This document shows, one piece after another, positions 1 through 64,000 of a stretch of 64,000 nt of DNA (the first letter of the stretch is position 1; every line of letters starts with the position of its first letter). The position numbers and the translations under genes were made by a program. The notes beneath the pieces were generated by a model. The model was given only the letters and a program-made list of their open reading frames with translations. It had not been told where the DNA came from and did no database searches. Source of the DNA: Hansschlegelia beijingensis (lineage in GTDB: Bacteria; Pseudomonadota; Alphaproteobacteria; Rhizobiales; Methylopilaceae); contig NZ_JACIDR010000004.1 in the NCBI RefSeq assembly GCF_014196425.1, forward strand, positions 124,001 through 188,000, in the 5' to 3' direction.

Positions 1-31
1 CGCGCTCAAAGAAGAAGCTGGGAGACGGCCG

Positions 32-277
32 ATGCCCTACAACGTGATCATGGACCTCGAGGGCCGGTCCGAAATCGTGTTCTGCGAAAGCGCCAGGGAA
101 GCGAGCTTTCGCTTGAGGCTGTTGGCTTCGAAGGGTGTCTGTCAGGTGCGGGCGATGTCCACGGAGGGCATCGTCGTGCCGCTCGACCGGCTCGAGAGGA
201 TCGCCCGCAGCGAGAGCGCCGAGTCCGTCGAGGGCAAGCCCGGGCCGGGCGCCAAGCCCTCCGCCTCCGCCGCCTGA
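32..277 (+). CDS. Small conserved-type hypothetical protein (81 aa)
   Basis: An 81-residue reading frame with ATG start, preceded by a GGGAGA stretch about 9 bases upstream that fits a ribosome binding site. The N-terminal half (about residues 1-60) looks like a compact mixed alpha/beta domain; the last 20 residues are Gly/Pro/Ala/Ser-rich and probably disordered. It has no signal peptide and no membrane segment. It lies head to head (tail to tail in transcription) with the response regulator gene whose stop is 45 bases downstream. I do not recognise the family and assign no function. Confidence 0.6.
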   Translation: MPYNVIMDLEGRSEIVFCESAREASFRLRLLASKGVCQVRAMSTEGIVVPLDRLERIARSESAESVEGKPGPGAKPSASAA

Positions 278-322
278 CGGGCCACCAACCCGCAAGCCGG
301 CCGGACGCCGCGGCGCTGAACG

Positions 323-952
323 TCACACGCCGACGCGGCGCATGACGGCGATGCGCACGAGGTCCTGCAACGTGCCCGCCCTGAGCTTGTCCTTCAGGTT
401 CGAGCAGGTGTTGGCGACCGTCTTGTAGCTGACGCCGAGTTCGTCCGCGATCTGGCCATAGGCCTTGCCCTGGCCCAGCAGGGCGAGCGTCTGGAGCTCG
501 CGCCCGGTGAGGTTTGCGGGATCGCGCTGGGCGCGGCTGCCGAGCAGCGCCACCTGCATCGCCATGTCATGGCCGATATAGGGCTTGCGCTGACGGACCT
601 TGTCGACCGCTTCCAAGAAGGTGGCGGGCGGGATGTCCTTGGGCACGAAGCCCGTGGCGCCCGCCTTGAGGGCGCGGCTGGCGATCACCGGGTCGCTGTG
701 CATGCTGAAGACCAGCAGCGGCGTCTCCTCGTCATGCAGCCTGAGGCGGCGGATGAAGGACAGTCCGGCGAGCCCCCTGCCGCCGATCGACAAGTCGACC
801 ACGATCAGCTCGGGGCTGCAGCGGCGGTATGTCCGGAAGCCCTCGAGCGGGGTGGTCGCCTCCAGCACCTCCCCGAATCCGGCCTCCAGCAACATGCGCC
901 GGCACCCTTCCAGCACGATCGGGTGGTCGTCGATGATCAGGGCGCGCTTCAA
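323..952 (-). CDS. LuxR/NarL-family response regulator (UhpA-like)
   Basis: A 209-residue two-domain regulator: an N-terminal receiver with acidic pair D8-D9, probable phosphoacceptor D53 in VVDLSIGG and the conserved Lys in FVPKD, then a C-terminal LuxR-type helix-turn-helix (about residues 145-205, LTGRELQTLALLGQG ... YKTVANTCSNLKDKL). The start is taken as TTG at 952 because it gives the expected IIDDH N-terminus and forms a TTGA overlap with the stop of the upstream kinase gene, implying translational coupling. It should be phosphorylated by the adjacent HisKA_3 kinase and bind DNA; the target genes and the signal are unknown. Any start further upstream would add an Arg-rich shadow of the kinase frame. 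Confidence 0.9.
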   Translation of the reverse strand: MKRALIIDDHPIVLEGCRRMLLEAGFGEVLEATTPLEGFRTYRRCSPELIVVDLSIGGRGLAGLSFIRRLRLHDEETPLLVFSMHSDPVIASRALKAGATGFVPKDIPPATFLEAVDKVRQRKPYIGHDMAMQVALLGSRAQRDPANLTGRELQTLALLGQGKAYGQIADELGVSYKTVANTCSNLKDKLRAGTLQDLVRIAVMRRVGV

Positions 953-2370
953 CGGCGCTTCTCCTCCGCGTCGGAAAGCGGAATGAAGATCTCCAGGGCG
1001 GCGCCGGCCGGAACGGAGCGCAGCCGGAAGCGGCCGCGAAGCGCCTGGATGCGCTCCGCCAGCCCGAGCAGGCCGAACCCGGATGTGGTCTCGGCGGGCA
1101 CCCCCACGCCGTCGTCGATGACCTGAATGGCGAGCTCCGCGCGACCATTGACGACCTGCTCCTCGACCCGGACCTCGATCGTCGTGCACACGGCGTGCTT
1201 CAGCGCGTTGGTGATCCCCTCCTGCACGGCGCGATAGACGGTGAGGTCCATGACCGGGCCGTAGCCGGTCCTGAGCTCCGCCGTCAGCAGCGCGAACTGA
1301 TGGTCCGGATGGCGCCTTTCGAATTCGGCCACGAGCCCGCTCAGCACCTCGCCCAGCGGCGCTTCGCCCAGCGCGATCGGCTTCAGGCGGCGCAGCAGAT
1401 GGCGGTTGAGGGTCTGCAGGCGGTTGGAGATGTCGATCGCGGTCGCGAGACGCTCCTGCGCGGGAGCGGCGAGGCCTCCGCTCTCGGAAAGGCCGCTCTT
1501 GAGCAGCCCCAGATTGGCCTGCAGCCCGAACAGGCAGGGCCCCAGCTCGTCATGGAGCTCGGCCGCGATCTGCCGGCGTTCGTCGTCCTGCAGGAAGACC
1601 ATCCTGTGTGAAAGCCGCGCGTTGCGGTCGCGTTCCTCGCCGAGGGCGACCGCCAGCGCGTTGAACCGCTCGGCCAGCACCGCGAGTTCCTGGACGTGCG
1701 GGACCGGCAGCGGCTGGTCGGATCCGCCGCGCTCCAGCGCCGCGAGGCCCCGCCCGAGCGCCCCGAGGGGGGAGAGGATGCGGCGAAGGAGCAGGGCGAA
1801 GGCGGCGAGCCCCAGAACGTTGAAGGCCGCCAGCAGCGCCGCGAGGCTCGTCATGTCCTCCCAGACTTCCGCGATCTCGTCGGCCGGCTCGCCCTGGATC
1901 GCCACCATGCCCCGGAGTTCGCCGTCGGCCACGACCGGGATCTCCTGACGTTCCAGCGGGCTCTCGATCAGGCGGGCGAACCAGGCCGGCGCGGGCGAGA
2001 AGGCCGAGGGCCGCATCGGCTCGCGCGACGAGACCAGCGAGCCGTCCGGCCGGTGCACGGAGATGCGGACGTGGCGGACGCCGGGCAGATCGAACTGAAG
2101 CCCGGAGATGTCCTCCGGCGCGGAGCGCTGGAAGCTCGCGATCGTCTCCCGCACGAGCGGCTCAGCCATCTCGAGCGACGCCCCGACCTCGACGCGCGTG
2201 GCCTCCCGCGCGTTGAAGATGACGACGACGGCCGAAGCGAGGCAGCAGCAGGCGTCGATCGCCATGACCGCGAGCAGGATCTGCCGCCGGAGCGTCTGGC
2301 GGAACCGTGGCGTCGCCGCAGCCTCCTGGCGGCCTCCCGCCGCGGCCGGAACCGCTTCGGCGAGACTCAT
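949..2370 (-). CDS. Membrane sensor histidine kinase, HisKA_3 type (NarX/UhpB-like)
   Basis: A 473-residue kinase partner of the downstream response regulator. Visible parts in order are: N-terminal transmembrane helix (about 30-52), a periplasmic sensor region of about 110 residues, a second transmembrane helix (about 170-195), a HAMP-like linker starting LLRRILSPLG, the dimerisation/phosphoacceptor helix with AAELHDELGP (His near 270) and a C-terminal HATPase_c domain with N-box ITNALKHA and G-boxes DDGVGVP and GFGLLGL. The phosphoacceptor context identifies the NarX/DesK/UhpB class. The ligand of the periplasmic region cannot be told. The gene is the first of a two-gene operon with a 4-base overlap. 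Confidence 0.92.
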   Translation of the reverse strand: MSLAEAVPAAAGGRQEAAATPRFRQTLRRQILLAVMAIDACCCLASAVVVIFNAREATRVEVGASLEMAEPLVRETIASFQRSAPEDISGLQFDLPGVRHVRISVHRPDGSLVSSREPMRPSAFSPAPAWFARLIESPLERQEIPVVADGELRGMVAIQGEPADEIAEVWEDMTSLAALLAAFNVLGLAAFALLLRRILSPLGALGRGLAALERGGSDQPLPVPHVQELAVLAERFNALAVALGEERDRNARLSHRMVFLQDDERRQIAAELHDELGPCLFGLQANLGLLKSGLSESGGLAAPAQERLATAIDISNRLQTLNRHLLRRLKPIALGEAPLGEVLSGLVAEFERRHPDHQFALLTAELRTGYGPVMDLTVYRAVQEGITNALKHAVCTTIEVRVEEQVVNGRAELAIQVIDDGVGVPAETTSGFGLLGLAERIQALRGRFRLRSVPAGAALEIFIPLSDAEEKRR

Positions 2371-2746
2371 GTCCGGCCGCCTTCCGGCCTCTGGTCCCGG
2401 GCGGTGACCGGAGCCAGCTCTCTCTCTCGCGGGCGGCCGAGGAAGCGCGGCCCGGCCGCGTGTTCGCGCGCGCCGTGTTTCCGGATGGTCTCCTCAGCCT
2501 GGGCGGCGCGACGGGCGGACATCAGGGGTCTCCGGAAAAGGGCGCGCCTGCTTCCGTGCGCGACGAGGAGCCAGCTTGCGTGTTACCGCGCCTGGCCTGC
2601 AAGTCATTCAACGACCGCCGAGCGCGCGAGGCGCAGGCGACCGGCTCTTTGCGTCCGGGACGGACGCTCCATCCCCAGAAATATCCGGTCGCGCCTCGCC
2701 GCACGGAGCAGGGCATGGCCCACCATGGGTGCGCCGTCCGAGCCGC
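2371..2746. other. Intergenic stretch, no gene recognised
   Basis: These 376 bases separate the kinase start from the end of slyX. Open frames on both strands read as Arg/Pro/Gly-rich low-complexity protein without a family resemblance or a ribosome binding site. It presumably carries the promoter of the kinase-regulator operon on the minus strand, but no convincing -35/-10 pair is visible. Confidence 0.4.
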
Positions 2747-2962
2747 TTAATAATGCGGCGGGGGCCGGTCGACGGGCGGCAGCGCCGCCGCGGCGTCCTC
2801 GAGCCGTTCGCCGATCTCCGCCACCTGGCGTCGCAGCGTCTCGATGGTTCCCCATTGTGCGGTGATGATCTGGTTCAGCGCCTCGATCGCCTCGTCCTGG
2901 TAGGCGATCCGCGTCTCCAGCCTGTCGAGACGCTCGGCGAGTTCGTCCGTGCTCGTGCTCAT
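2747..2962 (-). CDS. slyX: SlyX family protein
   Basis: A 71-residue, almost entirely coiled-coil protein (heptads from RLDRLETRIAYQDEAIEAL to VAEIGERLED) ending in the PPPHY tail typical of SlyX. SlyX is a small cytoplasmic coiled-coil protein of undefined molecular role, conserved in proteobacteria. The start at 2962 (MSTSTDEL) matches the usual family length; the frame stays open upstream but the extension is low-complexity. It stands alone between the two-component operon and the oxalate/formate transporter. Confidence 0.88.
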   Translation of the reverse strand: MSTSTDELAERLDRLETRIAYQDEAIEALNQIITAQWGTIETLRRQVAEIGERLEDAAAALPPVDRPPPHY

Positions 2963-3539
2963 TTCGTTCCCGGCCTCCCCGATGCCCGCGGTCGTACCGC
3001 TGAGACTGAGGCACAGTCCAGCGGGGGGCTTGGTCGCCGGATGCGCGGGGGAGGCGGCAGGGACCGGCGCAGCCCTCCCGATCACGGCCGATCACGGAAA
3101 TTCACGAGATCGTGAGTGCAAAGAGAAATAGACGCCGCCCTCACTCTTAAGTCTGGGTGGCCAGTTCTTCAATCGATCACTAACGACAAGTCATCGTAGC
3201 CAGATTGCGTTGCAACAAAGGAGTCGAGGTTCGCGTGCGGGATGGTCAAGGCAGCCGCTACCCCTTAGGGCGTCGTGTAACGGGGAATTGGAAACCGCAG
3301 GCCGCCGACGTCTGTTGCAGCGCAGCGATGCACGGTCCTCAGCGGAATAGGGCGCAGCGCGCCGTCTTCTCTTGCGACCTCTCGATTTCGTGATCAGAAG
3401 CCCCTCTATCCCGAAAGGCCGGTGGGATGCCAGACTTTTGCATGCCAGTCATGCGCCAAGCGGTTGACACCGTAAGCGGCAGCTACTTGGCGGACTTCCA
3501 CAACGGGCCGAAGAGCCCAAACGGGGCAGGGAAACACCA
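2963..3539 (+). promoter_or_regulatory. Long leader region upstream of the oxalate/formate transporter
   Basis: 577 bases without a convincing gene, less GC-rich than the surroundings between about 3130 and 3440. Near the downstream end an inverted repeat GCATG-CCAGT-CATGC (3440-3454) is followed by a TTGACA hexamer (3464-3469); no good -10 box sits at 16-18 bases from it, so the promoter reading is tentative. A 62-codon frame at 3205-3393 has no family resemblance and is not called. The length and composition suggest regulation of the transporter, by a factor not encoded here. Confidence 0.35.
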
Positions 3540-4865
3540 GTGACAGCACTTTCATCGACAACGCCACAGCCAGCGATCTCGGATTCAAAGCGTTGGATCC
3601 AGCTCCTCGTCGGCGTGGTCTGCATGGTCGCGACCGCGAACATCCAGTACGCTTGGACGCTGTTCGTCCCGGAAATTCAGCAGACCTTCGGCTGGGACCG
3701 CGCCTCGATCCAGATCGCCTTCACGATCTTCGTGCTGGTGCAGACCTGGCTCACCCCGATTGAGGGCTACTTCATCGACAAGTACGGCCCGCGCGTGATG
3801 GTCGCGATCGGCGCCGTGTTCATGGGCCTGTCCTGGATCGTCAACTCCCAGGCGACCTCGCTGATGGGCTTCTACTTCGGCGCCGCCGTGGGCGGCATCG
3901 GCGTGGGCTGCATCTACGCGACCTGCATCAACAACGCGCTCAAGTGGTTCCCGGATCGCCGCGGCCTCGCGGTCGGCCTGACCGCCGGCGGCTACGGCAT
4001 GGGCTCGGCGGCCACCATCCTGCCGATCGCGGCGATGATCGAGTCGAGCGGCTTCCAGTCGACCTTCCTGTTCTTCGGCGTCCTTCAGGGCTCGCTCGCC
4101 TTCCTGGCGGCGCTGTTCCTCCGATCGCCGAAGGCCGGCGAGGTCAAGGCCTCCGACAAGCTCGCGCAGTCACGCCGCGACTACACGCTCACCGAAGCGC
4201 TGCGCACCAAGCTGTTCTGGCTGATGTTCTTCATGTTCATCTGCGTCGTGACCGGCGGCATGATGGCGGTCGCCCAGCTCGGCGTCATCGCGCAGGACCT
4301 CGGCGTCAAGAACTACTCGGTGAACCTGTACTTCTTCACCATGGCCGCCCTGCCGCTCGCCCTGATGCTCGACCGCATCATGAACGGCGTCTCGCGTCCG
4401 CTGTTCGGCTGGATCTCGGACAACATCGGCCGCGAGAAGACGATGGTCATCGCCTTCACGCTCGAAGGCCTCGGCATCATCGCGCTGGGCTACTTCGGCC
4501 ATAACCCCTACGCCTTCCTGATCCTGTCCGGCGTGGTCTTCCTGGCCTGGGGCGAGGTCTACTCGCTGTTCTCGGCGCTCGCCGGCGACGCCTTCGGCAC
4601 CAAGCACATCGGCAAGATCTACGGCGTGCTGTACTGCGCCAAGGGCATCGGCGCGCTGTTCGTGCCCGTGGGCAACCTGCTGATGGAGGCGACCGGCACC
4701 TGGGCGACCGTGCTCTACACCGTCGCTTCGATGGACCTGCTCGCCGCCTTCCTCGCGATCGTCGTCCTTCGGCCGGTGCTCGCCGAGCATGTCCGCCGGT
4801 CCAGCCTGCCCGCCTCTCCGTCGGCGCCCGCCACGGACGTCAATCCGGCGCTCGCCCGCGCCTGA
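3540..4865 (+). CDS. oxlT: Oxalate/formate antiporter, OFA family of the major facilitator superfamily
   Basis: A 441-residue polytopic membrane protein with about 12 transmembrane helices in two six-helix halves. The first half carries the MFS loop motif in DKYGPRVMV and the OFA-type segments QYAWTLFVPEIQ and FGWDRASIQ; the second repeats it as GWISDNIGREKTMV. The family exchanges external oxalate for internal formate across the inner membrane, which suits oxalotrophic or methylotrophic bacteria; related members carry other monocarboxylates, so the substrate is inferred. Start is GTG at 3540 with AGGGA upstream. It is monocistronic, followed by a set of terminator-like hairpins. No oxalyl-CoA decarboxylase or formyl-CoA transferase lies in the window. 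Confidence 0.85.
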   Translation: MTALSSTTPQPAISDSKRWIQLLVGVVCMVATANIQYAWTLFVPEIQQTFGWDRASIQIAFTIFVLVQTWLTPIEGYFIDKYGPRVMVAIGAVFMGLSWIVNSQATSLMGFYFGAAVGGIGVGCIYATCINNALKWFPDRRGLAVGLTAGGYGMGSAATILPIAAMIESSGFQSTFLFFGVLQGSLAFLAALFLRSPKAGEVKASDKLAQSRRDYTLTEALRTKLFWLMFFMFICVVTGGMMAVAQLGVIAQDLGVKNYSVNLYFFTMAALPLALMLDRIMNGVSRPLFGWISDNIGREKTMVIAFTLEGLGIIALGYFGHNPYAFLILSGVVFLAWGEVYSLFSALAGDAFGTKHIGKIYGVLYCAKGIGALFVPVGNLLMEATGTWATVLYTVASMDLLAAFLAIVVLRPVLAEHVRRSSLPASPSAPATDVNPALARA

Positions 4866-4879
4866 CGCGAACTACCCCG

Positions 4880-4961
4880 CCCTGCTTCCACGGAAGCAGG
4901 GCCGCCTTGCGGGCTTCCTCGGAAGCCCGCCTTTTCCGCTGGGGCGACCTCGCCCCAGCGG
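4880..4961 (+). terminator. Three consecutive stem-loops after the transporter gene
   Basis: Three perfect hairpins lie in 82 bases: a 10-bp stem CCCTGCTTCC/GGAAGCAGGG at 4880-4901, a 10-bp stem GCGGGCTTCC/GGAAGCCCGC at 4909-4930 followed by CTTTT, and a 12-bp stem CCGCTGGGGCGA/TCGCCCCAGCGG at 4936-4961. The middle one with its T-run fits an intrinsic terminator for the transporter transcript, starting 15 bases after its stop codon; the flanking hairpins could stabilise the 3' end. Confidence 0.7.
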
Positions 4962-5345
4962 AAGGCCTCCCGCCGATCGCTCGCGTGAGCGGAAGCAGGG
5001 GAGGCGCGACGGGCGCCGCCCGTCCAGCGACGCTGCGCTAACCTCGACGCGCCAAGGCCGAAGCACGGCCGCCGTCGGACCTCAGCCGCCGGCCGCGCCG
5101 AGCCGCCGGATCCAGCGCCGCCTGCTCCTCTTCAAAACAATCTCATCGCTCGCCGCCTGTGACGGCGTGGCCCCGCGCGTGCGCGCCTCCGGCCGATTGC
5201 TGCCGCCAAAGGACGATCCCACCTCTCGGAACGAGCCTGATCGTTCGCGAGTTGGCATCGGAGGCGGCGGCGCCGAGCCGGGCGGCCCCGTGTGACGCGG
5301 CGATCGTCTCAGGGTCGGTCCGACCCCTCGAACTGGAGGTCAGAA
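4962..5345 (+). promoter_or_regulatory. Intergenic region upstream of the hibernation factor, with a weak EcfG-like motif
   Basis: 384 bases without a recognisable gene. The only element worth recording is GGAAC (5228-5232) followed after 17 bases by AGTT (5250-5253), a one-mismatch form of the alphaproteobacterial EcfG promoter (GGAAC, 16-17 bases, CGTT). It lies about 90 bases ahead of the hibernation-factor start, whose product would suit stress control. One mismatch in so short a -10 makes this only suggestive. Confidence 0.25.
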
Positions 5346-5927
5346 ATGGATGTTCCGCTGGAAATCGCCTTCAAGAATCTTCAGACGTCGGAGTCTCTTG
5401 AACGGCTGATCCGCGAGCGCGTGGCGCGCCTCGAGCAGAGCCACCCGCGCCTCATGAGCTGCCGCGTGGTGGTCGAGACGCCCTACCGTTCGGCTGCGGG
5501 CGGGAAGCAGCCGCTCGGCATCACGATCGAGGTGACGCTTCCGGGAACCGGCAGCATCGTCGCGAGCGACAGCCAGGAGCGCCGGGACTCCAAGGGAGAC
5601 GAGACGGCTTTCGTCACGCGCGCCTTCAAGCGGCTCGAGCGCCAGCTGGAGGACGAGACGGAGATCCGGCGCGGCGAGGTCAAGACCCATGGCTCGGAGG
5701 GCTCGGTCGGACGGGTCGTGCGCCTGTTCCCGGAGCAGAACTACGGGTTCATCGAATATCCGGGCTCGCCCGACCTCTATTTCACCCGGAACGCGGTGAG
5801 CGGCGACGCCTATGATCAGCTGAAGATCGGCGCGATGGTGCTCGTGACCATCGCGACCGGCGAGGGCCCGATGGGGCCGCAGGCGAGCTCCGTTCGCCCC
5901 GTCGGCGACATGGCGCCGACGTCCTGA
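5346..5927 (+). CDS. HPF/RaiA ribosome-associated protein fused to a cold-shock-like domain
   Basis: A 193-residue protein. Residues 1 to about 105 resemble the ribosome hibernation promoting factor/sigma-54 modulation fold (DVPLEIAFKNLQTSESLERLI ... FVTRAFKRLERQL), expected to sit on the 30S decoding region. Residues about 118-185 form an S1/cold-shock OB-fold with RNP-like strands YGFIEY and DLYFTR. The start at 5346 is supported by GGAGG 8 bases upstream. Such HPF-CSD fusions replace the usual S30AE C-terminal dimerisation tail, so 100S formation need not be conserved. Inferred role: ribosome protection or translational adjustment in stress, possibly with RNA binding through the OB domain. 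Confidence 0.82.
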   Translation: MDVPLEIAFKNLQTSESLERLIRERVARLEQSHPRLMSCRVVVETPYRSAAGGKQPLGITIEVTLPGTGSIVASDSQERRDSKGDETAFVTRAFKRLERQLEDETEIRRGEVKTHGSEGSVGRVVRLFPEQNYGFIEYPGSPDLYFTRNAVSGDAYDQLKIGAMVLVTIATGEGPMGPQASSVRPVGDMAPTS

Positions 5928-5930
5928 GCG

Positions 5931-5945
5931 AGGCCGGGCCGGCCT
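5931..5945. terminator. Short hairpin between convergent genes
   Basis: A perfect 6-bp stem AGGCCG/CGGCCT with a 3-base loop, followed by TTCT on the plus strand, 4 bases after the hibernation-factor stop and just before the end of the convergent flavin reductase gene. It may terminate either transcript; the stem is short. Confidence 0.35.
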
Positions 5946-5954
5946 TCTGACAGT

Positions 5955-6467
5955 TCAGGACGCGCAGGCGCACACAGTGTCGTAGCGTCTGCCGACATAG
6001 ACCAGACCCTCGGTCGGCGCTCCGTCGCCGACCGAGACGACCTCGCAGAACAGCACCGCGTGGGTGCCGACCTCGACGACGCTCGAGACCCGGCAGTCGA
6101 ACGAGGCGAGCGCCCCCGACAGAACCGGAGCGCCGGTGCTCGCCCGCGACCACTCCGCGGCCGCGAAGCGTTCGTCCGCCGGCGTCTTTCCTCCGAACAG
6201 GGCCGACAGCGTCTTGTGCTCGGGCGCGAGCGTGTTGACGCACAGCACGCCGTTCGCCCGGAACGCCTCGCCCACCGAACTGTCGCGCCGAACGCAGACG
6301 AGCAGCGTGGGCGGCTCGTCGGTGACGCTGCAGACCGCGGTCGCCGTGAACCCGGCGCGCCCGGCCGGGCCGTCCGTGGTGACGACGTTCACGGCCGCGG
6401 CGAGGTTCGCCATGGCGTCCCGGTAGCGCTGCTTCGTGAGCGGCGCGTCGTCGTCGAGCTCAGCCAT
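5955..6467 (-). CDS. Flavin reductase-like protein (RutF/HpaC type)
   Basis: A 170-residue member of the flavin reductase domain family: the N-terminal MANLAAAVNVVTTDGP and GFTATAVCSVTDEPPTLLVCV segments and the later NGVLCVNTL are the flavin-binding signature. Such proteins reduce FMN or FAD with NAD(P)H and hand the free reduced flavin to a partner monooxygenase. Here it lies 24 bases downstream of an LLM-class monooxygenase on the same strand, so the two should form a two-component flavin-dependent monooxygenase, comparable in type to NtaA/NtaB. Confidence 0.88.
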   Translation of the reverse strand: MAELDDDAPLTKQRYRDAMANLAAAVNVVTTDGPAGRAGFTATAVCSVTDEPPTLLVCVRRDSSVGEAFRANGVLCVNTLAPEHKTLSALFGGKTPADERFAAAEWSRASTGAPVLSGALASFDCRVSSVVEVGTHAVLFCEVVSVGDGAPTEGLVYVGRRYDTVCACAS

Positions 6468-6491
6468 GGCGCGCTCCTGTCCCCCGGCCCG

Positions 6492-7805
6492 TCAGAATTC
6501 CAGAAGGTTGTCGCGGAGCTTCTCGTGCGCATAGGAGGTGCGCGCGAGGCCGCGCTTCTGCAGCGCCGGGACCAGCCCGTCGGCGATCTCGGTGATGAAG
6601 CGCCGGCTGACGCGGAGCACCGGCGTCGTGATCAGGAACCCGTCGCCGCCGACCTCCTCCATGATCTCGCCCATGCGGTCCGCGACCGTGTCCGGCGTGC
6701 CGACGAGCTCCACCGAAGACACCAGCCCGCCGCCGCCGTCATAGACGAGCTCGCGCAGCGTCTTGCCGCTGCCCCATTGCTGGAACTTGTCGAGCGTGCC
6801 GGACTCGCCGTTGGTGACCAGCTTCTCCGGCAGCGGCTTGTCGAGGTCGTATTTGGCGAAGTCGATCTCGGTGATGGCGGCGAGCGAGGCGAGCGTGTCG
6901 ACGATGAAATGCTCAGAGCTCAGCATCCGCTCATATTTCGCCCGCGCCTCGGCGTCGGTCTCGCCGAGCGTCGGGGTGACGCAGAACATCACCTTGATGG
7001 AGTCGGGGTCCCGGCCGGCCTTTTCGGCGCGGGCGCGGATGTCCTCCCGGAAGCGCTTCATGTCGGCGACGCCGCTCGCTACCGAGATGATCGAGTCGGC
7101 GTGCTGGGCCGCGAAGTCGCGGCCCTTGGGCGAGGCGCCGGCCTGCACGTAGAGCGGCCTGCGCTGGGGCGAGGGCACCGTGTTCAGCGGCCCGCGCACC
7201 TTGTAGTACTTGCCCTCGAAATCGACGGTGTGGACCTTGGTCTCGTCGGCGTAGACGCCGGCGTCGCGGTCGAGCACCACCGCGTCCGGCTCCCAGCTTT
7301 CGAACAGCTTGCCGACGACCTCCATATACTCGTCCGCCATCTCGTAGCGCTGGTCGCGCGGCGGCAGCCGGTCCATGCCGAAATTCTTCGCCATCAGGTC
7401 TTCGGCGCTGGTCACGATGTTCCAGCCGAAGCGGCCCTTGGTGAGGCTGTCGATGGTCGAGCACAGCCGCGCGAGCAGGAAGGGCGGGTAGGCCATGGTC
7501 GACATGGTGGCGATCACGCCGAGCCGCGACGTCGCCATCCCCATCGCGACCGCCAGCGGCGCCGGGTCGTGCTTGGGGACCATCATGCCGTGGTTGAGCG
7601 AGGCCTTGGAGGAGCCGCCATAGGTCTGCGGCACCATCAGCTTGTCCTCGATCATGATGTAGTCGAAGCACGCGCGCTCGAGCGTCCGGGCCATCTCGAC
7701 ATAGAACTGGCCGTCCCACGGCGCGCCGCCCTGGCCGAAGGGCTCCCGCCACTCATCGGGCGTGAAGTTCATGAACCAGGCGAGATGGAAGCGCTTGTCG
7801 GCCAT
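6492..7805 (-). CDS. LLM class flavin-dependent monooxygenase (NtaA/SnaA/DszA type)
   Basis: A 437-residue TIM-barrel bacterial luciferase-like enzyme. Family marks include FHLAWFMNF at the N-terminus, GRFGWNIVTS, AEDLMAKNFG and RRPLYVQAGASPKGRDFAA. NtaA/SnaA/DszA relatives use reduced FMN and oxygen to oxidise amines, sulfonated or heterocyclic compounds; the substrate here is not identifiable. Start at 7805 has GGAG 8 bases upstream. The gene is divergent from a TetR regulator with a perfect 7-bp-arm palindrome between them, and co-directional with the flavin reductase that would supply FMNH2. Confidence 0.9.
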   Translation of the reverse strand: MADKRFHLAWFMNFTPDEWREPFGQGGAPWDGQFYVEMARTLERACFDYIMIEDKLMVPQTYGGSSKASLNHGMMVPKHDPAPLAVAMGMATSRLGVIATMSTMAYPPFLLARLCSTIDSLTKGRFGWNIVTSAEDLMAKNFGMDRLPPRDQRYEMADEYMEVVGKLFESWEPDAVVLDRDAGVYADETKVHTVDFEGKYYKVRGPLNTVPSPQRRPLYVQAGASPKGRDFAAQHADSIISVASGVADMKRFREDIRARAEKAGRDPDSIKVMFCVTPTLGETDAEARAKYERMLSSEHFIVDTLASLAAITEIDFAKYDLDKPLPEKLVTNGESGTLDKFQQWGSGKTLRELVYDGGGGLVSSVELVGTPDTVADRMGEIMEEVGGDGFLITTPVLRVSRRFITEIADGLVPALQKRGLARTSYAHEKLRDNLLEF

Positions 7806-7871
7806 CGATCTTGCTCCGTCGCGTTCCCGGCCTGGCTCCGCCCGGTCAGCGGCGTCAGGGGGTGACACACT

Positions 7872-7889
7872 ATTGAACGCGTGTTCAAT
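7872..7889. promoter_or_regulatory. 18-bp palindrome, probable TetR-family operator
   Basis: ATTGAACGCGTGTTCAAT has 7-base arms ATTGAAC/GTTCAAT around GCGT. It lies in the divergent promoter region 67 bases from the monooxygenase start and close to the start of the tetR gene, the usual place for a TetR-family autoregulatory operator controlling both directions. Half-site spacing and length are ordinary for this family; binding itself is inference. Confidence 0.7.
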
Positions 7890-7938
7890 ATGACGGATGA
7901 CCAGCTGTTTGTGCAGCGCAAAAGATGGGCGCCGGGAA

Positions 7939-8646
7939 ATGCCGAAAGAGGCTGCATCCGCAAGAGGGGCGCCCAAGACGAAGGCGTCGGCTGAACAGCC
8001 GGCGGGCGCCGTTCCGCATCCGCGCGCGCGCGCTCCTCGCCGCCGGCTGGCGCCCGAAACGCGCGCGGACCTCATCCTGGACGAGGCGCTGCGGCTGTTC
8101 GCCGAGCGCCACCACAGCAATGTCACCATGCGGGACATCGCATCCGCGTGCGGGGTCAAGGCGGGCCTTATCTACTACTACTTCACCAACAAGGAGGAGC
8201 TGTTCGGCCGCGCCCTGGCGCATGCGATCGGCCAGCTGGACGCTGGCTATGCGGCCCTGCGCAAGACGGTCTCCGACCCGAGATCCGAGCTGATGGCCTG
8301 GCTCGACATGCATGCGCTGATCGCTCCCACCATGGCGCGGATGACGAAGCTGATGGCCGACTACGCCGCCTCGGCGAAGCAGGACGCGCAGGTGGGGGAG
8401 CTCATTCGCGGCTTCTACGACCGCGAGCAGGCGCTGCTCGAGGACTGCATCGCGCGCGGGATCGCGGCGGGCCTGTTCGGACAGGTGGACGTGGCGAAGA
8501 CCGCGCGCGTCATCAGTCTCCAGCTCGACGGCATTTTCTACGCGACCGGCAGCCGCGGCGACGACAGGGTGGCGGCGGACATCGAGGATCTGCGGTCGCT
8601 GGCCGACGCGCTGCTGCGCCGGAAGGACCCGGGAGAGCGCCCATGA
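7939..8646 (+). CDS. TetR/AcrR-family transcriptional regulator
   Basis: About 235 residues. After a disordered basic N-terminal stretch the TetR helix-turn-helix is clear: ILDEALRLFAER then VTMRDIASACGVKAGLIYYYF and NKEELF; the rest is the all-helical ligand/dimer domain. The start is uncertain: ATG 7939 is used, ATG 7897 in the same frame is possible and would put the palindrome directly at the ribosome binding site. The stop overlaps the start of the next gene (ATGA), so regulator and hydrolase are cotranscribed. It probably represses the divergent monooxygenase genes until an inducer, perhaps the pathway substrate, binds. Confidence 0.88.
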   Translation: MPKEAASARGAPKTKASAEQPAGAVPHPRARAPRRRLAPETRADLILDEALRLFAERHHSNVTMRDIASACGVKAGLIYYYFTNKEELFGRALAHAIGQLDAGYAALRKTVSDPRSELMAWLDMHALIAPTMARMTKLMADYAASAKQDAQVGELIRGFYDREQALLEDCIARGIAAGLFGQVDVAKTARVISLQLDGIFYATGSRGDDRVAADIEDLRSLADALLRRKDPGERP

Positions 8647-9431
8647 TCGTCGCCGCCTACCAGATGGTCGCCGCCGCCGGAGACGTCCCGGCCAATCTGG
8701 CGGCGATCGAGAGCGCCGCCGAACGAGCGGCCGCCCGCGGCGCCCGCGTCCTGGTCGCGCCCGAGCTTGCGACCACGGGTTACGGCGCGGGCGACGCCCT
8801 GCGGACGCTGGCCGAACCGGTCGACGGGCCGCAACTCGCCCGGCTGGCGGCGAGCGCCAGACGGCTTGGACTTGCGATCGCCACCGGCTTCGCGGAGCGC
8901 GCCGGCGACCGGCTCCACAATTCGGCGGTCTTCCTCTCGCCCCAGGGCTGGAGCCGGATCCACCGCAAGCGCTTCCTGTATGGCGACTACGAGAAGGCGC
9001 TGTTCACGCCCGCTGACGGGCTGTCCGAGCCGTTCCGTTTCGAGGGCGCGACCATCGGCATGCGGGTGTGCTTCGACGTTGAGTTTCCCGAAACCGTGCG
9101 CCCGCTGGCGCTGGCGGGCGCCGATCTCGTCCTCGCGCCGACCGCGCTGCCCGCGAGCGGCGCGTCGGATTTCATCGCCCGCACGCTCGTCCCCGCCAGG
9201 GCGTTCGAGAACGCGCTCACCCTGATCTATGCGGATCACGCCGGCCGGGACGCGGCCTTCTCCTATGCGGGGCAGAGCGTGATCGCGCTGGCTGACGGCC
9301 GCGAAGGCGCGCGGGCCCCCGCCGACGGGGAGGCCCTGCTTGTGGCCGGAATCGACCCCGAGACGGCCGCCCGCGCGCGAGCGGAGAACGATTATCTCGG
9401 CGAGCTGAGGGCGGCGCACCCGCCTCGCTGA
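8643..9431 (+). CDS. Carbon-nitrogen hydrolase (nitrilase superfamily)
   Basis: A 262-residue amidase/nitrilase-fold protein. The catalytic triad is visible: Glu in VAPELATTGY, Lys in HRKRFLYGDYE and Cys in GMRVCFDVEFPE, which classes it with aliphatic amidase or N-carbamoyl/omega-amidase branches rather than true nitrilases. It would hydrolyse a C-N bond to give a carboxylate and ammonia or amine. The ATGA overlap with tetR and the divergent flavin monooxygenase suggest a small catabolic unit for a nitrogenous compound. Precise substrate unknown. Confidence 0.88.
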   Translation: MIVAAYQMVAAAGDVPANLAAIESAAERAAARGARVLVAPELATTGYGAGDALRTLAEPVDGPQLARLAASARRLGLAIATGFAERAGDRLHNSAVFLSPQGWSRIHRKRFLYGDYEKALFTPADGLSEPFRFEGATIGMRVCFDVEFPETVRPLALAGADLVLAPTALPASGASDFIARTLVPARAFENALTLIYADHAGRDAAFSYAGQSVIALADGREGARAPADGEALLVAGIDPETAARARAENDYLGELRAAHPPR

Positions 9432-9535
9432 GCTTCCCCGCTCTTCATCGGCGTCTCTCGCCCTTCCGCATCCGAGCGCGCAAGTCCCCTCCATGGAGCG
9501 GGTCAGGCCTGCGCGCGCTCACTTGAAGGGCGACC

Positions 9536-9595
9536 AGAAAAATGCATATGTGAAACGGAGAAGGCAAAGTACAACATAATAAAACGGTGAAATAG
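9536..9595 (+). promoter_or_regulatory. AT-rich promoter-like island upstream of cysJ
   Basis: About 60 bases of distinctly AT-rich sequence in otherwise GC-rich DNA, ending 37 bases before the cysJ start. It contains CATAAT (9575-9580) as a possible -10 box, without a good -35 at the proper distance, which would suit an activator-dependent promoter such as one driven by a CysB/Cbl-type LysR regulator. The activator assignment is inference. Confidence 0.4.
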
Positions 9596-9631
9596 GAAGC
9601 GCCGGTCGCGCAGCGGTCGTCAGGAGCCTGC

Positions 9632-11458
9632 ATGTCAGCCTCAGAATTTCCCGGCCCGGGGCTCTCCCCCGACCAGTGGGAGCACATCCAGTCTCTCGCG
9701 AAGGCGATCAGCCCCGAGCAGGCGCTTTGGCTCAGCGGATATTTCGCCGGCGTCCGCGACGCCGAGCGGCGCGAGGCGGGGCGGCCTGCGCTGGCGCCGG
9801 ACATCCCGGTTGCTCGCCCTGCGGCGGCGCCCGAAGCCGACCAGCGGCGGCTCACCATTCTGTTCGGCAGCGAGACGGGCAACAGCCGGGCTCTGGCTCA
9901 GGCGCTCTCCGAGGCAGCCCGCCAGGTCGGCCGGCAGCCGACGGTGGTCGACATCGCCGACTACAAGGCGCGGCAGCTGCGCGACGAGCAGGACCTGCTG
10001 ATCGTCGTCAGCACCTATGGCGAGGGCGACCCGCCCCAGGGCGCGGCGGACTTCTTCGAGTTCCTCGACAGCCGCAAGGCGCCGAAGCTCCCGGATTTGC
10101 GCTTCGCCGTGCTGGCGCTCGGCGACTCGACCTATGAGCGCTACTGCGAGGCGGGAAAGCGGCTCGACCGGCGGCTCGAGGAATTGGGCGGCGTCCGGCT
10201 GCGGCCGCGGGTCGACTGCGACGTGGATTACGACGAGCCGGCGGCCGCCTGGACGGCGGACGTGGTCGCGAAGATCGCCCGGAAGGCCGGCCGCGCGGCG
10301 GCTGCGGCCGACGCGCCCCGCGGCGCCGGAGCGGCGGCGCTCTATGACAAGCGCAACCCTTTCCCGGCCAGGGTGCTGGAGAATCTCACGCTGACCGGCC
10401 GCGGCTCCACTAAGGAGACGCGCCACATCGAGTTCTCGCTCGAAGGCTCGGGCCTGGTCTATGAGCCCGGCGATGCGCTCGGCGTCGCCCCCAGGAACGA
10501 TCCGCGGCTGGTCGAGAGCCTTCTGGACGCGCTCAGGCTGAGCCCGTCGGCGCCGGTGGAGATCAAGGGCCGCGCGTCGACGCTCGCCGAGGCGATCGAA
10601 AAAGACCTCGAGATCTCGGCGGTCACGCCGCGCTTCATCGAGCAATGGGCCGAGCTGTCGGGGGCCGAGCAGCTCAGGCGGCTCCTGGGCGAGGATGCGG
10701 CGGCGGAGCGGTCCGCCTTCCTGCGCCGGAACCACGTGATCGACATCGTGCGCGCCTATCCGGTCGCGGGGCTCGAGGCGCAGACGCTGGTCGCCGGATT
10801 GCGGCCCCTGCAGCCGCGGCTCTACTCGATCGCCTCCAGCCTGGCCGCCGCGCCCGATGAGGCTCACCTGACCGTCTCCACGGTCCGCTACGAGCTCAAC
10901 GGGGAGCCGCGCTCCGGCGTCGCGTCGGGCCATCTGGCCGCCCGCGCCGAGCCGGACGCGACCCTGCCGGTCTATGTCCAGTCCAACCCGCACTTCCGCC
11001 TGCCGGCGGACGATCGGCCGGTCATCATGATTGGCGCCGGCACCGGGGTCGCCCCCTATCGCGCCTTTCTGCAGGAGCGCGAGGCGCGGGGCGCCAAGGG
11101 TCGCAACTGGCTGTTCTTCGGGGAGCGCAACTTCCGCAGCGACTTCCTCTATCAGACCGAGTGGCAGGGCTGGCTGAAGCAGAAGCTGCTGACCCGCATG
11201 GACGTCGCCTTCTCGCGCGACCGCGCCGCGAAGGTCTATGTGCAGGACAAGCTGCGCGGGCAGGCCCGGGACGTGTTCGCCTGGCTCGAGGAAGGCGCGC
11301 ATGTCTATGTCTGCGGCGACGCCGCTCACCTCGCGCCCGACGTTCACGAGACCCTGATCGGCGTGGCGCAGGAGCAAGGCGGGCTCGCGCGGGAAGCCGC
11401 GGAGGAGTATGTCCGCAATCTCCAGCGTGACCACCGCTACCAGCGAGACGTCTACTGA
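9632..11458 (+). CDS. cysJ: NADPH-sulfite reductase flavoprotein alpha subunit
   Basis: A 608-residue diflavin reductase. An N-terminal helix region is followed by an FMN flavodoxin domain (about 72-215, FGSETGNSRALAQAL, STYGEGDPP), an FAD/connecting domain (RLYSIASS) and the NADPH domain (GAGTGVAPYRAFLQER, VYVCGDA), ending RYQRDVY as CysJ does. It passes electrons from NADPH through FAD and FMN to the CysI siroheme subunit during assimilatory sulfate reduction in the cytoplasm. Length equals that of enterobacterial CysJ. It is followed 8 bases later by cysI in one operon. Confidence 0.95.
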   Translation: MSASEFPGPGLSPDQWEHIQSLAKAISPEQALWLSGYFAGVRDAERREAGRPALAPDIPVARPAAAPEADQRRLTILFGSETGNSRALAQALSEAARQVGRQPTVVDIADYKARQLRDEQDLLIVVSTYGEGDPPQGAADFFEFLDSRKAPKLPDLRFAVLALGDSTYERYCEAGKRLDRRLEELGGVRLRPRVDCDVDYDEPAAAWTADVVAKIARKAGRAAAAADAPRGAGAAALYDKRNPFPARVLENLTLTGRGSTKETRHIEFSLEGSGLVYEPGDALGVAPRNDPRLVESLLDALRLSPSAPVEIKGRASTLAEAIEKDLEISAVTPRFIEQWAELSGAEQLRRLLGEDAAAERSAFLRRNHVIDIVRAYPVAGLEAQTLVAGLRPLQPRLYSIASSLAAAPDEAHLTVSTVRYELNGEPRSGVASGHLAARAEPDATLPVYVQSNPHFRLPADDRPVIMIGAGTGVAPYRAFLQEREARGAKGRNWLFFGERNFRSDFLYQTEWQGWLKQKLLTRMDVAFSRDRAAKVYVQDKLRGQARDVFAWLEEGAHVYVCGDAAHLAPDVHETLIGVAQEQGGLAREAAEEYVRNLQRDHRYQRDVY

Positions 11459-11466
11459 GCTCCGAC

Positions 11467-13197
11467 ATGACAGAGACCAGCCAGCCGGCGGTCGATCGCA
11501 GCCGCGACATCTCGCAGCCGCTCGATCGGCTGGGACCGGACGAAACCCTGAAGGCGACCAGCGACCAGCTGCGCGGCACGATCGCGCTCGGCCTGCTGGA
11601 CGAGATCACCGGCAGCGTCACGCCCGAAGACAACAAGCTGATGAAGTTCCACGGCATCTACATGCAGGATGACCGTGACATCCGCGACGAGCGCCGCCGG
11701 CAGAAGCTCGAGCCGGCCTACACCTTCATGATCCGGGTGCGGATGCCGGGCGGCGTCTGCTCGCCGGCGCAGTGGCTGAAGCTCGACGAGCTCGCCAGGG
11801 CCTATGGCGGCGACACCATCCGGCTGACGACCCGCCAGACGGTGCAGTTTCACTGGGTTCTGAAGGAGAATCTCAGGCCGACGATCCAGAAGCTCCATGA
11901 GGCGCTGCTGGATTCGATCGCGGCGTGCGGCGATGTCCCGCGCGGGGTGATGTGCTCGGTCGATCCGAGGCTCTCCAGGCTGCATGCGCAGGTCTACGAG
12001 GCGGCGAGCCGCACGAGCGCGCACGCGATCCCGAACCAGCGCGCCTATCACGAGATCTGGTACGGCGAAGAGCGCGTCGCGAGCTCGGAGCCCGAGGAGC
12101 CGTTCTTCGGCAAGCAGTATCTGCCGCGCAAGTTCAAGATGGGCTTCGTGATCCCGCCCTCGAACGACATCGACGTCTACACGCAGGACCTCGGTTTCAT
12201 CGCGATCGCGCGGGACGGCGAGCTCGAGGGCTTCAACGTCTCGATCGGCGGGGGCATGGGCCGCACCGACCAGGCCCCGGAGACCTACCCGCGTCTCGCC
12301 GACGTCGTGGGTTTCATCCCGGCCGACAAGGTGCTTGCGGCGACCGACGCCGTGATGAGCGTCCAGCGCGACTATGGCGACCGCACCAACCGCGCCCACG
12401 CCCGGTTCAAATACACGATCGACGACAAGGGCCTGGCGTGGATCAAGGCGGAGATCGAGCGCCGCATGGGCTTCGCCTTCGAGCCTGCGCGCCCGTTCGC
12501 GTTCCGCTCCAATGGCGACGCGTTCGGCTGGGTGGAGGGCGAGGACGGCCGGTGGCACCACACGCTGTTCATCGAGAACGGCCGCGTCATCGACCAGGGC
12601 GAGAAGCGCCTGATGACGGGGCTCCGCGAGATCGCCCGGGTTCACCAGGGCGCGTTCCGTCTGACGCCGAACCAGAACCTCTGCGTCTCGGACGTCGCGC
12701 CGGAAGACCGGTCGAAGATCGACGCGCTGCTTGCGGAGTACGGGCTGATCGAGACGCGCAGCGCGCTGCGGCTCAACTCGATCGCCTGCGTGGCGCTGCC
12801 GACCTGCGCGCTCGCCATGGCGGAGAGCGAGCGCTACCTGCCGACCCTGATCGACAAGATCGAGGCGATCCTCGACGCCCGCGGCCTGCGCGACGAGCCG
12901 ATCACGATCCGCATGAGCGGCTGCCCCAATGGCTGCTCGCGGCCCTACGTGGCGGAGATCGGCCTCTCAGGCCGCGCGCCCGGCAAGTACAACCTCTATC
13001 TCGGCGGCGGCTTCCACGGACAGCGTCTCAACAAGATGCACCTGGAGAACGTCGGCGAGCAGACGATCCTCGAGACGCTCGACGAGATCATCGGCCGCTA
13101 CGCGGCCGAGCGGTCCGCCGGCGAACGTTTTGGTGATTTCGCCATCCGCGCCGGCTATGTGCCGGAGGTGACGGAAGGCCGGTTCTTCAACGCCTGA
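11467..13197 (+). CDS. cysI: NADPH-sulfite reductase hemoprotein beta subunit
   Basis: A 576-residue siroheme/4Fe-4S sulfite reductase. Substrate- and siroheme-binding arginines lie in IRLTTRQTVQFHWV; the cluster ligands are the two Cys pairs in PTCALAMAESERYLP (with the preceding Cys of IACVALPTC) and SGCPNGCSRPY. The enzyme reduces sulfite to sulfide with six electrons supplied by CysJ. The sequence is complete, with an ATG start 8 bases after cysJ. The peroxiredoxin gene 27 bases downstream is probably in the same transcript. Confidence 0.95.
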   Translation: MTETSQPAVDRSRDISQPLDRLGPDETLKATSDQLRGTIALGLLDEITGSVTPEDNKLMKFHGIYMQDDRDIRDERRRQKLEPAYTFMIRVRMPGGVCSPAQWLKLDELARAYGGDTIRLTTRQTVQFHWVLKENLRPTIQKLHEALLDSIAACGDVPRGVMCSVDPRLSRLHAQVYEAASRTSAHAIPNQRAYHEIWYGEERVASSEPEEPFFGKQYLPRKFKMGFVIPPSNDIDVYTQDLGFIAIARDGELEGFNVSIGGGMGRTDQAPETYPRLADVVGFIPADKVLAATDAVMSVQRDYGDRTNRAHARFKYTIDDKGLAWIKAEIERRMGFAFEPARPFAFRSNGDAFGWVEGEDGRWHHTLFIENGRVIDQGEKRLMTGLREIARVHQGAFRLTPNQNLCVSDVAPEDRSKIDALLAEYGLIETRSALRLNSIACVALPTCALAMAESERYLPTLIDKIEAILDARGLRDEPITIRMSGCPNGCSRPYVAEIGLSGRAPGKYNLYLGGGFHGQRLNKMHLENVGEQTILETLDEIIGRYAAERSAGERFGDFAIRAGYVPEVTEGRFFNA

Positions 13198-13224
13198 TCG
13201 AGAGTTTCCCGAAAGGAGTACGCT

Positions 13225-13857
13225 ATGTCGCTGCAACTCGGACAGATCGCGCCGGATTTCGAGCAGGACAGCACCGAAGGCCCCATCCGCTTCCATGAGT
13301 GGCTGGGGTCCTCCTGGGGAGTCCTGTTCAGCCATCCGAAGAACTTCACGCCTGTCTGCACCACCGAACTCGGCGAAGTCGCCCGCCTGAAGCCCGAGTG
13401 GGACAAGCGCAACGTGAAGGTCATCGGCCTCTCGGTCGATCCGCTCGAAGCGCATAGCGCCTGGGGCGTGGACATCGAGGAGACGCAGGGCCACGCCCTC
13501 AACTTCCCGCTGCTGGCGGACGCCGACAGGAAGGTGTCGGAGCTCTACGGCATGATCCATCCGCAGGCTGATCCGACGGTCACCGTGCGCTCCGTGTTCG
13601 TCATCGACGCCAACAAGAAGATCCGGCTGACCCTGACCTATCCGCCGAGCGCCGGGCGCAACTTCTCCGAGATCCTGCGGGTCATCGACAGCCTGCAGCT
13701 GACCGACCGCGAGAAGGTCTCGACCCCGGTGAACTGGGAGAAGGGCCAACCCGTGATCATCGCGCCGAGCGTCTCCAATGAGGACGCCAAGGAGCGTTAT
13801 CCGCAGGGCTGGAAGGAGCTGCGGCCCTACCTGCGCGTCGTCGAACTGAAGGATTGA
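13225..13857 (+). CDS. 1-Cys peroxiredoxin (Prx6 type)
   Basis: A 210-residue thiol peroxidase with the peroxidatic Cys45 in the motif FTPVCTTELGE. There is no second cysteine anywhere in the protein, so it is a true 1-Cys enzyme whose sulfenic acid must be resolved by an external thiol. The C-terminal half (VIAPSVSNEDAKERYPQGW) is the Prx6-type extension. AAGGAG stands about 10 bases ahead of the ATG. It reduces hydrogen peroxide and alkyl hydroperoxides in the cytoplasm; its place after cysJI links it to sulfur metabolism or its oxidative by-products by context only. Confidence 0.93.
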   Translation: MSLQLGQIAPDFEQDSTEGPIRFHEWLGSSWGVLFSHPKNFTPVCTTELGEVARLKPEWDKRNVKVIGLSVDPLEAHSAWGVDIEETQGHALNFPLLADADRKVSELYGMIHPQADPTVTVRSVFVIDANKKIRLTLTYPPSAGRNFSEILRVIDSLQLTDREKVSTPVNWEKGQPVIIAPSVSNEDAKERYPQGWKELRPYLRVVELKD

Positions 13858-13876
13858 GTTCGAGCGCGCGCCGGCT

Positions 13877-14173
13877 TCACCAGGTCTCGTCGCGCGCGTG
13901 CTCCCGGCACGTGTAGCCGACGAAGCAGTCGCGCTTGTCGGCGGTGGGCACCCAGGCGGCTTCGGTGTCCTCGGTGGGCTGGCAGTAGCGGCCGCTGCTG
14001 ACGAAGCGGTCATAGGTCGAGGGGCCCGTGCTGATGACGGCGGCGCCCCTCGAACGGACCAGCGACTGCACCGCCTGGCACGACATGCCCGGCGCGTAGG
14101 GTCTCGCGGCGGCCGCGCCCGCCGCGAGCGATGCGAGCAGGAGGGCTAGGAGCGTCGTGACTGGCGTTCTCAT
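13877..14173 (-). CDS. Small secreted hypothetical protein
   Basis: A 98-residue protein with a signal peptide (MRTPVTTLLALLLASLAAGAAAA, cleavage near AAA-RPY) and a short mature part with four cysteines (SCQAV, GRYCQP, RDCFVGYTCRE) that may form two disulfides. It probably acts in the periplasm. Convergent with the peroxiredoxin gene 19 bases away. The family is of the small Cys-rich periplasmic kind seen in Hyphomicrobiales; no function can be given. Start chosen at the signal peptide Met. Confidence 0.72.
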   Translation of the reverse strand: MRTPVTTLLALLLASLAAGAAAARPYAPGMSCQAVQSLVRSRGAAVISTGPSTYDRFVSSGRYCQPTEDTEAAWVPTADKRDCFVGYTCREHARDETW

Positions 14174-14365
14174 GGCCGCATAAGCCCGAAGGTCCGTCGC
14201 CGGTTCCCTGTCCGTCGCCTTCGGGAGGCGCACGGTTCCCACGCGGCGACGGAACGCCTCTGCGCCCGCGCCGCGGCGCCTCGTCGGCGGGGGGCTTCGG
14301 CCGATTGGTTTCGGCGCCGCGCGCCGGCATGCTACACGGCCGACCCAAGGTCATGGCCGGGACGC

Positions 14366-15607
14366 ATGGCAAGAACGATCCTCGACATCACGCGCCTGCT
14401 GACGCGCGCCAGCCACCCGGCCGCCACAGGCGTGGACCGGGTCGAGCTCGCCTACGCCAAGCGTCTTCTCGGCGCGCCGCAGGTCGGGCGCGGCTTTGCA
14501 GCCGTCGTGCGCGGCAGGACCGTCCCGTTGCCGGACGAGGCCGTGGCGGCGTTCGTCCAAGCCCTGGACGCGCAATGGCGCGCCGGCGCCGGAAACCCGG
14601 CCGCGGCGCGACGCGTCGCCGAATGGCTCGGGGCGCCGGCCCCTGAGGCCGCCGCGCAAGTCTCCAGGGCCGGAGAGGCGGCTCGCCGGGCGCTCCGGCT
14701 GAGGCTGGGAGCCGCCCTCACGACGCGAGCCGCTCCCGAGCCCGGCGACCTCTATGTCCATGTCTCCCATCTCCGGCTGGACCGGCCGGAGGTGTTCGCC
14801 GGGGTCCGCAAGGCCGGCGCCGCGCTTGCGATCATGGTGCACGACCTCATCCCGATCCGCTTCCCGGAATATGGCCGGGCGGGCGAGGCGGAGCGGCACG
14901 CGCGCCGCATGAACACCGCGCTTCGATACGCCAGCACGCTGATCGCGAACTCCGCGGAGACGGCGCGGGACCTTTCAGCCTATGCGACGGAGACCGGCCA
15001 GCCTGTTCCGCCCGTCGTGGTGGCCCCGCTCGGCGTGGAGAGCGGGTTCGCGCGCGCCGCCCGGCCGCTTGCGGCCGAGCGCCCGTACTTCGTCGCGCTT
15101 GGGACGATCGAACCGAGGAAGAACCACCTCCTGCTGCTTCACGTCTGGCGCCGGCTCGCTGAGCGGCTGGGGCCCGCCACGCCCCGACTGGTCCTTGTGG
15201 GGCGCCGGGGCTGGGAGAACGAGATGGTGGTCGATCTGCTGGAGCGCTGCCCGGCCGTCCGCGCCCACGTTCTGGAGGTGAACGAGCTCCCGGATGAGGC
15301 GCTCGCCTCCTTGGTGGCGGGCGCGCGGGCGCTGCTGTTCCCGAGCTTCAGCGAGGGCTTCGGGCTGCCTCTGGCGGAGACGCTGGCGATGGGCGCCCCG
15401 GCGATCGTCTCGGACCTCGCCGTCTTCCGGGAGGTCGCGGGCGATCTCGCGCTGCGGCTGGACCCGCTCGACGGGCCGGCCTGGGAGAAGGCCATCGTCG
15501 CCCACGCCACAGAGCATCCGGAACAAGGACGACGGGCGACGGAGTACCAGCCGCCGAGATGGGAGGAGCATTTTGGGCTCCTCGGCGCTGCGGGCCTCGC
15601 GATCTAG
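14366..15607 (+). CDS. Glycosyltransferase family 4 (group 1)
   Basis: A 413-residue GT-B fold transferase. The C-terminal nucleotide-sugar domain is clear: YFVALGTIEPRKNHLLLLHVW, LVLVGRRGWEN and the E-x7-E signature in SEGFGLPLAETLA. The N-terminal half (DITRLLTR ... HDLIPIRFPEY) resembles mannosyl/glucosyl transferases of exopolysaccharide clusters. It lacks membrane segments and works at the cytoplasmic face. It faces the polysaccharide exporter genes convergently and likely contributes to the same cell-surface glycan; donor and acceptor are not predictable. Confidence 0.88.
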   Translation: MARTILDITRLLTRASHPAATGVDRVELAYAKRLLGAPQVGRGFAAVVRGRTVPLPDEAVAAFVQALDAQWRAGAGNPAAARRVAEWLGAPAPEAAAQVSRAGEAARRALRLRLGAALTTRAAPEPGDLYVHVSHLRLDRPEVFAGVRKAGAALAIMVHDLIPIRFPEYGRAGEAERHARRMNTALRYASTLIANSAETARDLSAYATETGQPVPPVVVAPLGVESGFARAARPLAAERPYFVALGTIEPRKNHLLLLHVWRRLAERLGPATPRLVLVGRRGWENEMVVDLLERCPAVRAHVLEVNELPDEALASLVAGARALLFPSFSEGFGLPLAETLAMGAPAIVSDLAVFREVAGDLALRLDPLDGPAWEKAIVAHATEHPEQGRRATEYQPPRWEEHFGLLGAAGLAI

Positions 15608-15622
15608 TCTGCGCAACCCAGC

Positions 15623-15650
15623 GGCCGGCGCTCCCTTCGGAGAGCCGGCC
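15623..15650. terminator. Strong hairpin between convergent polysaccharide genes
   Basis: A stem GGCCGGC/GCCGGCC extended inward by CTCC/GGAG (with one bulge on each side) around a CTTC loop. It lies 16 bases after the glycosyltransferase stop and 15 bases before the end of the convergent kpsE-like gene, so it may end transcripts from both sides. No T-run follows. Confidence 0.5.
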
Positions 15651-15664
15651 GTGCGGAACGCGCC

Positions 15665-17206
15665 TCAGGCGCTGTGGTCGCGGATGCCGTAGAAGATCAG
15701 CGCGCCGATCGCCCAGGCGATGGTCGAGCACACCAGAACGAGCAGGATCATCTGAAGACGCGCCGGATAGAGCGAGTCCTCCGGGAGATGCGGCTCGACG
15801 AAGGTCGCGAGATAGCGCGACTGGCGTTCCGCGGTGATGCGCGCGGCGTCGACCGCCTGGCTCGCCTGCTGATACGCCTTCTGCGCGAAGTCCCGCTCCA
15901 TGGCGAGGTTCTCGAACTCCGCCATCGAGGCGGAGATCAGGGTTTCCTTGCTGCCGGTCCGAGGCTGCACCGAGCCGATCTTCGCGCGTTCCGCCGCGAT
16001 GCGCGATTTCAGCGCCTCGACGTTCTTCTGCATGAAGCGGACGGTCGGCGCGTCCTTGTTGAGGAACGCGGAGCTGGCCGACAGCTCGGCCTCCTGCTTG
16101 GCCAGCTGGCCTTCCAGGTCGGCGACGATCTTGCTCTGCCCCTCGACGAGGCTCTGCGCGTCCGGCGCGCCCTGGCGGTCGCGATAGTCCTGGATGGCCT
16201 TCTGGGCGAACTTCAGCCGCAGTTCGGCGCGCGACTGCTCCTGCTTGGCGAGCATCAGGGCGTCGTCGCGCGCGCGCGCTGAGAGCTTGTTGACGAGGTT
16301 CTCGCTCTCGCGGACCGTTTCCCGCGCGACCTTGAGCGCGTCTTCCGGCGTGAAAGCGCGCACCGTGAAGGTGATGATCCCGGTGACGGGCTCGTAATAG
16401 ACCCAGGAGACGGAGTTCCAGTACCGCGTCAGATGCTCGACCGTGTCGTCGAAATCATAGGGCCGGTACTTGGCGACGAAATCCGCGTTCTCATGCGTGT
16501 AGATCGAGCGCAGATCGAGCGCGCGCTGCATGTTCGCGACGATCTGGCCGCTCTCGATGTATTGCGCGACGATGAAGCTGTCCGAGGCCATTCCGGCCAT
16601 GCTGGTGCCGAGGCCGGTCATCGCCGCGATCGCGTCGCCGCTGCCGCCGGCGACTTCGGCCGGGCCGCGCACCGCAAAGCGCGCCTCGGCGACGTATTGC
16701 GGAGAGGCGATCACCCCGTAATAGAGCGCCGCGAGCGCGGTCGGCAGGGCGATGCAGAGCCAGGCCGAGATCTTGACGACGTTGCGCTTGCGCCGCACGC
16801 CGACCGGACGCGCGGTCGGAACGACCGGCTGGTCCGGCTCCGGGGCCGGCGCGCCACGTTTCGGCGCGGCGCGGCGCGGGAGGGGGACGACCGTGTTCGA
16901 CGCCGGGCTCGCCGACGCCAGGCGGTCGAACTCCGCGTTGCCATCCTCAGGCTGGGAGCGGGCGGATCGCTTCGCCGCGCGCGCCGCCTTGGCGCGCTCG
17001 CGCGGGTTCAGCGCCGCCTCATCGTCCTGTGGCTCGGAGCCCCGCGCCGGCTCGCGCGCCGCAAGCGACGGGGCGCCCAGGAGCCGCCGCGCGGCGGGAT
17101 GCGCCGTCAGTCCGCCCGGAGCGGCGTTCGACAGGGTCTTCAGGATCGAACGGGCCCTGGCGCCGAGTTGTACCTCGACGCCCGTCCTGGCTCTGGTGTC
17201 GCTCAT
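15665..17206 (-). CDS. Capsular polysaccharide export inner-membrane protein (KpsE/BexC/CtrB-like)
   Basis: A 513-residue polysaccharide co-polymerase-type protein. A charged, probably disordered cytoplasmic N-terminus of about 130 residues precedes a transmembrane helix (about 145-165), then a large periplasmic region with long coiled coil (about 310-440, AELRLKFAQKAIQDY and following), and a C-terminal transmembrane helix near 490-505 (LILLVLVCSTIAWAIGALIF region). KpsE partners span the periplasm between the ABC exporter and an outer-membrane OPX channel. Start overlaps the stop of the ATPase gene (ATGA), giving an operon kpsM-kpsT-kpsE. No OPX (KpsD/Wza) gene is in the window. Confidence 0.86.
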   Translation of the reverse strand: MSDTRARTGVEVQLGARARSILKTLSNAAPGGLTAHPAARRLLGAPSLAAREPARGSEPQDDEAALNPRERAKAARAAKRSARSQPEDGNAEFDRLASASPASNTVVPLPRRAAPKRGAPAPEPDQPVVPTARPVGVRRKRNVVKISAWLCIALPTALAALYYGVIASPQYVAEARFAVRGPAEVAGGSGDAIAAMTGLGTSMAGMASDSFIVAQYIESGQIVANMQRALDLRSIYTHENADFVAKYRPYDFDDTVEHLTRYWNSVSWVYYEPVTGIITFTVRAFTPEDALKVARETVRESENLVNKLSARARDDALMLAKQEQSRAELRLKFAQKAIQDYRDRQGAPDAQSLVEGQSKIVADLEGQLAKQEAELSASSAFLNKDAPTVRFMQKNVEALKSRIAAERAKIGSVQPRTGSKETLISASMAEFENLAMERDFAQKAYQQASQAVDAARITAERQSRYLATFVEPHLPEDSLYPARLQMILLVLVCSTIAWAIGALIFYGIRDHSA

Positions 17207-17877
17207 GTGCGCTTGCTTGCCCTGCCTGCGGTCAACTTTTGGTACGCCTCAGACGCAGCTTCGAACGTATCATAGAATGTTAGAGCACCTTGGTCGAGGA
17301 CCAATCCTGCATCGCAATATCCTGCGACCAGGTCGGGGTTCGTGGTCGCCCACACCACCCCCGCGGCGCTCATCCGATGCGCGATCACGCTGTCGATCTC
17401 CGCGATGCGCGACTTGGCGACCCGGGGGAGGCGCTCGTCGATGAAGTACCAGTCGAACTGCAAGGCGAGAGTGAGGCCAAGCGCCAGCTGCCCCCGCTCA
17501 GCGAGCGTGTACCTCCTGAGCGGCTTTCCCTTCCGGAGCTTGACGCCGCTGAGCTCGGTCGCGATCGCGGCCACGTCGCCGGCGTCCACGCCATAGATGT
17601 AGCTCAGGAAGTTGGCGTTCTGACGAAGCGTTCCGGCGAGGTCGAGAAACTTGCGATGGCCGAACGGCCAGCACGGCATGCCGACCCGGCGCACGGCTCC
17701 CCGGTCGGCGTGCTCGACGCCTGCGAGCATGTGCAGCACCGACCGGTTGTCGGCCCTGTCCGCGCCCAGCAGCGCGACGCGCCGGCCGGCCGGCACCGAA
17801 AGGCTCACGCCGGCGAGCATCCAGCGCTGCCGGCCCTTCGATTTCGTGCCCTTCCAGACGTCCCGTAATTCAAGCAT
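17203..17877 (-). CDS. KpsT-like ABC transporter ATPase with degenerate nucleotide-binding motifs
   Basis: A 224-residue protein with the length and framework of KpsT/BexA ATPases of polysaccharide exporters, sited between permease and KpsE genes. The Walker A position (residues 38-46) reads GADRADNRS: both inner glycines and the catalytic Lys are gone. The signature LSGGQ is replaced by LAERGQ (in TLAERGQLAL), and the H-loop His by Thr (WATTN). Walker B with the catalytic Glu (YFIDERLP) is kept. The frame is intact, so the gene is probably expressed. It may be a non-hydrolysing structural ATPase-fold subunit, pairing with an active one encoded elsewhere, or be decaying. Confidence 0.8.
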   Translation of the reverse strand: MLELRDVWKGTKSKGRQRWMLAGVSLSVPAGRRVALLGADRADNRSVLHMLAGVEHADRGAVRRVGMPCWPFGHRKFLDLAGTLRQNANFLSYIYGVDAGDVAAIATELSGVKLRKGKPLRRYTLAERGQLALGLTLALQFDWYFIDERLPRVAKSRIAEIDSVIAHRMSAAGVVWATTNPDLVAGYCDAGLVLDQGALTFYDTFEAASEAYQKLTAGRASKRT

Positions 17878-17889
17878 CCGCGCTGCCCG

Positions 17890-18726
17890 TCAGGCGGGAC
17901 GGAGCTTGTGACGGAGGGCTCTCTCGCCAGCCAGGCCTATCAGGATGAAGCAGATCGTGACCCCGAACAGGTAGCTGAGACTGAGAGAGGCGCAAACGTA
18001 CCCCGGATAGAAGCCCTCCCGGAACCACTCGATGCAGTGCAGCAGCGGGTTCCAGAGGAGGATCTCGCGTATCCGCGGCGGGACCCTGTCGATCAGCATC
18101 GAGAAGCCCGAGGTGATGAACAGCGCCAGCATGATGATGTGCTGAAAGTGCCTCAAGCCCGGCGCCAGCGTCATGACAAGCGCCAGCATCAGGGAGAAGC
18201 CGAAGGTGTAGAGCGCTGTCGCGCCGAACGCGGCGAGACAGGTCAGAAGGTGAGCCGGCCGCGTCTCGAACCCGAAGAGCGCCATGCCGGCGAGCACCAC
18301 GACCATCGCGACCCCGCCGGTGGCCATCTCGAGGATCCAGGTCGCGTATGCGGCGTCCAGCCGCTGCAGCCCCGGCAGCATCCGTTTCCGGCGCAGGAGC
18401 ACGCCCGACGTGCTTTGCGCCACCGTCCGCCATGTCCTGGCGATGATCACGCCGGTCGCGAAGAAAACCTCGTAGCTGGTTCCGACCGGCGGCAGGCCGG
18501 CCGCCTTGTCCTGGATCGCGAACTTCAGGATGAACACCCAGCAGATGGGCTCGACGATCGCCCAGATGTAGCCGGCGCGCGACGTCGCGTACTTCGTGCG
18601 GATCCGTCGCAGGATCAGCGCAAAGATCGAACGCATCTGGAGAGAGAAGGAGGCGGCGACGTTCAATCGCGATTCCCTTGCGGCCCTGCGCGGCGCGCGA
18701 GCAGGACCTCGTCTGCGCGAGATCAT
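17890..18726 (-). CDS. ABC-2 type polysaccharide export permease (KpsM-like)
   Basis: About 278 residues with six predicted transmembrane helices in the ABC-2 arrangement. The family-specific cytoplasmic N-terminus is LQMRSIFALILRRIRTKYATSRAGYIWAIVEP; the last loop carries LLWNPLLHCIEWFREGFYPGY, characteristic of KpsM/RfbA/CtrC. It would form the inner-membrane channel for capsule or similar glycan. ATG 18726 is the longest start; the conserved part begins near residue 30, so a shorter start is possible. First gene of the export operon, 12 bases ahead of the degenerate ATPase gene. Confidence 0.87.
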   Translation of the reverse strand: MISRRRGPARAPRRAARESRLNVAASFSLQMRSIFALILRRIRTKYATSRAGYIWAIVEPICWVFILKFAIQDKAAGLPPVGTSYEVFFATGVIIARTWRTVAQSTSGVLLRRKRMLPGLQRLDAAYATWILEMATGGVAMVVVLAGMALFGFETRPAHLLTCLAAFGATALYTFGFSLMLALVMTLAPGLRHFQHIIMLALFITSGFSMLIDRVPPRIREILLWNPLLHCIEWFREGFYPGYVCASLSLSYLFGVTICFILIGLAGERALRHKLRPA

Positions 18727-18785
18727 GATTGAAGCCGCGGCGAGGCCGAAGCCGTCTTCCGCCGGGCTCCCTGTTTGTCATGGGT

Positions 18786-19172
18786 TCAGGCGCTCAGGCG
18801 CTGCTCGCCTGCAGTGAGGGCGTCCGCCACCGCGTCCCGGATCTGGTTCAGCGAGAACGGCTTGGTGACGACGTCATGGATCAGGGCGTCGAGCCCTGAG
18901 GCGCGCTCGCGCTGGTCCGCGTAGCCGGTCATCAGCAGGATGGTCATGGCCGGGAAATCGCGGGCGGCCGCGAGCGCCAGCGCGATGCCGTCCATCATGG
19001 GCATCCTGATGTCGGTGAGCAGGAGGTCGAACGCGCCGTTCTCGCCGTTGAGCTTCTCCAGCGCGTCCGCGCCGTCGAAGGCCGGCGTGATCTGATGGCC
19101 GTCCATCTCGAGGGCGCGTTGGACGAAGCCGCGGATGGCGTCCTCGTCGTCGGTCAGAAGGATGCGAGCCAT
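18786..19172 (-). CDS. cpdR: Stand-alone receiver-domain response regulator (CpdR-like)
   Basis: A 128-residue single receiver domain without output domain: acidic residues in LLTDDEDAIRGF, phosphoacceptor Asp in LLLTDIRMPMMDG, Thr in LLMTGYAD and Lys in VVTKPFSL. The sequence is closest in feel to CpdR, the alphaproteobacterial receiver whose unphosphorylated form helps localise ClpXP and regulated proteolysis during the cell cycle. The assignment to CpdR rather than another single-domain receiver is moderate. It follows hpt on the same strand by 12 bases and lies beside ftsEX. Confidence 0.75.
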   Translation of the reverse strand: MARILLTDDEDAIRGFVQRALEMDGHQITPAFDGADALEKLNGENGAFDLLLTDIRMPMMDGIALALAAARDFPAMTILLMTGYADQRERASGLDALIHDVVTKPFSLNQIRDAVADALTAGEQRLSA

Positions 19173-19184
19173 CCGGGGCCTCCC

Positions 19185-19763
19185 TCAATTCGATCCGGCG
19201 GCGCGATCGGCGGCGACCACGCCGACGAAAGGCAGCTGCCGATAGGCGTGCGCGTCGTCCATGCCATAGCCGACCACGAAGCTGTCCGGGCAGTCGAAGC
19301 CGACGAAGTCCGCTTCGATCGGCACGACGCGCTTTCCGGCTTTCTGCAGAAGAACGCAGGTCATGGCGCGGCGCGCGCCGCGCCTCGCCATCAGATCCTT
19401 TGCGAACGCCAGGGTCCGGCCGGATTCCAGGATGTCGTCGATCAGAAGCACGTCGCGTCCGGCGACGTCGCTCTCGACGTCGTGCACGACCCGCACCGCG
19501 CCGCCCGACACCTGCTGCTCGCCGTAGCTCGAGAGCGTGATGAACTCCATCTCGGGCCTGAGCCCCACCCCATGCAGGGCGCGGATCAGATCCGCGGCGA
19601 ACACGAAGCTGCCCTTCAGCACTGCGAGCACGAGGAGGCGCTGGGGCTCCGCCGCGGCGATCGCGGCCGCGAGCTCGGCGATGCGCGTCGCGATCTGCGC
19701 CGAGGAGAACAGGACGGTCACGTCCTCGGCGACCGGGGCGGGGAGGGGGCTAGCGGGTGGCAT
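19185..19763 (-). CDS. hpt: Hypoxanthine phosphoribosyltransferase
   Basis: A 192-residue purine salvage enzyme. The PRPP-binding loop VLLIDDILESGRTL and the upstream LAVLKGSFVFAADL are diagnostic; the C-terminal DCPDSFVVGYGMDD is the base-recognition and metal region. It converts hypoxanthine (and probably guanine) with PRPP to IMP or GMP. Start at 19763 overlaps the end of the zinc-ribbon gene by 14 bases, and the receiver gene follows, so the three genes form a probable operon. Confidence 0.93.
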   Translation of the reverse strand: MPPASPLPAPVAEDVTVLFSSAQIATRIAELAAAIAAAEPQRLLVLAVLKGSFVFAADLIRALHGVGLRPEMEFITLSSYGEQQVSGGAVRVVHDVESDVAGRDVLLIDDILESGRTLAFAKDLMARRGARRAMTCVLLQKAGKRVVPIEADFVGFDCPDSFVVGYGMDDAHAYRQLPFVGVVAADRAAGSN

Positions 19764-20583
19764 GAGCGGCGAGATCCTGCCTTCCCAGGAAGCGGACTGC
19801 AACCGTGCGGCCCTCCGCGGGCGGGGAGGCCAGGCGGGCGCGGAAGGTCGTCGTCTCCCCCGGCGCGAGCTTGGCCCGGGCGGCCATGGTGGTCCAAGCA
19901 TAGAGCTCGCGCCCGTCCGCGGCCAGCACCGCGACCCGTAGACGCGGGACGTCGACGGCGGCCCGCGCGAGGCTCGCGATCGATCCCTTCACAAGCAGGA
20001 GCGGCGCGCCCTCGTCTGTCAGCTCGGATGAGCTGACGTCCTGGATCGCCAATCCTCGCACGTTGACCGGCAGGCCGACCGCCGCATAGAGCGACGCGAG
20101 CGAAGGCGCGGCGCGCACGACCGGGAGGGGAAAAAGGACCAGGGCCGCAAGAAGAGCGAGGCCGGCTGCGGCGATCAGGCCGGGCGCGGTCAGCCGCGGC
20201 CGCCGGGCCGACCGGCTGGCGGCGCCGCGGCGCGCCGGCATGTTCCTGCGGCGCCGGGACCCGAGCGGCCATCGCGACTGGCGGGCCGGCTCGGTCCGGG
20301 GCGGGGCCGGAACGGCCTCTATCAGCTCCGGAGCTTCCCGCACCTCGACAGCCGCCGCGTCCTCAAGGCCGAGGATCGGCGGAAGCAGAGCGTCTCCGCT
20401 CGTGTCCGCAGAGGCCACGCCGGACGCCGACTCTTCCTGGGAGGCGGGCTGAGGAACCTCGGTCGGCGGCGGCTCCGCGATCCAGGAGGTCCGGCAACGG
20501 GCGCAGCGCAGCTTGCGGCCGGCATAGAGCGTCCCCTCCGCGAGCCGGTAGCTTGACTGGCAGGAAGGGCATGTGACGAGCAT
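19750..20583 (-). CDS. MJ0042-type zinc-ribbon protein with membrane segment (DUF3426-like)
   Basis: About 277 residues. The N-terminus is a zinc ribbon with Cys pairs CPSC and CARC separated by a YRL..G.LYAGRKLR spacer, as in MJ0042 family proteins. A Pro/Ala/Glu-rich linker (about 45-130) follows, then a transmembrane helix (about 137-160) and a C-terminal beta-rich domain (FtsN/DUF3426-like, VRGLAIQDVSSSELTDEG...). Topology: ribbon in the cytoplasm, domain outside. Neighbouring ftsEX makes an envelope or division-related role possible, but this is by context. Start taken at 20583; ATG 20592 is an alternative. Confidence 0.78.
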   Translation of the reverse strand: MLVTCPSCQSSYRLAEGTLYAGRKLRCARCRTSWIAEPPPTEVPQPASQEESASGVASADTSGDALLPPILGLEDAAAVEVREAPELIEAVPAPPRTEPARQSRWPLGSRRRRNMPARRGAASRSARRPRLTAPGLIAAAGLALLAALVLFPLPVVRAAPSLASLYAAVGLPVNVRGLAIQDVSSSELTDEGAPLLLVKGSIASLARAAVDVPRLRVAVLAADGRELYAWTTMAARAKLAPGETTTFRARLASPPAEGRTVAVRFLGRQDLAAHATR

Positions 20584-20733
20584 GGGGTCCAATCGCAGAC
20601 GGGCGCGTCGCGGCGCGCCCCGGCAGGGCTGACGGGTCCTCGGAAGACCTCGCCACGTTATCGTTAATGGCCCGTTAAAACGTCGCGCTCACAACGGTTC
20701 GCGACGCAGAGACCCGCCGAAAGGGATCCGCTG

Positions 20734-21393
20734 ATGTTGCGTTTCGAGAATGTGGGCCTGCGCTACGGCCTCGGGCCGGAGGTTCTGCGCGACCTGACGT
20801 TCGCGATCGAGCCGAACTCCTTTCAGTTTCTGACCGGGCCCTCCGGAGCAGGGAAGACCTCGCTGCTCCGGCTGATGTTCCTGGCCATGAAGCCGACGCG
20901 CGGCCTGGTGAGAATCTTCGGGCGCGACATCCTCACCCTTCCACCGCGCGAGCTGCCCTCGCTGCGGCGGCGGATCGGCGTCGTGTTCCAGGACTTCCGG
21001 CTGCTCGACCACATGACGACCTATGAGAACGTCGCGCTGCCGCTCCGGGTCGCGGGCCGCGACGAGTCGAGCTATCGCGCCGAGGTGGTGGAGCTCCTCG
21101 GCTGGGTCGGGCTGGGCGAGCGGCTCGATGCGCTGCCGCTGGTGCTCTCGGGAGGCGAGAAGCAGCGCGCCGCCATCGCGCGGGCGCTTGTCGCGCAGCC
21201 GGAACTGCTGCTGGCCGACGAGCCCACCGGCAACGTCGATCCGCAACTCGCCCGACGCATCCTGCGGCTGTTCGTCGAGCTTCACAAATCCGGCACCTCG
21301 GTGGTGATCGCGACCCATGACATCGCCCTGATGGACCTCTATGACGCGCGGCGTCTGGTGCTCCATGACGGCCGGTTGCACGTCTACGAATGA
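20734..21393 (+). CDS. ftsE: Cell division ATP-binding protein FtsE
   Basis: A 219-residue ABC ATPase: Walker A GPSGAGKTSLLRL, Q-loop VFQDFRLLDHMTTYENV, signature LSGGEKQRAAIARAL, Walker B LLLADEPTGNVD and H-loop ATHDIALMD, all intact. With FtsX it forms the divisome complex that couples the cytoplasm to activation of septal peptidoglycan hydrolases. The end overlaps ftsX by 4 bases (ATGA). The gene is divergent from the zinc-ribbon/hpt operon across a 150-base region. Confidence 0.95.
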   Translation: MLRFENVGLRYGLGPEVLRDLTFAIEPNSFQFLTGPSGAGKTSLLRLMFLAMKPTRGLVRIFGRDILTLPPRELPSLRRRIGVVFQDFRLLDHMTTYENVALPLRVAGRDESSYRAEVVELLGWVGLGERLDALPLVLSGGEKQRAAIARALVAQPELLLADEPTGNVDPQLARRILRLFVELHKSGTSVVIATHDIALMDLYDARRLVLHDGRLHVYE

Positions 21394-22409
21394 GTTCGAG
21401 GAACGGCCCGGCGCCAGCCGAACGGCGCGACAAGGACACGGCCGGGGCGCGCGCCCCCGAGGGCGGCGCGCGCCCGCCCGCCAAGGCCGCGAGGAGCCAG
21501 CCCTCCGCCAGCCGGCGACAGGGGCCGATCGTCCCGGCGTCCTCCGTCTCCGGCAGCACGCTGGTCATCGTGATCGCGATCATGACCTATCTGGCGGCGT
21601 TGACCGTCGGAGCGGTTGATCTCGTGCGGACCGCCGCGAACGACTGGTCGCAGGACGTGGTTCGCGAGACGACGATCCAGATCCGGCCGGCCGAAGGCCG
21701 CGACCTCGACGCGGCCGCGGCGCGGGCTTCCGAGCTCGCCAGAGCCGCCGCCGGCGTCGCCGAGGTCAGGACCTATTCGAGGCAGGAGACCGCGCGCCTT
21801 CTCGAGCCGTGGCTCGGCTCCGGCCTGTCCTTCGACGATCTCCCGATCCCCCGTCTCGTGGTGTTGCGCCTTTCTCCGGACGCGCGGTTCGACGCGGTCG
21901 GCCTCAAGGCGGCGCTCGACCGGGAGGTTCCGGGCGCCTCCCTCGACGACCACCGGCGCTTCCTGGACCGCCTCGTCTCCATGGCGCACACCATCGTCTG
22001 GCTCGGGGTGGGGGTTCTGGTGCTGATGCTGACCGCGACGGTGCTGTCGGTGGTGTTCGCGACGCGCGGCGCGATGGCCGGCAACCGGGACATCGTGCAG
22101 GTCCTGCACTTCGTCGGCGCCCGCGACGGCTATATCGCGGGCCAGTTTCAGCGGCGCTTCCTGAGGCTCGGCCTCAAGGGAGGCGTCGCGGGGGGGCTGG
22201 CCGCGACCGCCACCTTCCTGATCGCGGAGCTCATGGTCGAACAGGGGGTCGGGAGCGCGACCGTCGATCAGATGGACGCCCTGTTCGGGCGCTTCCAGGT
22301 CGGCGCTTCGGCCTATGCGGGCGTCGCCGCGATCGTGCTGCTGATCGCCGCCCTGACGGCGATCACGTCCAGGGCGACGGTTTACCGTACCCTGCGGGCC
22401 ATGAGATGA
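21390..22409 (+). CDS. ftsX: Cell division protein FtsX
   Basis: A 339-residue membrane partner of FtsE. A long basic, disordered N-terminal cytoplasmic part (about 1-50) leads to the first transmembrane helix (about 51-73), a periplasmic domain of about 130 residues and three further helices near 195-225, 255-275 and 305-330, the FtsX/MacB-like four-helix arrangement. FtsX transmits ATP hydrolysis by FtsE to periplasmic amidase activators. The start is coupled to ftsE through an ATGA overlap. Confidence 0.92.
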   Translation: MSSRNGPAPAERRDKDTAGARAPEGGARPPAKAARSQPSASRRQGPIVPASSVSGSTLVIVIAIMTYLAALTVGAVDLVRTAANDWSQDVVRETTIQIRPAEGRDLDAAAARASELARAAAGVAEVRTYSRQETARLLEPWLGSGLSFDDLPIPRLVVLRLSPDARFDAVGLKAALDREVPGASLDDHRRFLDRLVSMAHTIVWLGVGVLVLMLTATVLSVVFATRGAMAGNRDIVQVLHFVGARDGYIAGQFQRRFLRLGLKGGVAGGLAATATFLIAELMVEQGVGSATVDQMDALFGRFQVGASAYAGVAAIVLLIAALTAITSRATVYRTLRAMR

Positions 22410-22514
22410 GCATGATGCCGGCGCCGGACGAAGCGGCCCGGTCAGGGGCGACGCCGTCTTGCCTGCATCCGCGTCGGGAGGCAGTGTTCGAACGCGAAGT
22501 GATGTGCCGATCAC

Positions 22515-23219
22515 ATGGCGACTGATGTCGATCCCGCTCCGTCCGATGCGCGCCAGGGCCGACGCTCCTCGACTTCCTGGGGCGCGCTCCGCCCGCTGAT
22601 GATCGGGGCGTGCGCCGGCGCTCTGCTGGCGATTGGCGGCTTTCTGGCGTTCGTGCAGATGGTGCCTCGCGGGGAGCAGGCGCCGCCGCAGCAGGCGGAC
22701 GGTATCGTCGCGCTCACGGGCGGCGCCGAACGGCTGTCCGACGCGCTCAGGCTGCTCGCCTCCGGCCGCGGCAAAAGGTTGCTGATATCGGGGGTCCATC
22801 CCGAGACGACGGAGCGCGAGCTGGCGCGCGCGCAGCCGGATTATGAGGCGTTCGCCCGCTGCTGCGTCGATCTCGGACGGCGCGCGCTGAACACCGCCGG
22901 CAACGCGGTCGAGGCCCGGCGCTGGGCCGAGGGCCACGGGTTCCGCTCGCTCATCGTGGTGACTTCGGGGTATCACATGCCGCGTACGCTGATGGAGCTT
23001 TCACGCGAGATGCCCAAGGTCGAGCTCGTACCCTATGCGGTCGTGACCGAGAGGTTGCGCGACGAGCCGTGGTGGCGCGACTGGCCGACGGCGCGGCTGC
23101 TCGCGGGCGAGTACGTCAAATATGTCGCGGCGCTGGTGCGAGTGCGCCTCGCGCCGAGGCTGGCGCACACGGAAACCACTGCGGAAAGGCGGGCGGCGTC
23201 GCCCGACTGCTGCTCCTGA
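22515..23219 (+). CDS. YdcF/ElyC-type DUF218 membrane protein
   Basis: A 234-residue protein with one N-terminal transmembrane helix (about 27-50) and a DUF218 Rossmann-like domain: DGIVALTGGAERLSDAL, LLISGVHPET, DLGRRALNTAGNA and VTSGYHMPRTLMEL. Relatives include SanA and ElyC, which influence envelope integrity and lipid-carrier metabolism; the reaction is unclear. It follows ftsX by 105 bases and overlaps in function space with the next gene, an acyltransferase, suggesting an envelope group. Confidence 0.85.
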   Translation: MATDVDPAPSDARQGRRSSTSWGALRPLMIGACAGALLAIGGFLAFVQMVPRGEQAPPQQADGIVALTGGAERLSDALRLLASGRGKRLLISGVHPETTERELARAQPDYEAFARCCVDLGRRALNTAGNAVEARRWAEGHGFRSLIVVTSGYHMPRTLMELSREMPKVELVPYAVVTERLRDEPWWRDWPTARLLAGEYVKYVAALVRVRLAPRLAHTETTAERRAASPDCCS

Positions 23220-23284
23220 ACGTTCACGCGAACCTGGACGCCACGGGCGTCGAGAGGGCCGCGGGTCCCCGCGCGGGCGGCGTC

Positions 23285-24043
23285 GTGCTTTGGCGCTCGG
23301 TCGCGTTCGACGTGGCGATGGCCATCCATGTGTGCCTCACCGCCGTCCTCGCCGGCCCGGTGGTCGTGTTCATGCCGCGCCACCGCGCGCTTGCCGTGGG
23401 CAAGTGGTGGGCTCGCACGACGCTCGCCCTGCTGCGCGTCATCGTCGGGCTCGAGGTGGAGATCCGGGGACGGGAGAACATCCCGCAGGGCGCGGCCGTG
23501 GTGGCGGCGAAGCACCAGTCGACGCTCGAAACCTTCGCGCTGACGCCGGAGCTGCCTGATCCCGCCTTCGTGCTGAAGCGGGAGCTGACCGTCATTCCGT
23601 TCTTCGGCTGGTTCCTGCGCGGCCTCGACATGATCGCGATCAACCGCGCGGCGGGTGGCGAGGCCCTGGTTCAGATGCTGGAGCAGGCCGGGACGGCGGC
23701 GCGGGACGGGCGCCAGATCGTGATCTTCCCGGAGGGCACGCGACGGCCGGTCGGCGCGCCTGTGCGGTACCGGCTCGGCGTCGTTCATCTCTACGACCGG
23801 CTCAAGCTGCCCTGCGTACCGGTCGCGGTCGACACGGGCATCTTCTGGCCGCGCGACGGCGTGAGGAAACGCCGGGGCCGCACCGTCGTCCAGTTCCTGA
23901 AGCCGATCCCGCCGGGGCTCACGCGCGAGGCCTTCGAGAAGACGCTTCGGCAGCGGATCGAGGCGGCGAGTGCGGCGCTCGCTCTGGAGGCGCAAGGGCT
24001 GCCTCCCGAGGCGCCGAGCGAGCCGGAACCGGGCGCTGCTTGA
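23285..24043 (+). CDS. plsC: 1-acyl-sn-glycerol-3-phosphate acyltransferase
   Basis: About 252 residues. The acyltransferase motifs are present: AAKHQSTLETF (HX4E form of the HX4D box), AINRAAGG and IVIFPEGTRRPVG. An N-terminal membrane segment spans about residues 10-32. It acylates lysophosphatidic acid to phosphatidic acid at the inner membrane. The start is uncertain: the GTG at 23285 (VLWRSVAFDV) gives the usual family N-terminus, whereas the first ATG (23318) would remove part of the membrane segment; the frame is open further upstream over the preceding gene. Confidence 0.85.
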   Translation: MLWRSVAFDVAMAIHVCLTAVLAGPVVVFMPRHRALAVGKWWARTTLALLRVIVGLEVEIRGRENIPQGAAVVAAKHQSTLETFALTPELPDPAFVLKRELTVIPFFGWFLRGLDMIAINRAAGGEALVQMLEQAGTAARDGRQIVIFPEGTRRPVGAPVRYRLGVVHLYDRLKLPCVPVAVDTGIFWPRDGVRKRRGRTVVQFLKPIPPGLTREAFEKTLRQRIEAASAALALEAQGLPPEAPSEPEPGAA

Positions 24044-24098
24044 CAGGACGGTAACCCGGAACCCTTATCGGGCGATTGCAAAAACCAAGCGATTCGCC

Positions 24099-24596
24099 AT
24101 GAGCGAAACCCGCGACGATCCTGCGGCCTTCCTCGACGACGTCTCAGCCGCCGCGACCCCGGTCGCCGCGCCGGCGGACGACGGCCCGGCGCTGGCCGCC
24201 AAGGAGCTTAATTTCGAGGATCGCTACCGGGTCTGGCGCGGCAGGTCCGGCCGGCGCTACCTCGTGACCGTGATGCCGCTCGGAGAGGCGGTCGCCGTGG
24301 AGAACGGCGTCCTGCTGCTCGTCGCGCTCGACGGCGCGGGGGAGCGAAGGGTCGTCTGGGCGGGCGAGACCGGCGCGTCCTTGCCGGGCCTCGCGGTCGC
24401 GCCGGGCGCGCAGCTCGAGGCGCATGTGCATCTTCTGGCCGGCAGCGCGGGCAGGCGCGCCGAGGCTCTCGCCGATCTTTTCAACGGCGCCGAGCGCTAC
24501 TCGTCCGTGCTCACCGTCAGCGAAGCGGCCAGCCAGGCGAGGGTGGGGTCCACGACCCCGAGGCGCTCGAGCTCCCGGGCGGTGTTGACCACGTAG
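24099..24596 (+). CDS. Hypothetical protein overlapping chaC
   Basis: A 165-residue cytoplasmic protein with no recognised domain: a disordered acidic-Ala N-terminus (1-40), then a beta-rich body starting LNFEDRYRVWRGRSGRRYLV. It begins 55 bases after plsC. Its last 33 codons overlap the 3' end of the convergent chaC gene by 100 bases, and the residues there are Ser/Thr/Arg-rich and unlike the body, so the C-terminal tail may be a recent extension after loss of an earlier stop. Confidence 0.6.
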   Translation: MSETRDDPAAFLDDVSAAATPVAAPADDGPALAAKELNFEDRYRVWRGRSGRRYLVTVMPLGEAVAVENGVLLLVALDGAGERRVVWAGETGASLPGLAVAPGAQLEAHVHLLAGSAGRRAEALADLFNGAERYSSVLTVSEAASQARVGSTTPRRSSSRAVLTT

Positions 24597-25039
24597 TCCG
24601 GGTTCGGGCCCGCCAGGCCTTCGGCGCCCACGACGCGCCGCAGGGTCTCCTCCGGAGACAGCAGCCCGACATATTGCGGATGCGAGCGGTCGACCACGTA
24701 GGCCACGGCCATGACCTGGCGGCCGTCGCTCAGTTTCGCGGGCAGCATCTTTTCGACATAGACATTTGTCAGGAGCTCGCGCTCGCGGAGATAGGCCAGC
24801 GTGCCGGCCGCGCGGGCCGCCTCGACCCGGAACGCCACGCCCCGGCAGGAGCCTCCGACGTCCAGTCCAAGAACCAAGCCGGGCCGCTCCGGAGTGCCTC
24901 GATGGCGATGAGACGCGATGCAGAGCGCACGGTGATAGCCGTCGACGTCGGCGGGGCTCTGCTCCACGGCTTCGAAGCCGGGTCGCCACATAAGCGACCC
25001 GTAAGCGAATACCCAGAGGTCGACGTCTGTTCGAATCAT
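24497..25039 (-). CDS. chaC: Gamma-glutamylcyclotransferase (ChaC family)
   Basis: A 180-residue enzyme with the glycine-rich substrate loop VFAYGSLMWRPGF at residues 9-21, and the ChaC-type GVAFRVEA, AYVVDRSHPQYVGLL and NPDYVVNTARELERLGV segments. ChaC proteins cleave glutathione to 5-oxoproline and Cys-Gly in the cytoplasm. A pyroglutamyl-peptidase gene near 44.7 kb is unrelated in position. The 3' end overlaps the convergent hypothetical gene by 100 bases. Confidence 0.9.
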   Translation of the reverse strand: MIRTDVDLWVFAYGSLMWRPGFEAVEQSPADVDGYHRALCIASHRHRGTPERPGLVLGLDVGGSCRGVAFRVEAARAAGTLAYLRERELLTNVYVEKMLPAKLSDGRQVMAVAYVVDRSHPQYVGLLSPEETLRRVVGAEGLAGPNPDYVVNTARELERLGVVDPTLAWLAASLTVSTDE

Positions 25040-25137
25040 CGCGAAAGCTTGGCTAGGCGCGACGCGCGGTATTCGGGTATCAGCGCCTCCGCCTCACGGC
25101 AAGGTCAGGCGCCGCGGCGCAACAGTAAGGTGGACGC

Positions 25138-26199
25138 ATGAGCCAGTCGGATCCCGCGGTCGACCCTGTCCCGCCGCAGCCCCCTCGGTCGCGTTGGCCG
25201 ATCTTTCTGCCGTTTACGCTGCTGCTGATCGGCGCCGCGGCGTGGTCCGGCTTCTGGTTCTACGCCGCGCGCCAGGCCGACGACGCGATCGCGGACGCGC
25301 TGCGGCGGGAGGCGGCTCACGGCCGCATCTACGCCTGCGCCGATCGTCGCATCGTGGGGTTTCCGTTCCGCGTGGAGATGATCTGCGACCGGCTGACGGT
25401 GACCGTGCCGGCGGACGGCGGCCCCGTGGTCGCGACCGCTCCGAAGTTCATGGCCGTCGCGCAGGTCTATGATCCGAAGCGACTGATCGGCGAACTGACC
25501 GGCCCGGTTCAGATCACCGACGGGGCGGGCGGGCGGTCAGAGCTGAGCTTCGCCCTCGCGCAGGCGAGCATGATGATCGCCGACAAGCGGCTCGAGCGGA
25601 CCTCCATCGTGCTGACGGAGCCGCGGCTGTCCGCCGGCGACGACGAGTTCGTCGCCGCCAAGGAGCTCCAGGTGCATGTCCGGCGCGCGCCCGGGCAGAA
25701 GCCCGAGGGAACCTATGATTTCGCCGTGAAGCTCGATCAGGCGACCTCCCCGCTGCTCGACCTCGTGCCGATCGGGTCGGGGCCCGTGTTCGTGGAGATC
25801 CAGGCGGAGGCCCGCGGCCTCGACGATCTGAGGCCGCGGCCGACGTCGGAGCGCCTGAGGGACTTCGCGGCCGCCGGCGGGCGCGTGCACGTGGCGCTCG
25901 CCCGGATCGCGCGGGGCGAGGTCGCGGCCGAAGCCCGCGGCGATCTCGGCCTCGACGCGGAAGGTCGGATCAGCGGCGGCGGCGACGTCGTCGCGCGCGG
26001 CGTCGACAGTCTGGTGAAGAGCCTTCTGGGCGAAGGCAAGAAGACCGGCCTGGCGTCTCTGCTCGGGATCGGCGCGCAGATGCTCGGCGCCCCGGCGGAG
26101 CTCAACGGGGCGCCGGCCACGAGCTACCGCGTCAGGATCGACCGCGGAAAGGTCGAGATCGGGCCGATCAGGGTCTACAAGCTGCCGCCGGTGTTCTGA
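25138..26199 (+). CDS. DUF2125 family envelope protein
   Basis: A 353-residue protein with one N-terminal transmembrane helix (about 23-45) and a large exported domain with the DUF2125 pattern: CADRRIVGFPFRVEMICD, GPVVATAPKFMAVAQVYDP and the C-terminal GAPATSYRVRIDRGKVEIGPIRVYKLPPVF. The family is restricted mainly to alphaproteobacteria and has no defined function; the fold may be AsmA-like. Convergent with metX across 20 bases. Confidence 0.82.
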   Translation: MSQSDPAVDPVPPQPPRSRWPIFLPFTLLLIGAAAWSGFWFYAARQADDAIADALRREAAHGRIYACADRRIVGFPFRVEMICDRLTVTVPADGGPVVATAPKFMAVAQVYDPKRLIGELTGPVQITDGAGGRSELSFALAQASMMIADKRLERTSIVLTEPRLSAGDDEFVAAKELQVHVRRAPGQKPEGTYDFAVKLDQATSPLLDLVPIGSGPVFVEIQAEARGLDDLRPRPTSERLRDFAAAGGRVHVALARIARGEVAAEARGDLGLDAEGRISGGGDVVARGVDSLVKSLLGEGKKTGLASLLGIGAQMLGAPAELNGAPATSYRVRIDRGKVEIGPIRVYKLPPVF

Positions 26200-26219
26200 T
26201 CGCGCGGGTCGAGCCCGGC

Positions 26220-27404
26220 TCAGCCCGCCTCCGGCAGGCCGCGCACCTTGGCGGCGGCGTCGATGAAGCCCTTGGTGGTCGCGAACAGTTCCGGCACGTC
26301 GAGCAGGAACGCGTCATGACCCTTGTCGGTCTCGATCTCCACGAAGCTGACATTCGCGGCCGCCGCGTTCAGCGCGTGCACGATCTGGCGTGAGCCCTCC
26401 GTCGGGAACAGCCAATCGGAGGTGAAGGACACCACGCAGAAGCGCGTCCTGGTGCCAAGGAAGGCGCTGGCGAGCGAGCCGCCATGGTCCGCGGCGAGGT
26501 CGAAATAGTCCATCGCGCGCGTCACGTAGAGATAGCTGTTGGCGTCGAACCGCTCCACGAAGCTCGCGCCCTGGTGGCGCAAATAGCTCTCGATCTGGAA
26601 GTCCGCGTCGAATCCGAAGGTCCGGCTGTCGCGGTCCTGAAGGTTGCGCCCGAACTTCCGCTGCAGCGCGGGCTCCGACAGATAGGTGATGTGCGCGGCC
26701 ATGCGGGCCACGGCCAGTCCCTTGCGGGGCACGGTGCCCTCGAGCAGGTAGCGGCCCGCGCGCCAGTCGGGATCGGCGGTGATCGCCTGCCGGCCGACCT
26801 CGTCGAAGGCGATGTTCTGGGCCGAGTGCTTGGCCGCGCTCGCGATCGGCACCGCGGCGAACACCCGGTCCGGATGGCGGGCCGCCCATTGCAGCACCTG
26901 CATGCCGCCCATCGAGCCTCCGACCACGCAGAACAGGTCGGGGATCCCCAGATGGTCGATCAGCATCGCCTGGGCGTCGACCATGTCGCGGATGGTCACG
27001 ACCGGGAGGTCGAGGCCATAGGGCTCGCCGGTCGCGGGATTGGTCGACGCCGGGCCGGTGGTCCCCATGCAGCCGCCGACGACGTTCGACGAGATGACGA
27101 AGAAGCGGTTGGTGTCGATCGGCAGGCCGGGCCCGATCATGGTCGACCACCAGCCGGGCTTGCCCGTCACCGGATGGACGTTCGCCGCGTGCTGGTCGGC
27201 CGTCAGCGCATGGCACACCAGGACCGCGTTGCTGCGATCGGCGTTGAGCTCGCCATAGGTCTGGTAGGCGATCCGCAGAGGCGCGAGCGTCGCGCCGGAC
27301 TCGAGCTTGAGCGGCCTGGAGATCTCGGCCACGAGCGAGCGCGGCGAGTCCGCCTCGCGCCGCGCCGACGCATTCACCGAGAGTTCGATCGTCGCCTGGT
27401 TCAT
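26220..27404 (-). CDS. metX: Homoserine O-acetyltransferase
   Basis: A 394-residue alpha/beta-hydrolase acyltransferase. The triad is visible: nucleophile Ser in [12 protein letters not shown], Asp in SFTSDWLFP and His in DKGHDAF. It makes O-acetylhomoserine (some homologs O-succinyl) for methionine synthesis by direct sulfhydrylation. metW, which often follows metX in related bacteria, is not adjacent; the neighbour is a convergent DUF2125 gene. The leader has a 7-bp stem CTTCACC/GGTGAAG at 27427-27453 but no SAM-II signature. Confidence 0.93.
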
Positions 27405-27487
27405 CGCCTCGAGGGGGCCCGTCGCCCTTCACCAATCGGACCGAAGGGTGAAGCCCTCCGGAGCGGCGCTGTCAACTTCGTCCGCCG

Positions 27488-28401
27488 TCAGGGCGCGTTG
27501 AGGACCGCGGCGCAGGCCCCGGGCATCTTGCCGACCGTGAAAGGCGGCAGCGGCTTCGTGGGCTGCGGCGCGGGCCTCGGGTTCAGGACGGCGTCGGTGA
27601 ACCAGTAGTCGAGCTCACGGCCGCAACCCTCGCCCGGCGTCACGTCTCGCTGCGGGCGGCACGAGCTTTCGCCGGGCGAGCAGCCGAGCCGCACATGCAT
27701 GTGGTAGTCGTGGCCCCTGTTCGGCCTGACCTTCTGGAGCCATGAGCGGTCCCCGCGCGCCTGCCGGCAGACCGCCTTCTTGATCGCGGGGTTGACCAGC
27801 ACCCGCTCCACTTCCGGGTCGCTCGCTGCGGCCTTGATCACCTGCAGCGTGTCGGGGGTCCAGTAGCCGTTCACGTCGAGCTTGTCGTCCGACACGACCA
27901 CCGTCGACATGATGGTCTCGCGCTGCGCCATGCTGATGACCTGAGCCGGCATCTGGCGCAGCCAGACGTCGACGTCGAGCCCGATCTGATGGGAGGCGTG
28001 GCCGCCCAGCATCGGGCCGCCGCGCGGCTGCGACATGTCGCCGATCAGCAGGCCCGCCCAGGACGTCTGCGAGGCGACGCGCCGGGAGAAGCGCTCGACG
28101 AAGGTCACGAGCTTCCGGCGCCCGTAGAAGCGGTTTCGGCCGGGCCGCATGACCTGCCAGGTGGGGCCGGTGAGCGGCAGCGCCACGCCGCCCGCGAGGC
28201 AGCCGTTCGAGTAGAAGCCGATCGAACGGTCCGGCCCCTCGCTCGGACGCGTCACGCGGCCGAACAGCTCCTTGGCCGGAGTCTGGGCGGTGACGGCGGC
28301 GAGTGGGGGAAGCTGAAACCCGGATGGCCGGATGTCCTGCGCGCGGGCGGCCGTGACCATCGCCGCGAGCGCGCCCGCCAGTACGATGGCCGCGGCGAAC
28401 C

Positions 28402-28405
<4 letters not shown>
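27488..28405 (-). CDS. mepA: Penicillin-insensitive murein endopeptidase
   Basis: A 305-residue LAS-type zinc metallopeptidase with signal peptide ([22 protein letters not shown]). Zinc ligands lie in [15 protein letters not shown] and in [10 protein letters not shown]; cysteines through the mature protein probably form disulfides. It cuts D-Ala-meso-DAP crosslinks in the periplasm. Start at 28405 overlaps the gshB stop (ATGA), making mepA the last gene of the rsmI-yraN-gshB-mepA group. Confidence 0.9.
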
Positions 28406-29346
<941 letters not shown>

Positions 29347-29363
29347 GACTGATCCCGCGACTG

Positions 29364-29729
29364 CTACAGGCCGAAGGCGTTCGGCATGTGCCTCGGAAGC
29401 CGGCGTGGCGCGACGAGCACCACGTCGAAGGTGACGAGATATCCCGCATAAGCGGGGCGGCGCGCAAGGAAGCTCTCAGCGGCCCGGCGAATCCGCGCCT
29501 GCTGACGGCGCGTTACGGCCTCGCTCGCCGAGTGGAAGTCGGCGCGCGCCTTGACCTCGACGAAGGCGAGGGTGCGACCGCGCGCCGCGATGACGTCCAC
29601 CTCGCCCGGCCCTTCGGAGAAGCGCCGCGCGAGAATCTTCCAGCCTTTCAGGCGCAGCAGCCACACCGCGGCCGTCTCGGCCTTGAGCCCGAGACGAAAC
29701 GCGCGTGTCCGGGCCTGGGCGCCGGGCAA
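29364..29729 (-). CDS. yraN: YraN family protein (UPF0102), putative endonuclease
   Basis: A 121-residue nuclease-fold protein: [17 protein letters not shown], then the PD-(D/E)XK-like motif [21 protein letters not shown]. The family is universal next to rsmI in many bacteria, but the cellular task is not established. Two bases separate it from the rsmI stop, so translation is probably coupled. Confidence 0.9.
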
Positions 29730-29731
29730 GG

Positions 29732-30664
29732 CTAGCCGCCCGCCTTGATCTCGAGCGCGCGGGCGTAGACCTCGCGGCGCGGCAGCCCGGTGGCGGAGGC
29801 GACCTCGGCGACCGCCTCCTTCACCGAGGCGCCGGCGAGCGCCTGGCGGAGGAGCCCGTCAAGGTCCTCCTCCGACGCTTCGGCGGCCTCGGCCGGCGCG
29901 ACCACCAGCACGATCTCGCCCTTGGGATCTGGCTCGTCGGCGAGCACGGCCGCAAGCTCGGGCAGCGTTCCCCGCCGCACCTCCTCGAACCGCTTGGTGA
30001 GCTCGCGCGCCAGCGCCGCCTCGCGGGGGCCCAGCACGTCCGCCAGATCCGCCAAGGCGGCCGCGACCCGCGGTCCGCTCTCGAACAGCACCAGCGTGCC
30101 GGGTATGCGCGCGAGCTCCGCCGCCCGCGCCCGCCGCGCATGCGACTTGGGCGGAAGGAAACCCTCGAAGAAGAAGCGGTCGCTCGGCAGGCCGGAGAGC
30201 ACCAGCGCGGTGAGCACCGCCGACGCGCCCGGCGCCGCTGTGACGAAGCCGCCGGCGCCGATCAGGTCGCGCACCAGCTTGAACCCGGGGTCGGAGACGA
30301 GCGGCGTGCCGGCGTCGCTGACCAGCGCGATGCGTTCGCCCTGATCGATCCGGGCCAGAACCTTCGGCCGCATCTCCGCCGCGTTATGCTCATGGTAGGC
30401 GGCGAGCGGGGCCGAGATGCCGTAATGGCTCGTCAGCTTGCGCGTGACGCGCGTGTCCTCGCACAGGATGAGGTCTGCGGCCGCCAGCGTCTCGAGGGCG
30501 CGCAGGGTCACGTCTCCGAGGTTCCCGATCGGGGTCGCGACCACGTGCAGGCCGGGCTGCAGCGCTCTCGCGGTCAGGCGCTGCCCGGCGAGCAGGTAGC
30601 TCCGCCCCGCGTCTTGGGCGAGGGTGGTATCTGGATGGCTATCCTGCCGCTCGGGCCTTGGCAT
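29732..30664 (-). CDS. rsmI: 16S rRNA (cytidine(1402)-2'-O)-methyltransferase
   Basis: A 310-residue SAM-dependent methyltransferase of the tetrapyrrole-methylase fold: VVATPIGNLGDVTLRALETL, LCEDTRVTRKL, ALVSDAGTPLVSDPG and GASAVLTALVLSGL. It methylates the ribose of C1402 in 16S rRNA, fine-tuning the P site. It heads the rsmI-yraN-gshB-mepA group and is divergent from the lipoprotein gene, the same pairing as yraL/yraM in enterobacteria. Confidence 0.94.
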   Translation of the reverse strand: MPRPERQDSHPDTTLAQDAGRSYLLAGQRLTARALQPGLHVVATPIGNLGDVTLRALETLAAADLILCEDTRVTRKLTSHYGISAPLAAYHEHNAAEMRPKVLARIDQGERIALVSDAGTPLVSDPGFKLVRDLIGAGGFVTAAPGASAVLTALVLSGLPSDRFFFEGFLPPKSHARRARAAELARIPGTLVLFESGPRVAAALADLADVLGPREAALARELTKRFEEVRRGTLPELAAVLADEPDPKGEIVLVVAPAEAAEASEEDLDGLLRQALAGASVKEAVAEVASATGLPRREVYARALEIKAGG

Positions 30665-30780
30665 CGCGTCACTCGTCAGGTACGGAGGTCGAAGTCTATC
30701 GGGGGCGTGCGCCGGCGGAAAGCAGCGCCTCCTTGCGGATCATCGGGGCGAGCGGCGCGGGCAGTGGGGAGCCTGCCCGG

Positions 30781-32028
30781 ATGGCGGTGATGACGATGAC
30801 TTTCCACATGCGCGCCCTCCAGCGCGCGACTTTCGTCGTCGCGACGGCGCTGGCGCTATCCGCCTGCAGCGGCGACGGCGGCGGACCCGGCGAGGCCGCG
30901 CTCGATCCTGCTCAGGGCGTGCCGACCCCGCAGGTCGAGAGCAAGCCGCTCGGAGAGATCGTCGGCCAGGGCTCCGTGAAGGTCGCGCTCGTCCTGCCCA
31001 CCAGCGCCTCCGGCAATGCGGGGCTTGCGGCGCAGTCGATGCGCAACGCGGCCGAACTGGCGCTCACGGAATTCAACACGCCGGACATCCAGCTCGTCGT
31101 GAAGGACGACGCCGGCAATGCGCAGGGCGCGCAGGCGGCCGTCCAGGCCGCCACCGACGAGGGCGCAAAGCTGGTCATCGGTCCGCTGTTCGCCCACTCG
31201 GTGGCCGCCGCGGCGCGCGTGGCGAAGCCGCAGGGCGTTCCGATCCTGGCGTTCTCGACCGACGCGAACGTCGCGGCGCCGGGCGTCTATCTGCTGAGCT
31301 TCATGCCTGAATCCGACGTCCAGCGGATCGTCAGCTACGCCGTTTCCAAGGGCAAACGCTCCTTCGCCGCGCTGCTGCCGGAAACCGGCTACGGCTCCGT
31401 GGTCGAGGCGGCGTTCCAGCAGGCCGTCGCCAAGGCGGGCGGACGGGTCGTCGGGCTGGAGCATTACCCGGCCGACCGGGGCAAGATGGCGGAGCCGGTG
31501 GCCCGGCTCGCTGAATCTCTGCCCCAGGCGGACGCCTTGTTCATCCCCGACACGGCCGACAATGTGCAGACGATCGTGGGCGTGCTCGCCACCAACGGGG
31601 TGAACCTCAAGAGGCTGCAGCTTCTCGGAACCGGCCTCTGGGATGATCCGGCGCTCACTCGTGACGCGAGCCTCGCCGGGGCATGGTTCGCGGCGCCGGA
31701 CGATTCCGGTTTTCGCTCCTTCGCCCAGCGCTACAAGGCGAAGTACGGCTCCGATCCGGTGCGCACCGCCTCGCTCGCCTATGACGCGACGTCCCTCGTG
31801 GCGGCGCTGGTGAAGACGCAGGGGCCGGGGGCGCTGACCAGCGAGACCTTTGCGAACCCCTCCGGCTTCAAGGGCGTCGACGGCACCTTCCGGTTCCGGG
31901 CGGACGGCGGAAGCGAGCGGGCGCTTGCGGTCTTCCAGATCGATCCGGGCGGGGCCCGGGTGATCAGCCCCGCGCCGTCGAGCTTCGGCGGACAGACCGC
32001 GCAGGCGTCGGCGGCTCCCGCCGACTAG
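30781..32028 (+). CDS. Penicillin-binding-protein activator, LppC/LpoA-like lipoprotein
   Basis: About 415 residues. The N-terminus is a lipoprotein signal with lipobox LSAC, and the mature part is a periplasmic-binding fold (KVALVLPTSASGNAGLAAQSMRNAAELAL ... KLVIGPLFAHSVAAAARVA). It corresponds to the C-terminal domain of LpoA, which activates PBP1A, but lacks the LpoA TPR N-domain, as is normal in alphaproteobacteria. ATG 30781 has GGGGAG 10 bases upstream; the frame is open to 30658 but the extra residues would precede the signal. Divergent from rsmI. Confidence 0.85.
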   Translation: MAVMTMTFHMRALQRATFVVATALALSACSGDGGGPGEAALDPAQGVPTPQVESKPLGEIVGQGSVKVALVLPTSASGNAGLAAQSMRNAAELALTEFNTPDIQLVVKDDAGNAQGAQAAVQAATDEGAKLVIGPLFAHSVAAAARVAKPQGVPILAFSTDANVAAPGVYLLSFMPESDVQRIVSYAVSKGKRSFAALLPETGYGSVVEAAFQQAVAKAGGRVVGLEHYPADRGKMAEPVARLAESLPQADALFIPDTADNVQTIVGVLATNGVNLKRLQLLGTGLWDDPALTRDASLAGAWFAAPDDSGFRSFAQRYKAKYGSDPVRTASLAYDATSLVAALVKTQGPGALTSETFANPSGFKGVDGTFRFRADGGSERALAVFQIDPGGARVISPAPSSFGGQTAQASAAPAD

Positions 32029-32032
32029 CGCT

Positions 32033-33112
32033 TCACCAGATCCGGGTGACGGTGAACCCCGCCCGCCGGATCAACTCGACCATCCCGTAGTCGCCCGGCA
32101 GGTGCAAAGCGCCGACGGCGACGAAGGCGCGCCCGCCGCTGAAGATCGGCAGCGCGCGCTGGAGCATGGTCAGGTTGCGGCGCGTGATGAACGCCGAGAT
32201 GAACTCGGCGTAGCCGTCGATATCGAACACGCCGGCCCAGGCCGGTCCCCGCATCGCCAGCAGGTACCCGATGCGCCGCGTCGAGTAGAGGCCGGTGATC
32301 GTGCTCTCCATGTCCTCCGGTTTCAGGCGCTTGACGGCGGTGTCGCGCAGCATGCGCAGCGCCACGTCGTCAGGGATCGAGGCCAGCGCGTCGACCTGCT
32401 CCACCGGGCTCTCCAGTCCCAGCAACGTCGAGCCCTGCTCCAGCGCGAGGCGCTCGATCCGCGCGTCGGCGGTCTCGGTGTCCGTGCCTGCCCGGGGGTT
32501 GGCGGCGCAGTTCGACCTTGAGACCGTGAGCGCGAGATACCAGGGCTGCAGCTGATCGGCGACCGCGGGCGGAATGCCCGCGACCGATACGCGCCGCTCG
32601 ACCTCCCGGCGGGTGTCCTCGGGCAACCCCGACAGCGCGGCGCCCTGCGGCCGGAACGACCTGTTGGCGACCAGCCGGCGGAGCTCGGCCGCCACCCGTC
32701 GCGTGCTCGCGCCGGGCAGTTCCGTCGCCACGACCGAGGAGCGGCCGAGCGCCCGCAGCACGAGATTGTCGAAGCTTTTGGCGGCGGGCTCGCTCGAGTG
32801 CATCGTGCCGAACAGGTACGAGACCTTCCCGGCGCGGCTCTCGATGCGCCAGAGCAGGCCCTGCCCGTTGGCGATCGCCCGGGCGCTGTTCTCGAATTTC
32901 TCGAAGCCCGGCGGGTCGCTCATCTTGAGCGCCTGGACCAGATCGATCCCGCCGCACGGGTCGGGGCGGCCGGAGGCGTCCGGGGAAGGCGGCTTTGCGC
33001 CGGCGTCTTCGGCGCGGAGCGGCGATGCGGCGAGCAGGAGAAAAACGACAGACGCCAGCGCGCTCAGCCCCGCCGCCGCCGTGCCCCGCCTCGCATCCGC
33101 CGAACGCGCCAT
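32033..33112 (-). CDS. TraB/GumN family protein
   Basis: A 359-residue secreted or lipid-tethered-free periplasmic protein with a signal peptide (about 1-35, ending SPLRA-EDAG). The TraB/GumN marks are the GTMHSS motif after VSYLFG near residue 100 and the C-terminal VGALHLPGDYGMVELIRRAGF. The fold is related to Tiki-type metalloproteases, in which these GxxH motifs bind metal; activity is not shown for bacterial members. Convergent with the LppC-like gene, 4 bases apart. Confidence 0.85.
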   Translation of the reverse strand: MARSADARRGTAAAGLSALASVVFLLLAASPLRAEDAGAKPPSPDASGRPDPCGGIDLVQALKMSDPPGFEKFENSARAIANGQGLLWRIESRAGKVSYLFGTMHSSEPAAKSFDNLVLRALGRSSVVATELPGASTRRVAAELRRLVANRSFRPQGAALSGLPEDTRREVERRVSVAGIPPAVADQLQPWYLALTVSRSNCAANPRAGTDTETADARIERLALEQGSTLLGLESPVEQVDALASIPDDVALRMLRDTAVKRLKPEDMESTITGLYSTRRIGYLLAMRGPAWAGVFDIDGYAEFISAFITRRNLTMLQRALPIFSGGRAFVAVGALHLPGDYGMVELIRRAGFTVTRIW

Positions 33113-33198
33113 AGATCAAAGATGGCGGCGTCCGCTTCGCGGACCAATCACATATTTCTGATGCCTATCGTCGCGGCCCGCTGGATCGGGCGCCGCGC

Positions 33199-33840
33199 CT
33201 ATTGCGCCTGCGGGGCCAGCGGGCGGGCGAGATCCCGGATCGAGGCGATCGTCGAGTCGGCGTTCATCTCGTAGATGATCGGCGCGCCCGTGAAGAGCTC
33301 ACGCTCGAGCAGCGCGTCCGGCGAGAGCCGTTCGAGTGTCATGATCAGCGCGCGCAGCGAGTTGCCGTGGGCCGTGACCAGAGTGGTCTCGCCGCGCAGC
33401 ACGTGAGGCAGGATCTCGCGGACGAAATAGGGGAGGGTGCGGGCGACCGTGTCGCGCAGGCTTTCGCCGCCGGGAGGCGCGACGTCGTAGGAGCGCCGCC
33501 ACAGCAGCACCCGTCCGTCTCCCCAAGTCTTGCGCGCGTCGTCCTTGTTGAGGCCGGTCAGTTCGCCATAGTCGCGCTCGTTGAGCGCCTCATCCTCAAT
33601 CGTCTTCAGCCCGCGTTGCCCTAGCTCCTCCAGAATGAGCTGATTGGTGCGCTGGGCGCGCCGCAGCTTCGACGTGAAGGCGATGTCGAACCGGAGCCCT
33701 TCCGCCTTGAGGCGGCGGCCGGCCTCCCTCGCTTCCTCAAGGCCCCGCTCCGTAAGCTCCGGGTCCTTCCACCCGGTGAAGAGGTTCTTGAGGTTCCACT
33801 CGCTCTGGCCGTGACGGACGAGGACGAGGCGACGATCCAT
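33199..33840 (-). CDS. gpmA: 2,3-bisphosphoglycerate-dependent phosphoglycerate mutase
   Basis: A 213-residue histidine phosphatase-fold glycolytic enzyme. The phosphorylated His lies in [25 protein letters not shown] and [29 protein letters not shown] and the second catalytic His in [11 protein letters not shown] are all present. It interconverts 3- and 2-phosphoglycerate. The gene lies 82 bases downstream of dapB and may share its transcript. Confidence 0.94.
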
Positions 33841-33922
33841 ACGCAGAGCTCCAGAAGCGGCGCCGCGACGGCGGCAGCGATCCCTTATCGCAGGCGCCGC
33901 CGGATTGCACCGGAGGTTTTGC

Positions 33923-34738
33923 TCAGGCGGACGGCAGCCCGAGCACGTCGGCCATCGAATAGTGCCCAGGTTTGCGGCGGAAACCCCACAGGGCCGCCTT
34001 TACGGCGCCGCGGGCGAAAATCATGCGGTCTTCCGCACGGTGGCTGAGTTCGACGCGCTCGCCTGCGCCGGCGAAGATCACCGTGTGGTCGCCGACCACG
34101 GTGCCCCCGCGGAGCGTCGCGAAGCCGATCGAGCCCTCCGGACGCGGCCCCGTATGGCCGTCACGCGAACGGACCGAGTTTTCCTCGAGGGAGAGCCCGC
34201 GGCCTGCCGCCGCCGCCTCGCCCAGGAGCAGGGCGGTGCCGGACGGGGCGTCGACCTTCGCCCGGTGATGCATCTCGAGCACCTCGATGTCCCAGTCCGG
34301 GCCGAGCGCGCTCGCGGCCTGACGGACCAGCGCGGCGAGAAGGTTGACGCCGAGGCTCATATTCCCGGAGCGGACGATCACGGCGTGCCGCGCCGCGGCG
34401 TCCAGCCGCTGCAGATGCGACTCGGCGAGGCCGGTGGTGCCGATGACGTGGACGATTCGCCCCTGCGCGGCGAGTTCGGACAGCGCGACAGTCGCGTCAG
34501 GCGTGGTGAAGTCGAGCGCCCCATCGGCCGCCGCCACGAGCGGCAGCGGGTCGTCCGTCACGGCGACCCCAAGCGGGCCGACGCCTGCGAGTTCGCCGGC
34601 GTCGCGCCCGATCGCGTCCGAGCCGGCCCGTTCGAACGCGCCGGCGAGCGCCACGCCGTCATTCTCCGAGATGGCCCGGACCAGCGCGCGGCCCATTCGG
34701 CCGGCCGCTCCGGCGACGATCAGGCGCATGGCTGTCAT
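33923..34738 (-). CDS. dapB: 4-hydroxy-tetrahydrodipicolinate reductase
   Basis: A 271-residue reductase of the lysine/DAP pathway: nucleotide motif [29 protein letters not shown] and the substrate motif [16 protein letters not shown]. It uses NAD(P)H to reduce the dapA product toward tetrahydrodipicolinate. ATG 34738 is chosen because GGAG stands 7 bases upstream; a second in-frame ATG follows three codons later. Confidence 0.95.
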
Positions 34739-34944
34739 GGGGGAACTCCAGGCGGTGTCGGCGTGCGCTTGGGCTATATCAGCGGCGCACCCCCTCAGGA
34801 AGCCAGCCCCGGCTCGGTTGATGCAGGACAAGGCGCCGGCGCCGCGTCCACAGCCATTTTCTTGCGGCCATCTGTCGCTTTCCCGGCTTCAGAACGGGAC
34901 ATTTGGGCCTAGAATGATTATCAAGTGCGCGGGAAGAGACGCCA

Positions 34945-36174
34945 ATGGCTTATGACGACGTTTTCCAACGCGCGGTCGAGCAGCTCCATGCCGAGAGGCG
35001 CTACCGGGTTTTCGCCGACCTCGAGCGGCGGGTAGGGGATTTTCCCCGCGCCACCTGGCACGCGCCCGAAGGGCCGCGCGACGTCGTGGTGTGGTGCTCA
35101 AATGATTATCTCGGGATGGGCCAGCACCCCAAGGTGCTCGCGGCGCTGACCGAAACCGCGACGCGCGTCGGCGCAGGCGCGGGCGGCACGCGCAACATCG
35201 CCGGCACCAATCATCCGCTGGTTCTGCTGGAGCAGGAGCTCGCCGACCTTCACGGCAAGGAGGCGGGGCTGGTCTTCACCTCCGGCTACGTCTCGAACGA
35301 GGCGTCGATCTCGACGATCGCGCGGCTTCTGCCGAACTGCCTCATCCTGTCCGACGCCCTGAACCACGCCTCGATGATCGCCGGCATGCGCGGATCGGGC
35401 TGCGCGCGGAAGGTGTTCCGCCACAACGACCTCGACGATCTGGAGCGGCTCCTCCAGGAGGCCGGCCGCGAGCGTCCCAAGATCATCGCCTTCGAGAGCG
35501 TCTACTCGATGGACGGCGACGTCGCGCCGATCGCCGGGATCTGCGATCTCGCCGAACGCTACAACGCCATGACCTATCTGGATGAGGTCCACGCGGTCGG
35601 CATGTACGGCCCGCGCGGCGGCGGAATCGCCGAGCGCGAGGGCGTGATGCACCGCGTCGACATCATCGAGGGGACCCTCGCCAAGGGTTTTGGAGTGATC
35701 GGCGGCTATGTGACCGCCTCCAGGCCGGTCATCGACGCCATCCGCTCCTATGCGCCCGGCTTCATCTTCACTACCGCCATGCCGCCCGCGATCGCGGCGG
35801 CCGCGCGCGCCTCGGTCGAGCATCTCAAGAACTCGCAGGTCGAACGCGACCGGCACCAGCGCCAGTCGATGCAGACCAAAATCGCGCTCGCCGCGCGCGG
35901 CCTGCCGGTGATGCCGTCCGAGACGCACATCGTGCCGGTGCTCGTCGGCTGTCCCGAGAAGGCCAAGGCCGCGACCGACATGCTGCTGTCGGAGCACGGC
36001 ATCTACATCCAGCCGATCAATTATCCGACGGTGCCCCGTGGAACTGAGCGGCTGCGCATCTCGCCTTCGCCCGCGCATGACGACGCGCTGATCCGCGACC
36101 TCGCCCGCGCGCTCGACGCCGTGTGGAGCAAGCTCGACCTGCCGCGCCGGTACGAGGCGATCGCCGCCGAATAG
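34945..36174 (+). CDS. hemA: 5-aminolevulinate synthase
   Basis: A 409-residue PLP enzyme of the alpha-oxoamine synthase family. The cofactor Lys lies in [14 protein letters not shown], with [12 protein letters not shown] and [13 protein letters not shown] upstream and [18 protein letters not shown] near the end. It condenses glycine and succinyl-CoA to aminolevulinate, the C4 route to haem typical of alphaproteobacteria. GGGAAGAG precedes the ATG. It is divergent from dapB across 206 bases, a somewhat AT-richer region near 34900-34930 holding the likely promoter. Confidence 0.96.
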
Positions 36175-36220
36175 CCCGCGCGGAGCTCGGCTCGGTCGCT
36201 GATACGATCGTCTAGCTGAA

Positions 36221-36246
36221 GGAACCTGCCTTCGCCCCGGCAGGTT
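36221..36246 (+). promoter_or_regulatory. Hairpin after hemA overlapping a weak EcfG-like motif
   Basis: A perfect 8-bp stem AACCTGCC/GGCAGGTT (36223-36246) lies 48 bases after the hemA stop and could end that transcript, though no T-run follows. The same bases contain GGAAC (36221-36225) then, after 17 bases, GGTT (36243-36246), one mismatch from the EcfG promoter and about 60 bases ahead of a 33-codon frame. The two readings exclude each other; neither is strong. Confidence 0.3.
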
Positions 36247-36305
36247 GGTCTTGCGAGCGCGCGGAATCGCGCCGCCGCGGACGCATGTGTGGAGTTGGGC
36301 CCAGA

Positions 36306-36407
36306 ATGAATCCCCTTGCAGGAACGCCGTTCGCTCTCTGGATCACCGGCATGATGATCTGGACCGAAATGCTCGCGAGGGCCGCGCAGACCGGCGAGCG
36401 CCGCTGA
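36306..36407 (+). CDS. Putative 33-residue small protein
   Basis: A short frame encoding MNPLAGTPFALWITGMMIW... and ending TGERR. The amphipathic/hydrophobic core (residues 8-26, rich in Met, Trp, Leu, Ile) followed by a polar tail resembles short phasin-like or membrane-surface peptides of Hyphomicrobiales. GGAG lies 11 bases upstream of the ATG. It fills the otherwise empty gap between hemA and nagA. Too short for firm assignment. Confidence 0.4.
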   Translation: MNPLAGTPFALWITGMMIWTEMLARAAQTGERR

Positions 36408-36431
36408 CGCGGCGGGCCGCGCCGTCGGGCC

Positions 36432-37577
36432 TCAGCGCCGATCTTCCCGGTGAGCCCCGATCCATGTCGCGGTGACCTCAAGGTTCTCGTCCAGCGCCAC
36501 AAGGTCCGCGGCGTAGCCGTCGGCCACGAGGCCGAGCTTCCCCTCCAGGCCCAGGAATCGAGCCGGCGTGCGCGAAGCCATGGCGAGCGCGTCGGCCAGC
36601 GGCGCGCCCAGCACGCGCACGGCGTTGCGCACGGCGGTGGCCATGTCGAGGTCCGAGCCGGCGAGCGTCCCGTCCTCGGTCGTGAGGCGGCCGCCGGCGC
36701 GAAGGATCCGTCGCCCCTGCAGGACGAATTCCGTCATCTCTGCGCCGACCGTCGACATCGCATCCGTGACCAGCATCGTCCGCTCCGGCCCCTTGGCGGC
36801 GACCGCCGCCCGGAGCGAAGGGGCCGCCACGTGGTGAAGGTCGGCGATCACGCCGCAGAACGTGCTTCGCTCGCTCAGCGCGGCCCCGACCGGTCCGGGC
36901 GCGCGCCCCGCCATGGGCGGCATGGCGTTGAACAGGTGCGTATAGCCCGTAAGGCCCTCGGCCAAAGCCCGCTCAAGCTCTTCGGCCGTCGCCTCGGTGT
37001 GGCCGGCGGCTATCCGGAGGCCGGCGCTCGACAGGCGTGAGATCGAGCCCGGAGGCACGCGCTCCGGCGCTAGCGTCACCAGGATCACTCCTGCGGCTGC
37101 GGAGGTCAGCAGGTCGATGTCCGCTTCATCGGGCGCACGCATGAAGGCCGGGTCGTGAACGCCCTTGCGCGCCGGGTTGAGGAACGGGCCCTCGAGATGG
37201 ACCCCGAGAACGCCGGGCGTCCTCGCGGCGATCGCCGCTTCCGCGGCACGGAGCGCCGCGGCCATCTTGTCCCGGCTGTCAGTGATCAGCGTCGGCAGCA
37301 GGCCGGTGGTGCCGTAGCGGCGATGCGCCGCCGCGATGGTCGCCATTGCGGCGGGCGACGGATCGTCGTTCAGCAGAACGCCTCCGCCGCCGTTGACCTG
37401 CACGTCGATGAACCCCGGCGCCAGCAGGCCCGGGACGATCTCCACCGATGCGTCCGAAGGCGCCTCGCTCGCAGGCGTCACGCAGGCGATCCGCTCGCCC
37501 GCAATCAGGACGGCGCTGCCGTCGCGGAAGCCCTCGCCATCGAACAGCCGGTCGGGCAGGAGAGCGGTGAGCCTCAT
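36432..37577 (-). CDS. nagA: N-acetylglucosamine-6-phosphate deacetylase
   Basis: A 381-residue amidohydrolase: N-terminal GLLAPGFIDVQVNGGGG, metal residues in GVHLEGPFLN, AAGHTEAT and IADLHHVA, HLFNAMPPM, and catalytic Asp in LVTDAMS. It deacetylates GlcNAc-6-P to glucosamine-6-P in amino-sugar catabolism or cell-wall recycling. It overlaps the upstream kinase gene by 4 bases (ATGA). No nagB deaminase is in the window. Confidence 0.94.
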   Translation of the reverse strand: MRLTALLPDRLFDGEGFRDGSAVLIAGERIACVTPASEAPSDASVEIVPGLLAPGFIDVQVNGGGGVLLNDDPSPAAMATIAAAHRRYGTTGLLPTLITDSRDKMAAALRAAEAAIAARTPGVLGVHLEGPFLNPARKGVHDPAFMRAPDEADIDLLTSAAAGVILVTLAPERVPPGSISRLSSAGLRIAAGHTEATAEELERALAEGLTGYTHLFNAMPPMAGRAPGPVGAALSERSTFCGVIADLHHVAAPSLRAAVAAKGPERTMLVTDAMSTVGAEMTEFVLQGRRILRAGGRLTTEDGTLAGSDLDMATAVRNAVRVLGAPLADALAMASRTPARFLGLEGKLGLVADGYAADLVALDENLEVTATWIGAHREDRR

Positions 37578-38497
37578 GGGGCGCTCTTTCGGACGAGCAT
37601 CAGAGCCCCTTCGGTGGCGTCCGCGGCTGGCTTCACCAGCCGGTCTCGGGCCGGGCCGGCGAGATGCGGCGTGATCGCCTCCGAGAGCCCGCCGACGAGC
37701 GCCACGCGTTCGGCGCCGCACGCGATGAGGCGCAGCACGAGAGTCGCGACGTGCGCCGCGCACTCGCCCCGCAGGCGCGCCGCTTCGGGGTCGCGCTCGG
37801 CATGGGCGAACACGAGAGGCGCCAGCCGCCCGAAATCGGAAGGAGCGGCGCGCCCGACCCATTCGACGGCTGCGTCCTGGTCGCCGCCGAGCCGGGCGAG
37901 CGCTTCCTCGGCCAGGGGGCCGCGCGGCGCGAGGCCGTCCGCCGCCCGCAGCGCATGGCGCACGACCTCCCGGCCGAGCGGCGCTCCGCCGCCGTCGTCT
38001 CCGACCTCGAAGCCCCACCCGCCGAACCGGAACTCCGCGCCGGCCACGCGCGCGTAAGCGGCGCTGCCGGTGCCGACGATCACGATGCCACCGTCCCCGC
38101 CGCCATGGGCGCCGAGGCAGGCGGTCTCGAAGTCGGTCGCAAGTTCAAGACGGGCGAATGGATGCGGCTCGGCCCGCATCGCCTCCATCTCGCGCTTCTG
38201 CGAAACGCCGGCGAGGCCCGCGCCCGCCACGACGCGCGACAGCCCGTCCCCCGGCAGGCGACCCGCGACGAGCGCGGCTCGCGCAGCCGTGATCATCGCG
38301 TCCATGGCGGCGCGGGACCCGCGTCGCGCATTCGCGGGCCCGGCCTCGCCTTCGCCGAGAAGCCGGCCCGAGGCGTCGCGGATGCGGGCCCGGCACCGCG
38401 TGCCGCCGGCGTCGAGGCCCATGAACAGGACCTCAGGGGCCACGCCTGCTGCGGGCTCGGAACCGACAGGCGTGATGGTCAGGGCGCTGTCGCTCAC
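37574..38497 (-). CDS. BadF/BadG-type ATPase, probable N-acetylglucosamine or glucosamine kinase
   Basis: A 307-residue ASKHA-fold kinase: phosphate-1 loop FMGLDAGGTRCRARI, VIVGTGSAAYA and GDDGGGAPLGREVVRHAL, adenosine motif VALVGGLSEAI. Related proteins phosphorylate GlcNAc or glucosamine at O6. Overlap with nagA makes this the natural source of GlcNAc-6-P for that enzyme, so the pair would route free GlcNAc, such as that from murein recycling, into glucosamine-6-P. Sugar specificity is inferred from context. Confidence 0.85.
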   Translation of the reverse strand: MSDSALTITPVGSEPAAGVAPEVLFMGLDAGGTRCRARIRDASGRLLGEGEAGPANARRGSRAAMDAMITAARAALVAGRLPGDGLSRVVAGAGLAGVSQKREMEAMRAEPHPFARLELATDFETACLGAHGGGDGGIVIVGTGSAAYARVAGAEFRFGGWGFEVGDDGGGAPLGREVVRHALRAADGLAPRGPLAEEALARLGGDQDAAVEWVGRAAPSDFGRLAPLVFAHAERDPEAARLRGECAAHVATLVLRLIACGAERVALVGGLSEAITPHLAGPARDRLVKPAADATEGALMLVRKSAP

Positions 38498-38615
38498 TGG
38501 GTTGGGTTCGGAAAGGTTCGCAAGGCGGTCGCTCGGCGATTCGCCGGATCGGCGCAGGATAGGACGGATCAGCCCTCCGACGCGCGTCTCCGAAGCCGCC
38601 GCTCTCCCGCCAGGC

Positions 38616-38765
38616 TCAGAGCAGGGCCATCAGCCGGCGCGCCGCGCCGGCCGCGAGCACGACCATGATGATGACATAGGTGGCGATCCAGAGCTTCCGC
38701 TCGAGCGCGCTTTCACGCGCAGGAGGCTTGGGAACTTCGCCGGGCTCGCCGTCATTGGAAGGCAT
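38616..38765 (-). CDS. Small single-pass membrane protein
   Basis: A 49-residue protein: a polar N-terminus (MPSNDGEPGEVPKPPARESALERK) followed by one hydrophobic helix (LWIATYVIIMVVLAAGAARR region) and a short basic end. Small proteins of this layout are common in Hyphomicrobiales but unassigned. The frame is open upstream with Arg-rich sequence; the start at 38765 is chosen for its compact size. It lies 118 bases upstream of the kinase-nagA operon on the same strand. Confidence 0.5.
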   Translation of the reverse strand: MPSNDGEPGEVPKPPARESALERKLWIATYVIIMVVLAAGAARRLMALL

Positions 38766-38920
38766 CGGATGGGTCCACGACTCTTGCCTCAACCTAGCCG
38801 CCTGAAGCGGCGGATGCGAGCGCCGGCGGCGCCTTACTTCCGCCGTTGTCGCTTGACCTCGGCGCGATGGGGAGCGATGGACCCTCCGCCGTTCATTCGG
38901 AGAACCCGGGAGGAGCCCCA

Positions 38921-39571
38921 ATGTCGTTCACGCTCGCGAAGACAGAACGCCTGGCCGCAATTCTCTCCCGGTCCCCGGTGCTGCCGGTCCTGACCTTCTC
39001 GACGCCCAAGGCCGCAGTCGAGACCGCCAAGGCGCTTCGCGACGGCGGGCTGATGGTGCTGGAGATCACGATGCGGACGCCGCAGGCGCTGGACGCGCTT
39101 CGGGCGGTGGTCGAGGAAGTCGAGGGCGTCACGGTCGGCGCCGGCACCCTGCTTGAGCCTGAGCAGGTGCAGGCCGCGATCGCCGCGGGCGCGGATTTCC
39201 TGGTCAGCCCCGGCACGAGCTCGCGCGTGCTGGCGGCCGGCAGCGAAGCCCCGATCCCTTACCTGCCCGGCGTGTCGACACCCTCGGAGGCCATGCAACT
39301 GGCCGAGCGCGGGGCGACCTTCGCGAAGTTCTTCCCCGCGGGCCCGGCCGGCGGCCCGGCCTTCCTCAAGGCGCTGATCGCGCCGCTGCCGGATCTGCAC
39401 TTCGTGCCGACCGGCGGCGTAGACGCCTCGAACGCCCAGAGCTACCTCTCGCTGAGCAACGTCGCCTGTGTGGGCGGCTCCTGGGTCGCGCCGCAGGACG
39501 CGATCGAGGCCGGCGACTGGGGCCGGATCGGTTCGCTCGCCAAGGAAGCCGCGGCGCTGAAGGCGCGCTGA
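38921..39571 (+). CDS. eda: 2-dehydro-3-deoxyphosphogluconate (KDPG) aldolase
   Basis: A 216-residue class I aldolase: PVLPVLTFSTPKAAVETAKAL, catalytic Glu in VLEITMRTPQAL, Schiff-base Lys in FAKFFPAGPAGG and phosphate motif FVPTGGVDASNAQSYL. It splits KDPG to pyruvate and glyceraldehyde 3-phosphate in the Entner-Doudoroff pathway. GGAGG sits 7 bases before the ATG. The edd dehydratase is not adjacent. A short hairpin GAGGCG/CGCCTC (39589-39604) follows. Confidence 0.94.
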   Translation: MSFTLAKTERLAAILSRSPVLPVLTFSTPKAAVETAKALRDGGLMVLEITMRTPQALDALRAVVEEVEGVTVGAGTLLEPEQVQAAIAAGADFLVSPGTSSRVLAAGSEAPIPYLPGVSTPSEAMQLAERGATFAKFFPAGPAGGPAFLKALIAPLPDLHFVPTGGVDASNAQSYLSLSNVACVGGSWVAPQDAIEAGDWGRIGSLAKEAAALKAR

Positions 39572-39644
39572 CCTCCGTCGGGCTTGCTGAGGCGGTTTCG
39601 CCTCCCTACGTCCTCCTCGGCCTTCCGCCGACGGAGATACGCAG

Positions 39645-40445
39645 ATGTTCGACGCCCGGACCATTCTCGACCAGCTTCTCGGCGCAGGTCAGCAGGCCGG
39701 AAAAGGCCGGCCGGCCCCGAGCGGGGATCGGCGTCCGGCTCCGCAGGGCGGCGGCTCCGGCGACCTGATGAAGCAGGTGCAGGACCTGGCGCGCGGCAAT
39801 CTGGGCGGCCTCGCCGGCGGCGCGATCGCCGGCAGCCTCGCCACTGTCCTGCTGGGCGGCCGCAAGAAGTCTCCGCTGTCCGGCTCGGGCATGCAGCTTG
39901 GCGGCCTCGCGATCCTGGGCGGGCTCGCCTACAAGGCGTGGCAGAATTATCAGGCGAAGCAGGCGGAGCAGGGCGGCGGACAGCAGCAGCCGGCGGCGCC
40001 GGAGCCTGGCCCGGTGCAGATCGCGCCGCCGCCGGCCGAGACGCCTTTCGCGCCCTCAACCGCCAACGAGGAACAGACGCTCGGCCTGCTGCTGGTGCGC
40101 GCGATGATCGCGGCGGCGCGCGCCGATGGCCGGATCGACGGCGAAGAAATCTCGAAGATCCGCCAGGGTCTCCAGGCGTCTGGCTCGGCCGCGGACGAGC
40201 AGGCCTTCCTGCTGGAGCAGCTCGGACGGCCGGACGACCTCGACGGCATCGCGGCCGAGGCCCGCGGCCCGCAGATCGCCTCCGAGGTCTGGCTCGCGGC
40301 TCGGCTTACGATCGACGCCGACACGCCCGCCGAGCAGGCTTTCCTGAAGACGTTCGCGGACAAGCTCGGCCTCGGCGCGCCGCTCGTCGCTCATCTTGAG
40401 GCGACCGCCGCGCAGGCGAAACAATCTGGCGTCTCGGCGGCGTAG
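39645..40445 (+). CDS. DUF533 (TerB-like) protein
   Basis: A 266-residue protein in two parts. An N-terminal glycine-rich stretch with small hydrophobic segments (LGGLAGGAIAGSLATVLLGG, LGGLAILGGLAYKAW) may associate with the membrane. After a Pro/Gln-rich linker, a TerB-like helical domain follows (about 140-266, LLLVRAMIAAARADGRIDGEE ... AARLTIDADTPAEQAFLKTFA), as in YebE/DUF533. The family's role is unknown; TerB folds bind metal ions in tellurite-resistance proteins. Confidence 0.82.
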   Translation: MFDARTILDQLLGAGQQAGKGRPAPSGDRRPAPQGGGSGDLMKQVQDLARGNLGGLAGGAIAGSLATVLLGGRKKSPLSGSGMQLGGLAILGGLAYKAWQNYQAKQAEQGGGQQQPAAPEPGPVQIAPPPAETPFAPSTANEEQTLGLLLVRAMIAAARADGRIDGEEISKIRQGLQASGSAADEQAFLLEQLGRPDDLDGIAAEARGPQIASEVWLAARLTIDADTPAEQAFLKTFADKLGLGAPLVAHLEATAAQAKQSGVSAA

Positions 40446-40475
40446 TTTCGCTCGCTCGAGCGTTATTGCGTTGAA

Positions 40476-40495
40476 GCTCCGGCGTCAGCCGGAGC
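40476..40495 (+). terminator. Hairpin after the DUF533 gene
   Basis: A perfect 8-bp stem GCTCCGGC/GCCGGAGC with loop GTCA, 31 bases after the DUF533 stop and 25 bases before the next start. It may reduce read-through into the DUF2934 gene. No T-run follows. Confidence 0.35.
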
Positions 40496-40519
40496 CGCCA
40501 CACAAACTGCGAGATCGAG

Positions 40520-40816
40520 ATGGCCGAGACCCCCATCACTCCCAAAATCCGCGAGCGCGCCCGGAAGCTGTGGGAGGCTGCGGGCAGCCCCGAAGGCCGC
40601 GAGGACGATTACCTCGAGCGCGCCCGTGAACTCGCCGCCCTCGAATCCAACCCTCAGGCCGGGCTGGAGCCGAACCCGCTGGCCGACGGGATCGTGACCC
40701 CGGCGGAACGCGGCCAGTATATCGAGGAAGCCAGCATCCAGGAGAACCTGGGAGAATTCCCGGGCCTCGAGACCGACCAGGGCGACCGCCTCCAGACCCC
40801 GCGCCCGCGCGAGTGA
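40520..40816 (+). CDS. DUF2934 family protein
   Basis: A 98-residue soluble acidic protein. The N-terminal motif ITPKIRERARKLWEAAGSPEGREDDYLERARELAA is the DUF2934 signature (RAYELWEAEGRPEGRDLEHWLRAE-like). The rest is unstructured and Glu/Pro-rich. DUF2934 proteins often belong to stress-induced gene sets in Hyphomicrobiales, but no function is established. Confidence 0.82.
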   Translation: MAETPITPKIRERARKLWEAAGSPEGREDDYLERARELAALESNPQAGLEPNPLADGIVTPAERGQYIEEASIQENLGEFPGLETDQGDRLQTPRPRE

Positions 40817-40826
40817 GCGACGGGCG

Positions 40827-40851
40827 GCGGCTCCGGCTGGTCCGGAGCCGC
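40827..40851. terminator. Bidirectional hairpin between convergent genes
   Basis: A perfect 10-bp stem GCGGCTCCGG/CCGGAGCCGC with a 5-base loop, 11 bases after the DUF2934 stop and touching the stop codon of the convergent aminotransferase gene. A rho-independent-like structure usable from both sides, though without a T-run. Confidence 0.5.
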
Positions 40852-42032
40852 TAAGGCGCCTTCCGGTCGGAGAGGAACTTCCGCATGCGGCCCAGCGCAC
40901 GCGCGATGTTCTCCGCCGAGTTCGCATAGGACAGGCGGATGTAGCCCTCGCCGAGCACGCCGAAGTCCGGCCCGCCGATCACCGCGACGCCCGCCTCTTC
41001 GAGAAGGGCGGAGGCGAGCGGCTTCGCTTTCCAGCCGGTCTCCTTGATGTTCGGGAAGGCGTAGAACGCGCCCTTCGGCGTCGCCGCGCGCACGCCCGGC
41101 AGCGCGTTCAGGCCGTCGGTCACGAGTTTGCGGCGCCTGTCGAACTCCTCCCGCATGCGCACGACTGCGTCCTGCGGTCCCTCAAGGGCGGCGATGCCGG
41201 CACATTGCGCGGCCGCGTTGACGCACGACCAGGCGTTGACGGCGAGTTTCCGAACGTCGTCGTAGAGCGCCTTCGGCCAGATCGACCAGCCGAGCCGCCA
41301 CCCGGTCATCGCATAGGTCTTGGACCACCCGTTCAGCACGATGAGCCGGTCGCGGATCTCCGGGTAGGCCAGCAGGGTGCGGTGCTCGAGCCCGTCGAAG
41401 ATCAGCTGGTCGTAGATCTCGTCGGACATCACGGCCACGTTGGGGAAGCGCGCGAGCCCCTCGACCAGCTTGTCGATCTCGCTCGCCGGCGTCACCCCGC
41501 CGGTCGGATTGGCGGGCGAGTTCAGGATCAGCAGGCGCGTATCGGGGGTGATCAGCGAGAGCGTCTCCTCGGCCGAGAAGGCGAAGCCGTTCTCCTCGCG
41601 GATCGGCACCGGGATCGGGTTCGCGCCGGTGTGCTCGATCATCGAGCGGTAGATGGGAAAGCCCGGATCCGGGTAGAGGATGTCCGCGCCGGGCTCGCCG
41701 AACAGCCGGATGGCCGCGTACATCGTCACCTTGCCGCCGGGCACGATCATCACGAGGTCCGGGTCGACGTCGACGCCGAAGCGGCGGTGGACGTCCTTCG
41801 CCACCGCTTCCCGCAAGGGCAGGATGCCGGTCGAGGGGGTGTAGCCGTGATGGCCGTCCTTCAGCGCCTTGATGGCTGCCTCGACGATGTGCGGCGGCGT
41901 GGGGAAATCCGGTTGCCCGATGCCGAGATTGATGATGTCCCGCCCCTCGGAGGCGAGCTTGGTGGCGCGCGCCAGGACGGCGAAAGCGTTCTCCTCGCCG
42001 ATGCGGCCGAAGGCGTCGACAGTCGTCAGCAT
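40851..42032 (-). CDS. Fold-type I aminotransferase (class I/II, AspC-like)
   Basis: A 393-residue PLP enzyme: IINLGIGQPDFPTPPHI at the N-terminus, NSPANPTGGV, the cofactor Asp/Tyr in MSDEIYDQLIF, and the Schiff-base Lys in NGWSKTYAMTGWRLGW. Relatives include aspartate/aromatic aminotransferases and LL-DAP or methionine-related ones. The amino donor is not readable from sequence. It is monocistronic and divergent from a PfpI-type protein. Confidence 0.9.
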   Translation of the reverse strand: MLTTVDAFGRIGEENAFAVLARATKLASEGRDIINLGIGQPDFPTPPHIVEAAIKALKDGHHGYTPSTGILPLREAVAKDVHRRFGVDVDPDLVMIVPGGKVTMYAAIRLFGEPGADILYPDPGFPIYRSMIEHTGANPIPVPIREENGFAFSAEETLSLITPDTRLLILNSPANPTGGVTPASEIDKLVEGLARFPNVAVMSDEIYDQLIFDGLEHRTLLAYPEIRDRLIVLNGWSKTYAMTGWRLGWSIWPKALYDDVRKLAVNAWSCVNAAAQCAGIAALEGPQDAVVRMREEFDRRRKLVTDGLNALPGVRAATPKGAFYAFPNIKETGWKAKPLASALLEEAGVAVIGGPDFGVLGEGYIRLSYANSAENIARALGRMRKFLSDRKAP

Positions 42033-42169
42033 GGTCTTCTCCGCGGTCCGCCGGGCCCGGGAACGATCCCGGCGCCGAGCGTGTTGGGTAGGCGAGAGCG
42101 GTGACGCGCTGGGCGTCCGAACGCCCCTCGACGCTCCATGCCAATCAGCGCGAATTCAAGGAGGATGTC

Positions 42170-42736
42170 ATGGCCAATCGCCTCGACGGCCGCAAAATCG
42201 CGATTCTCGCAACTGACGGGTTCGAGCAGGTGGAGCTCACCGAGCCCATGAAAGCTTTGAAGGACGCCGGCGCAACGGTCGCCGTCGTCAGCCCGAAATC
42301 CGGCTCGATCAAGGGCTTCAAGCATGACAAGCCCGGCGACGACGTGACGGTCGATCAGGAGCTGTCGTCCGCCGATCCGGCCGCCTTCGACGGATTGCTG
42401 ATCCCGGGCGGGCTGTTCAACCCCGACACGCTTCGCCGGGACCAGAAGGCGGTCGCCTTCGCCAGCGCGTTCTTCGAAGCCGGCAAGCCGGTGGCGGCGA
42501 TCTGCCATGGCCCCCAGGTGCTGATCACGGCCGGGGTGGTGAAGGGCCGCAAGATGACCGGCTTCGAGGCGATCCAGATCGACCTCAAGAACGCCGGCGC
42601 GACCGTGTCGGACGAGCCGGTGGTCGTGGATCAGGGGCTCGTGACCAGCCGCAAGCCCGATGACATCCCGGCGTTCAACGCCAAGATGAGCGAGGAGTTC
42701 GCGGAAGGCCGGCACGCCGGGCGGCGCGCCGCCTGA
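42170..42736 (+). CDS. PfpI/DJ-1 family protein (type 1 glutamine amidotransferase-like)
   Basis: A 188-residue DJ-1 superfamily protein. The nucleophile-elbow Cys is in AAICHGPQVLITAGV, with Glu in DGFEQVELTEPM, and PGGLFNPDTLR; these match the PfpI/YhbO branch, described as a stress protein with glyoxalase- or deglycase-type activity. AAGGAGG lies 6 bases before the ATG at 42170, supporting this start. A strong terminator follows. Confidence 0.9.
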   Translation: MANRLDGRKIAILATDGFEQVELTEPMKALKDAGATVAVVSPKSGSIKGFKHDKPGDDVTVDQELSSADPAAFDGLLIPGGLFNPDTLRRDQKAVAFASAFFEAGKPVAAICHGPQVLITAGVVKGRKMTGFEAIQIDLKNAGATVSDEPVVVDQGLVTSRKPDDIPAFNAKMSEEFAEGRHAGRRAA

Positions 42737-42762
42737 ATCAAGCCGCCTCGGCGGTGGATCGG

Positions 42763-42789
42763 AAGCGGCGGGCGGCGGCCCGCCGCTTT
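42763..42789 (+). terminator. Intrinsic-type terminator after the PfpI gene
   Basis: An 11-bp perfect stem AAGCGGCGGGC/GCCCGCCGCTT with a GGCG loop ending in TTT, 26 bases after the PfpI stop. The GC-rich stem and short T end fit rho-independent termination. Confidence 0.6.
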
Positions 42790-42821
42790 CGCGCGTCTGA
42801 TCGCCCGAATGGGAGAGAGCC

Positions 42822-43220
42822 ATGAGGATCGTGGCGGCTTTGGCGGCGCTGGTTCTGTTAGCGTTTCCGGCGAGCGCAGCTCCGAAATCATTCGAGGAGC
42901 CCACCCGGGTGGGCGCCTCGAACGTGCGGGTCCGGGTGGTGCTTCATCCGCAGGTCGATCGCTGCTCCCCGCGGCAGATGGCCGAGATCCGCAAGCGCGC
43001 CGTCGCGATCGCCCAGGATCATGTCGGCAAAAGGCTGAAGGCGATCATCGCGAAGAGCGGGACCAACGCGAGCGGGGACAAGGAGTTCTTCGGCGTCAGC
43101 ATGCTGGCCGGCTGCCCGGCGGACGGAGGCGCGTGGATCGCCTTTCCGGCCGAAGGCAAGGAGAGGTCGGTCACGCGCTACGAGCGCGGCGCAGGGTGGT
43201 CACCCATGATGCGCCTTTGA
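42822..43220 (+). CDS. Small periplasmic hypothetical protein
   Basis: A 132-residue protein with signal peptide (MRIVAALAALVLLAFPASAA, cleavage before PKSFEEP). The mature domain is basic with two cysteines (DRCSPRQ, AGCPADG) that could pair. No family recognised. GGGAGAG lies ahead of the ATG. It stands between the PfpI gene and a GNAT gene, all on the plus strand. Confidence 0.7.
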   Translation: MRIVAALAALVLLAFPASAAPKSFEEPTRVGASNVRVRVVLHPQVDRCSPRQMAEIRKRAVAIAQDHVGKRLKAIIAKSGTNASGDKEFFGVSMLAGCPADGGAWIAFPAEGKERSVTRYERGAGWSPMMRL

Positions 43221-43259
43221 GGCGCCGGTCACGAAAAGTCATTGGTCCGTGAGGCGGCG

Positions 43260-44015
43260 ATGCCTCAGGAAAAAGGCGGCGACAATCCGCAACGTGGACG
43301 ACCGATGACCGCCGAGATCGACCCCGCCCTTTCTCCTCCCAGAGGCCTCCTGGTCGGCGGCCCGACGCCTCCCCGGCCGCGGCCGGTCGTTCTGAACGGC
43401 CGTCACGTGACGCTCGGTCCGCTGGCGCCGGAAAAGGACGCGGCCGATCTCTACGCCGCGACGCATGGTTCCGAGAAGGAGCGGCTGTTCGCCTATCTGT
43501 TCGACGGCCCATATGAGAGCGAGGCCGCGATGGCCGAGGGGCTGCGCGTCGCCGCTGCTTCCTCGGAAAACGCCACGCTGGCGATCCGCGATGCGGCCAC
43601 AGCCAGGACGCTTGGCCGCGCCACCTTCATGCGCGTGGAGCTCGCTCACAGGACCGTCGAGGTGGGCTCGATCCTGTTCTCGCCCGCGCTCGCCCGCACC
43701 GCGGCGGCCACGGAGGCCATGTATCTGATGGCCGACCACGCCTTCTCGCTCGGCTTCCGCCGCTACGAGTGGAAATGCGACGCCCTGAACGCGCCCTCGC
43801 GGGCTGCTGCCGAGCGGTTGGGGTTCCGCTTCGAGGGCGTCTTCCGCAAGCACATGATCATCAAGGGCCGCAGCCGCGACACTGCGTGGTTCGCGATCAC
43901 CGAGGACGAATGGCCCGCCGTGAAGCGCGCGATGGAAGCATGGCTGGCCCCGGAGAACTTCGACGCCGCCGGCCGGCAGAAGCGTCGGCTCCGCGACCTC
44001 ATGGAGCGCGGCTGA
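43260..44015 (+). CDS. GNAT-family N-acetyltransferase (RimJ/RimL-like)
   Basis: About 251 residues. The Acetyltransf_3 pattern is clear: VVLNGRHVTLGPLAPEKDAADLYAAT, VEVGSILFSPALARTAAATEAMYLMADHAF, YEWKCDALNAPSRAAAERLGFRFEG and SRDTAWFAI. Acetyl-CoA is the donor; the acceptor may be a protein N-terminus or an amine. ATG 43260 has GAGG 5 bases upstream; ATG 43305 is an alternative start. Convergent with the marR gene 3 bases away. Confidence 0.87.
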   Translation: MPQEKGGDNPQRGRPMTAEIDPALSPPRGLLVGGPTPPRPRPVVLNGRHVTLGPLAPEKDAADLYAATHGSEKERLFAYLFDGPYESEAAMAEGLRVAAASSENATLAIRDAATARTLGRATFMRVELAHRTVEVGSILFSPALARTAAATEAMYLMADHAFSLGFRRYEWKCDALNAPSRAAAERLGFRFEGVFRKHMIIKGRSRDTAWFAITEDEWPAVKRAMEAWLAPENFDAAGRQKRRLRDLMERG

Positions 44016-44018
44016 GGA

Positions 44019-44501
44019 TCATTCCTCCGGGAGTTCGTCCTCGGCTTCCTCTTCGGCCGGGCGGCCCCGGAGATTGGCGGAGACGTTGCGCCCGAGTCGT
44101 CGGAGCAGCTTCCGGAGCCTTCTGCGGTCCTTAGGGTCGAAATTCGCGACCGCTTCCTCCTCCAGCGTCTCCCAGAGCGCGAAGACGGCCTCCGCCCGCC
44201 GGCGGCCCTCCTCGGTCAGCCCCACGCGAACGACCCGCGCGTCGCCATCGCTGGCCCTTCGCTCCACCAGCCCGTGCGCGGCGAGCCGGGCGATGGTCTT
44301 CGATGCTGTGGGCGGCCTAACCCTGAGTTGAGCGGCGAGGTCGCTCATGGTTCGGCCATCCTCGTCCGTCAGAAGCGTGAGCACTTGCTCCTGGCCGGGG
44401 AACAGTCCCAGCTCCCCAAGAAGCTGGGCGCTGCGGGCGCGGTGGAGGCGGGCGGCGTGCAGCAATTCATAGCCGACCGTCTTGGCGTAAGGACTTTTCA
44501 T
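44019..44501 (-). CDS. MarR-family transcriptional regulator
   Basis: A 160-residue winged-helix protein: LFPGQEQVLTLLTDEDGRTMSDLAAQLRVRPPTASKTIARLAAHGLVERRASDGDARVVRVGLTEEG in order (helix-turn-helix, then wing with DxRxxRVxLT), and a C-terminal dimer helix ending in an acidic tail. Start at 44501 with GAGG 10 bases upstream; the frame stays open to 44645. It is divergent from the pyroglutamyl-peptidase gene and may control it and itself. Confidence 0.88.
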   Translation of the reverse strand: MKSPYAKTVGYELLHAARLHRARSAQLLGELGLFPGQEQVLTLLTDEDGRTMSDLAAQLRVRPPTASKTIARLAAHGLVERRASDGDARVVRVGLTEEGRRRAEAVFALWETLEEEAVANFDPKDRRRLRKLLRRLGRNVSANLRGRPAEEEAEDELPEE

Positions 44502-44659
44502 CGGATGAACACCTCGCCGCCTGCAAAGGCAGCGTCCAGAGAGTGTAAGGTTATTTTCGGGAATTTGTTTCTTGGAAAAACGAAATCGGTATTGTGCGCC
44601 GGCTATGAATTCCTGCAAAAAACGGACTGGATCATTTCGGAACAAGTCGGCGCTGCGTC
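44502..44659. promoter_or_regulatory. AT-rich divergent promoter region (marR / pcp)
   Basis: 158 bases between divergent starts, notably AT-rich from about 44548 to 44640. A separated repeat TTTCG...CGAAA occurs around 44555-44585. This is where promoters for both genes and a MarR operator should lie, but no single palindrome stands out. Confidence 0.4.
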
Positions 44660-45307
44660 ATGAGCCTGCTAATTACAGGTTTCGGGCGTTTTATGGGCGG
44701 CCCGAACTGCAGCGAGATTCTTCTGTCGGCGCTCGCGGCTGACCGCGCCGGATTGGAGGGGATCTGGGGCGGCCCGGTCGCTCTGGAGCTGCTACCGGTG
44801 GATGTAGAGGCCGCGCCGCCGGCCTTGGCGCGCGCGCTGCAGGCCGCCCGCCCCACGCACGTCCTGCTCATGGGGCAGGCCGGCGGCCGGGAGGCGATCT
44901 GCCTCGAGCGCGTGGCGCGCAATCTGATCGACCTGCGGGTTCCCGACGCCGCCGGTCGGCTCGGGCCGATCGGGCCCGTTGATCCAGCAGGACCCGGGCA
45001 ACGGCTTTCGACCTGGCCGGACCTCGAGGGCGCGATCTCCGCGGCGCGGGCGGAGGGCGTCCGGGCCGAGCTTTCCGATCAGGCCGGCGCGCATCTCTGC
45101 AACCAGATGCTCTACCTCGCGCTCGAAGCGGCCGAACAGGCCGCCGGGCGCCCCTTCGTCGCGACCTTCCTGCATCTGCCGCTGCTTCCCGAACAGTTCG
45201 CAGCCGGCATCCCGGCGGCGCACGGCGCGCCCGCCTCGATCACGCTCGACGACATGATGCGTGCGACGCGGGCCATTCTGCGCCATACCCGCGAAGCAGC
45301 CGTCTGA
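44660..45307 (+). CDS. pcp: Pyroglutamyl-peptidase I (C15 family)
   Basis: A 215-residue cysteine peptidase: N-terminal ITGFGRFMGGPNCSE, Glu in GQAGGREAICLERVARN, nucleophile Cys in AGAHLCNQMLYLAL and His in FLHLPLLPEQ. It removes N-terminal pyroglutamate from peptides in the cytoplasm. Sequence is more divergent than classical Pcp but keeps the triad. The creatininase-like gene follows 18 bases later, so the two are probably cotranscribed. Confidence 0.85.
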   Translation: MSLLITGFGRFMGGPNCSEILLSALAADRAGLEGIWGGPVALELLPVDVEAAPPALARALQAARPTHVLLMGQAGGREAICLERVARNLIDLRVPDAAGRLGPIGPVDPAGPGQRLSTWPDLEGAISAARAEGVRAELSDQAGAHLCNQMLYLALEAAEQAAGRPFVATFLHLPLLPEQFAAGIPAAHGAPASITLDDMMRATRAILRHTREAAV

Positions 45308-45325
45308 CCGAAGGAAGCCCGATCG

Positions 45326-46138
45326 ATGCCGTGCCCGCGCCGCCGCTGGGTGGAGATGACCACGGAAGACTTCGCCGATCCGGACGTCGCCTCATGGATC
45401 GCGGTCCTGCCGGTGGCGGCGGTGGAGCAGCACGGGCCGCACCTGCCGGTCGGCGTCGACGCCATGATCGGGGAGGGCTACCTCGCCCGCGCCGCGGCGC
45501 TGATCCCGGACGAGATGCCGGTGACGTTCCTGCCGATGCAGACGGTCGGAGCCTCGGCCGAGCATCTCGCTTTCCCCGGGACGCTGACGCTGTCGCCCGA
45601 GACCGTCATCCGGGCGTGGACCGAGATCGGCGCGTCCGTCGCGCGCGCGGGCGTCCGGCGGCTCGTCTTTCTCAACAGCCACGGCGGGAACTCGCCTTTG
45701 CTCGACGTCGTCGCCCGGTCGCTGCGCGTCGATCACGGCATGCTCGCCGTGACCGTGAGCTGGCAGCGCTTCGGCTATCCCGAAGGTCTTTTCTCCCCGC
45801 AGGAGGTGCGCCACGGCATTCATGGCGGCGCGATCGAGACCTCGCTGATGCTGGCCTTCCGGCCGGATCTTCCGCGGATGGAGAAGGCGGACCACTTCCG
45901 CTCGGCGACCTACGAGATGGAGCGCGAGTTCAGCCATCTGAGGGCCGGCTCGCCCGCCGGCTTCGGCTGGATGTCGCAGGACCTGAACGCCTCGGGCGCG
46001 ATCGGCGACGCCGCCGGGGCGACCCGGGAGGCCGGCGAGGCGGCCGCCGGGTTCGGAGCGCGCGCCTTCGTCGAGCTGCTCGAGGACGTGCGCCGCTTTC
46101 CGCTCGACCGCCTTGCGGCGGGGCCGCTCGGCTCTTGA
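45326..46138 (+). CDS. Creatininase-family amidohydrolase
   Basis: A 270-residue protein of the creatininase/MftE/ArfB-type fold: metal ligands in AAVEQHGPHLPVGVDAMIG, HGGN in FLNSHGGNSPLLDV, and HGGAIETSLML. Family members are creatininases, formamide hydrolases or cofactor peptidases. Whether it hydrolyses creatinine is not known; the partner pyroglutamyl peptidase suggests action on a cyclic amide or modified peptide, by context only. AAGGAAG precedes the start. Confidence 0.87.
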   Translation: MPCPRRRWVEMTTEDFADPDVASWIAVLPVAAVEQHGPHLPVGVDAMIGEGYLARAAALIPDEMPVTFLPMQTVGASAEHLAFPGTLTLSPETVIRAWTEIGASVARAGVRRLVFLNSHGGNSPLLDVVARSLRVDHGMLAVTVSWQRFGYPEGLFSPQEVRHGIHGGAIETSLMLAFRPDLPRMEKADHFRSATYEMEREFSHLRAGSPAGFGWMSQDLNASGAIGDAAGATREAGEAAAGFGARAFVELLEDVRRFPLDRLAAGPLGS

Positions 46139-46212
46139 GGCGCCCCGCCGGGTCGACAATTCGTGGCCCCCGGCACACGATGCGGGACGAACAATGAAGG
46201 ACGGGGAACGGA

Positions 46213-46425
46213 ATGCCTGATGCGCAGCGCGATGAGCGGCTGATCGAAGGCCTCAAGGTCATCGAGACGACCGAGAGCGACAACATTCTGCGCTGGGACG
46301 GCGTGACGCTCTACGTCGAGCAGGACGTCTACCACAACGGCCAGCTGGTTCACCGCAAGTACCGCCGGCGCGTCACCGCCGAGGTCGCGAAGGCCCTGCT
46401 CAGCGTCGTCTCCGGCAACCACTGA
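46213..46425 (+). CDS. Small conserved-type hypothetical protein (70 aa)
   Basis: A 70-residue soluble charged protein (LIEGLKVIETTESDNILRW ... YRRRVTAEVAKALLSVV) preceded by GGGGAACGGA close to the ATG. Likely a small alpha/beta fold; I do not recognise the family. Convergent with the esterase gene, 14 bases apart. Confidence 0.65.
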   Translation: MPDAQRDERLIEGLKVIETTESDNILRWDGVTLYVEQDVYHNGQLVHRKYRRRVTAEVAKALLSVVSGNH

Positions 46426-46439
46426 GCGCGGCTGCCGCA

Positions 46440-47399
46440 TCAGCCTGATCCGCCGCTCAGGAACCGCATGACCCGCTCGAAGGCGGGCGCGGCGTTCGGC
46501 TCCGGCAGCGACGTGTGGACATGGCCCGAGCCCGGCCATACCGAGAGCTCCGCGTCGTTGCCGGCTGCGGCCCAGCGCGCGGCCATGAACAGCGTGTCGT
46601 CGATCAGCGGATCGCGCGTGCCGACCGTGAAGATCGCAGGCGGCAGCCCGGCGAGACCGGCATAGAGCGGCGATATGTCGGGATCGCTCGGATCTTCGCC
46701 GTTCTGCAGGTAGTTCGCCACGAACATCCTGATGTCACGGCCGTTGAGGACGAATTTCTCCTTCGCGCGGCGGGCGCTCGGCGTCAGGCCGAGGTCATAG
46801 CTCCCGGCCGTCAGGTTGGCGGCGGCGAATGGCGTGAGGCCGTGCCGGTCGCGCAGCCGCAGCAGCGTCACGACAGCGAGATGCGCTCCTGCCGACTCGC
46901 CGCCGATCAGCAGCCTGTCCACGCCGAACCGTCGCGCCGCCTCGCGCGCGACCCAGAGCGCGGCCGCTTCGCAATCGTCGGGACCGGCCGGATAGGGATG
47001 TTCGGGCGCCAGCCGGTATTCGACCGAAAGGCACGCAAGGCCGAGTTCGGTCGCCAGCCGCTCCAGCCTCGGGTCGTCCTGGTCGTTGGAGCCGAGCGTC
47101 CAGCCGCCGCTGTGGATGTGGAGATAGACCGCGCTCGGTTGCTCCGGCGCGATGACGCGCAGCGGGATCGGACCCGCCGGTCCCTCCACCGTCAGCGCCT
47201 CGGCGCGGGCGCTCCTGGGCTCGATCACGAAGGCCGTCAGACCCTGCCGGCGGCGCTCTCGCACCGCGGCCGGTCCGAGCGCCCAGATGTCAGGCGCCTC
47301 CTTGGCTTGCTCGATCAGCGTGCGGGCATGCGCGCGTGTGCCTTCCGGGGCCGCCTCAGGCGCGAACCAGGCCGGGTCGATCGTGAGCGTTCGCGGCAT
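46440..47399 (-). CDS. Alpha/beta hydrolase, hormone-sensitive lipase family
   Basis: A 319-residue esterase: oxyanion motif HIHSGGW (HGG form with Ser inserted variation HSGG), nucleophile Ser in IGGESAGAHLAV, Asp in VGTRDPLIDD and His in PGSGHVHTSL. Length and motifs place it in the HSL/esterase family IV; substrates are typically short acyl esters. ATG 47399 has GGGGAG upstream; the frame is open to 47471. The first Gly-rich motif is HSGGW rather than HGGGW, a mild variation. Confidence 0.87.
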   Translation of the reverse strand: MPRTLTIDPAWFAPEAAPEGTRAHARTLIEQAKEAPDIWALGPAAVRERRRQGLTAFVIEPRSARAEALTVEGPAGPIPLRVIAPEQPSAVYLHIHSGGWTLGSNDQDDPRLERLATELGLACLSVEYRLAPEHPYPAGPDDCEAAALWVAREAARRFGVDRLLIGGESAGAHLAVVTLLRLRDRHGLTPFAAANLTAGSYDLGLTPSARRAKEKFVLNGRDIRMFVANYLQNGEDPSDPDISPLYAGLAGLPPAIFTVGTRDPLIDDTLFMAARWAAAGNDAELSVWPGSGHVHTSLPEPNAAPAFERVMRFLSGGSG

Positions 47400-47480
47400 C
47401 TCGGTTCTCCCCGGGGCCCTGGACCGAGAAAACGCGACAGGGGGCTTCGCCGCAAGCGCGCGGCGCGTCATGTTCGCCCC

Positions 47481-47957
47481 ATGAGGCGTCAGTCAGACAG
47501 AGCCGCGGTCGGGGAGATTCGCACCGGCGAGGCCGGCCATCAGGCGCTCGCGCGCCTGACGGTCCATACGCGCGGGATCGGGCTCGTCGACATCACGGCG
47601 GCGGTCGCCTCGGCGCTCGAACAGGCCGGGGCAGGCGACGGCCTTGTGACCGTCTTCGTGCGGCACACCTCCTGCTCGCTGGCGATCCAGGAGAACGCCA
47701 GCCCGGAGGTGCGCGACGATCTCGTCGGCGCCCTCGATAGGCTCGCGCCGCGCGACGCCGGATGGCGGCACGATCTCGAAGGTCCCGACGACATGCCGGC
47801 GCATGTGAAGGCGATGCTCACCGGCGTTTCCGTGGCGGTCCCGGTGATCGGCGGGCGGATGGCGCTCGGCGTGTGGCAGGCGATCTTCCTGATCGAGCAT
47901 CGCGACCGGCCGCATTCCCGCGAAATCGTTGTTCATTTTATCGGCGGGCGCGCCTGA
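47481..47957 (+). CDS. yjbQ: YjbQ family protein (UPF0047)
   Basis: A 158-residue protein with the YjbQ signature: LVTVFVRHTSCSLAIQENASPEVRDDL, the His-rich end of the core in GWRHDLEGPDDMPAHVKAML and GVWQAIFLIEHRDRPHSREIVVHF. The family is described as having weak thiamine-phosphate synthase activity (secondary thiamine-phosphate synthase); its main role is unclear. It is divergent from the esterase gene. Confidence 0.88.
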   Translation: MRRQSDRAAVGEIRTGEAGHQALARLTVHTRGIGLVDITAAVASALEQAGAGDGLVTVFVRHTSCSLAIQENASPEVRDDLVGALDRLAPRDAGWRHDLEGPDDMPAHVKAMLTGVSVAVPVIGGRMALGVWQAIFLIEHRDRPHSREIVVHFIGGRA

Positions 47958-47998
47958 GCGGTAAATTCGCAACGAGCTTTGAGGTATTGTGAGAGGAG

Positions 47999-48010
47999 GC
48001 GTTGTAACGC
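47999..48010. promoter_or_regulatory. 12-bp palindrome upstream of the LuxR-type regulator
   Basis: GCGTT-GT-AACGC lies 36 bases ahead of the regulator start, in a comparatively AT-rich gap. It could be an operator, perhaps for the regulator itself. Short and single, so only suggestive. Confidence 0.3.
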
Positions 48011-48046
48011 ATCGATTTTGCAGGCGCGAAGGACTATGAAGCCGAC

Positions 48047-48718
48047 ATGACGACCGCCGATGACGATTCCTACCGTCTCCTGATCGCCGACGATCACCCG
48101 CTGTTTCGCGGCGCCCTCCGCGAGGCCATGGCGGGCGGCGCGGCCGAGATCTCGGAAGCCGGCTCCTTCGACGAGGCCTCCAAGGCGCTCGAGGCCGACC
48201 CGTCCTTCGATCTTGTGCTGCTCGACCTCAACATGCCGGGGGTCAGCGGCTTCTCCGGCCTGATGTACCTGCGCGCGCAGTATCCGGCGGTCCCGGTCGT
48301 GGTGGTCTCGGCCAACGAGGACCCCAAGGTCATCCGCCGCTGCATGGAGTTCGGCGCGTCGGGCTTCATTCCCAAGACGCTCGAAGTTGAAAAGATGCGC
48401 GAGGCGGTTCGCGCCGTCCTCAAGGGCGACGAGTGGACGCCGCCGGACGTCGATCTCGGCGCCGCCGGCGACGATGAGACGGCGAAGCTCGCCGCGCGTC
48501 TCGGCACGCTCACGCCGCAGCAGGTCCGCGTCCTGATGATGCTGAGCCAGGGTCTGCTCAACAAGCAGATCGCCTACGAGCTCAGCGTCTCCGAGGCGAC
48601 CGTGAAGGCGCATGTGTCGGCGATCCTCGCCAAGCTCGGGGTCGAAAGCCGCACCCAGGCGGTCATCGCGGCCTCGAAGATCGAGGCCGGCCAGTGGCCG
48701 GAGCGGATGCCCGGCTGA
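48047..48718 (+). CDS. LuxR-family response regulator (CrbR/AgmR-like)
   Basis: A 223-residue regulator: receiver with IADDHPLFRGALREA, phosphoacceptor Asp in VLLDLNMPGVSGF, Lys in GFIPKTLE, then LuxR helix-turn-helix LTPQQVRVLMMLSQGLLNKQIAYELSVSEATVKAHVSAILAKLGV. It faces the symporter-type hybrid kinase gene across 82 bases, the arrangement known for CrbR (acetate/ethanol-type regulators) with CrbS. Probable partner and role follow from that context. Confidence 0.88.
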   Translation: MTTADDDSYRLLIADDHPLFRGALREAMAGGAAEISEAGSFDEASKALEADPSFDLVLLDLNMPGVSGFSGLMYLRAQYPAVPVVVVSANEDPKVIRRCMEFGASGFIPKTLEVEKMREAVRAVLKGDEWTPPDVDLGAAGDDETAKLAARLGTLTPQQVRVLMMLSQGLLNKQIAYELSVSEATVKAHVSAILAKLGVESRTQAVIAASKIEAGQWPERMPG

Positions 48719-48739
48719 GACTTCACCGGAGCTTGAATA

Positions 48740-48778
48740 GAGGCTGGCGGCGAGGCTGCGACGCCGCGAGCCAGCCTC
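48740..48778. terminator. Hairpin between convergent regulator and kinase genes
   Basis: Perfect 9-bp arms GAGGCTGGC/GCCAGCCTC enclosing a smaller GCG/CGC stem. It lies 21 bases after the regulator stop and 22 bases before the kinase end, suited to terminate both transcripts. No T-run. Confidence 0.5.
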
Positions 48779-48800
48779 CGGCCTGTCCCTGCGGCGCGCT

Positions 48801-51800
48801 CTATTCTGCGGCCGCACGCCTCGTCAGCGCCTTCGCGAGCAGGGCCCTCAGCGCCGCCGGACGAACCGGCTTCGGCAGGATCTGAAGGTCCTTGGAGGCC
48901 GCCTTCTCCCGCAGCCCCGGGGAGCGATCCGCCGTGATCAGCGCGGCCGGGATCGGGGCGCCGAGCTTCCATCTCAGTTTGACGATCGCCTCGAGGCCGT
49001 CGGCCTCATCGAGATGGTAATCGGCAAGTATGACGTCGGGCGTCAGCTTGTTCCTGACGATGGCCTGCTCGGCCTCCCTCTCGCTGGAGGCGGTGACGGC
49101 CGTGCAGCCCCAGCTCTCCAGCAATGTCTTCATGCCGTCGAGGATCGCGGGCTCGTTGTCGATCACCAGGATCGCCAGCCCCTTGAGGGCGGAGGCGCGA
49201 TGCGCCGGCAGCACTTCCAGTGAAGCGACCACGGGCATGGCCGCCGCGGTCGGCAGCTCGAGCGCGAAGACCGAACCGCGGCCGGGCTGCGAGCGCAGGG
49301 TGATCGGATGCTCGAGGACGCGGGCGATGCGCTCGACGATGGACAGGCCGAGGCCGATGCCTGGCGCCACCTTCGCGCCCTGCTCGAGCCGCTTGAACTC
49401 GCGGAACACCAGCCGCTGCTGGCCGGAGGCGATCCCCAGCCCGGTGTCCCAGATCTCGATCCTGACCCGGCCCCGCAGCCGCCTGCAGCCGACGATGACC
49501 CGCCCTTTCGGGGTGTACTTGATCGCGTTGGACACGAGGTTCTGCAGCACGCGCCGCAGCAGCCGCCGGTCGGACCGCACGGTCAGGCTCGTGGGCAGCA
49601 CCTTGAGCTTCAGACCCTTCTCGGCCGCCACCGGCGCGAATTCGCGCGCGAGCTGGGAGACGATCTCGTCGAGCCTGAAGTTCGAAAGCTCCGGCTTCAT
49701 CGCGCCGGTGTCGAGGCGCGAGATGTCGAGCAGCGTGGAGAGGATCTCCTCGACGGCGTCGAGCGAGGAGTCGACGTTCCTCGCCAGCCGCGCCTGATCG
49801 CTTTCGGCCTCGGCCCGCTCGACGAGGCTGGTCGCGAACAGGCGCGCGGCGTTGAGCGGCTGCAGGATGTCGTGGCTCGCGGCAGCCAGGAATCGCGTTT
49901 TCGAGATGTTGGCCTCGTCGGCCTCCGTCTTGGCGCGGGCGAGCTCCTGGTTGAGGCGCGTCAGTTCGCGCGTGCGCTCGCGCACGCGCCGCTCCAGCGT
50001 CTCGTTGGCGCGCTCCAGCGCCTCCTGCACCGCGACCGTCTCGGTGATATCCGTGTAGGTGGTCACCACGCCGCCGTCCGGCATGCGGGCCGAGCGGATC
50101 TCGATGACGCGGCCCGAGGGATGCAGGCGTGTCCTCAGCGTCTCCAGCTTCACCACGAACCGCTCGAGGCGGTCCGCGATGAATTCGTCGGCGTTGACCG
50201 GCCCGTAGAGACCGCGCGCGGCGTTGAACCGGAAGATGTCCTCGAGGCCGACGCCGAGATGCAGCATCCCTTCCGGCAGGTCGAACAGCTCTCGGAACTC
50301 GCGGTTCCAGCACACGAGCTTCATGTCCCGGTCGATCGCCGTGACGCCCTGCCGCGCATGGTCGAGCGCGTTCTGGAGCACGTCGCGGCTGGTCTGCATG
50401 GCCGCGGAGGCTTCGTCGAGCAGCTTGAGGGCCGCCTGCGTGGTCAGATTGCGCCGGGTCAGCAGCATGGAGAGCACGAGCCGCGAGGAGGCGGGCCCGA
50501 TCGCGGAGGCGAGCAGATGCTCGGAGAAGCGAAGCGTCTGCAGGTCGACCGCGGCGTTGGGCTCGAGCTCGGCGTTGCGCGCGATCGCGAAGCCCCGGAA
50601 GGCGGTCTCGACCCGGTCCGGCCCCAGATAGCGGGACAGGGTCTGCATCAGCTCCCCGACGGTCGCGCGCGCCCGCAGCGGCCGCCGCAGCGGCTGGTCC
50701 GCATCCTCGGCGAGGCGTGGAGCAGGCTCGTCACAGAACAGCGCGGCCTGCTGGCGCTCGATCGGCGTCGCGGCGCGCGTCAGCGAGAAGGTCAGGAAGG
50801 CGAGGAGGTTCGCGGCAAGGCTCATGACGAGGCCATGCGCCAGCGGATCGCCGAGCGAGACGCCGAAGAGGCTCTCGGGGCGAAGCCAGGCGAGCCCCCA
50901 TGGGCCGTCCGCGACCAGCCCCTGCAGCATCGGCAGCCGCGTGGAGAGCGCCGGCAGGACGAGCGTCCAGCTCCAGACAGCGACGCCCGCCGCGACGCCC
51001 GCCACAGCTCCGCGCCCGGTCGCGCGACGCCAGAACAGGCCGCCGAAGGAGGCGGGGGCGAACTGCGCGATCGCCGCAAGGGCGACGAGGCCGATCGCCG
51101 AAAGCTGCGCTCCGCTCGTCCAGCGGTGCAGAAGGTAGGCGGACAGGATGACGGCCACGATCGCCAGCCGCCGCAGCGTGAGCAGTTGCTCCGCCATGCT
51201 CCGTCGCCGCGCCCCGCGCCGGCGCAGCAGGATGGGCATGGCGAGGTCGTTGGAGATCATGACCGCGACCGCGACCGACTCCACGACCACCATCGCGCTC
51301 GCGGCCGAAAGTCCGCCGAGGAAGGCGATGGCGGCGAGCCAGGCCGCGCCGTTCTGCAGAGGCAGGGCGAGCACGAAGGCGTCGGGCGCCACCCCGGCGG
51401 CCGGCGGGAAGGCCAGCAAGCCGGCAAGCGCGATCGGCGCAATGAGCAGGTTGAAGGCGAGGAGATAGAGCGGAAACGCCCAGGTCGCGCGGCGCAGTTC
51501 GTCTTCGCTCCGGTTCTCGACGACCGTGACATGGAACTGCCTCGGCAGAAGCAGGAACACCATGAGCGAAAGAAACGTCAGCGCCAGTATCTGCAGGAGG
51601 TCCGGCGGCCGCGCCAAGAGACCTGCGGCGCCTGCCGCCTGCGCCGCCTGGACCAGATCCGCCACGCCGTCATGGAGGGCGAAGACGACGAAGAGGCCGA
51701 CGGCCAGGAATGCGGCGAGTTTCACGGCGGACTCGGTCGCCACCGCGAGCATCAGCCCGTCCTGGTGTTCCGTGGCCGCCACCTTGCGCGCTCCGAGCAG

Positions 51801-52307
51801 CATCGCGAGCACGGCGAGCGCCGCCGCGGCCCCGAGCGCCGGGTCGAGCCCGCCAGCCCCTTCCGAGCCGGTCAGCAGCGCGAACGACATGGCGACCGCC
51901 TTGAGCTGCAGCGCCATGTAAGGCGTAACGCCGAGCAGGGCCGTCACGGCCACCGCGCCGGCGACGAGCTCGCTCTTGCCGTAACGGGCTCCGACGAAGT
52001 CGGCCACCGACGTGATGTTGTTGGCGCGGGCGACCCTGATCATGCGGCGGATCAGCGGCCCGAGCAGCAGGAGCGCGAGCGCCGGGCCAAGGGACAGCCC
52101 GAGGAAGCTCCAGCCGTTCGTCGCCGCGAAACCGACCGCGCCATAGAAGCCCCAGGAGGTCCAGTAGACGCCGAGGCCGAGGACGTAGACCCACGGCCTG
52201 GCCCGGCCGGTCATCCACAGCGGACGCTTGCGATCGGCGTAAGCCGCGAGCGCCAGCAGCCCGCCCAGATAGAGGAGGGCGATCGCGGTCACGATCCAGG
52301 CCTGCAA
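48801..52307 (-). CDS. Sodium:solute symporter-type hybrid histidine kinase (CrbS/ErcS'-like)
   Basis: About 1168 residues. The N-terminal ~480 residues are an SLC5-like symporter module of about 13 helices ([36 protein letters not shown]). Then come a linker, a PAS domain (about 655-770, [21 protein letters not shown]), a coiled coil, HisKA with [18 protein letters not shown], HATPase_c ([26 protein letters not shown]) and a C-terminal receiver ([12 protein letters not shown]). Start is set at TTG 52307 because GGAG lies 8 bases upstream and CrbS-like proteins begin here; ATG 52385 would add 26 residues. It likely couples sensing of a small carboxylate or alcohol-derived compound to the facing regulator. 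Confidence 0.9.
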
Positions 52308-52441
52308 GACAAACGCTCCCAAACGATCAGCGCGCTGGAAAAACCGATCAAGGTCGAAGCCTTGTCGATCCCATCGCGGCGTCAATAACCTCTAGCGGGG
52401 GAGAGCCCGGCTTGTCATCGGCCGAGGAGGAGAGCGACACA

Positions 52442-52876
52442 ATGTCGATGGTCCAGGAATTCAAAGAATTCGCCATGAAGGGCAACGTCGTCGACCTCGC
52501 GGTCGGCGTCATTATCGGCGCGGCCTTCGGAAGGATCGTGGAGAGTCTCGTCGGCGACGTCTTCATGCCGATCGTCGGCGCCGTGATCGGCGGGCTGGAC
52601 TTCTCGAACTATTTTCTCCCGCTTTCCTCCGCCGTCACCGCCTCATCGTTGGCTGACGCGAAGAAGCAGGGCGCCGTGCTGGCCTATGGCGAGTTTCTCA
52701 CGGTGACGCTCAACTTCCTGATCATCGCCTTCATCCTGTTCCTGCTGATCAAGGGCATCAACAGGATGAAGCGGAAGGAAGAGGCCAAGCCCGCGGCGGC
52801 GCCGGAGAAGCCCGAGGACGTCAAGTTGCTGAGCGAGATCCGCGACATACTGGCGGGCGCCTCGGCGCGCGTCTGA
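52442..52876 (+). CDS. mscL: Large-conductance mechanosensitive channel
   Basis: A 144-residue channel subunit: N-terminal amphipathic [29 protein letters not shown] (S1/TM1), a periplasmic loop, TM2 [17 protein letters not shown] and the C-terminal bundle [14 protein letters not shown]. It forms homopentamers that open under membrane tension to release solutes on hypo-osmotic shock. ATG 52442 has GGAGGAGAG upstream; an earlier frame start at 52412 is less likely. Confidence 0.94.
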
Positions 52877-52910
52877 CGGCTGGCGGCGGGCTTGCCCCGT
52901 CCGACGGGCA

Positions 52911-52951
52911 CGTATCGTCCGCCGCGGAATGCGACAGCCGCGGACGATATG
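52911..52951 (+). terminator. Imperfect hairpin after mscL
   Basis: Arms ATCGTCCG (52914-52921) and CGGACGAT (52941-52948) with an inner CGG/CCG pairing after a 3-base bulge and extra outer pairs. It starts 35 bases after the mscL stop. A plausible transcript end for mscL, without a T-run. Confidence 0.4.
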
Positions 52952-53059
52952 GGCTGGCCAGGTCCCGCCTGGCGAGCCGCATGCGCGCGAGTTCAAGCGT
53001 GCAGTCTTCCGCGCCTCAGCGCGGACCGCCCCTGAGACGACGCCGCTCGACCGTCGGAG

Positions 53060-53827
53060 TCAGGCGAAGAACAGCGCCTGGCTGACGGTCGACTTGATCA
53101 TCGCAGGCGAGAACGGCTTGGTGATCAGGTAGATCGGCTCCGGCCGGGCGCGCGCCAGCAGCCGCTCCGGGAAGGCGGTCACGAAGATCGCCGGCGTCGG
53201 ACGATCCCGGAAGATCTCGCGGACCGCATCAACCCCGGAATCGCCGTCGGAGAGGTTCAGATCGGCGAGAACCAGACCGGGCGCGTCACGGGCGGCGAGC
53301 TCGAGCGCCTGCTCGCGGCTGGCCGCGACGCCGGTCACGCGATGGCCGAGGTCGCTCACGATGTGGCGGAGATCCCTCGCGATCGCCCATTCATCCTCGA
53401 TGATGAGAATGTCGGTCTCCAGCGTGCGCTCCACGTCGCTCTGAGCCTCGTGCGCCAGCCGGAGAACATCGCTTCCGCTCAACCGCGTGACCTCGCTGGC
53501 GTCGGCGACGCTCAGCCGCTCGACCGCGAGCAGCAGCAGCACCGATCGCTGCGGCAGCGGCAGATTCTGCAGCCGCGCATCCGCCGGCGGGCGGAACTCG
53601 GTGGAAGGCGCCGCCGGTCCAGGCAGCCCCAGGTCGCGCAGCGCCGCATACAGGGCCTTGAGAAGCTCGCGCCGCGGGTCGCGGCGGATCGCGAGGCTGT
53701 CGCCTGCCACCAGGAGCTCGCGCAGCGCCTCCTCGATGAGGAGGTCAGCATGATCCTGCCGCCCGAGCAGCATCCGCGCATGACGTCGAAGGTACGGCAA
53801 TTGCCGCGTCAACTCGCCCATATCCAT
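53060..53827 (-). CDS. phyR: General stress response regulator PhyR (sigma-like domain plus receiver)
   Basis: A 255-residue protein: residues 1 to about 125 are a sigma-2/sigma-4-like domain (ELTRQLPYLRRHARMLLGRQDHADLLIEEAL, PLPQRSVLLLLAVERLSVADASEVTRLSGSDVLRL), residues about 135-255 a receiver with EDEWAIARDL, phosphoacceptor Asp in VLADLNLSDGDSGVDAV and Lys in LITKPFSP. On phosphorylation PhyR binds the anti-sigma NepR and frees EcfG. Start at 53827 gives the standard length; the frame upstream is not PhyR-like. It is divergent from ecfG across 241 bases that hold an EcfG-type promoter. Confidence 0.94.
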   Translation of the reverse strand: MDMGELTRQLPYLRRHARMLLGRQDHADLLIEEALRELLVAGDSLAIRRDPRRELLKALYAALRDLGLPGPAAPSTEFRPPADARLQNLPLPQRSVLLLLAVERLSVADASEVTRLSGSDVLRLAHEAQSDVERTLETDILIIEDEWAIARDLRHIVSDLGHRVTGVAASREQALELAARDAPGLVLADLNLSDGDSGVDAVREIFRDRPTPAIFVTAFPERLLARARPEPIYLITKPFSPAMIKSTVSQALFFA

Positions 53828-53978
53828 TGGTCGACGCTCCTCTTGGGCCTGAGACCAGCCCTGACCGACGCATGTTTTGCTGGTCGCCCGGAGCGCGTCA
53901 CGTCGCCGTTGGCGGAGCGCTCGCAGACCTGCACCCTTGCACGGAAGTGGGCGCCCGACTACCCCGGAATCACGGCCG

Positions 53979-54005
53979 GGAACAAAGCCCGCGCAAATCC
54001 GTTCC
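53979..54005. promoter_or_regulatory. Back-to-back EcfG-type promoter between phyR and ecfG
   Basis: On the plus strand GGAAC (53979-53983) and CGTT (54000-54003) are separated by 16 bases, an exact match to the EcfG consensus, about 65 bases before ecfG. On the minus strand the overlapping GTTCC (54001-54005) gives GGAAC, and 16 bases on, AACA (53981-53984) gives TGTT, one mismatch, toward phyR. The element is thus near-palindromic and could serve both directions, feeding back on both genes. Confidence 0.75.
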
Positions 54006-54068
54006 GCCTCCGCCTCGTGAGACGGGGGCGCACGGCCAGTTTCGCGCGGCCCAGAGACACCGGCGTAG

Positions 54069-54653
54069 GTGCCAAGAGTGACGGACAATCCGGCGGCTAC
54101 GGAGCCTCCCAACGCGGGCGAGCAGGCGCGGGAGCCGTCTGCGCCGTCGCGCGACGCCAAATCCGATCTCGCGCGGTCGGTGACGGATCTGATCCCCGCG
54201 CTCCGCGCGTTCGCCCGCTCCATGACGCGCGACGTGACCGAGGCTGACGATCTCGTTCAGGAGACGCTGGTTCGCGCGCTGGCGAACATCCACCAGTTCG
54301 CGCCCGGCACGAACCTCAAGGCCTGGCTCTTCACCATCCTGCGCAACACCCACATCTCCTTGTCGAAGCGGCGCAGCCGCGAACGAAACATGATGTCGGA
54401 GACCGCGCCGGAGGATGTCGGGGCCGCCGCCTCGCAAGCCTGGCTGCCGGCGACCTCCGCTCTGCGGTCCGCGGTGGAGCAGCTGCCGGAGGAACAGAGG
54501 GAGGCGCTGATCCTGATCGGCGCGCTCGGCCTCAGCTACGAGGAATGCGCCGAAGTCTGCGGCTGTCCGATCGGTACGGTGAAGAGCCGGCTGAACCGGG
54601 CTCGGGCCAGGCTGGCGACGCTGCTCGACGCCACCACCGCGGACGAGATCTGA
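54069..54653 (+). CDS. ecfG: General stress ECF sigma factor (EcfG family)
   Basis: About 194 residues: a disordered Pro/Ala/Glu N-terminus (1-35), sigma region 2 (FARSMTRDVTEADDLVQETLVRALANIHQFAPGTNLKAWLFTILRNTHI) and region 4 (LPEEQREALILIGALGLSYEECAEVCGCPIGTVKSRLNRARARL). It directs RNA polymerase to general stress promoters and is held by NepR until PhyR is activated. GTG 54069 is the first start; GTG 54078 is possible. An exact EcfG promoter upstream points to autoregulation. Confidence 0.93.
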   Translation: MPRVTDNPAATEPPNAGEQAREPSAPSRDAKSDLARSVTDLIPALRAFARSMTRDVTEADDLVQETLVRALANIHQFAPGTNLKAWLFTILRNTHISLSKRRSRERNMMSETAPEDVGAAASQAWLPATSALRSAVEQLPEEQREALILIGALGLSYEECAEVCGCPIGTVKSRLNRARARLATLLDATTADEI

Positions 54654-54655
54654 CG

Positions 54656-54919
54656 TCAGTCGGCCCGCGTCTCGCCGGGTTGCGGCGCGGGGGCCTCGTC
54701 GTCCTCGGAGCGGTTCTGCGCGAGCATCGACTCAAGGCGCGCAGCCAGGTCCTGGAGCCGCTCGGGCAGTTGCTCCTCCACCACGCTGCCGAAGACCCGC
54801 TTCAACTCCGCTCCCAGCGCGCGCTGGCGGGCGATGCCGTCGTCCTCGGTTTCGTCGCCTTGCATCATGGTCATCTCTTCAACCGAGAGCCCCTCGGTAG
54901 CCGCCGGCGCCGCCGTCAT
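54656..54919 (-). CDS. nepR: Anti-sigma factor NepR
   Basis: An 87-residue protein. The conserved NepR core is GAELKRVFGSVVEEQLPERLQDLAARL, matching the LR..Y..VV.EP.PDR...LL..L pattern that inserts into the sigma domains of EcfG. Flanks are acidic and disordered. Start at 54919 has GGAG 9 bases upstream. Unusually, nepR lies downstream of ecfG on the opposite strand with only 2 bases between the stop codons, instead of upstream in a nepR-ecfG operon. Family match is clear at the core but moderate overall. Confidence 0.78.
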   Translation of the reverse strand: MTAAPAATEGLSVEEMTMMQGDETEDDGIARQRALGAELKRVFGSVVEEQLPERLQDLAARLESMLAQNRSEDDEAPAPQPGETRAD

Positions 54920-55120
54920 TCGATGTTGCTCCGACCGGCGAACTGGCGTCCGGTTGTGCAGGCCGCGAATGAACGCATGAAGCGCCACAACGTCAGAATG
55001 TTCCTGCGCCCGCGCTTGCGCTGCGTCAATCGCCAGATAGCGCCGGCCATCTAGCGTTCTAACGTGGAGACGCTATGTTCTGCTTCCTCGCGCTCCGCGA
55101 GCAACAGGTTCCATCGTCCG

Positions 55121-55486
55121 ATGCTCGAAACGGTCTGTGCGGACAAGGCTGTGTTGATCTGCGACGGCGAAGAGGCCGGAGCGGTCGACTACTCGATTTC
55201 GGTGCGACGCGACGCCGCCTCGAGGCGCAGCTCCGCCTCCGGGTACCTGCTCGCCCGCGGCGAGACGCTTGCGGCCTGCGGCGCCTGTCAGACTGCGGCC
55301 ATCGACAGCGGCCACTTCGGCAGGCTGCTGATCCGTCTGAACCGGATCGAGGGCGCGCGGGTCGATTTCGAGGTGATGGAGCCGTCGCTTGCGCTGCGGA
55401 TCGACCCGCCTCTGGCGCCGGACCTCACGAGCCCCGAGGAGCCCGAGGTTCTTCCGTCGTTCCGCGCGCTCGACGCGGACTGGTAG
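55121..55486 (+). CDS. Hypothetical protein next to the stress locus
   Basis: About 121 residues with mixed composition and no membrane segment; segments such as AVDYSISVRRDAASRRSSASGYLLA and the Cys pair CGAC are visible. No family recognised. ATG 55121 (MLETVCADKAVL) is chosen; the frame starts earlier at 55064 with Ser-rich sequence. It precedes the DNA ligase gene by 107 bases and may share stress regulation. Confidence 0.55.
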   Translation: MLETVCADKAVLICDGEEAGAVDYSISVRRDAASRRSSASGYLLARGETLAACGACQTAAIDSGHFGRLLIRLNRIEGARVDFEVMEPSLALRIDPPLAPDLTSPEEPEVLPSFRALDADW

Positions 55487-55593
55487 CTCCGACCCGGACG
55501 GCACGGCCCTTTCTTCACCTCGTAGGGCCGACATCCCGGGCACAGCGCCGCCGTCGTCCTTGAAACGACGGCTGCCCGCGCGAGAACGCAGGG

Positions 55594-56625
55594 ATGACCG
55601 TCGCGCCCGCCGCTCCTCCGGAAGAGCAATTCGGCGTTCCCCTGACGACGCCTCCGATGGAGGCGCGCGCCGCGGAAGCGCTGCCTGAGGGCGAGGGTTG
55701 GCGATACGAGCCGAAATGGGACGGCTTTCGCTGCCTCGCCTTCAAAGCCGGCGATGCGGTCGAGCTCAGGGCGAAATCCGGCAAGCCGCTCGGCCGCTAC
55801 TTCCCCGAGGTCGTTCGGTTCCTGCGCAGCCTGAAGGTCGATCGCTTCGTGCTCGATGGCGAACTGGTCATCGAGATCGACGGCCGCCTGTCATTCGATG
55901 CGCTTCAGATGCGGCTGCACCCGGCGGAGAGCCGGATCCGCAAGCTTTCGGCCGCGACGCCAGCGCAGCTGATCCTGTTCGACATGCTGGTTTCTCCGGA
56001 CGGCGGGTCTCTTATCGCCCAGCCCCTCGCGAAACGCCGGCTCGAGCTCGAGAGGTTTGCGGGTCTCTTTCTGAAGACGCCTGACGTGAGCGTTTCGAGG
56101 TTCACCGACGATCCAGACGAAGCCGGGCGTTGGCTCGCTGACGCCGGACATGGCGCGACCGATGGAGTCGTCGCCAAGCGCCTCGACGGGCCCTACGCGG
56201 CCGGCGAGCGGGCGATGGTGAAGGTCAAGCGCCTGCGCACCGCGGACTGCGTCGTCGGCGGCTTCCGGTACGAGAGCGCGGGACCGCTGGTCGGCTCGCT
56301 GCTGCTCGGGCTCTATGATTCCGTGGGGCGGCTGGATCACGTCGGCTTCACCTCGACGATCTCCAACGCCGAACGGCCGGAGCTGACCCGGCGGCTCGAG
56401 GCGCTGCGCGAACCGCCGGGCTTCACGGGCCGCGCGCCGGGTGGGCCCAGCCGCTGGAGCAACGAGCGAAGCGGCCAATGGGAGCCGCTGAGACCGGAAC
56501 TGGTCGTCGAGGTGCGCTTCGATCACGTCACCGGCGACCGGTTCCGCCACGGGACCAAGCTGCTGCGGTGGCGGCCGGACAAATCGCCCGGCCAGTGCCG
56601 CATGGAGCAGATCGCTCCCGGGTGA
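55594..56625 (+). CDS. ATP-dependent DNA ligase (LigC-like)
   Basis: A 343-residue ligase of the bacterial NHEJ type: adenylated Lys41 in motif I (EPKWDGFRCL), then FVLDGELVI (motif III), DGVVAKRLDGPYAAGERAMVKVKRLRTADCVVGGF (motifs IV-V) and an OB-fold C-domain (PELVVEVRFDHVTGDRFRHGTKLLRWRPD). No LigD polymerase or nuclease domain and no ku gene nearby. LigC enzymes seal nicks in minor, Ku-independent repair. Place next to the EcfG locus suggests a stress-phase repair gene. Confidence 0.9.
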   Translation: MTVAPAAPPEEQFGVPLTTPPMEARAAEALPEGEGWRYEPKWDGFRCLAFKAGDAVELRAKSGKPLGRYFPEVVRFLRSLKVDRFVLDGELVIEIDGRLSFDALQMRLHPAESRIRKLSAATPAQLILFDMLVSPDGGSLIAQPLAKRRLELERFAGLFLKTPDVSVSRFTDDPDEAGRWLADAGHGATDGVVAKRLDGPYAAGERAMVKVKRLRTADCVVGGFRYESAGPLVGSLLLGLYDSVGRLDHVGFTSTISNAERPELTRRLEALREPPGFTGRAPGGPSRWSNERSGQWEPLRPELVVEVRFDHVTGDRFRHGTKLLRWRPDKSPGQCRMEQIAPG

Positions 56626-56640
56626 CGGCGCCCCGACAGG

Positions 56641-56997
56641 TCAGCTCTGCTCCCCCCTGTCGAACACCGGACCGTCGCGGTCAGCGGCGTCGTTCTCCCG
56701 AACATCCTCGGCGACCTGACGCACGGCCTCCTCGATCTCGTCGAGCCCGTCGTCGGTCTCGATCGCGCCGGAGCCGGAAGTATGGAAGTTCGTCCGCTCG
56801 CTGGCCGGCTCGCCCCCGAAGCTTTTCTCGCGGATCTCGTCTTCCCTGACGCTTTCGATGTCCGACTGTTCGCCGTCATCATCCGGAGCGACGCGCCCGG
56901 TGGCGGACTCCAGAATGGCGCGATCGCCCGGGTCCGTCTGCGACGTGTTGGCGTAGGGGCTCGTGGGCTCGGGCGGGTCTCGATCCAGTCGTGCCAT
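56641..56997 (-). CDS. Acidic, disordered hypothetical protein
   Basis: A 118-residue, strongly acidic protein rich in Asp, Glu, Ser and Arg, predicted to be mostly unstructured apart from a helix near DGLDEIEEAVRQVAEDVREN. AGGAGG lies 7 bases ahead of the ATG at 56997. Such proteins often belong to general-stress regulons. An EcfG-like promoter (57029-57054, minus strand) is well placed upstream. No function assignable. Convergent with the ligase gene. Confidence 0.62.
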   Translation of the reverse strand: MARLDRDPPEPTSPYANTSQTDPGDRAILESATGRVAPDDDGEQSDIESVREDEIREKSFGGEPASERTNFHTSGSGAIETDDGLDEIEEAVRQVAEDVRENDAADRDGPVFDRGEQS

Positions 56998-57028
56998 GAG
57001 GCGCCTCCTGATTTTCTGTCCCCGGAAC

Positions 57029-57054
57029 AACAGACGAGGCGCCGCGCCCGTTCC
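57029..57054 (-). promoter_or_regulatory. EcfG-like promoter for the acidic protein gene
   Basis: On the minus strand GGAAC (57054-57050) is followed after 17 bases by TGTT (57032-57029), one mismatch from the CGTT -10. The predicted start of transcription would fall about 20-25 bases ahead of the acidic protein's ribosome binding region. Consistent with, not proof of, EcfG control. Confidence 0.45.
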
Positions 57055-57127
57055 GGAGATCGTTCCCGCCATGATCCGGCCAAGCTTGGGAGGCCACTCT
57101 CTGGACGGGGCAATCGAGGTTCTCGTC

Positions 57128-57460
57128 ATGCGTCGTCTGATCGCGCTTTCGCTTCTCTCCGGAATGGCCGCAGCGCCCGCCTTCGCCGCCGATGTTCCCG
57201 AGAGCTACTATGAGCGTCACAGCTACGAGCGGGCGCCGCTCGAGCGCGAGACCGTGGTCGAGGAGCCGGCCTGGCGCAGCGTCACGATCGAGGAGGAGGA
57301 GCCGATCGAGGAGCGGGTGATCGTGCGGCGGCCCCCGCCGGTGGTGGTCCGGCGCGCCCATGTCGAGGAGCTTCCGCCCGACCATGACTGGCGCCACGTC
57401 CGACGTGACCGGCCGTTCGTCGAGGAAGAGATCACCCGCTACGACGGGCCGCGCTGGTAG
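57128..57460 (+). CDS. Small secreted hypothetical protein, charged
   Basis: A 110-residue protein with signal peptide (MRRLIALSLLSGMAAAPAFA, cleavage before ADVPES). The mature part is dense in Glu, Arg and Val with repeats such as EREPVVEEP-like and RVIVRRPPPVVVRR and ends TRYDGPRW. Probably periplasmic; low-complexity composition resembles envelope proteins of unknown function in Hyphomicrobiales. Divergent from the acidic protein gene. Confidence 0.66.
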   Translation: MRRLIALSLLSGMAAAPAFAADVPESYYERHSYERAPLERETVVEEPAWRSVTIEEEEPIEERVIVRRPPPVVVRRAHVEELPPDHDWRHVRRDRPFVEEEITRYDGPRW

Positions 57461-57485
57461 CCCGAGCCGCAGATTCGGCCGCAAC

Positions 57486-57872
57486 TCAGGGGCGAGGATC
57501 GCCCGGCCGGCCCAAGGCGTCCTCGATGCAGCGAATGATCGTGGCGCCATCGGAAGGCTTGGTGAGGAAGCAGTGCGCGCCGTTCGCCATCACCCTCCGA
57601 CGCACGTCTTCCGTGGGAAACGCGGTCATGAAGATGATCGGGAAGCGGCGTCCGCTCGAAACCAGCACTTCCTGCAGCCTGTCGCCGGTCATCACGGGCA
57701 TCTGGACGTCGGCGATCATGCAGTCGGGCTCATCTCCCGGCCCATGAGCGAGGAAGTCGCCCCCGGAGCAATAGGTCCGGGCATGGTAGCCCAGCGATCT
57801 CACGAGACTGGCGAGCGAGGCGCGAACGCCGTCGTCGTCGTCGACGATCGCGATGATCGGCGCCTCGGCCAT
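57486..57872 (-). CDS. Stand-alone receiver-domain protein (FixJ-type receiver)
   Basis: A 128-residue single receiver: IIAIVDDDDGVRASLASLVRSLGYHARTYCSG, phosphoacceptor Asp in CMIADVQMPVMTGDRL, Thr in IFMTAFP and Lys in FLTKPSDG. The sequence is of the FixJ receiver kind but has no DNA-binding domain. AGAGG lies 5 bases before ATG 57872. It lies 98 bases downstream of a FixJ-like regulator gene and could serve as a phosphate sink or connector for the neighbouring kinase. Confidence 0.85.
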   Translation of the reverse strand: MAEAPIIAIVDDDDGVRASLASLVRSLGYHARTYCSGGDFLAHGPGDEPDCMIADVQMPVMTGDRLQEVLVSSGRRFPIIFMTAFPTEDVRRRVMANGAHCFLTKPSDGATIIRCIEDALGRPGDPRP

Positions 57873-57970
57873 AACATCCTCTCGCATCCTTGGGATGCAG
57901 CGTAAGGTACTCAGTTAGGGTTCGAGCCTAGGCGCGTCCAATCGGGCCGGGAATCATACACTAGTGTGCC

Positions 57971-58633
57971 TTACGAAGACTGCGGCCGGGAGAGGCCGAG
58001 CGCCTCCGCCATCCGGACCAATTCGGCCAAAGACTTGGCCTTCATTTTCCGCATCGCGTTGCCGCGGTGGATCTTTACGGTGATCTCGCTGAGGCCGAGT
58101 TCGCCCGCCACCTGCTTGTTCATGAGGCCTGAGGTCACGTATCCCATCACCTCGCGTTCGCGGGCCGTCAGGCTCTCGTAAAGCGACTTCAGATCCGCTT
58201 CCGCCGCCTGTTCCCGCCGTCGGCGCGCGTCGCGTTCGATCGCGCTCATGACGGCGTCGAGCATGTCCTGGTCCCTGAACGGCTTCGCCAGGAAGTCGAT
58301 CGCGCCGGCCTTCATGGCGCGCACGGACATCGGGATGTCGCCATGCCCGGTCATGAAGATCACCGGAAGATCGACGCCCGAGGCCGCGAGCTGTTGCTGG
58401 AAGTCGAGCCCGCTCACGCCCGGGAGCCGCACGTCGAGGACGATGCAGCTCGGGTTGTCGGGCACGGGACGGCGCAGAAGGTCGGCGGGCGATCCGAACA
58501 GCTCCGCGTCGAGGCCGACCGAGCGAAACAGGCTGCCGAGCGCGTCGCGGACGCCGGCGTCGTCGTCCACCACCAGAACGACCGGCTTCGCCGGGCGCTC
58601 ATCCTTCGAGCCGCTGCTGCCTTGCCGGATCAT
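57971..58633 (-). CDS. FixJ-family response regulator
   Basis: A 220-residue regulator with receiver (VVDDDAGVRDALGSLFRSVGLDAELFGSPADLL, phosphoacceptor Asp in CIVLDVRLPGVSGLDF, MTGHGDIPMSVRAMKAGAIDFLAKPF) and C-terminal LuxR-type HTH (LTAREREVMGYVTSGLMNKQVAGELGLSEITVKIHRGNAMRKM). The gene overlaps the kinase gene by 35 bases, which marks a coupled FixL/FixJ-like operon. Whether it governs microaerobic genes is not shown; the kinase lacks a clear haem PAS. Confidence 0.92.
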   Translation of the reverse strand: MIRQGSSGSKDERPAKPVVLVVDDDAGVRDALGSLFRSVGLDAELFGSPADLLRRPVPDNPSCIVLDVRLPGVSGLDFQQQLAASGVDLPVIFMTGHGDIPMSVRAMKAGAIDFLAKPFRDQDMLDAVMSAIERDARRRREQAAEADLKSLYESLTAREREVMGYVTSGLMNKQVAGELGLSEITVKIHRGNAMRKMKAKSLAELVRMAEALGLSRPQSS

Positions 58634-60548
58634 CTTGAGACTCTGTGGGGGCGGCCGGGAGCGTGAACGTGAAACGGGCGCCTTCGCCCGGCTCGCTCTC
58701 GACAGAAAGTTGACCGCCGTGAGCTTCGACCGTCGACCGGCAGATCGCAAGACCCATGCCCATGCCGTCCTGCTTGGTCGTGAAGAACGGCTCGAACAGT
58801 CTCGCGGCGTCTTCCTGCGAGATGCCGGGGCCGCTGTCCTGGACGCTGATCCGGATGTGCTCGGGGCCTTCGGCGCAGGCCTGCACGGAAAGGCTGCCGC
58901 CACCCGTCGCGAGCATGGCCTGCGCGCCGTTCACGGCGAGATTCACGAGGACCTGCTGCAGCTGCACCCGGTCCCCGACGATCGTCGGAAGCTTGGGGTC
59001 GATCGCCAGCCGGAGCGTCACGCCTGAGGTCATGAGCTGCCGCTCGACCAGGAGCATCGCGTCCTGGACCAATTCGGAGACGTCGAGCAGATCGCGCCTG
59101 ATGGGCCCCTTCTTCAGAAACGACCTGATGCGGCCGACGATCGCGCTGGCGCGCTTGCCCTCGTCGATCGCGCGCGTCAGCGCCGTGGAGACCTCTTCGA
59201 GGTCCGGCTCCTTGCGCCGGAGCCAGCGCAGCGCCGCCTCGCCATTGGTCACGATGGCCGCGAGCGGCTGGTTGACCTCGTGGGTTATCGAGGCGGTCAA
59301 CTCGCCAAGCGTGGCGACGCGGGCCGCGTGGGCGAGCTCCGCCTGGGCGGCCATCAGCGCGTGCTGAGCGTTGTTGCGTTCGGTCACGTCCACCACGAAG
59401 GCGAGGACCTCGCCATCCATGCTCTCGTCAGCGTCCGGGAAGGTCAGTCCGAAGATGACCGGAACGCGCCTGCCGCCCGCCGCGCGGATTTCGGTCTCGC
59501 CCTCGAAGAACCTGTCGCCGCGACAGAATGCGATAAGGGAGGCCGCGAAGGTCTGATCAGCCTCGCTCAGCACAGTGTCAAGCGATCCCGCGAAGCGGGC
59601 AGGGCTGTCGGCCCCGGCGATCTCGAGGAACGCCGCATTGACGTCGGTGATCGTCACCAATGCTTTGGCGCGCGCCACGAAATCAGGATCGCGCTCGATC
59701 TGGCCCGGGAGGTCGGTCTCGCCGTCCGCGATCCGGCGCTTCAGTTCCGCCCGGAGCGCCGACCAGTCCTCCTGCAGCAGGCCGACCCGGCTGGCGTCGA
59801 AGATCCGCCGGAAACGACGCTCGCTCTGGGCCAGCGCCATGTGCGAGGCTTCGCGCTCGGTGACGTCACGGTGCGTCTCGAGCACCCGGTCCGGCTGGCC
59901 AGGGCCGCTGCGCTGCAGGACCCAGCGGCTTTCGACGATGATGGTCGCGCCGCTTCGGGTGCGCTGACGCAGCATCCCCTCCCAGCGTCCCGTGCGAAGC
60001 AACTCCGCCTCGATCTCGTCGCGGCTCGTCGGATATTCCGTCGCGAGCAGATCATCCGCCACCCTGCCGACGGCCTCCTCGGAGGTCCAGCCGTAGCAAT
60101 TCTCGGCGCCGCTGTTCCAGAATCTGATCACCCCCTGCGCGTCGCGGACGAAGATCATGTCGTGCGAAAGATCGAGCAGCTGCGCCTGCTCGCGAAGCCT
60201 CGCCGTCGCCTTCCGGTTCTGGATGGCGAGGAGGGTCGCGATGCCGATCGCCGAGAAGCTCGCCAGCACCCGCAAGGTCGGGGAGCCGACGTGACCGAAG
60301 CCATGCATGACGACATAGGCGAGCGCCGTCAGAGCCACGCTCGCCGCGGAGGCGGCCAGAAGATCCGGCAGCGAGATCCTCGCCGCGACCAGGATGACGA
60401 TGACGTAGAGGACGGCGACCGCGCCCTCGAGGGGCGTCAGGACGTCGACGAGGAACACCCCCAGGGTCAACACGAAAGCAAGCGCCCGCAGGGCCGCTGC
60501 TTGATCAAGCCGCGGCGTCGCGGGCTCCGTCGTGCTCGTCGCCACCAC
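58599..60548 (-). CDS. Membrane PAS-domain histidine kinase (FixL/TodS-like)
   Basis: A 649-residue kinase. N-terminal ~115 residues carry several transmembrane helices (MASE-like, FVLTLGVFLVDVLTP ...). Then a PAS domain (about 125-230, LDLSHDMIFVRDAQGVIRFWNSGAENCYGW), a second PAS-like region (about 240-395) with NAAFLEIAGADSP, HisKA with GELTASITHEVNQPLAAI and HATPase_c (NLAVNGAQAM, DSGPGIS, GMGMGLAIC). The HEVNQPLAA phosphoacceptor is that of FixL/DctB-like kinases. The sensor region has no obvious haem-binding PAS signature, so the signal is open. Confidence 0.91.
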   Translation of the reverse strand: MVATSTTEPATPRLDQAAALRALAFVLTLGVFLVDVLTPLEGAVAVLYVIVILVAARISLPDLLAASAASVALTALAYVVMHGFGHVGSPTLRVLASFSAIGIATLLAIQNRKATARLREQAQLLDLSHDMIFVRDAQGVIRFWNSGAENCYGWTSEEAVGRVADDLLATEYPTSRDEIEAELLRTGRWEGMLRQRTRSGATIIVESRWVLQRSGPGQPDRVLETHRDVTEREASHMALAQSERRFRRIFDASRVGLLQEDWSALRAELKRRIADGETDLPGQIERDPDFVARAKALVTITDVNAAFLEIAGADSPARFAGSLDTVLSEADQTFAASLIAFCRGDRFFEGETEIRAAGGRRVPVIFGLTFPDADESMDGEVLAFVVDVTERNNAQHALMAAQAELAHAARVATLGELTASITHEVNQPLAAIVTNGEAALRWLRRKEPDLEEVSTALTRAIDEGKRASAIVGRIRSFLKKGPIRRDLLDVSELVQDAMLLVERQLMTSGVTLRLAIDPKLPTIVGDRVQLQQVLVNLAVNGAQAMLATGGGSLSVQACAEGPEHIRISVQDSGPGISQEDAARLFEPFFTTKQDGMGMGLAICRSTVEAHGGQLSVESEPGEGARFTFTLPAAPTESQDDPARQQRLEG

Positions 60549-60718
60549 TTGCGCCCCCGATTGCTTCGCCGCTCTCAGCCGAGCGCTCGCATTTGCCCAT
60601 GCTCCCCGCAGCGAGCCTGGAATGTCGCCTGATGCTTTGGAAAGAGACAGTGGAATCTACGTCTCGGCCGCGGCCAGGCCGCGGATCTTCTTGACCGCCG
60701 ACGCCCGTCGGTCAGCCG

Positions 60719-60751
60719 GGACCCGGTCCGCGTGAGCTGCGGACCGGGTCC
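60719..60751 (-). terminator. Strong 13-bp hairpin after a small secreted-protein gene
   Basis: A perfect stem GGACCCGGTCCGC/GCGGACCGGGTCC with a 7-base loop, 8 bases past the stop of the minus-strand small secreted-protein gene. Long and GC-rich, it is the likely transcript end, although no T-run follows. Confidence 0.55.
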
Positions 60752-60759
60752 GGGCGACG

Positions 60760-61005
60760 TCAACCATTGTTCTCGTCGGCGTCCCAGGTCGTCGGATCGT
60801 AGCGATGCGACTGGCCCTGGTCGCCCGTCCGGATCATCTTCTTGAGCCGCACCGGAGCGACGTGCTCGGCCGCCTTGGGGGCGTAGCTCATGGCGGCCGC
60901 CGGACGCTGCGAGTGCATGCGGGACCAATCCTGCGCGGAGGGTTCGGCGAACGCGGCGGTGGAAACGAGGCTGGCCAGCGCGGCGGCGATCATCATGGTC
61001 TTCAT
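60760..61005 (-). CDS. Small secreted hypothetical protein (81 aa)
   Basis: An 81-residue protein with signal peptide (MKTMMIAAALASLVSTAAFA, cut before EPSAQDW). The mature part is about 60 residues, polar, with RMIRTG-like basic and DPTTWDADENNG acidic ends. A short AT-rich leader stands upstream. No family recognised; small exported proteins of this sort are common in the group. Confidence 0.66.
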   Translation of the reverse strand: MKTMMIAAALASLVSTAAFAEPSAQDWSRMHSQRPAAAMSYAPKAAEHVAPVRLKKMIRTGDQGQSHRYDPTTWDADENNG

Positions 61006-61186
61006 TGTACGTCTCCATCATCTTTGTTTCGAGGCGCCAACCGCGGCGTCTGCTGGAGACATATTTGGATTTTCGCGGCGATCTTTTTATTGAACAATGA
61101 GGTCGCTGCTTCATACCCTCGTATGAGGGCGCTTTCCGGCTTTTCGCCATCGAATTCCAAGCTCTCGAAGCGCCGCAAGCGGCTCT

Positions 61187-61849
61187 TCACCTGGGCCCGG
61201 TCTCCGCCAGCGGCGACACCACGCCGTTGCGCATGCAATAATAGACAAGGTCAATGTCGGACGAGACGCCGAGCTTCGTCTTCACGGCGTAATGGTAATT
61301 CGCGACAGTCTTGGCCGTGAGGTTGAGCGCGCTCGCGATCTCTTCCGTCGACTTCGCGTCGAGCAGCATCCGCAGCACCTCGAACTCTCGCGGCGACAGC
61401 CGCTCGAGCGCGGACGCTTCCTCCTCCAGCCGGGTCGCGGCGAGGGCGGCCGAAATCTCCGGACAGAGAGCCGTGCGGTTCCGGGCGACGCTCCGCACCG
61501 CGCCGGCCAGCAGATCCGGCGCGCTGCTCTTGGTCATGTAGCCCCTGGCGCCCGCGCGGAACGCCTGGAGGGCGTAGCTCGAATTGGCGTGCATGCTGAA
61601 CACGAGGATGCGCGCATGCGGGTCCCACTGGCGTATCTGCCGGATCACGTCGATGCCGCCGCGGCCGGGCATGCTGATGTCCATCACGACCACGTCGGGC
61701 GCGCTCTCCTTGTAGAGGCAATAGGCGGCTGCGCCGTCGCCTGCGTCCGCGACCACGTTGATGCCGTCCTCCTTCTCCAGGAGCCGCCGGTAGCCTTCGC
61801 GCACGATGGCGTGGTCGTCGACCAGCATCACCCTGATCGAGACGCTCAT
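61187..61849 (-). CDS. LuxR/NarL-family response regulator (UhpA-like)
   Basis: A 220-residue regulator: MLVDDHAIVREGYRRLLEKEDG, phosphoacceptor Asp in VVVMDISMPGRGGIDV, MHANSSYALQAFRAGARGYMTKSS and LuxR HTH LSPREFEVLRMLLDAKSTEEIASALNLTAKTVANYHYAVKTKLGV. Its start codon overlaps the stop of the adjacent kinase gene by one base (TGATG), so the pair is translationally coupled. It resembles the regulator at 0.3-1 kb, indicating paralogous UhpAB-like pairs. Confidence 0.92.
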   Translation of the reverse strand: MSVSIRVMLVDDHAIVREGYRRLLEKEDGINVVADAGDGAAAYCLYKESAPDVVVMDISMPGRGGIDVIRQIRQWDPHARILVFSMHANSSYALQAFRAGARGYMTKSSAPDLLAGAVRSVARNRTALCPEISAALAATRLEEEASALERLSPREFEVLRMLLDAKSTEEIASALNLTAKTVANYHYAVKTKLGVSSDIDLVYYCMRNGVVSPLAETGPR

Positions 61850-63369
61850 CAGGCTCGCTCCCGCTGACCGAGGCGGACAGAAAAGCTCGCCCGCAACTCG
61901 AAGCCGCCTTCGGCCCGCGGGCCGGCGGTGAAATCGCCGCCGAGCGCATAGACCCGCTCGCGCATGCCGATGAGGCCGGCGCCCGTCAGCGGATCGGACG
62001 AAGGGGCGCGGCGCAGGCCCAGTCCGTCGTCCGTGATCCGCAACTCGATCGACCGCGAGCGTTCTCCCCCAGAGGAGGACGCTTCCGGGCCTTCGCGCAA
62101 GACGACCTCGACAGTCTCGGCGGAGGCGTGACGGGCGGCGTTGTTCAGACCCTCCTGCACGATCCTGTAGATGTGAGCGGCCGCCTCCGCCGGGACGTCC
62201 TCGAACCGGCCCTCAGGATGGAACGTGAAACGCGTGCGCCCCGCCGCCAGCCGGGCCTGACCGGCGACCAGTTCCCGGAGGCTCGTGAGCAGGCCGAGAT
62301 CATCGATCTCCGGGGGCCGGAGATTGGCGAGCGTCTCGCGCAGCGACCGCATCGCGCTCGACGCCAGCGCGACCAGTTCGCCGCTCTCCCTGGACGCCTC
62401 GGGCGCCTTCGCCGCGACCGTCTTGCCGATCGACGCCGCCACGCAGCTCAGCGCCGTCAGCCGCTGCGCGATGTCGTCGTGGAGTTCGCGGGCGATGAGC
62501 CGTCGCTCGCGCTCCTGCGCGTCGACCAGCCTGCGGGCGAGTTCGGCGCGGTCCGACGTGGTCGCCTGAAGCTTTCGCGCCAGGCCGTTGAACACCGACG
62601 CGATCCGCTGAAGCTCGTAGAGGCGGAAGGCGGGCAGTCGGCTCGACAGGTCGCCTTCCGCCAGGCGGCTGATGCCGGCGAGAATTTCGGTCGTCGGCCG
62701 CAGCGCATGGTCGACCACGAAGTATACGAGCAAGCACAACGCGCCGATCATCGCGACCCACAGGCCGAGGGTCCGGGTCAGCTCAGTCCAGGCGCGGCCT
62801 GCGACCACCGCGGGGTCGATCGTGGCGCGGATCACGCCCCAGGACTGGCCGCGATGGACAAGCCGGCGCTCGGCGACCGACTGGTCGAAGAACAGCGCCC
62901 GGTAGGCGTCCACGAACCAGCCGGGCGGGCTCTCGGCTCGCTCGTCGCTGCCCACGCAGCTCGCGTTCCGGATCGCCCCGTCGGCTCCCAGCAGCCGCAC
63001 GCATTGGCCAGGTCCGAGCGCGAACTTCAGGACCGACTCCCAGTCGGGAAACCGCTCCACGAGATCGAGCCCCCGCGTGATGCGGATGATCTGGACCCGA
63101 AGCTGCTTCTCGACCGCTTCCGCGGCGTCCTCGTTCTGCCGCCGCGCATCGCTCGCCACCCCATGTGCGGCCAAGATCGCGCCGGCCGACAGGCAGAGCA
63201 GCGCGACGATGACGATGCGTCGGACCAGCGCCCATTTGAGGTCGAGGCTCCGGGCTCGCTTCAACTCGGAAGCAACGTCGAGCGCGGCCGCCGCGGCCGC
63301 GCTCGACGTTGCGGCGGCCTGCAGCCATCGCGCCTGCGGCGCTCTCAGGAAAAATGCCCAAGGGTTCAT
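61849..63369 (-). CDS. Membrane sensor histidine kinase, HisKA_3 type (UhpB-like)
   Basis: About 506 residues. TM1 lies near 52-72 (VRRIVIVALLCLSAGAILAAHG), a periplasmic domain of about 130 residues, TM2 near 205-225 (LGLWVAMIGALCLLVYFVVDHAL), a HAMP region (RPTTEILAGISRLAEGDLSSRLPAF), the HisKA_3 box with RELHDDIAQRLTALS and HATPase_c (EGLNNAARHA, DDGLGLR, GLIGMRERV). The start is set at 63369; ATG 63429 is possible, but the long further extension to 63852 runs through the divergent gene. Divergent from a secreted cupin gene. Confidence 0.9.
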   Translation of the reverse strand: MNPWAFFLRAPQARWLQAAATSSAAAAAALDVASELKRARSLDLKWALVRRIVIVALLCLSAGAILAAHGVASDARRQNEDAAEAVEKQLRVQIIRITRGLDLVERFPDWESVLKFALGPGQCVRLLGADGAIRNASCVGSDERAESPPGWFVDAYRALFFDQSVAERRLVHRGQSWGVIRATIDPAVVAGRAWTELTRTLGLWVAMIGALCLLVYFVVDHALRPTTEILAGISRLAEGDLSSRLPAFRLYELQRIASVFNGLARKLQATTSDRAELARRLVDAQERERRLIARELHDDIAQRLTALSCVAASIGKTVAAKAPEASRESGELVALASSAMRSLRETLANLRPPEIDDLGLLTSLRELVAGQARLAAGRTRFTFHPEGRFEDVPAEAAAHIYRIVQEGLNNAARHASAETVEVVLREGPEASSSGGERSRSIELRITDDGLGLRRAPSSDPLTGAGLIGMRERVYALGGDFTAGPRAEGGFELRASFSVRLGQRERA

Positions 63370-63398
63370 GTGCGGATCGCCATTCCAAGCCGGCCCGG

Positions 63399-63474
63399 GA
63401 CCCTCACTATAGGGTCGCCCGATCATAGAGCCTTTGACTAAAGGCGACGCAAGCTCGGGATGACGGGAAGTCAT
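63399..63474. promoter_or_regulatory. Divergent promoter region with three short inverted repeats
   Basis: Between the kinase start (63369) and the cupin start (63551) lie three repeats: GACCCT-CACTAT-AGGGTC (63399-63416), GCCTTT-GACT-AAAGGC (63430-63445) and ATGAC-GGGAA-GTCAT (63460-63474). Together they form a compact regulatory cluster, a likely site for the neighbouring UhpA-like regulator. The arm sequences differ, so they are not one repeated motif. Confidence 0.45.
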
Positions 63475-63550
63475 GACGCGCGATCGCAAGGTCGCCGATC
63501 GACATTGCGCGCTCTCTTGAGTGAGCGCCAAAGCATTGGAGGGTTTGCCT

Positions 63551-64000
63551 GTGAGACTAGCGACCGGTTTTGCGGCCCTCGCGGCGGCTGTTGCGCTATC
63601 CGGCGCCGCAGTGGCGGACTCCTCCGCCCACAAGCAGATGATCGCCATTTCGGACGCGGCCGCCGTCCAGTGGAAGCCGGCTCCGGCCGCGCTTCCGAAG
63701 GGCATCGAGATCAGCGTCGTGATGGGCGACCCCGAGAAGCCGGGGCCGTTCGCGCTCAGGCTCCGGATCCCGGCCGGGACCACGATCGCCCCGCACACGC
63801 ATGCGACCGACGAGACGGTCACCCTGCTGTCAGGCAGCCTCGTGCATGACATGGGGGAGAAGATGGTCGAGAGCCGCGGCCAGGCGTTCGGGGCGGGCGG
63901 CTTCCTCTATCTGCCGGCCCTTATGCCCCACTCGCTCTGGACCAAGGACGAGGCCGCGGTGATCCAGGTGAACGGCACTGGCCCGTTCGGCCTGAACTAC
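63551..64000 (+). CDS. Secreted cupin-domain protein (partial, runs off window)
   Basis: The first 150 codons of a gene that continues beyond the window. GTG 63551 has GGAGGG 8 bases upstream. A signal peptide (VRLATGFAALAAAVALSGAAVA, cut before DSSAHK) leads to a cupin barrel with metal-type motifs PHTHATDETVTLLSG and LPALMPHSLW. Related secreted cupins follow ChrR-like or auxiliary roles, but none can be chosen here. Divergent from the UhpB-like kinase and perhaps regulated by that pair. Confidence 0.8.
   Translation, partial: MRLATGFAALAAAVALSGAAVADSSAHKQMIAISDAAAVQWKPAPAALPKGIEISVVMGDPEKPGPFALRLRIPAGTTIAPHTHATDETVTLLSGSLVHDMGEKMVESRGQAFGAGGFLYLPALMPHSLWTKDEAAVIQVNGTGPFGLNY

Follow-up and report, generated by a model that had tools for sequence, protein, structure and literature searches.

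The window, a stretch of 64,000 nucleotides from the genome of Hansschlegelia beijingensis (G000 below), carries a Kps-type operon on its minus strand. It is made up of kpsM1, a kpsT-like gene that we call kpsT*, and kpsE, and a GT4-type glycosyltransferase gene converges on it (Table 1). The kpsT* frame is intact, starts 12 bp after the end of kpsM and overlaps the start of kpsE with its stop, so that both neighbours expected of a kpsT gene are adjacent. The original prediction, made from the DNA alone, of an intact frame between kpsM and kpsE with coupled starts is thus borne out. Besides the ABC-2 membrane domain, the KpsM protein matches the KpsM family model at E = 3.2e-22, a score under that model's cut-off, and its best solved relative is the KpsM of 8tsh (E = 1.2e-18). 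The KpsE protein matches the BexC/CtrB/KpsE family model at E = 9.1e-69, again under the model's cut-off, and about 145 residues precede its conserved domain. By eye, this N-terminal stretch is rich in arginine and proline and is a possible cytoplasmic docking arm. A scan for promoters and terminators gave nothing useful.

Table 1. Features of the kps locus, in window coordinates.
Feature	Position	Strand	Description
GT4-type glycosyltransferase	14366..15607	+	convergent with the kps genes
kpsE	15665..17206	-	polysaccharide co-polymerase, BexC/CtrB/KpsE family, 513 aa
kpsT*	17203..17877	-	KpsT-family nucleotide-binding subunit, degenerate ATPase motifs, 224 aa
H-loop, lost	17338..17355	-	KpsT* residues 175-180, VWATTN (canonical VSHS/N)
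Walker B, kept	17434..17451	-	KpsT* residues 143-148, WYFIDE
ABC signature, lost	17491..17514	-	KpsT* residues 122-129, RYTLAERG (canonical TYSSGMxA)
P-loop, degenerate	17740..17766	-	KpsT* residues 38-46, GADRADNRS (canonical GxxGxGKST)
Asn44 codon	17746..17748	-	Walker A lysine position of KpsT*
kpsM1	17890..18726	-	ABC-2 membrane subunit KpsM, 278 aa; PF01061, E = 1.5e-12

We compared the catalytic motifs of KpsT* with those of the KpsT family. The Walker A consensus GxxGxGK[ST] is absent, RYTLAERG stands where KpsT has YSSGM (the ABC signature, SSGM in this family), and threonine replaces the H-loop histidine. The A-loop and D-loop residues are likewise changed. The Asp-Glu pair of Walker B is present (FIDE). 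The original prediction had read the same three losses and the retained Walker B glutamate, and it is confirmed residue by residue.

The Pfam ABC_tran model reaches KpsT* only at E = 0.12 (13.4 bits, cut-off 25). Profile comparison with six canonical KpsTs gives a probability of 100 and E = 2.7e-47 over 222 columns, and a profile of the KpsT* orthologues finds the KpsT of the solved structure 8tsi (chain A) at E = 1.1e-32. The comparison with the KpsT, BexA and Wzt families proposed in the original prediction thus comes out as homology to KpsT. Judged by these matches, KpsT* is a KpsT homologue along its whole length and should keep the fold of a nucleotide-binding domain, as a pseudo-ATPase would; beside the profile match stands only an AlphaFold model made from two sequences, which at pLDDT 38 is unusable. 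Because the defining catalytic features are missing, we do not class KpsT* as a KpsT ATPase; homologous to KpsT and placed in a Kps-type operon, it appears to be a KpsT-derived pseudo-ATPase.

KpsT* in the genus and the order of motif loss

A degenerate KpsT is present in all 13 genomes of the genus, that is, in the window genome and 12 relatives, and the ABC signature and the H-loop are gone from every one of them. Nine of the 12 relatives carry a direct kpsT* orthologue with 47-66% identity to the window protein, and 49 columns are invariant among these nine orthologues. They share one conserved neighbourhood of glycosyltransferase, kpsE, kpsT*, response regulator, ftsE and ftsX genes (the last three named by eye), with the GT4-type glycosyltransferase near the kps genes in eight of the nine; in the ninth, G010, the contig ends first. 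The remaining three relatives (G006, G009 and G011) have a second degenerate type, located between its own kpsM and kpsE, which keeps a P-loop (GGASSGKTT) and has lost the signature and H-loop. The catalytic motifs have therefore been lost across a clade and not in one copy, and we rejected the idea of a lone mutated copy among intact relatives.

Walker A is missing from eight species of the genus, namely the window, six complete orthologues and a broken copy in G007, and all eight have asparagine at the position of the Walker A lysine, while the other inner P-loop positions vary freely. This answers the search of relatives for the same substitutions that had been proposed, and a sequencing error or frameshift in the window is rejected, since the same change is common to eight species. 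The fixed Asn44 suggests a structural role, perhaps in capping the helix once held by phosphate. G003 and G004 have a perfect Walker A (GAVGAGKST and GAPGMGKST), yet the signature and H-loop are absent; their Walker B reads Asp-Asp (VDD). Walker B is also lost in G005 (INE) and G002 (INQ), and is kept in the window and four other complete orthologues that lack Walker A. In a concatenated tree of ten genomes, a branch supported at 100/100 separates the eight species without Walker A from the rest. Read from these sequences, the pattern is most simply explained if the signature and H-loop were lost first and Walker A once, later, and if the gene then outlived several species splits. The frame is open in 12 of the 13 genomes. 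The exception, the G007 orthologue, is broken by frameshifts; ftsE and other genes around it are damaged as well, which points to assembly errors.

We estimated selection in four close pairs. For the closest pair of orthologues (G008/G010, 95% identical), dN/dS of kpsT* is 0.057, beside 0.115 for KpsE, 0.144 for KpsM, 0.095 for FtsX and 0.030 for FtsE, and three pairs of the second degenerate type give 0.082, 0.109 and 0.084. These values (0.06-0.11) indicate purifying selection, as expected of a pseudo-ATPase in service; in the one pair where neighbours were compared, kpsT* is constrained like them and looks like a gene in use. Together with the loss of signature and H-loop in 13/13 genomes, selection in the pairs tested lends strong support, at the level of sequence, to the original prediction of a non-hydrolysing subunit. 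The alternative raised at the same time, an exporter undergoing decay, finds no support in the protein, given its open frames and low dN/dS, although the ATPase site has decayed stepwise and a full kpsM lies elsewhere in six of the nine relatives with an orthologue.

The export pathway and the search for another motor

The rest of the pathway is found throughout the genus, with two PF05159 (KpsC/KpsS-type) genes, a polysaccharide export (OPX) domain and a KpsM match in 13/13 genomes; in G000, an OPX protein with SLBB domains adjoins the PF05159 genes. PF05159 alone is no proof of an ABC-type export path, because two of five same-family genomes from other genera carry a PF05159 gene although no match in them is as strong as a KpsT. 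The sole full kpsM found in six related species is distant from kpsT* (L050-L055). G005 has a C-terminal kpsM remnant of about 80 residues beside kpsT* (L040:9162-9404), with the full kpsM about 63 kb away, and G000 has a second, orphan kpsM (L049:6869-7648, G000:C2), which has genes for LicD, GSCFA and glycosyltransferases around it and no Pfam ABC match nearby.

We also examined the substrate canyon of KpsM. All 11 distinct KpsM proteins that share the window's type (12 rows, with the window KpsM entered twice) retain Trp45 and Arg89; R35 and R94 are not conserved in this type. The second degenerate type has Glu in place of Trp45 and Lys in place of Arg89 in 3/3 genomes. Since R35, R89 and R94 show little conservation even among the canonical KpsM proteins of the order, and the second type lacks Trp45 and Arg89, we regard the canyon residues as a weak sign of kept or lost KpsM function.

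A canonical kpsT elsewhere in the genome, which the original prediction had suggested looking for, was not found. A canonical KpsT query against the 13 genomes of the genus returned nothing of KpsT or Wzt-like strength, with best matches of 48-115 bits; on the same scale, 81 canonical KpsTs score at least 162 bits, 14 Wzt-like or other far sequences at least 88 bits, and two positive-control genomes 245 and 215 bits. The best match is the degenerate gene itself in 12 of the 13 genomes (75-115 bits) and another ABC protein in G007 (48 bits), and the next-best match anywhere in the 13 reaches 56 bits. The five same-family genomes of other genera gave no match of KpsT strength either (best 62 bits), with at most 150 candidates scored per genome, of up to 539, in this query and in that of the 12 genomes of other families described below. 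The Pfam ABC model matches 83 times in G000, kpsT* not among the hits. In an NCBIfam scan of ten ABC proteins of this genome, nine resembled members of other families most (five importer types, LolD, GldA, DrrA and a PQQ type, with only two passing a curated cut-off) and one had no match; two of the ten adjoin an ABC-2 permease of their own. A 252-aa frame in G000 that the ABC model reaches weakly (L048:3171-3926; PF00005, E = 6e-6; no NCBIfam match at 1e-40) is a possible divergent ABC protein. The original suggestion that KpsT* forms a heterodimer with another ATPase is so far unsupported: the query brought up no partner of the KpsT/Wzt class in the 13 genomes, and the ten ABC proteins scanned in G000 include no obvious one. 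Any partner of KpsT* would therefore belong to a different kind of ABC ATPase.

Degenerate KpsTs in other families and orders

A draw of genomes across the order found a KpsT match in 129/397, a lower bound with seven candidates scored per genome; even same-genus G009 and G011 were missed in this way. We read the loci for 123 of the 135 rows listed, of which L163 gave no readable motifs. Twelve further genomes, from six other families, have KpsTs that lack the signature and in which the H-loop is lost or displaced. With the canonical query used above, the best match in these genomes reaches 133 bits, short of the strength of a canonical KpsT, although two of them encode a Wzt-like protein whose motifs are canonical, next to a KpsM-like permease (L181 and L183). 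Among 13 degenerate loci outside the genus read with their flanks, kpsE is near in 10 and kpsM in 4, and two have neither, one of these being cut by a contig end. Three of the 12 genomes carry a second, more damaged KpsT (L030/L149 in G044, L136/L182 in G102 and L128/L180 in G259), and such pairs prompt the question whether two inactive subunits might form a heterodimer. Acidic C-terminal tails occur on L140, L143, L145, L153, L160 and L182 of other families, unlike the KpsTs of the genus, whose tails are short and basic or mixed. Degenerate KpsTs extend beyond the order and to one more of its families, at L205 (f94), L208 (f56) and L209 (f42), with no recognisable motif at all in L208. A search of the class found a KpsT match in 284/385 genomes, with motifs read in part of these loci, and tblastn with the window protein matched 326 plasmid records, the 20 listed showing 29-32% identity.

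We asked whether a longer KpsE N-terminus accompanies a degenerate KpsT. Measured from the end of the kpsT frame, the KpsE core begins after a median of 109 codons in 37 degenerate loci and of 75 in 52 canonical ones, with 28 loci unassigned and near-duplicates counted; the ranges overlap, and the idea was dropped.

We built trees to follow the origin of the degenerate KpsTs. A first count of motifs called 90/154 loci canonical under a stricter rule that scored variant signatures as lost; the laxer rule used for the main tree gives 96 canonical and 25 degenerate sequences. The 121 rows of this tree come from 153 KpsT-like loci, of which ten were skipped as other ABC families, fragments or a duplicate (L002-L005, L016, L033, L035, L042, L071 and L163) before identical rows were removed. 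Once the motif columns are taken out, a single branch with SH-aLRT support of 95 divides the 25 degenerate sequences, themselves on long branches, from the others. A smaller, hand-chosen tree of 49 rows that omits the longest branches (L149, L180, L182 and L207-L209) again places them on one side, with support of 93. A broader tree with degenerate rows of other orders needs two changes, and most of its deep forks are weak; 41/154 rows were left out of it, mostly far or near-duplicate ones, as was L206, which looks degenerate and is readable no further than the P-loop. Treating the two KpsT types of the genus as one clade is not rejected (p-AU 0.7). On these trees, a single origin of all degenerate KpsTs is likely, with the uncertainty that long branches bring.

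A possible scaffold role of KpsT*

Our preferred reading, held with moderate confidence, is that KpsT* is a conserved pseudo-ATPase, most likely a structural element, a cap or scaffold, in a capsule exporter of the group-2 type whose driving force comes from elsewhere. We observe the loss of motifs, KpsT ancestry, conservation throughout the genus, selection in the tested pairs, no other KpsT with a canonical query and the rest of an export pathway. KpsT* would no longer bind or hydrolyse ATP by the normal mechanism. It may dock under KpsM inside the KpsE cage and there tie the enzymes of chain building to KpsM and KpsE, with the export force supplied, for example, by chain growth or an unrelated ATPase. 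In favour of an exporter role we count the complete set of pathway genes and the retained Trp45 and Arg89 of the window-type KpsM; against it, kpsM is often not a neighbour of kpsT*, R35 and R94 vary and the second type has Glu for Trp45. An assembly of KpsM with KpsT* is not certain because the full kpsM lies away from kpsT* in 6/9 relatives. According to PMC11041684, KpsMT sits within a KpsE octamer in the solved system, and a single Walker B change in KpsT, E151Q, abolishes secretion in this closest studied system; an exporter of the KpsT* type that does without its own ATP use would for that reason contradict the known mechanism. Tentatively, and with less than even confidence, we extend the scaffold reading to a whole lineage of alphaproteobacterial capsule exporters that may have given up its own ATP motor, KpsT becoming a conserved non-hydrolysing scaffold and the polymer being moved by another force. 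In that lineage, the signature and H-loop would have gone first, followed by Walker A and B, several times.

The chief rival, which we find unlikely, is an exporter powered in trans, with an ABC ATPase of another family acting on KpsM either alone or paired with KpsT*, which would form the inactive half of a heterodimer. There are precedents for heterodimeric ABC transporters in which one site is degenerate, KpsM is retained even where kpsT* is not adjacent, and G000 has ample ABC proteins, among them a GldA/DrrA-like ATPase (L217) with no partner assigned. However, no candidate of KpsT or Wzt-like strength emerged from the 13 genomes and no obvious one from the ten proteins scanned, and a composite site would still need the KpsT* signature, which is lost. 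Less probable still is that KpsT* has left transport and become a regulator or envelope organiser, for instance by tuning KpsE or by signalling, with KpsM used otherwise. Such a role would fit the company of kpsT*, which in 6/9 relatives with the orthologue and in all five f18 loci has kpsE, but no full kpsM, as a neighbour, and PMC4264864 reports that KpsT loss in Bordetella pertussis changes gene expression apart from the capsule itself; the KpsC/KpsS-type genes, OPX and KpsM are nevertheless all kept in 13/13 genomes, as a working export path expects.

The two other explanations concern the gene itself. A pseudogene in decay whose frame has by chance stayed open could account for the absence of Walker A, the signature, the H-loop and the D-loop, for that of Walker B in part of the species, and for the broken copy in G007, but it is largely refuted by the selection estimate in four pairs, and the open frames, the invariant columns and the broken neighbours in G007 make it very improbable. 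We give the least credence of all to continued use of ATP through unorthodox residues, with Asn44 and the Walker B pair Asp147-Glu148 replacing the P-loop. The invariant asparagine and the Walker B kept in five proteins without Walker A speak for such a site, but INE in G005 and INQ in G002 leave no conserved acidic pair, and the signature and H-loop are lost throughout the genus.

If the scaffold reading is true, KpsT* belongs to an ABC transporter that is no longer driven by ATP through its own cassette. ABC transporters are defined by two ATP-burning cassettes, and an exporter whose sole cassette subunit of its class is degenerate would be a natural experiment on what cassettes do besides hydrolysis; what pushes a long polysaccharide through KpsM would become testable in a methylotroph. 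There is also a warning for annotation, as the Pfam ABC model misses KpsT* and genomes may seem to lack the gene, while gene order alone could credit a genome with a working motor. In the extracts of open-licence PMC papers that our literature search returned, we found no description of a degenerate or pseudo-ATPase KpsT, nor of one in related genera.

Among known systems, the Wzt and TarH ATPases of O-antigen and teichoic acid exporters (6amx and 6jbh) are distant relatives (E = 2.3e-14 and 1.2e-7), and their motifs are intact, whereas those of KpsT* are degenerate. The heterodimeric ABC transporters with one degenerate nucleotide site, TM287/288, TmrAB and CFTR, resemble KpsT* in that a non-consensus nucleotide-binding domain is kept by selection; they differ in that their partner supplies a consensus site, and no partner of the KpsT/Wzt class was found here. 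Closest is the KpsMT-KpsE exporter (8tsi and 8tsh), to whose KpsT the window protein is homologous over its whole length and to whose other chains the window KpsM and KpsE are homologous, but KpsT* differs from that subunit in having no Walker A, signature or H-loop.
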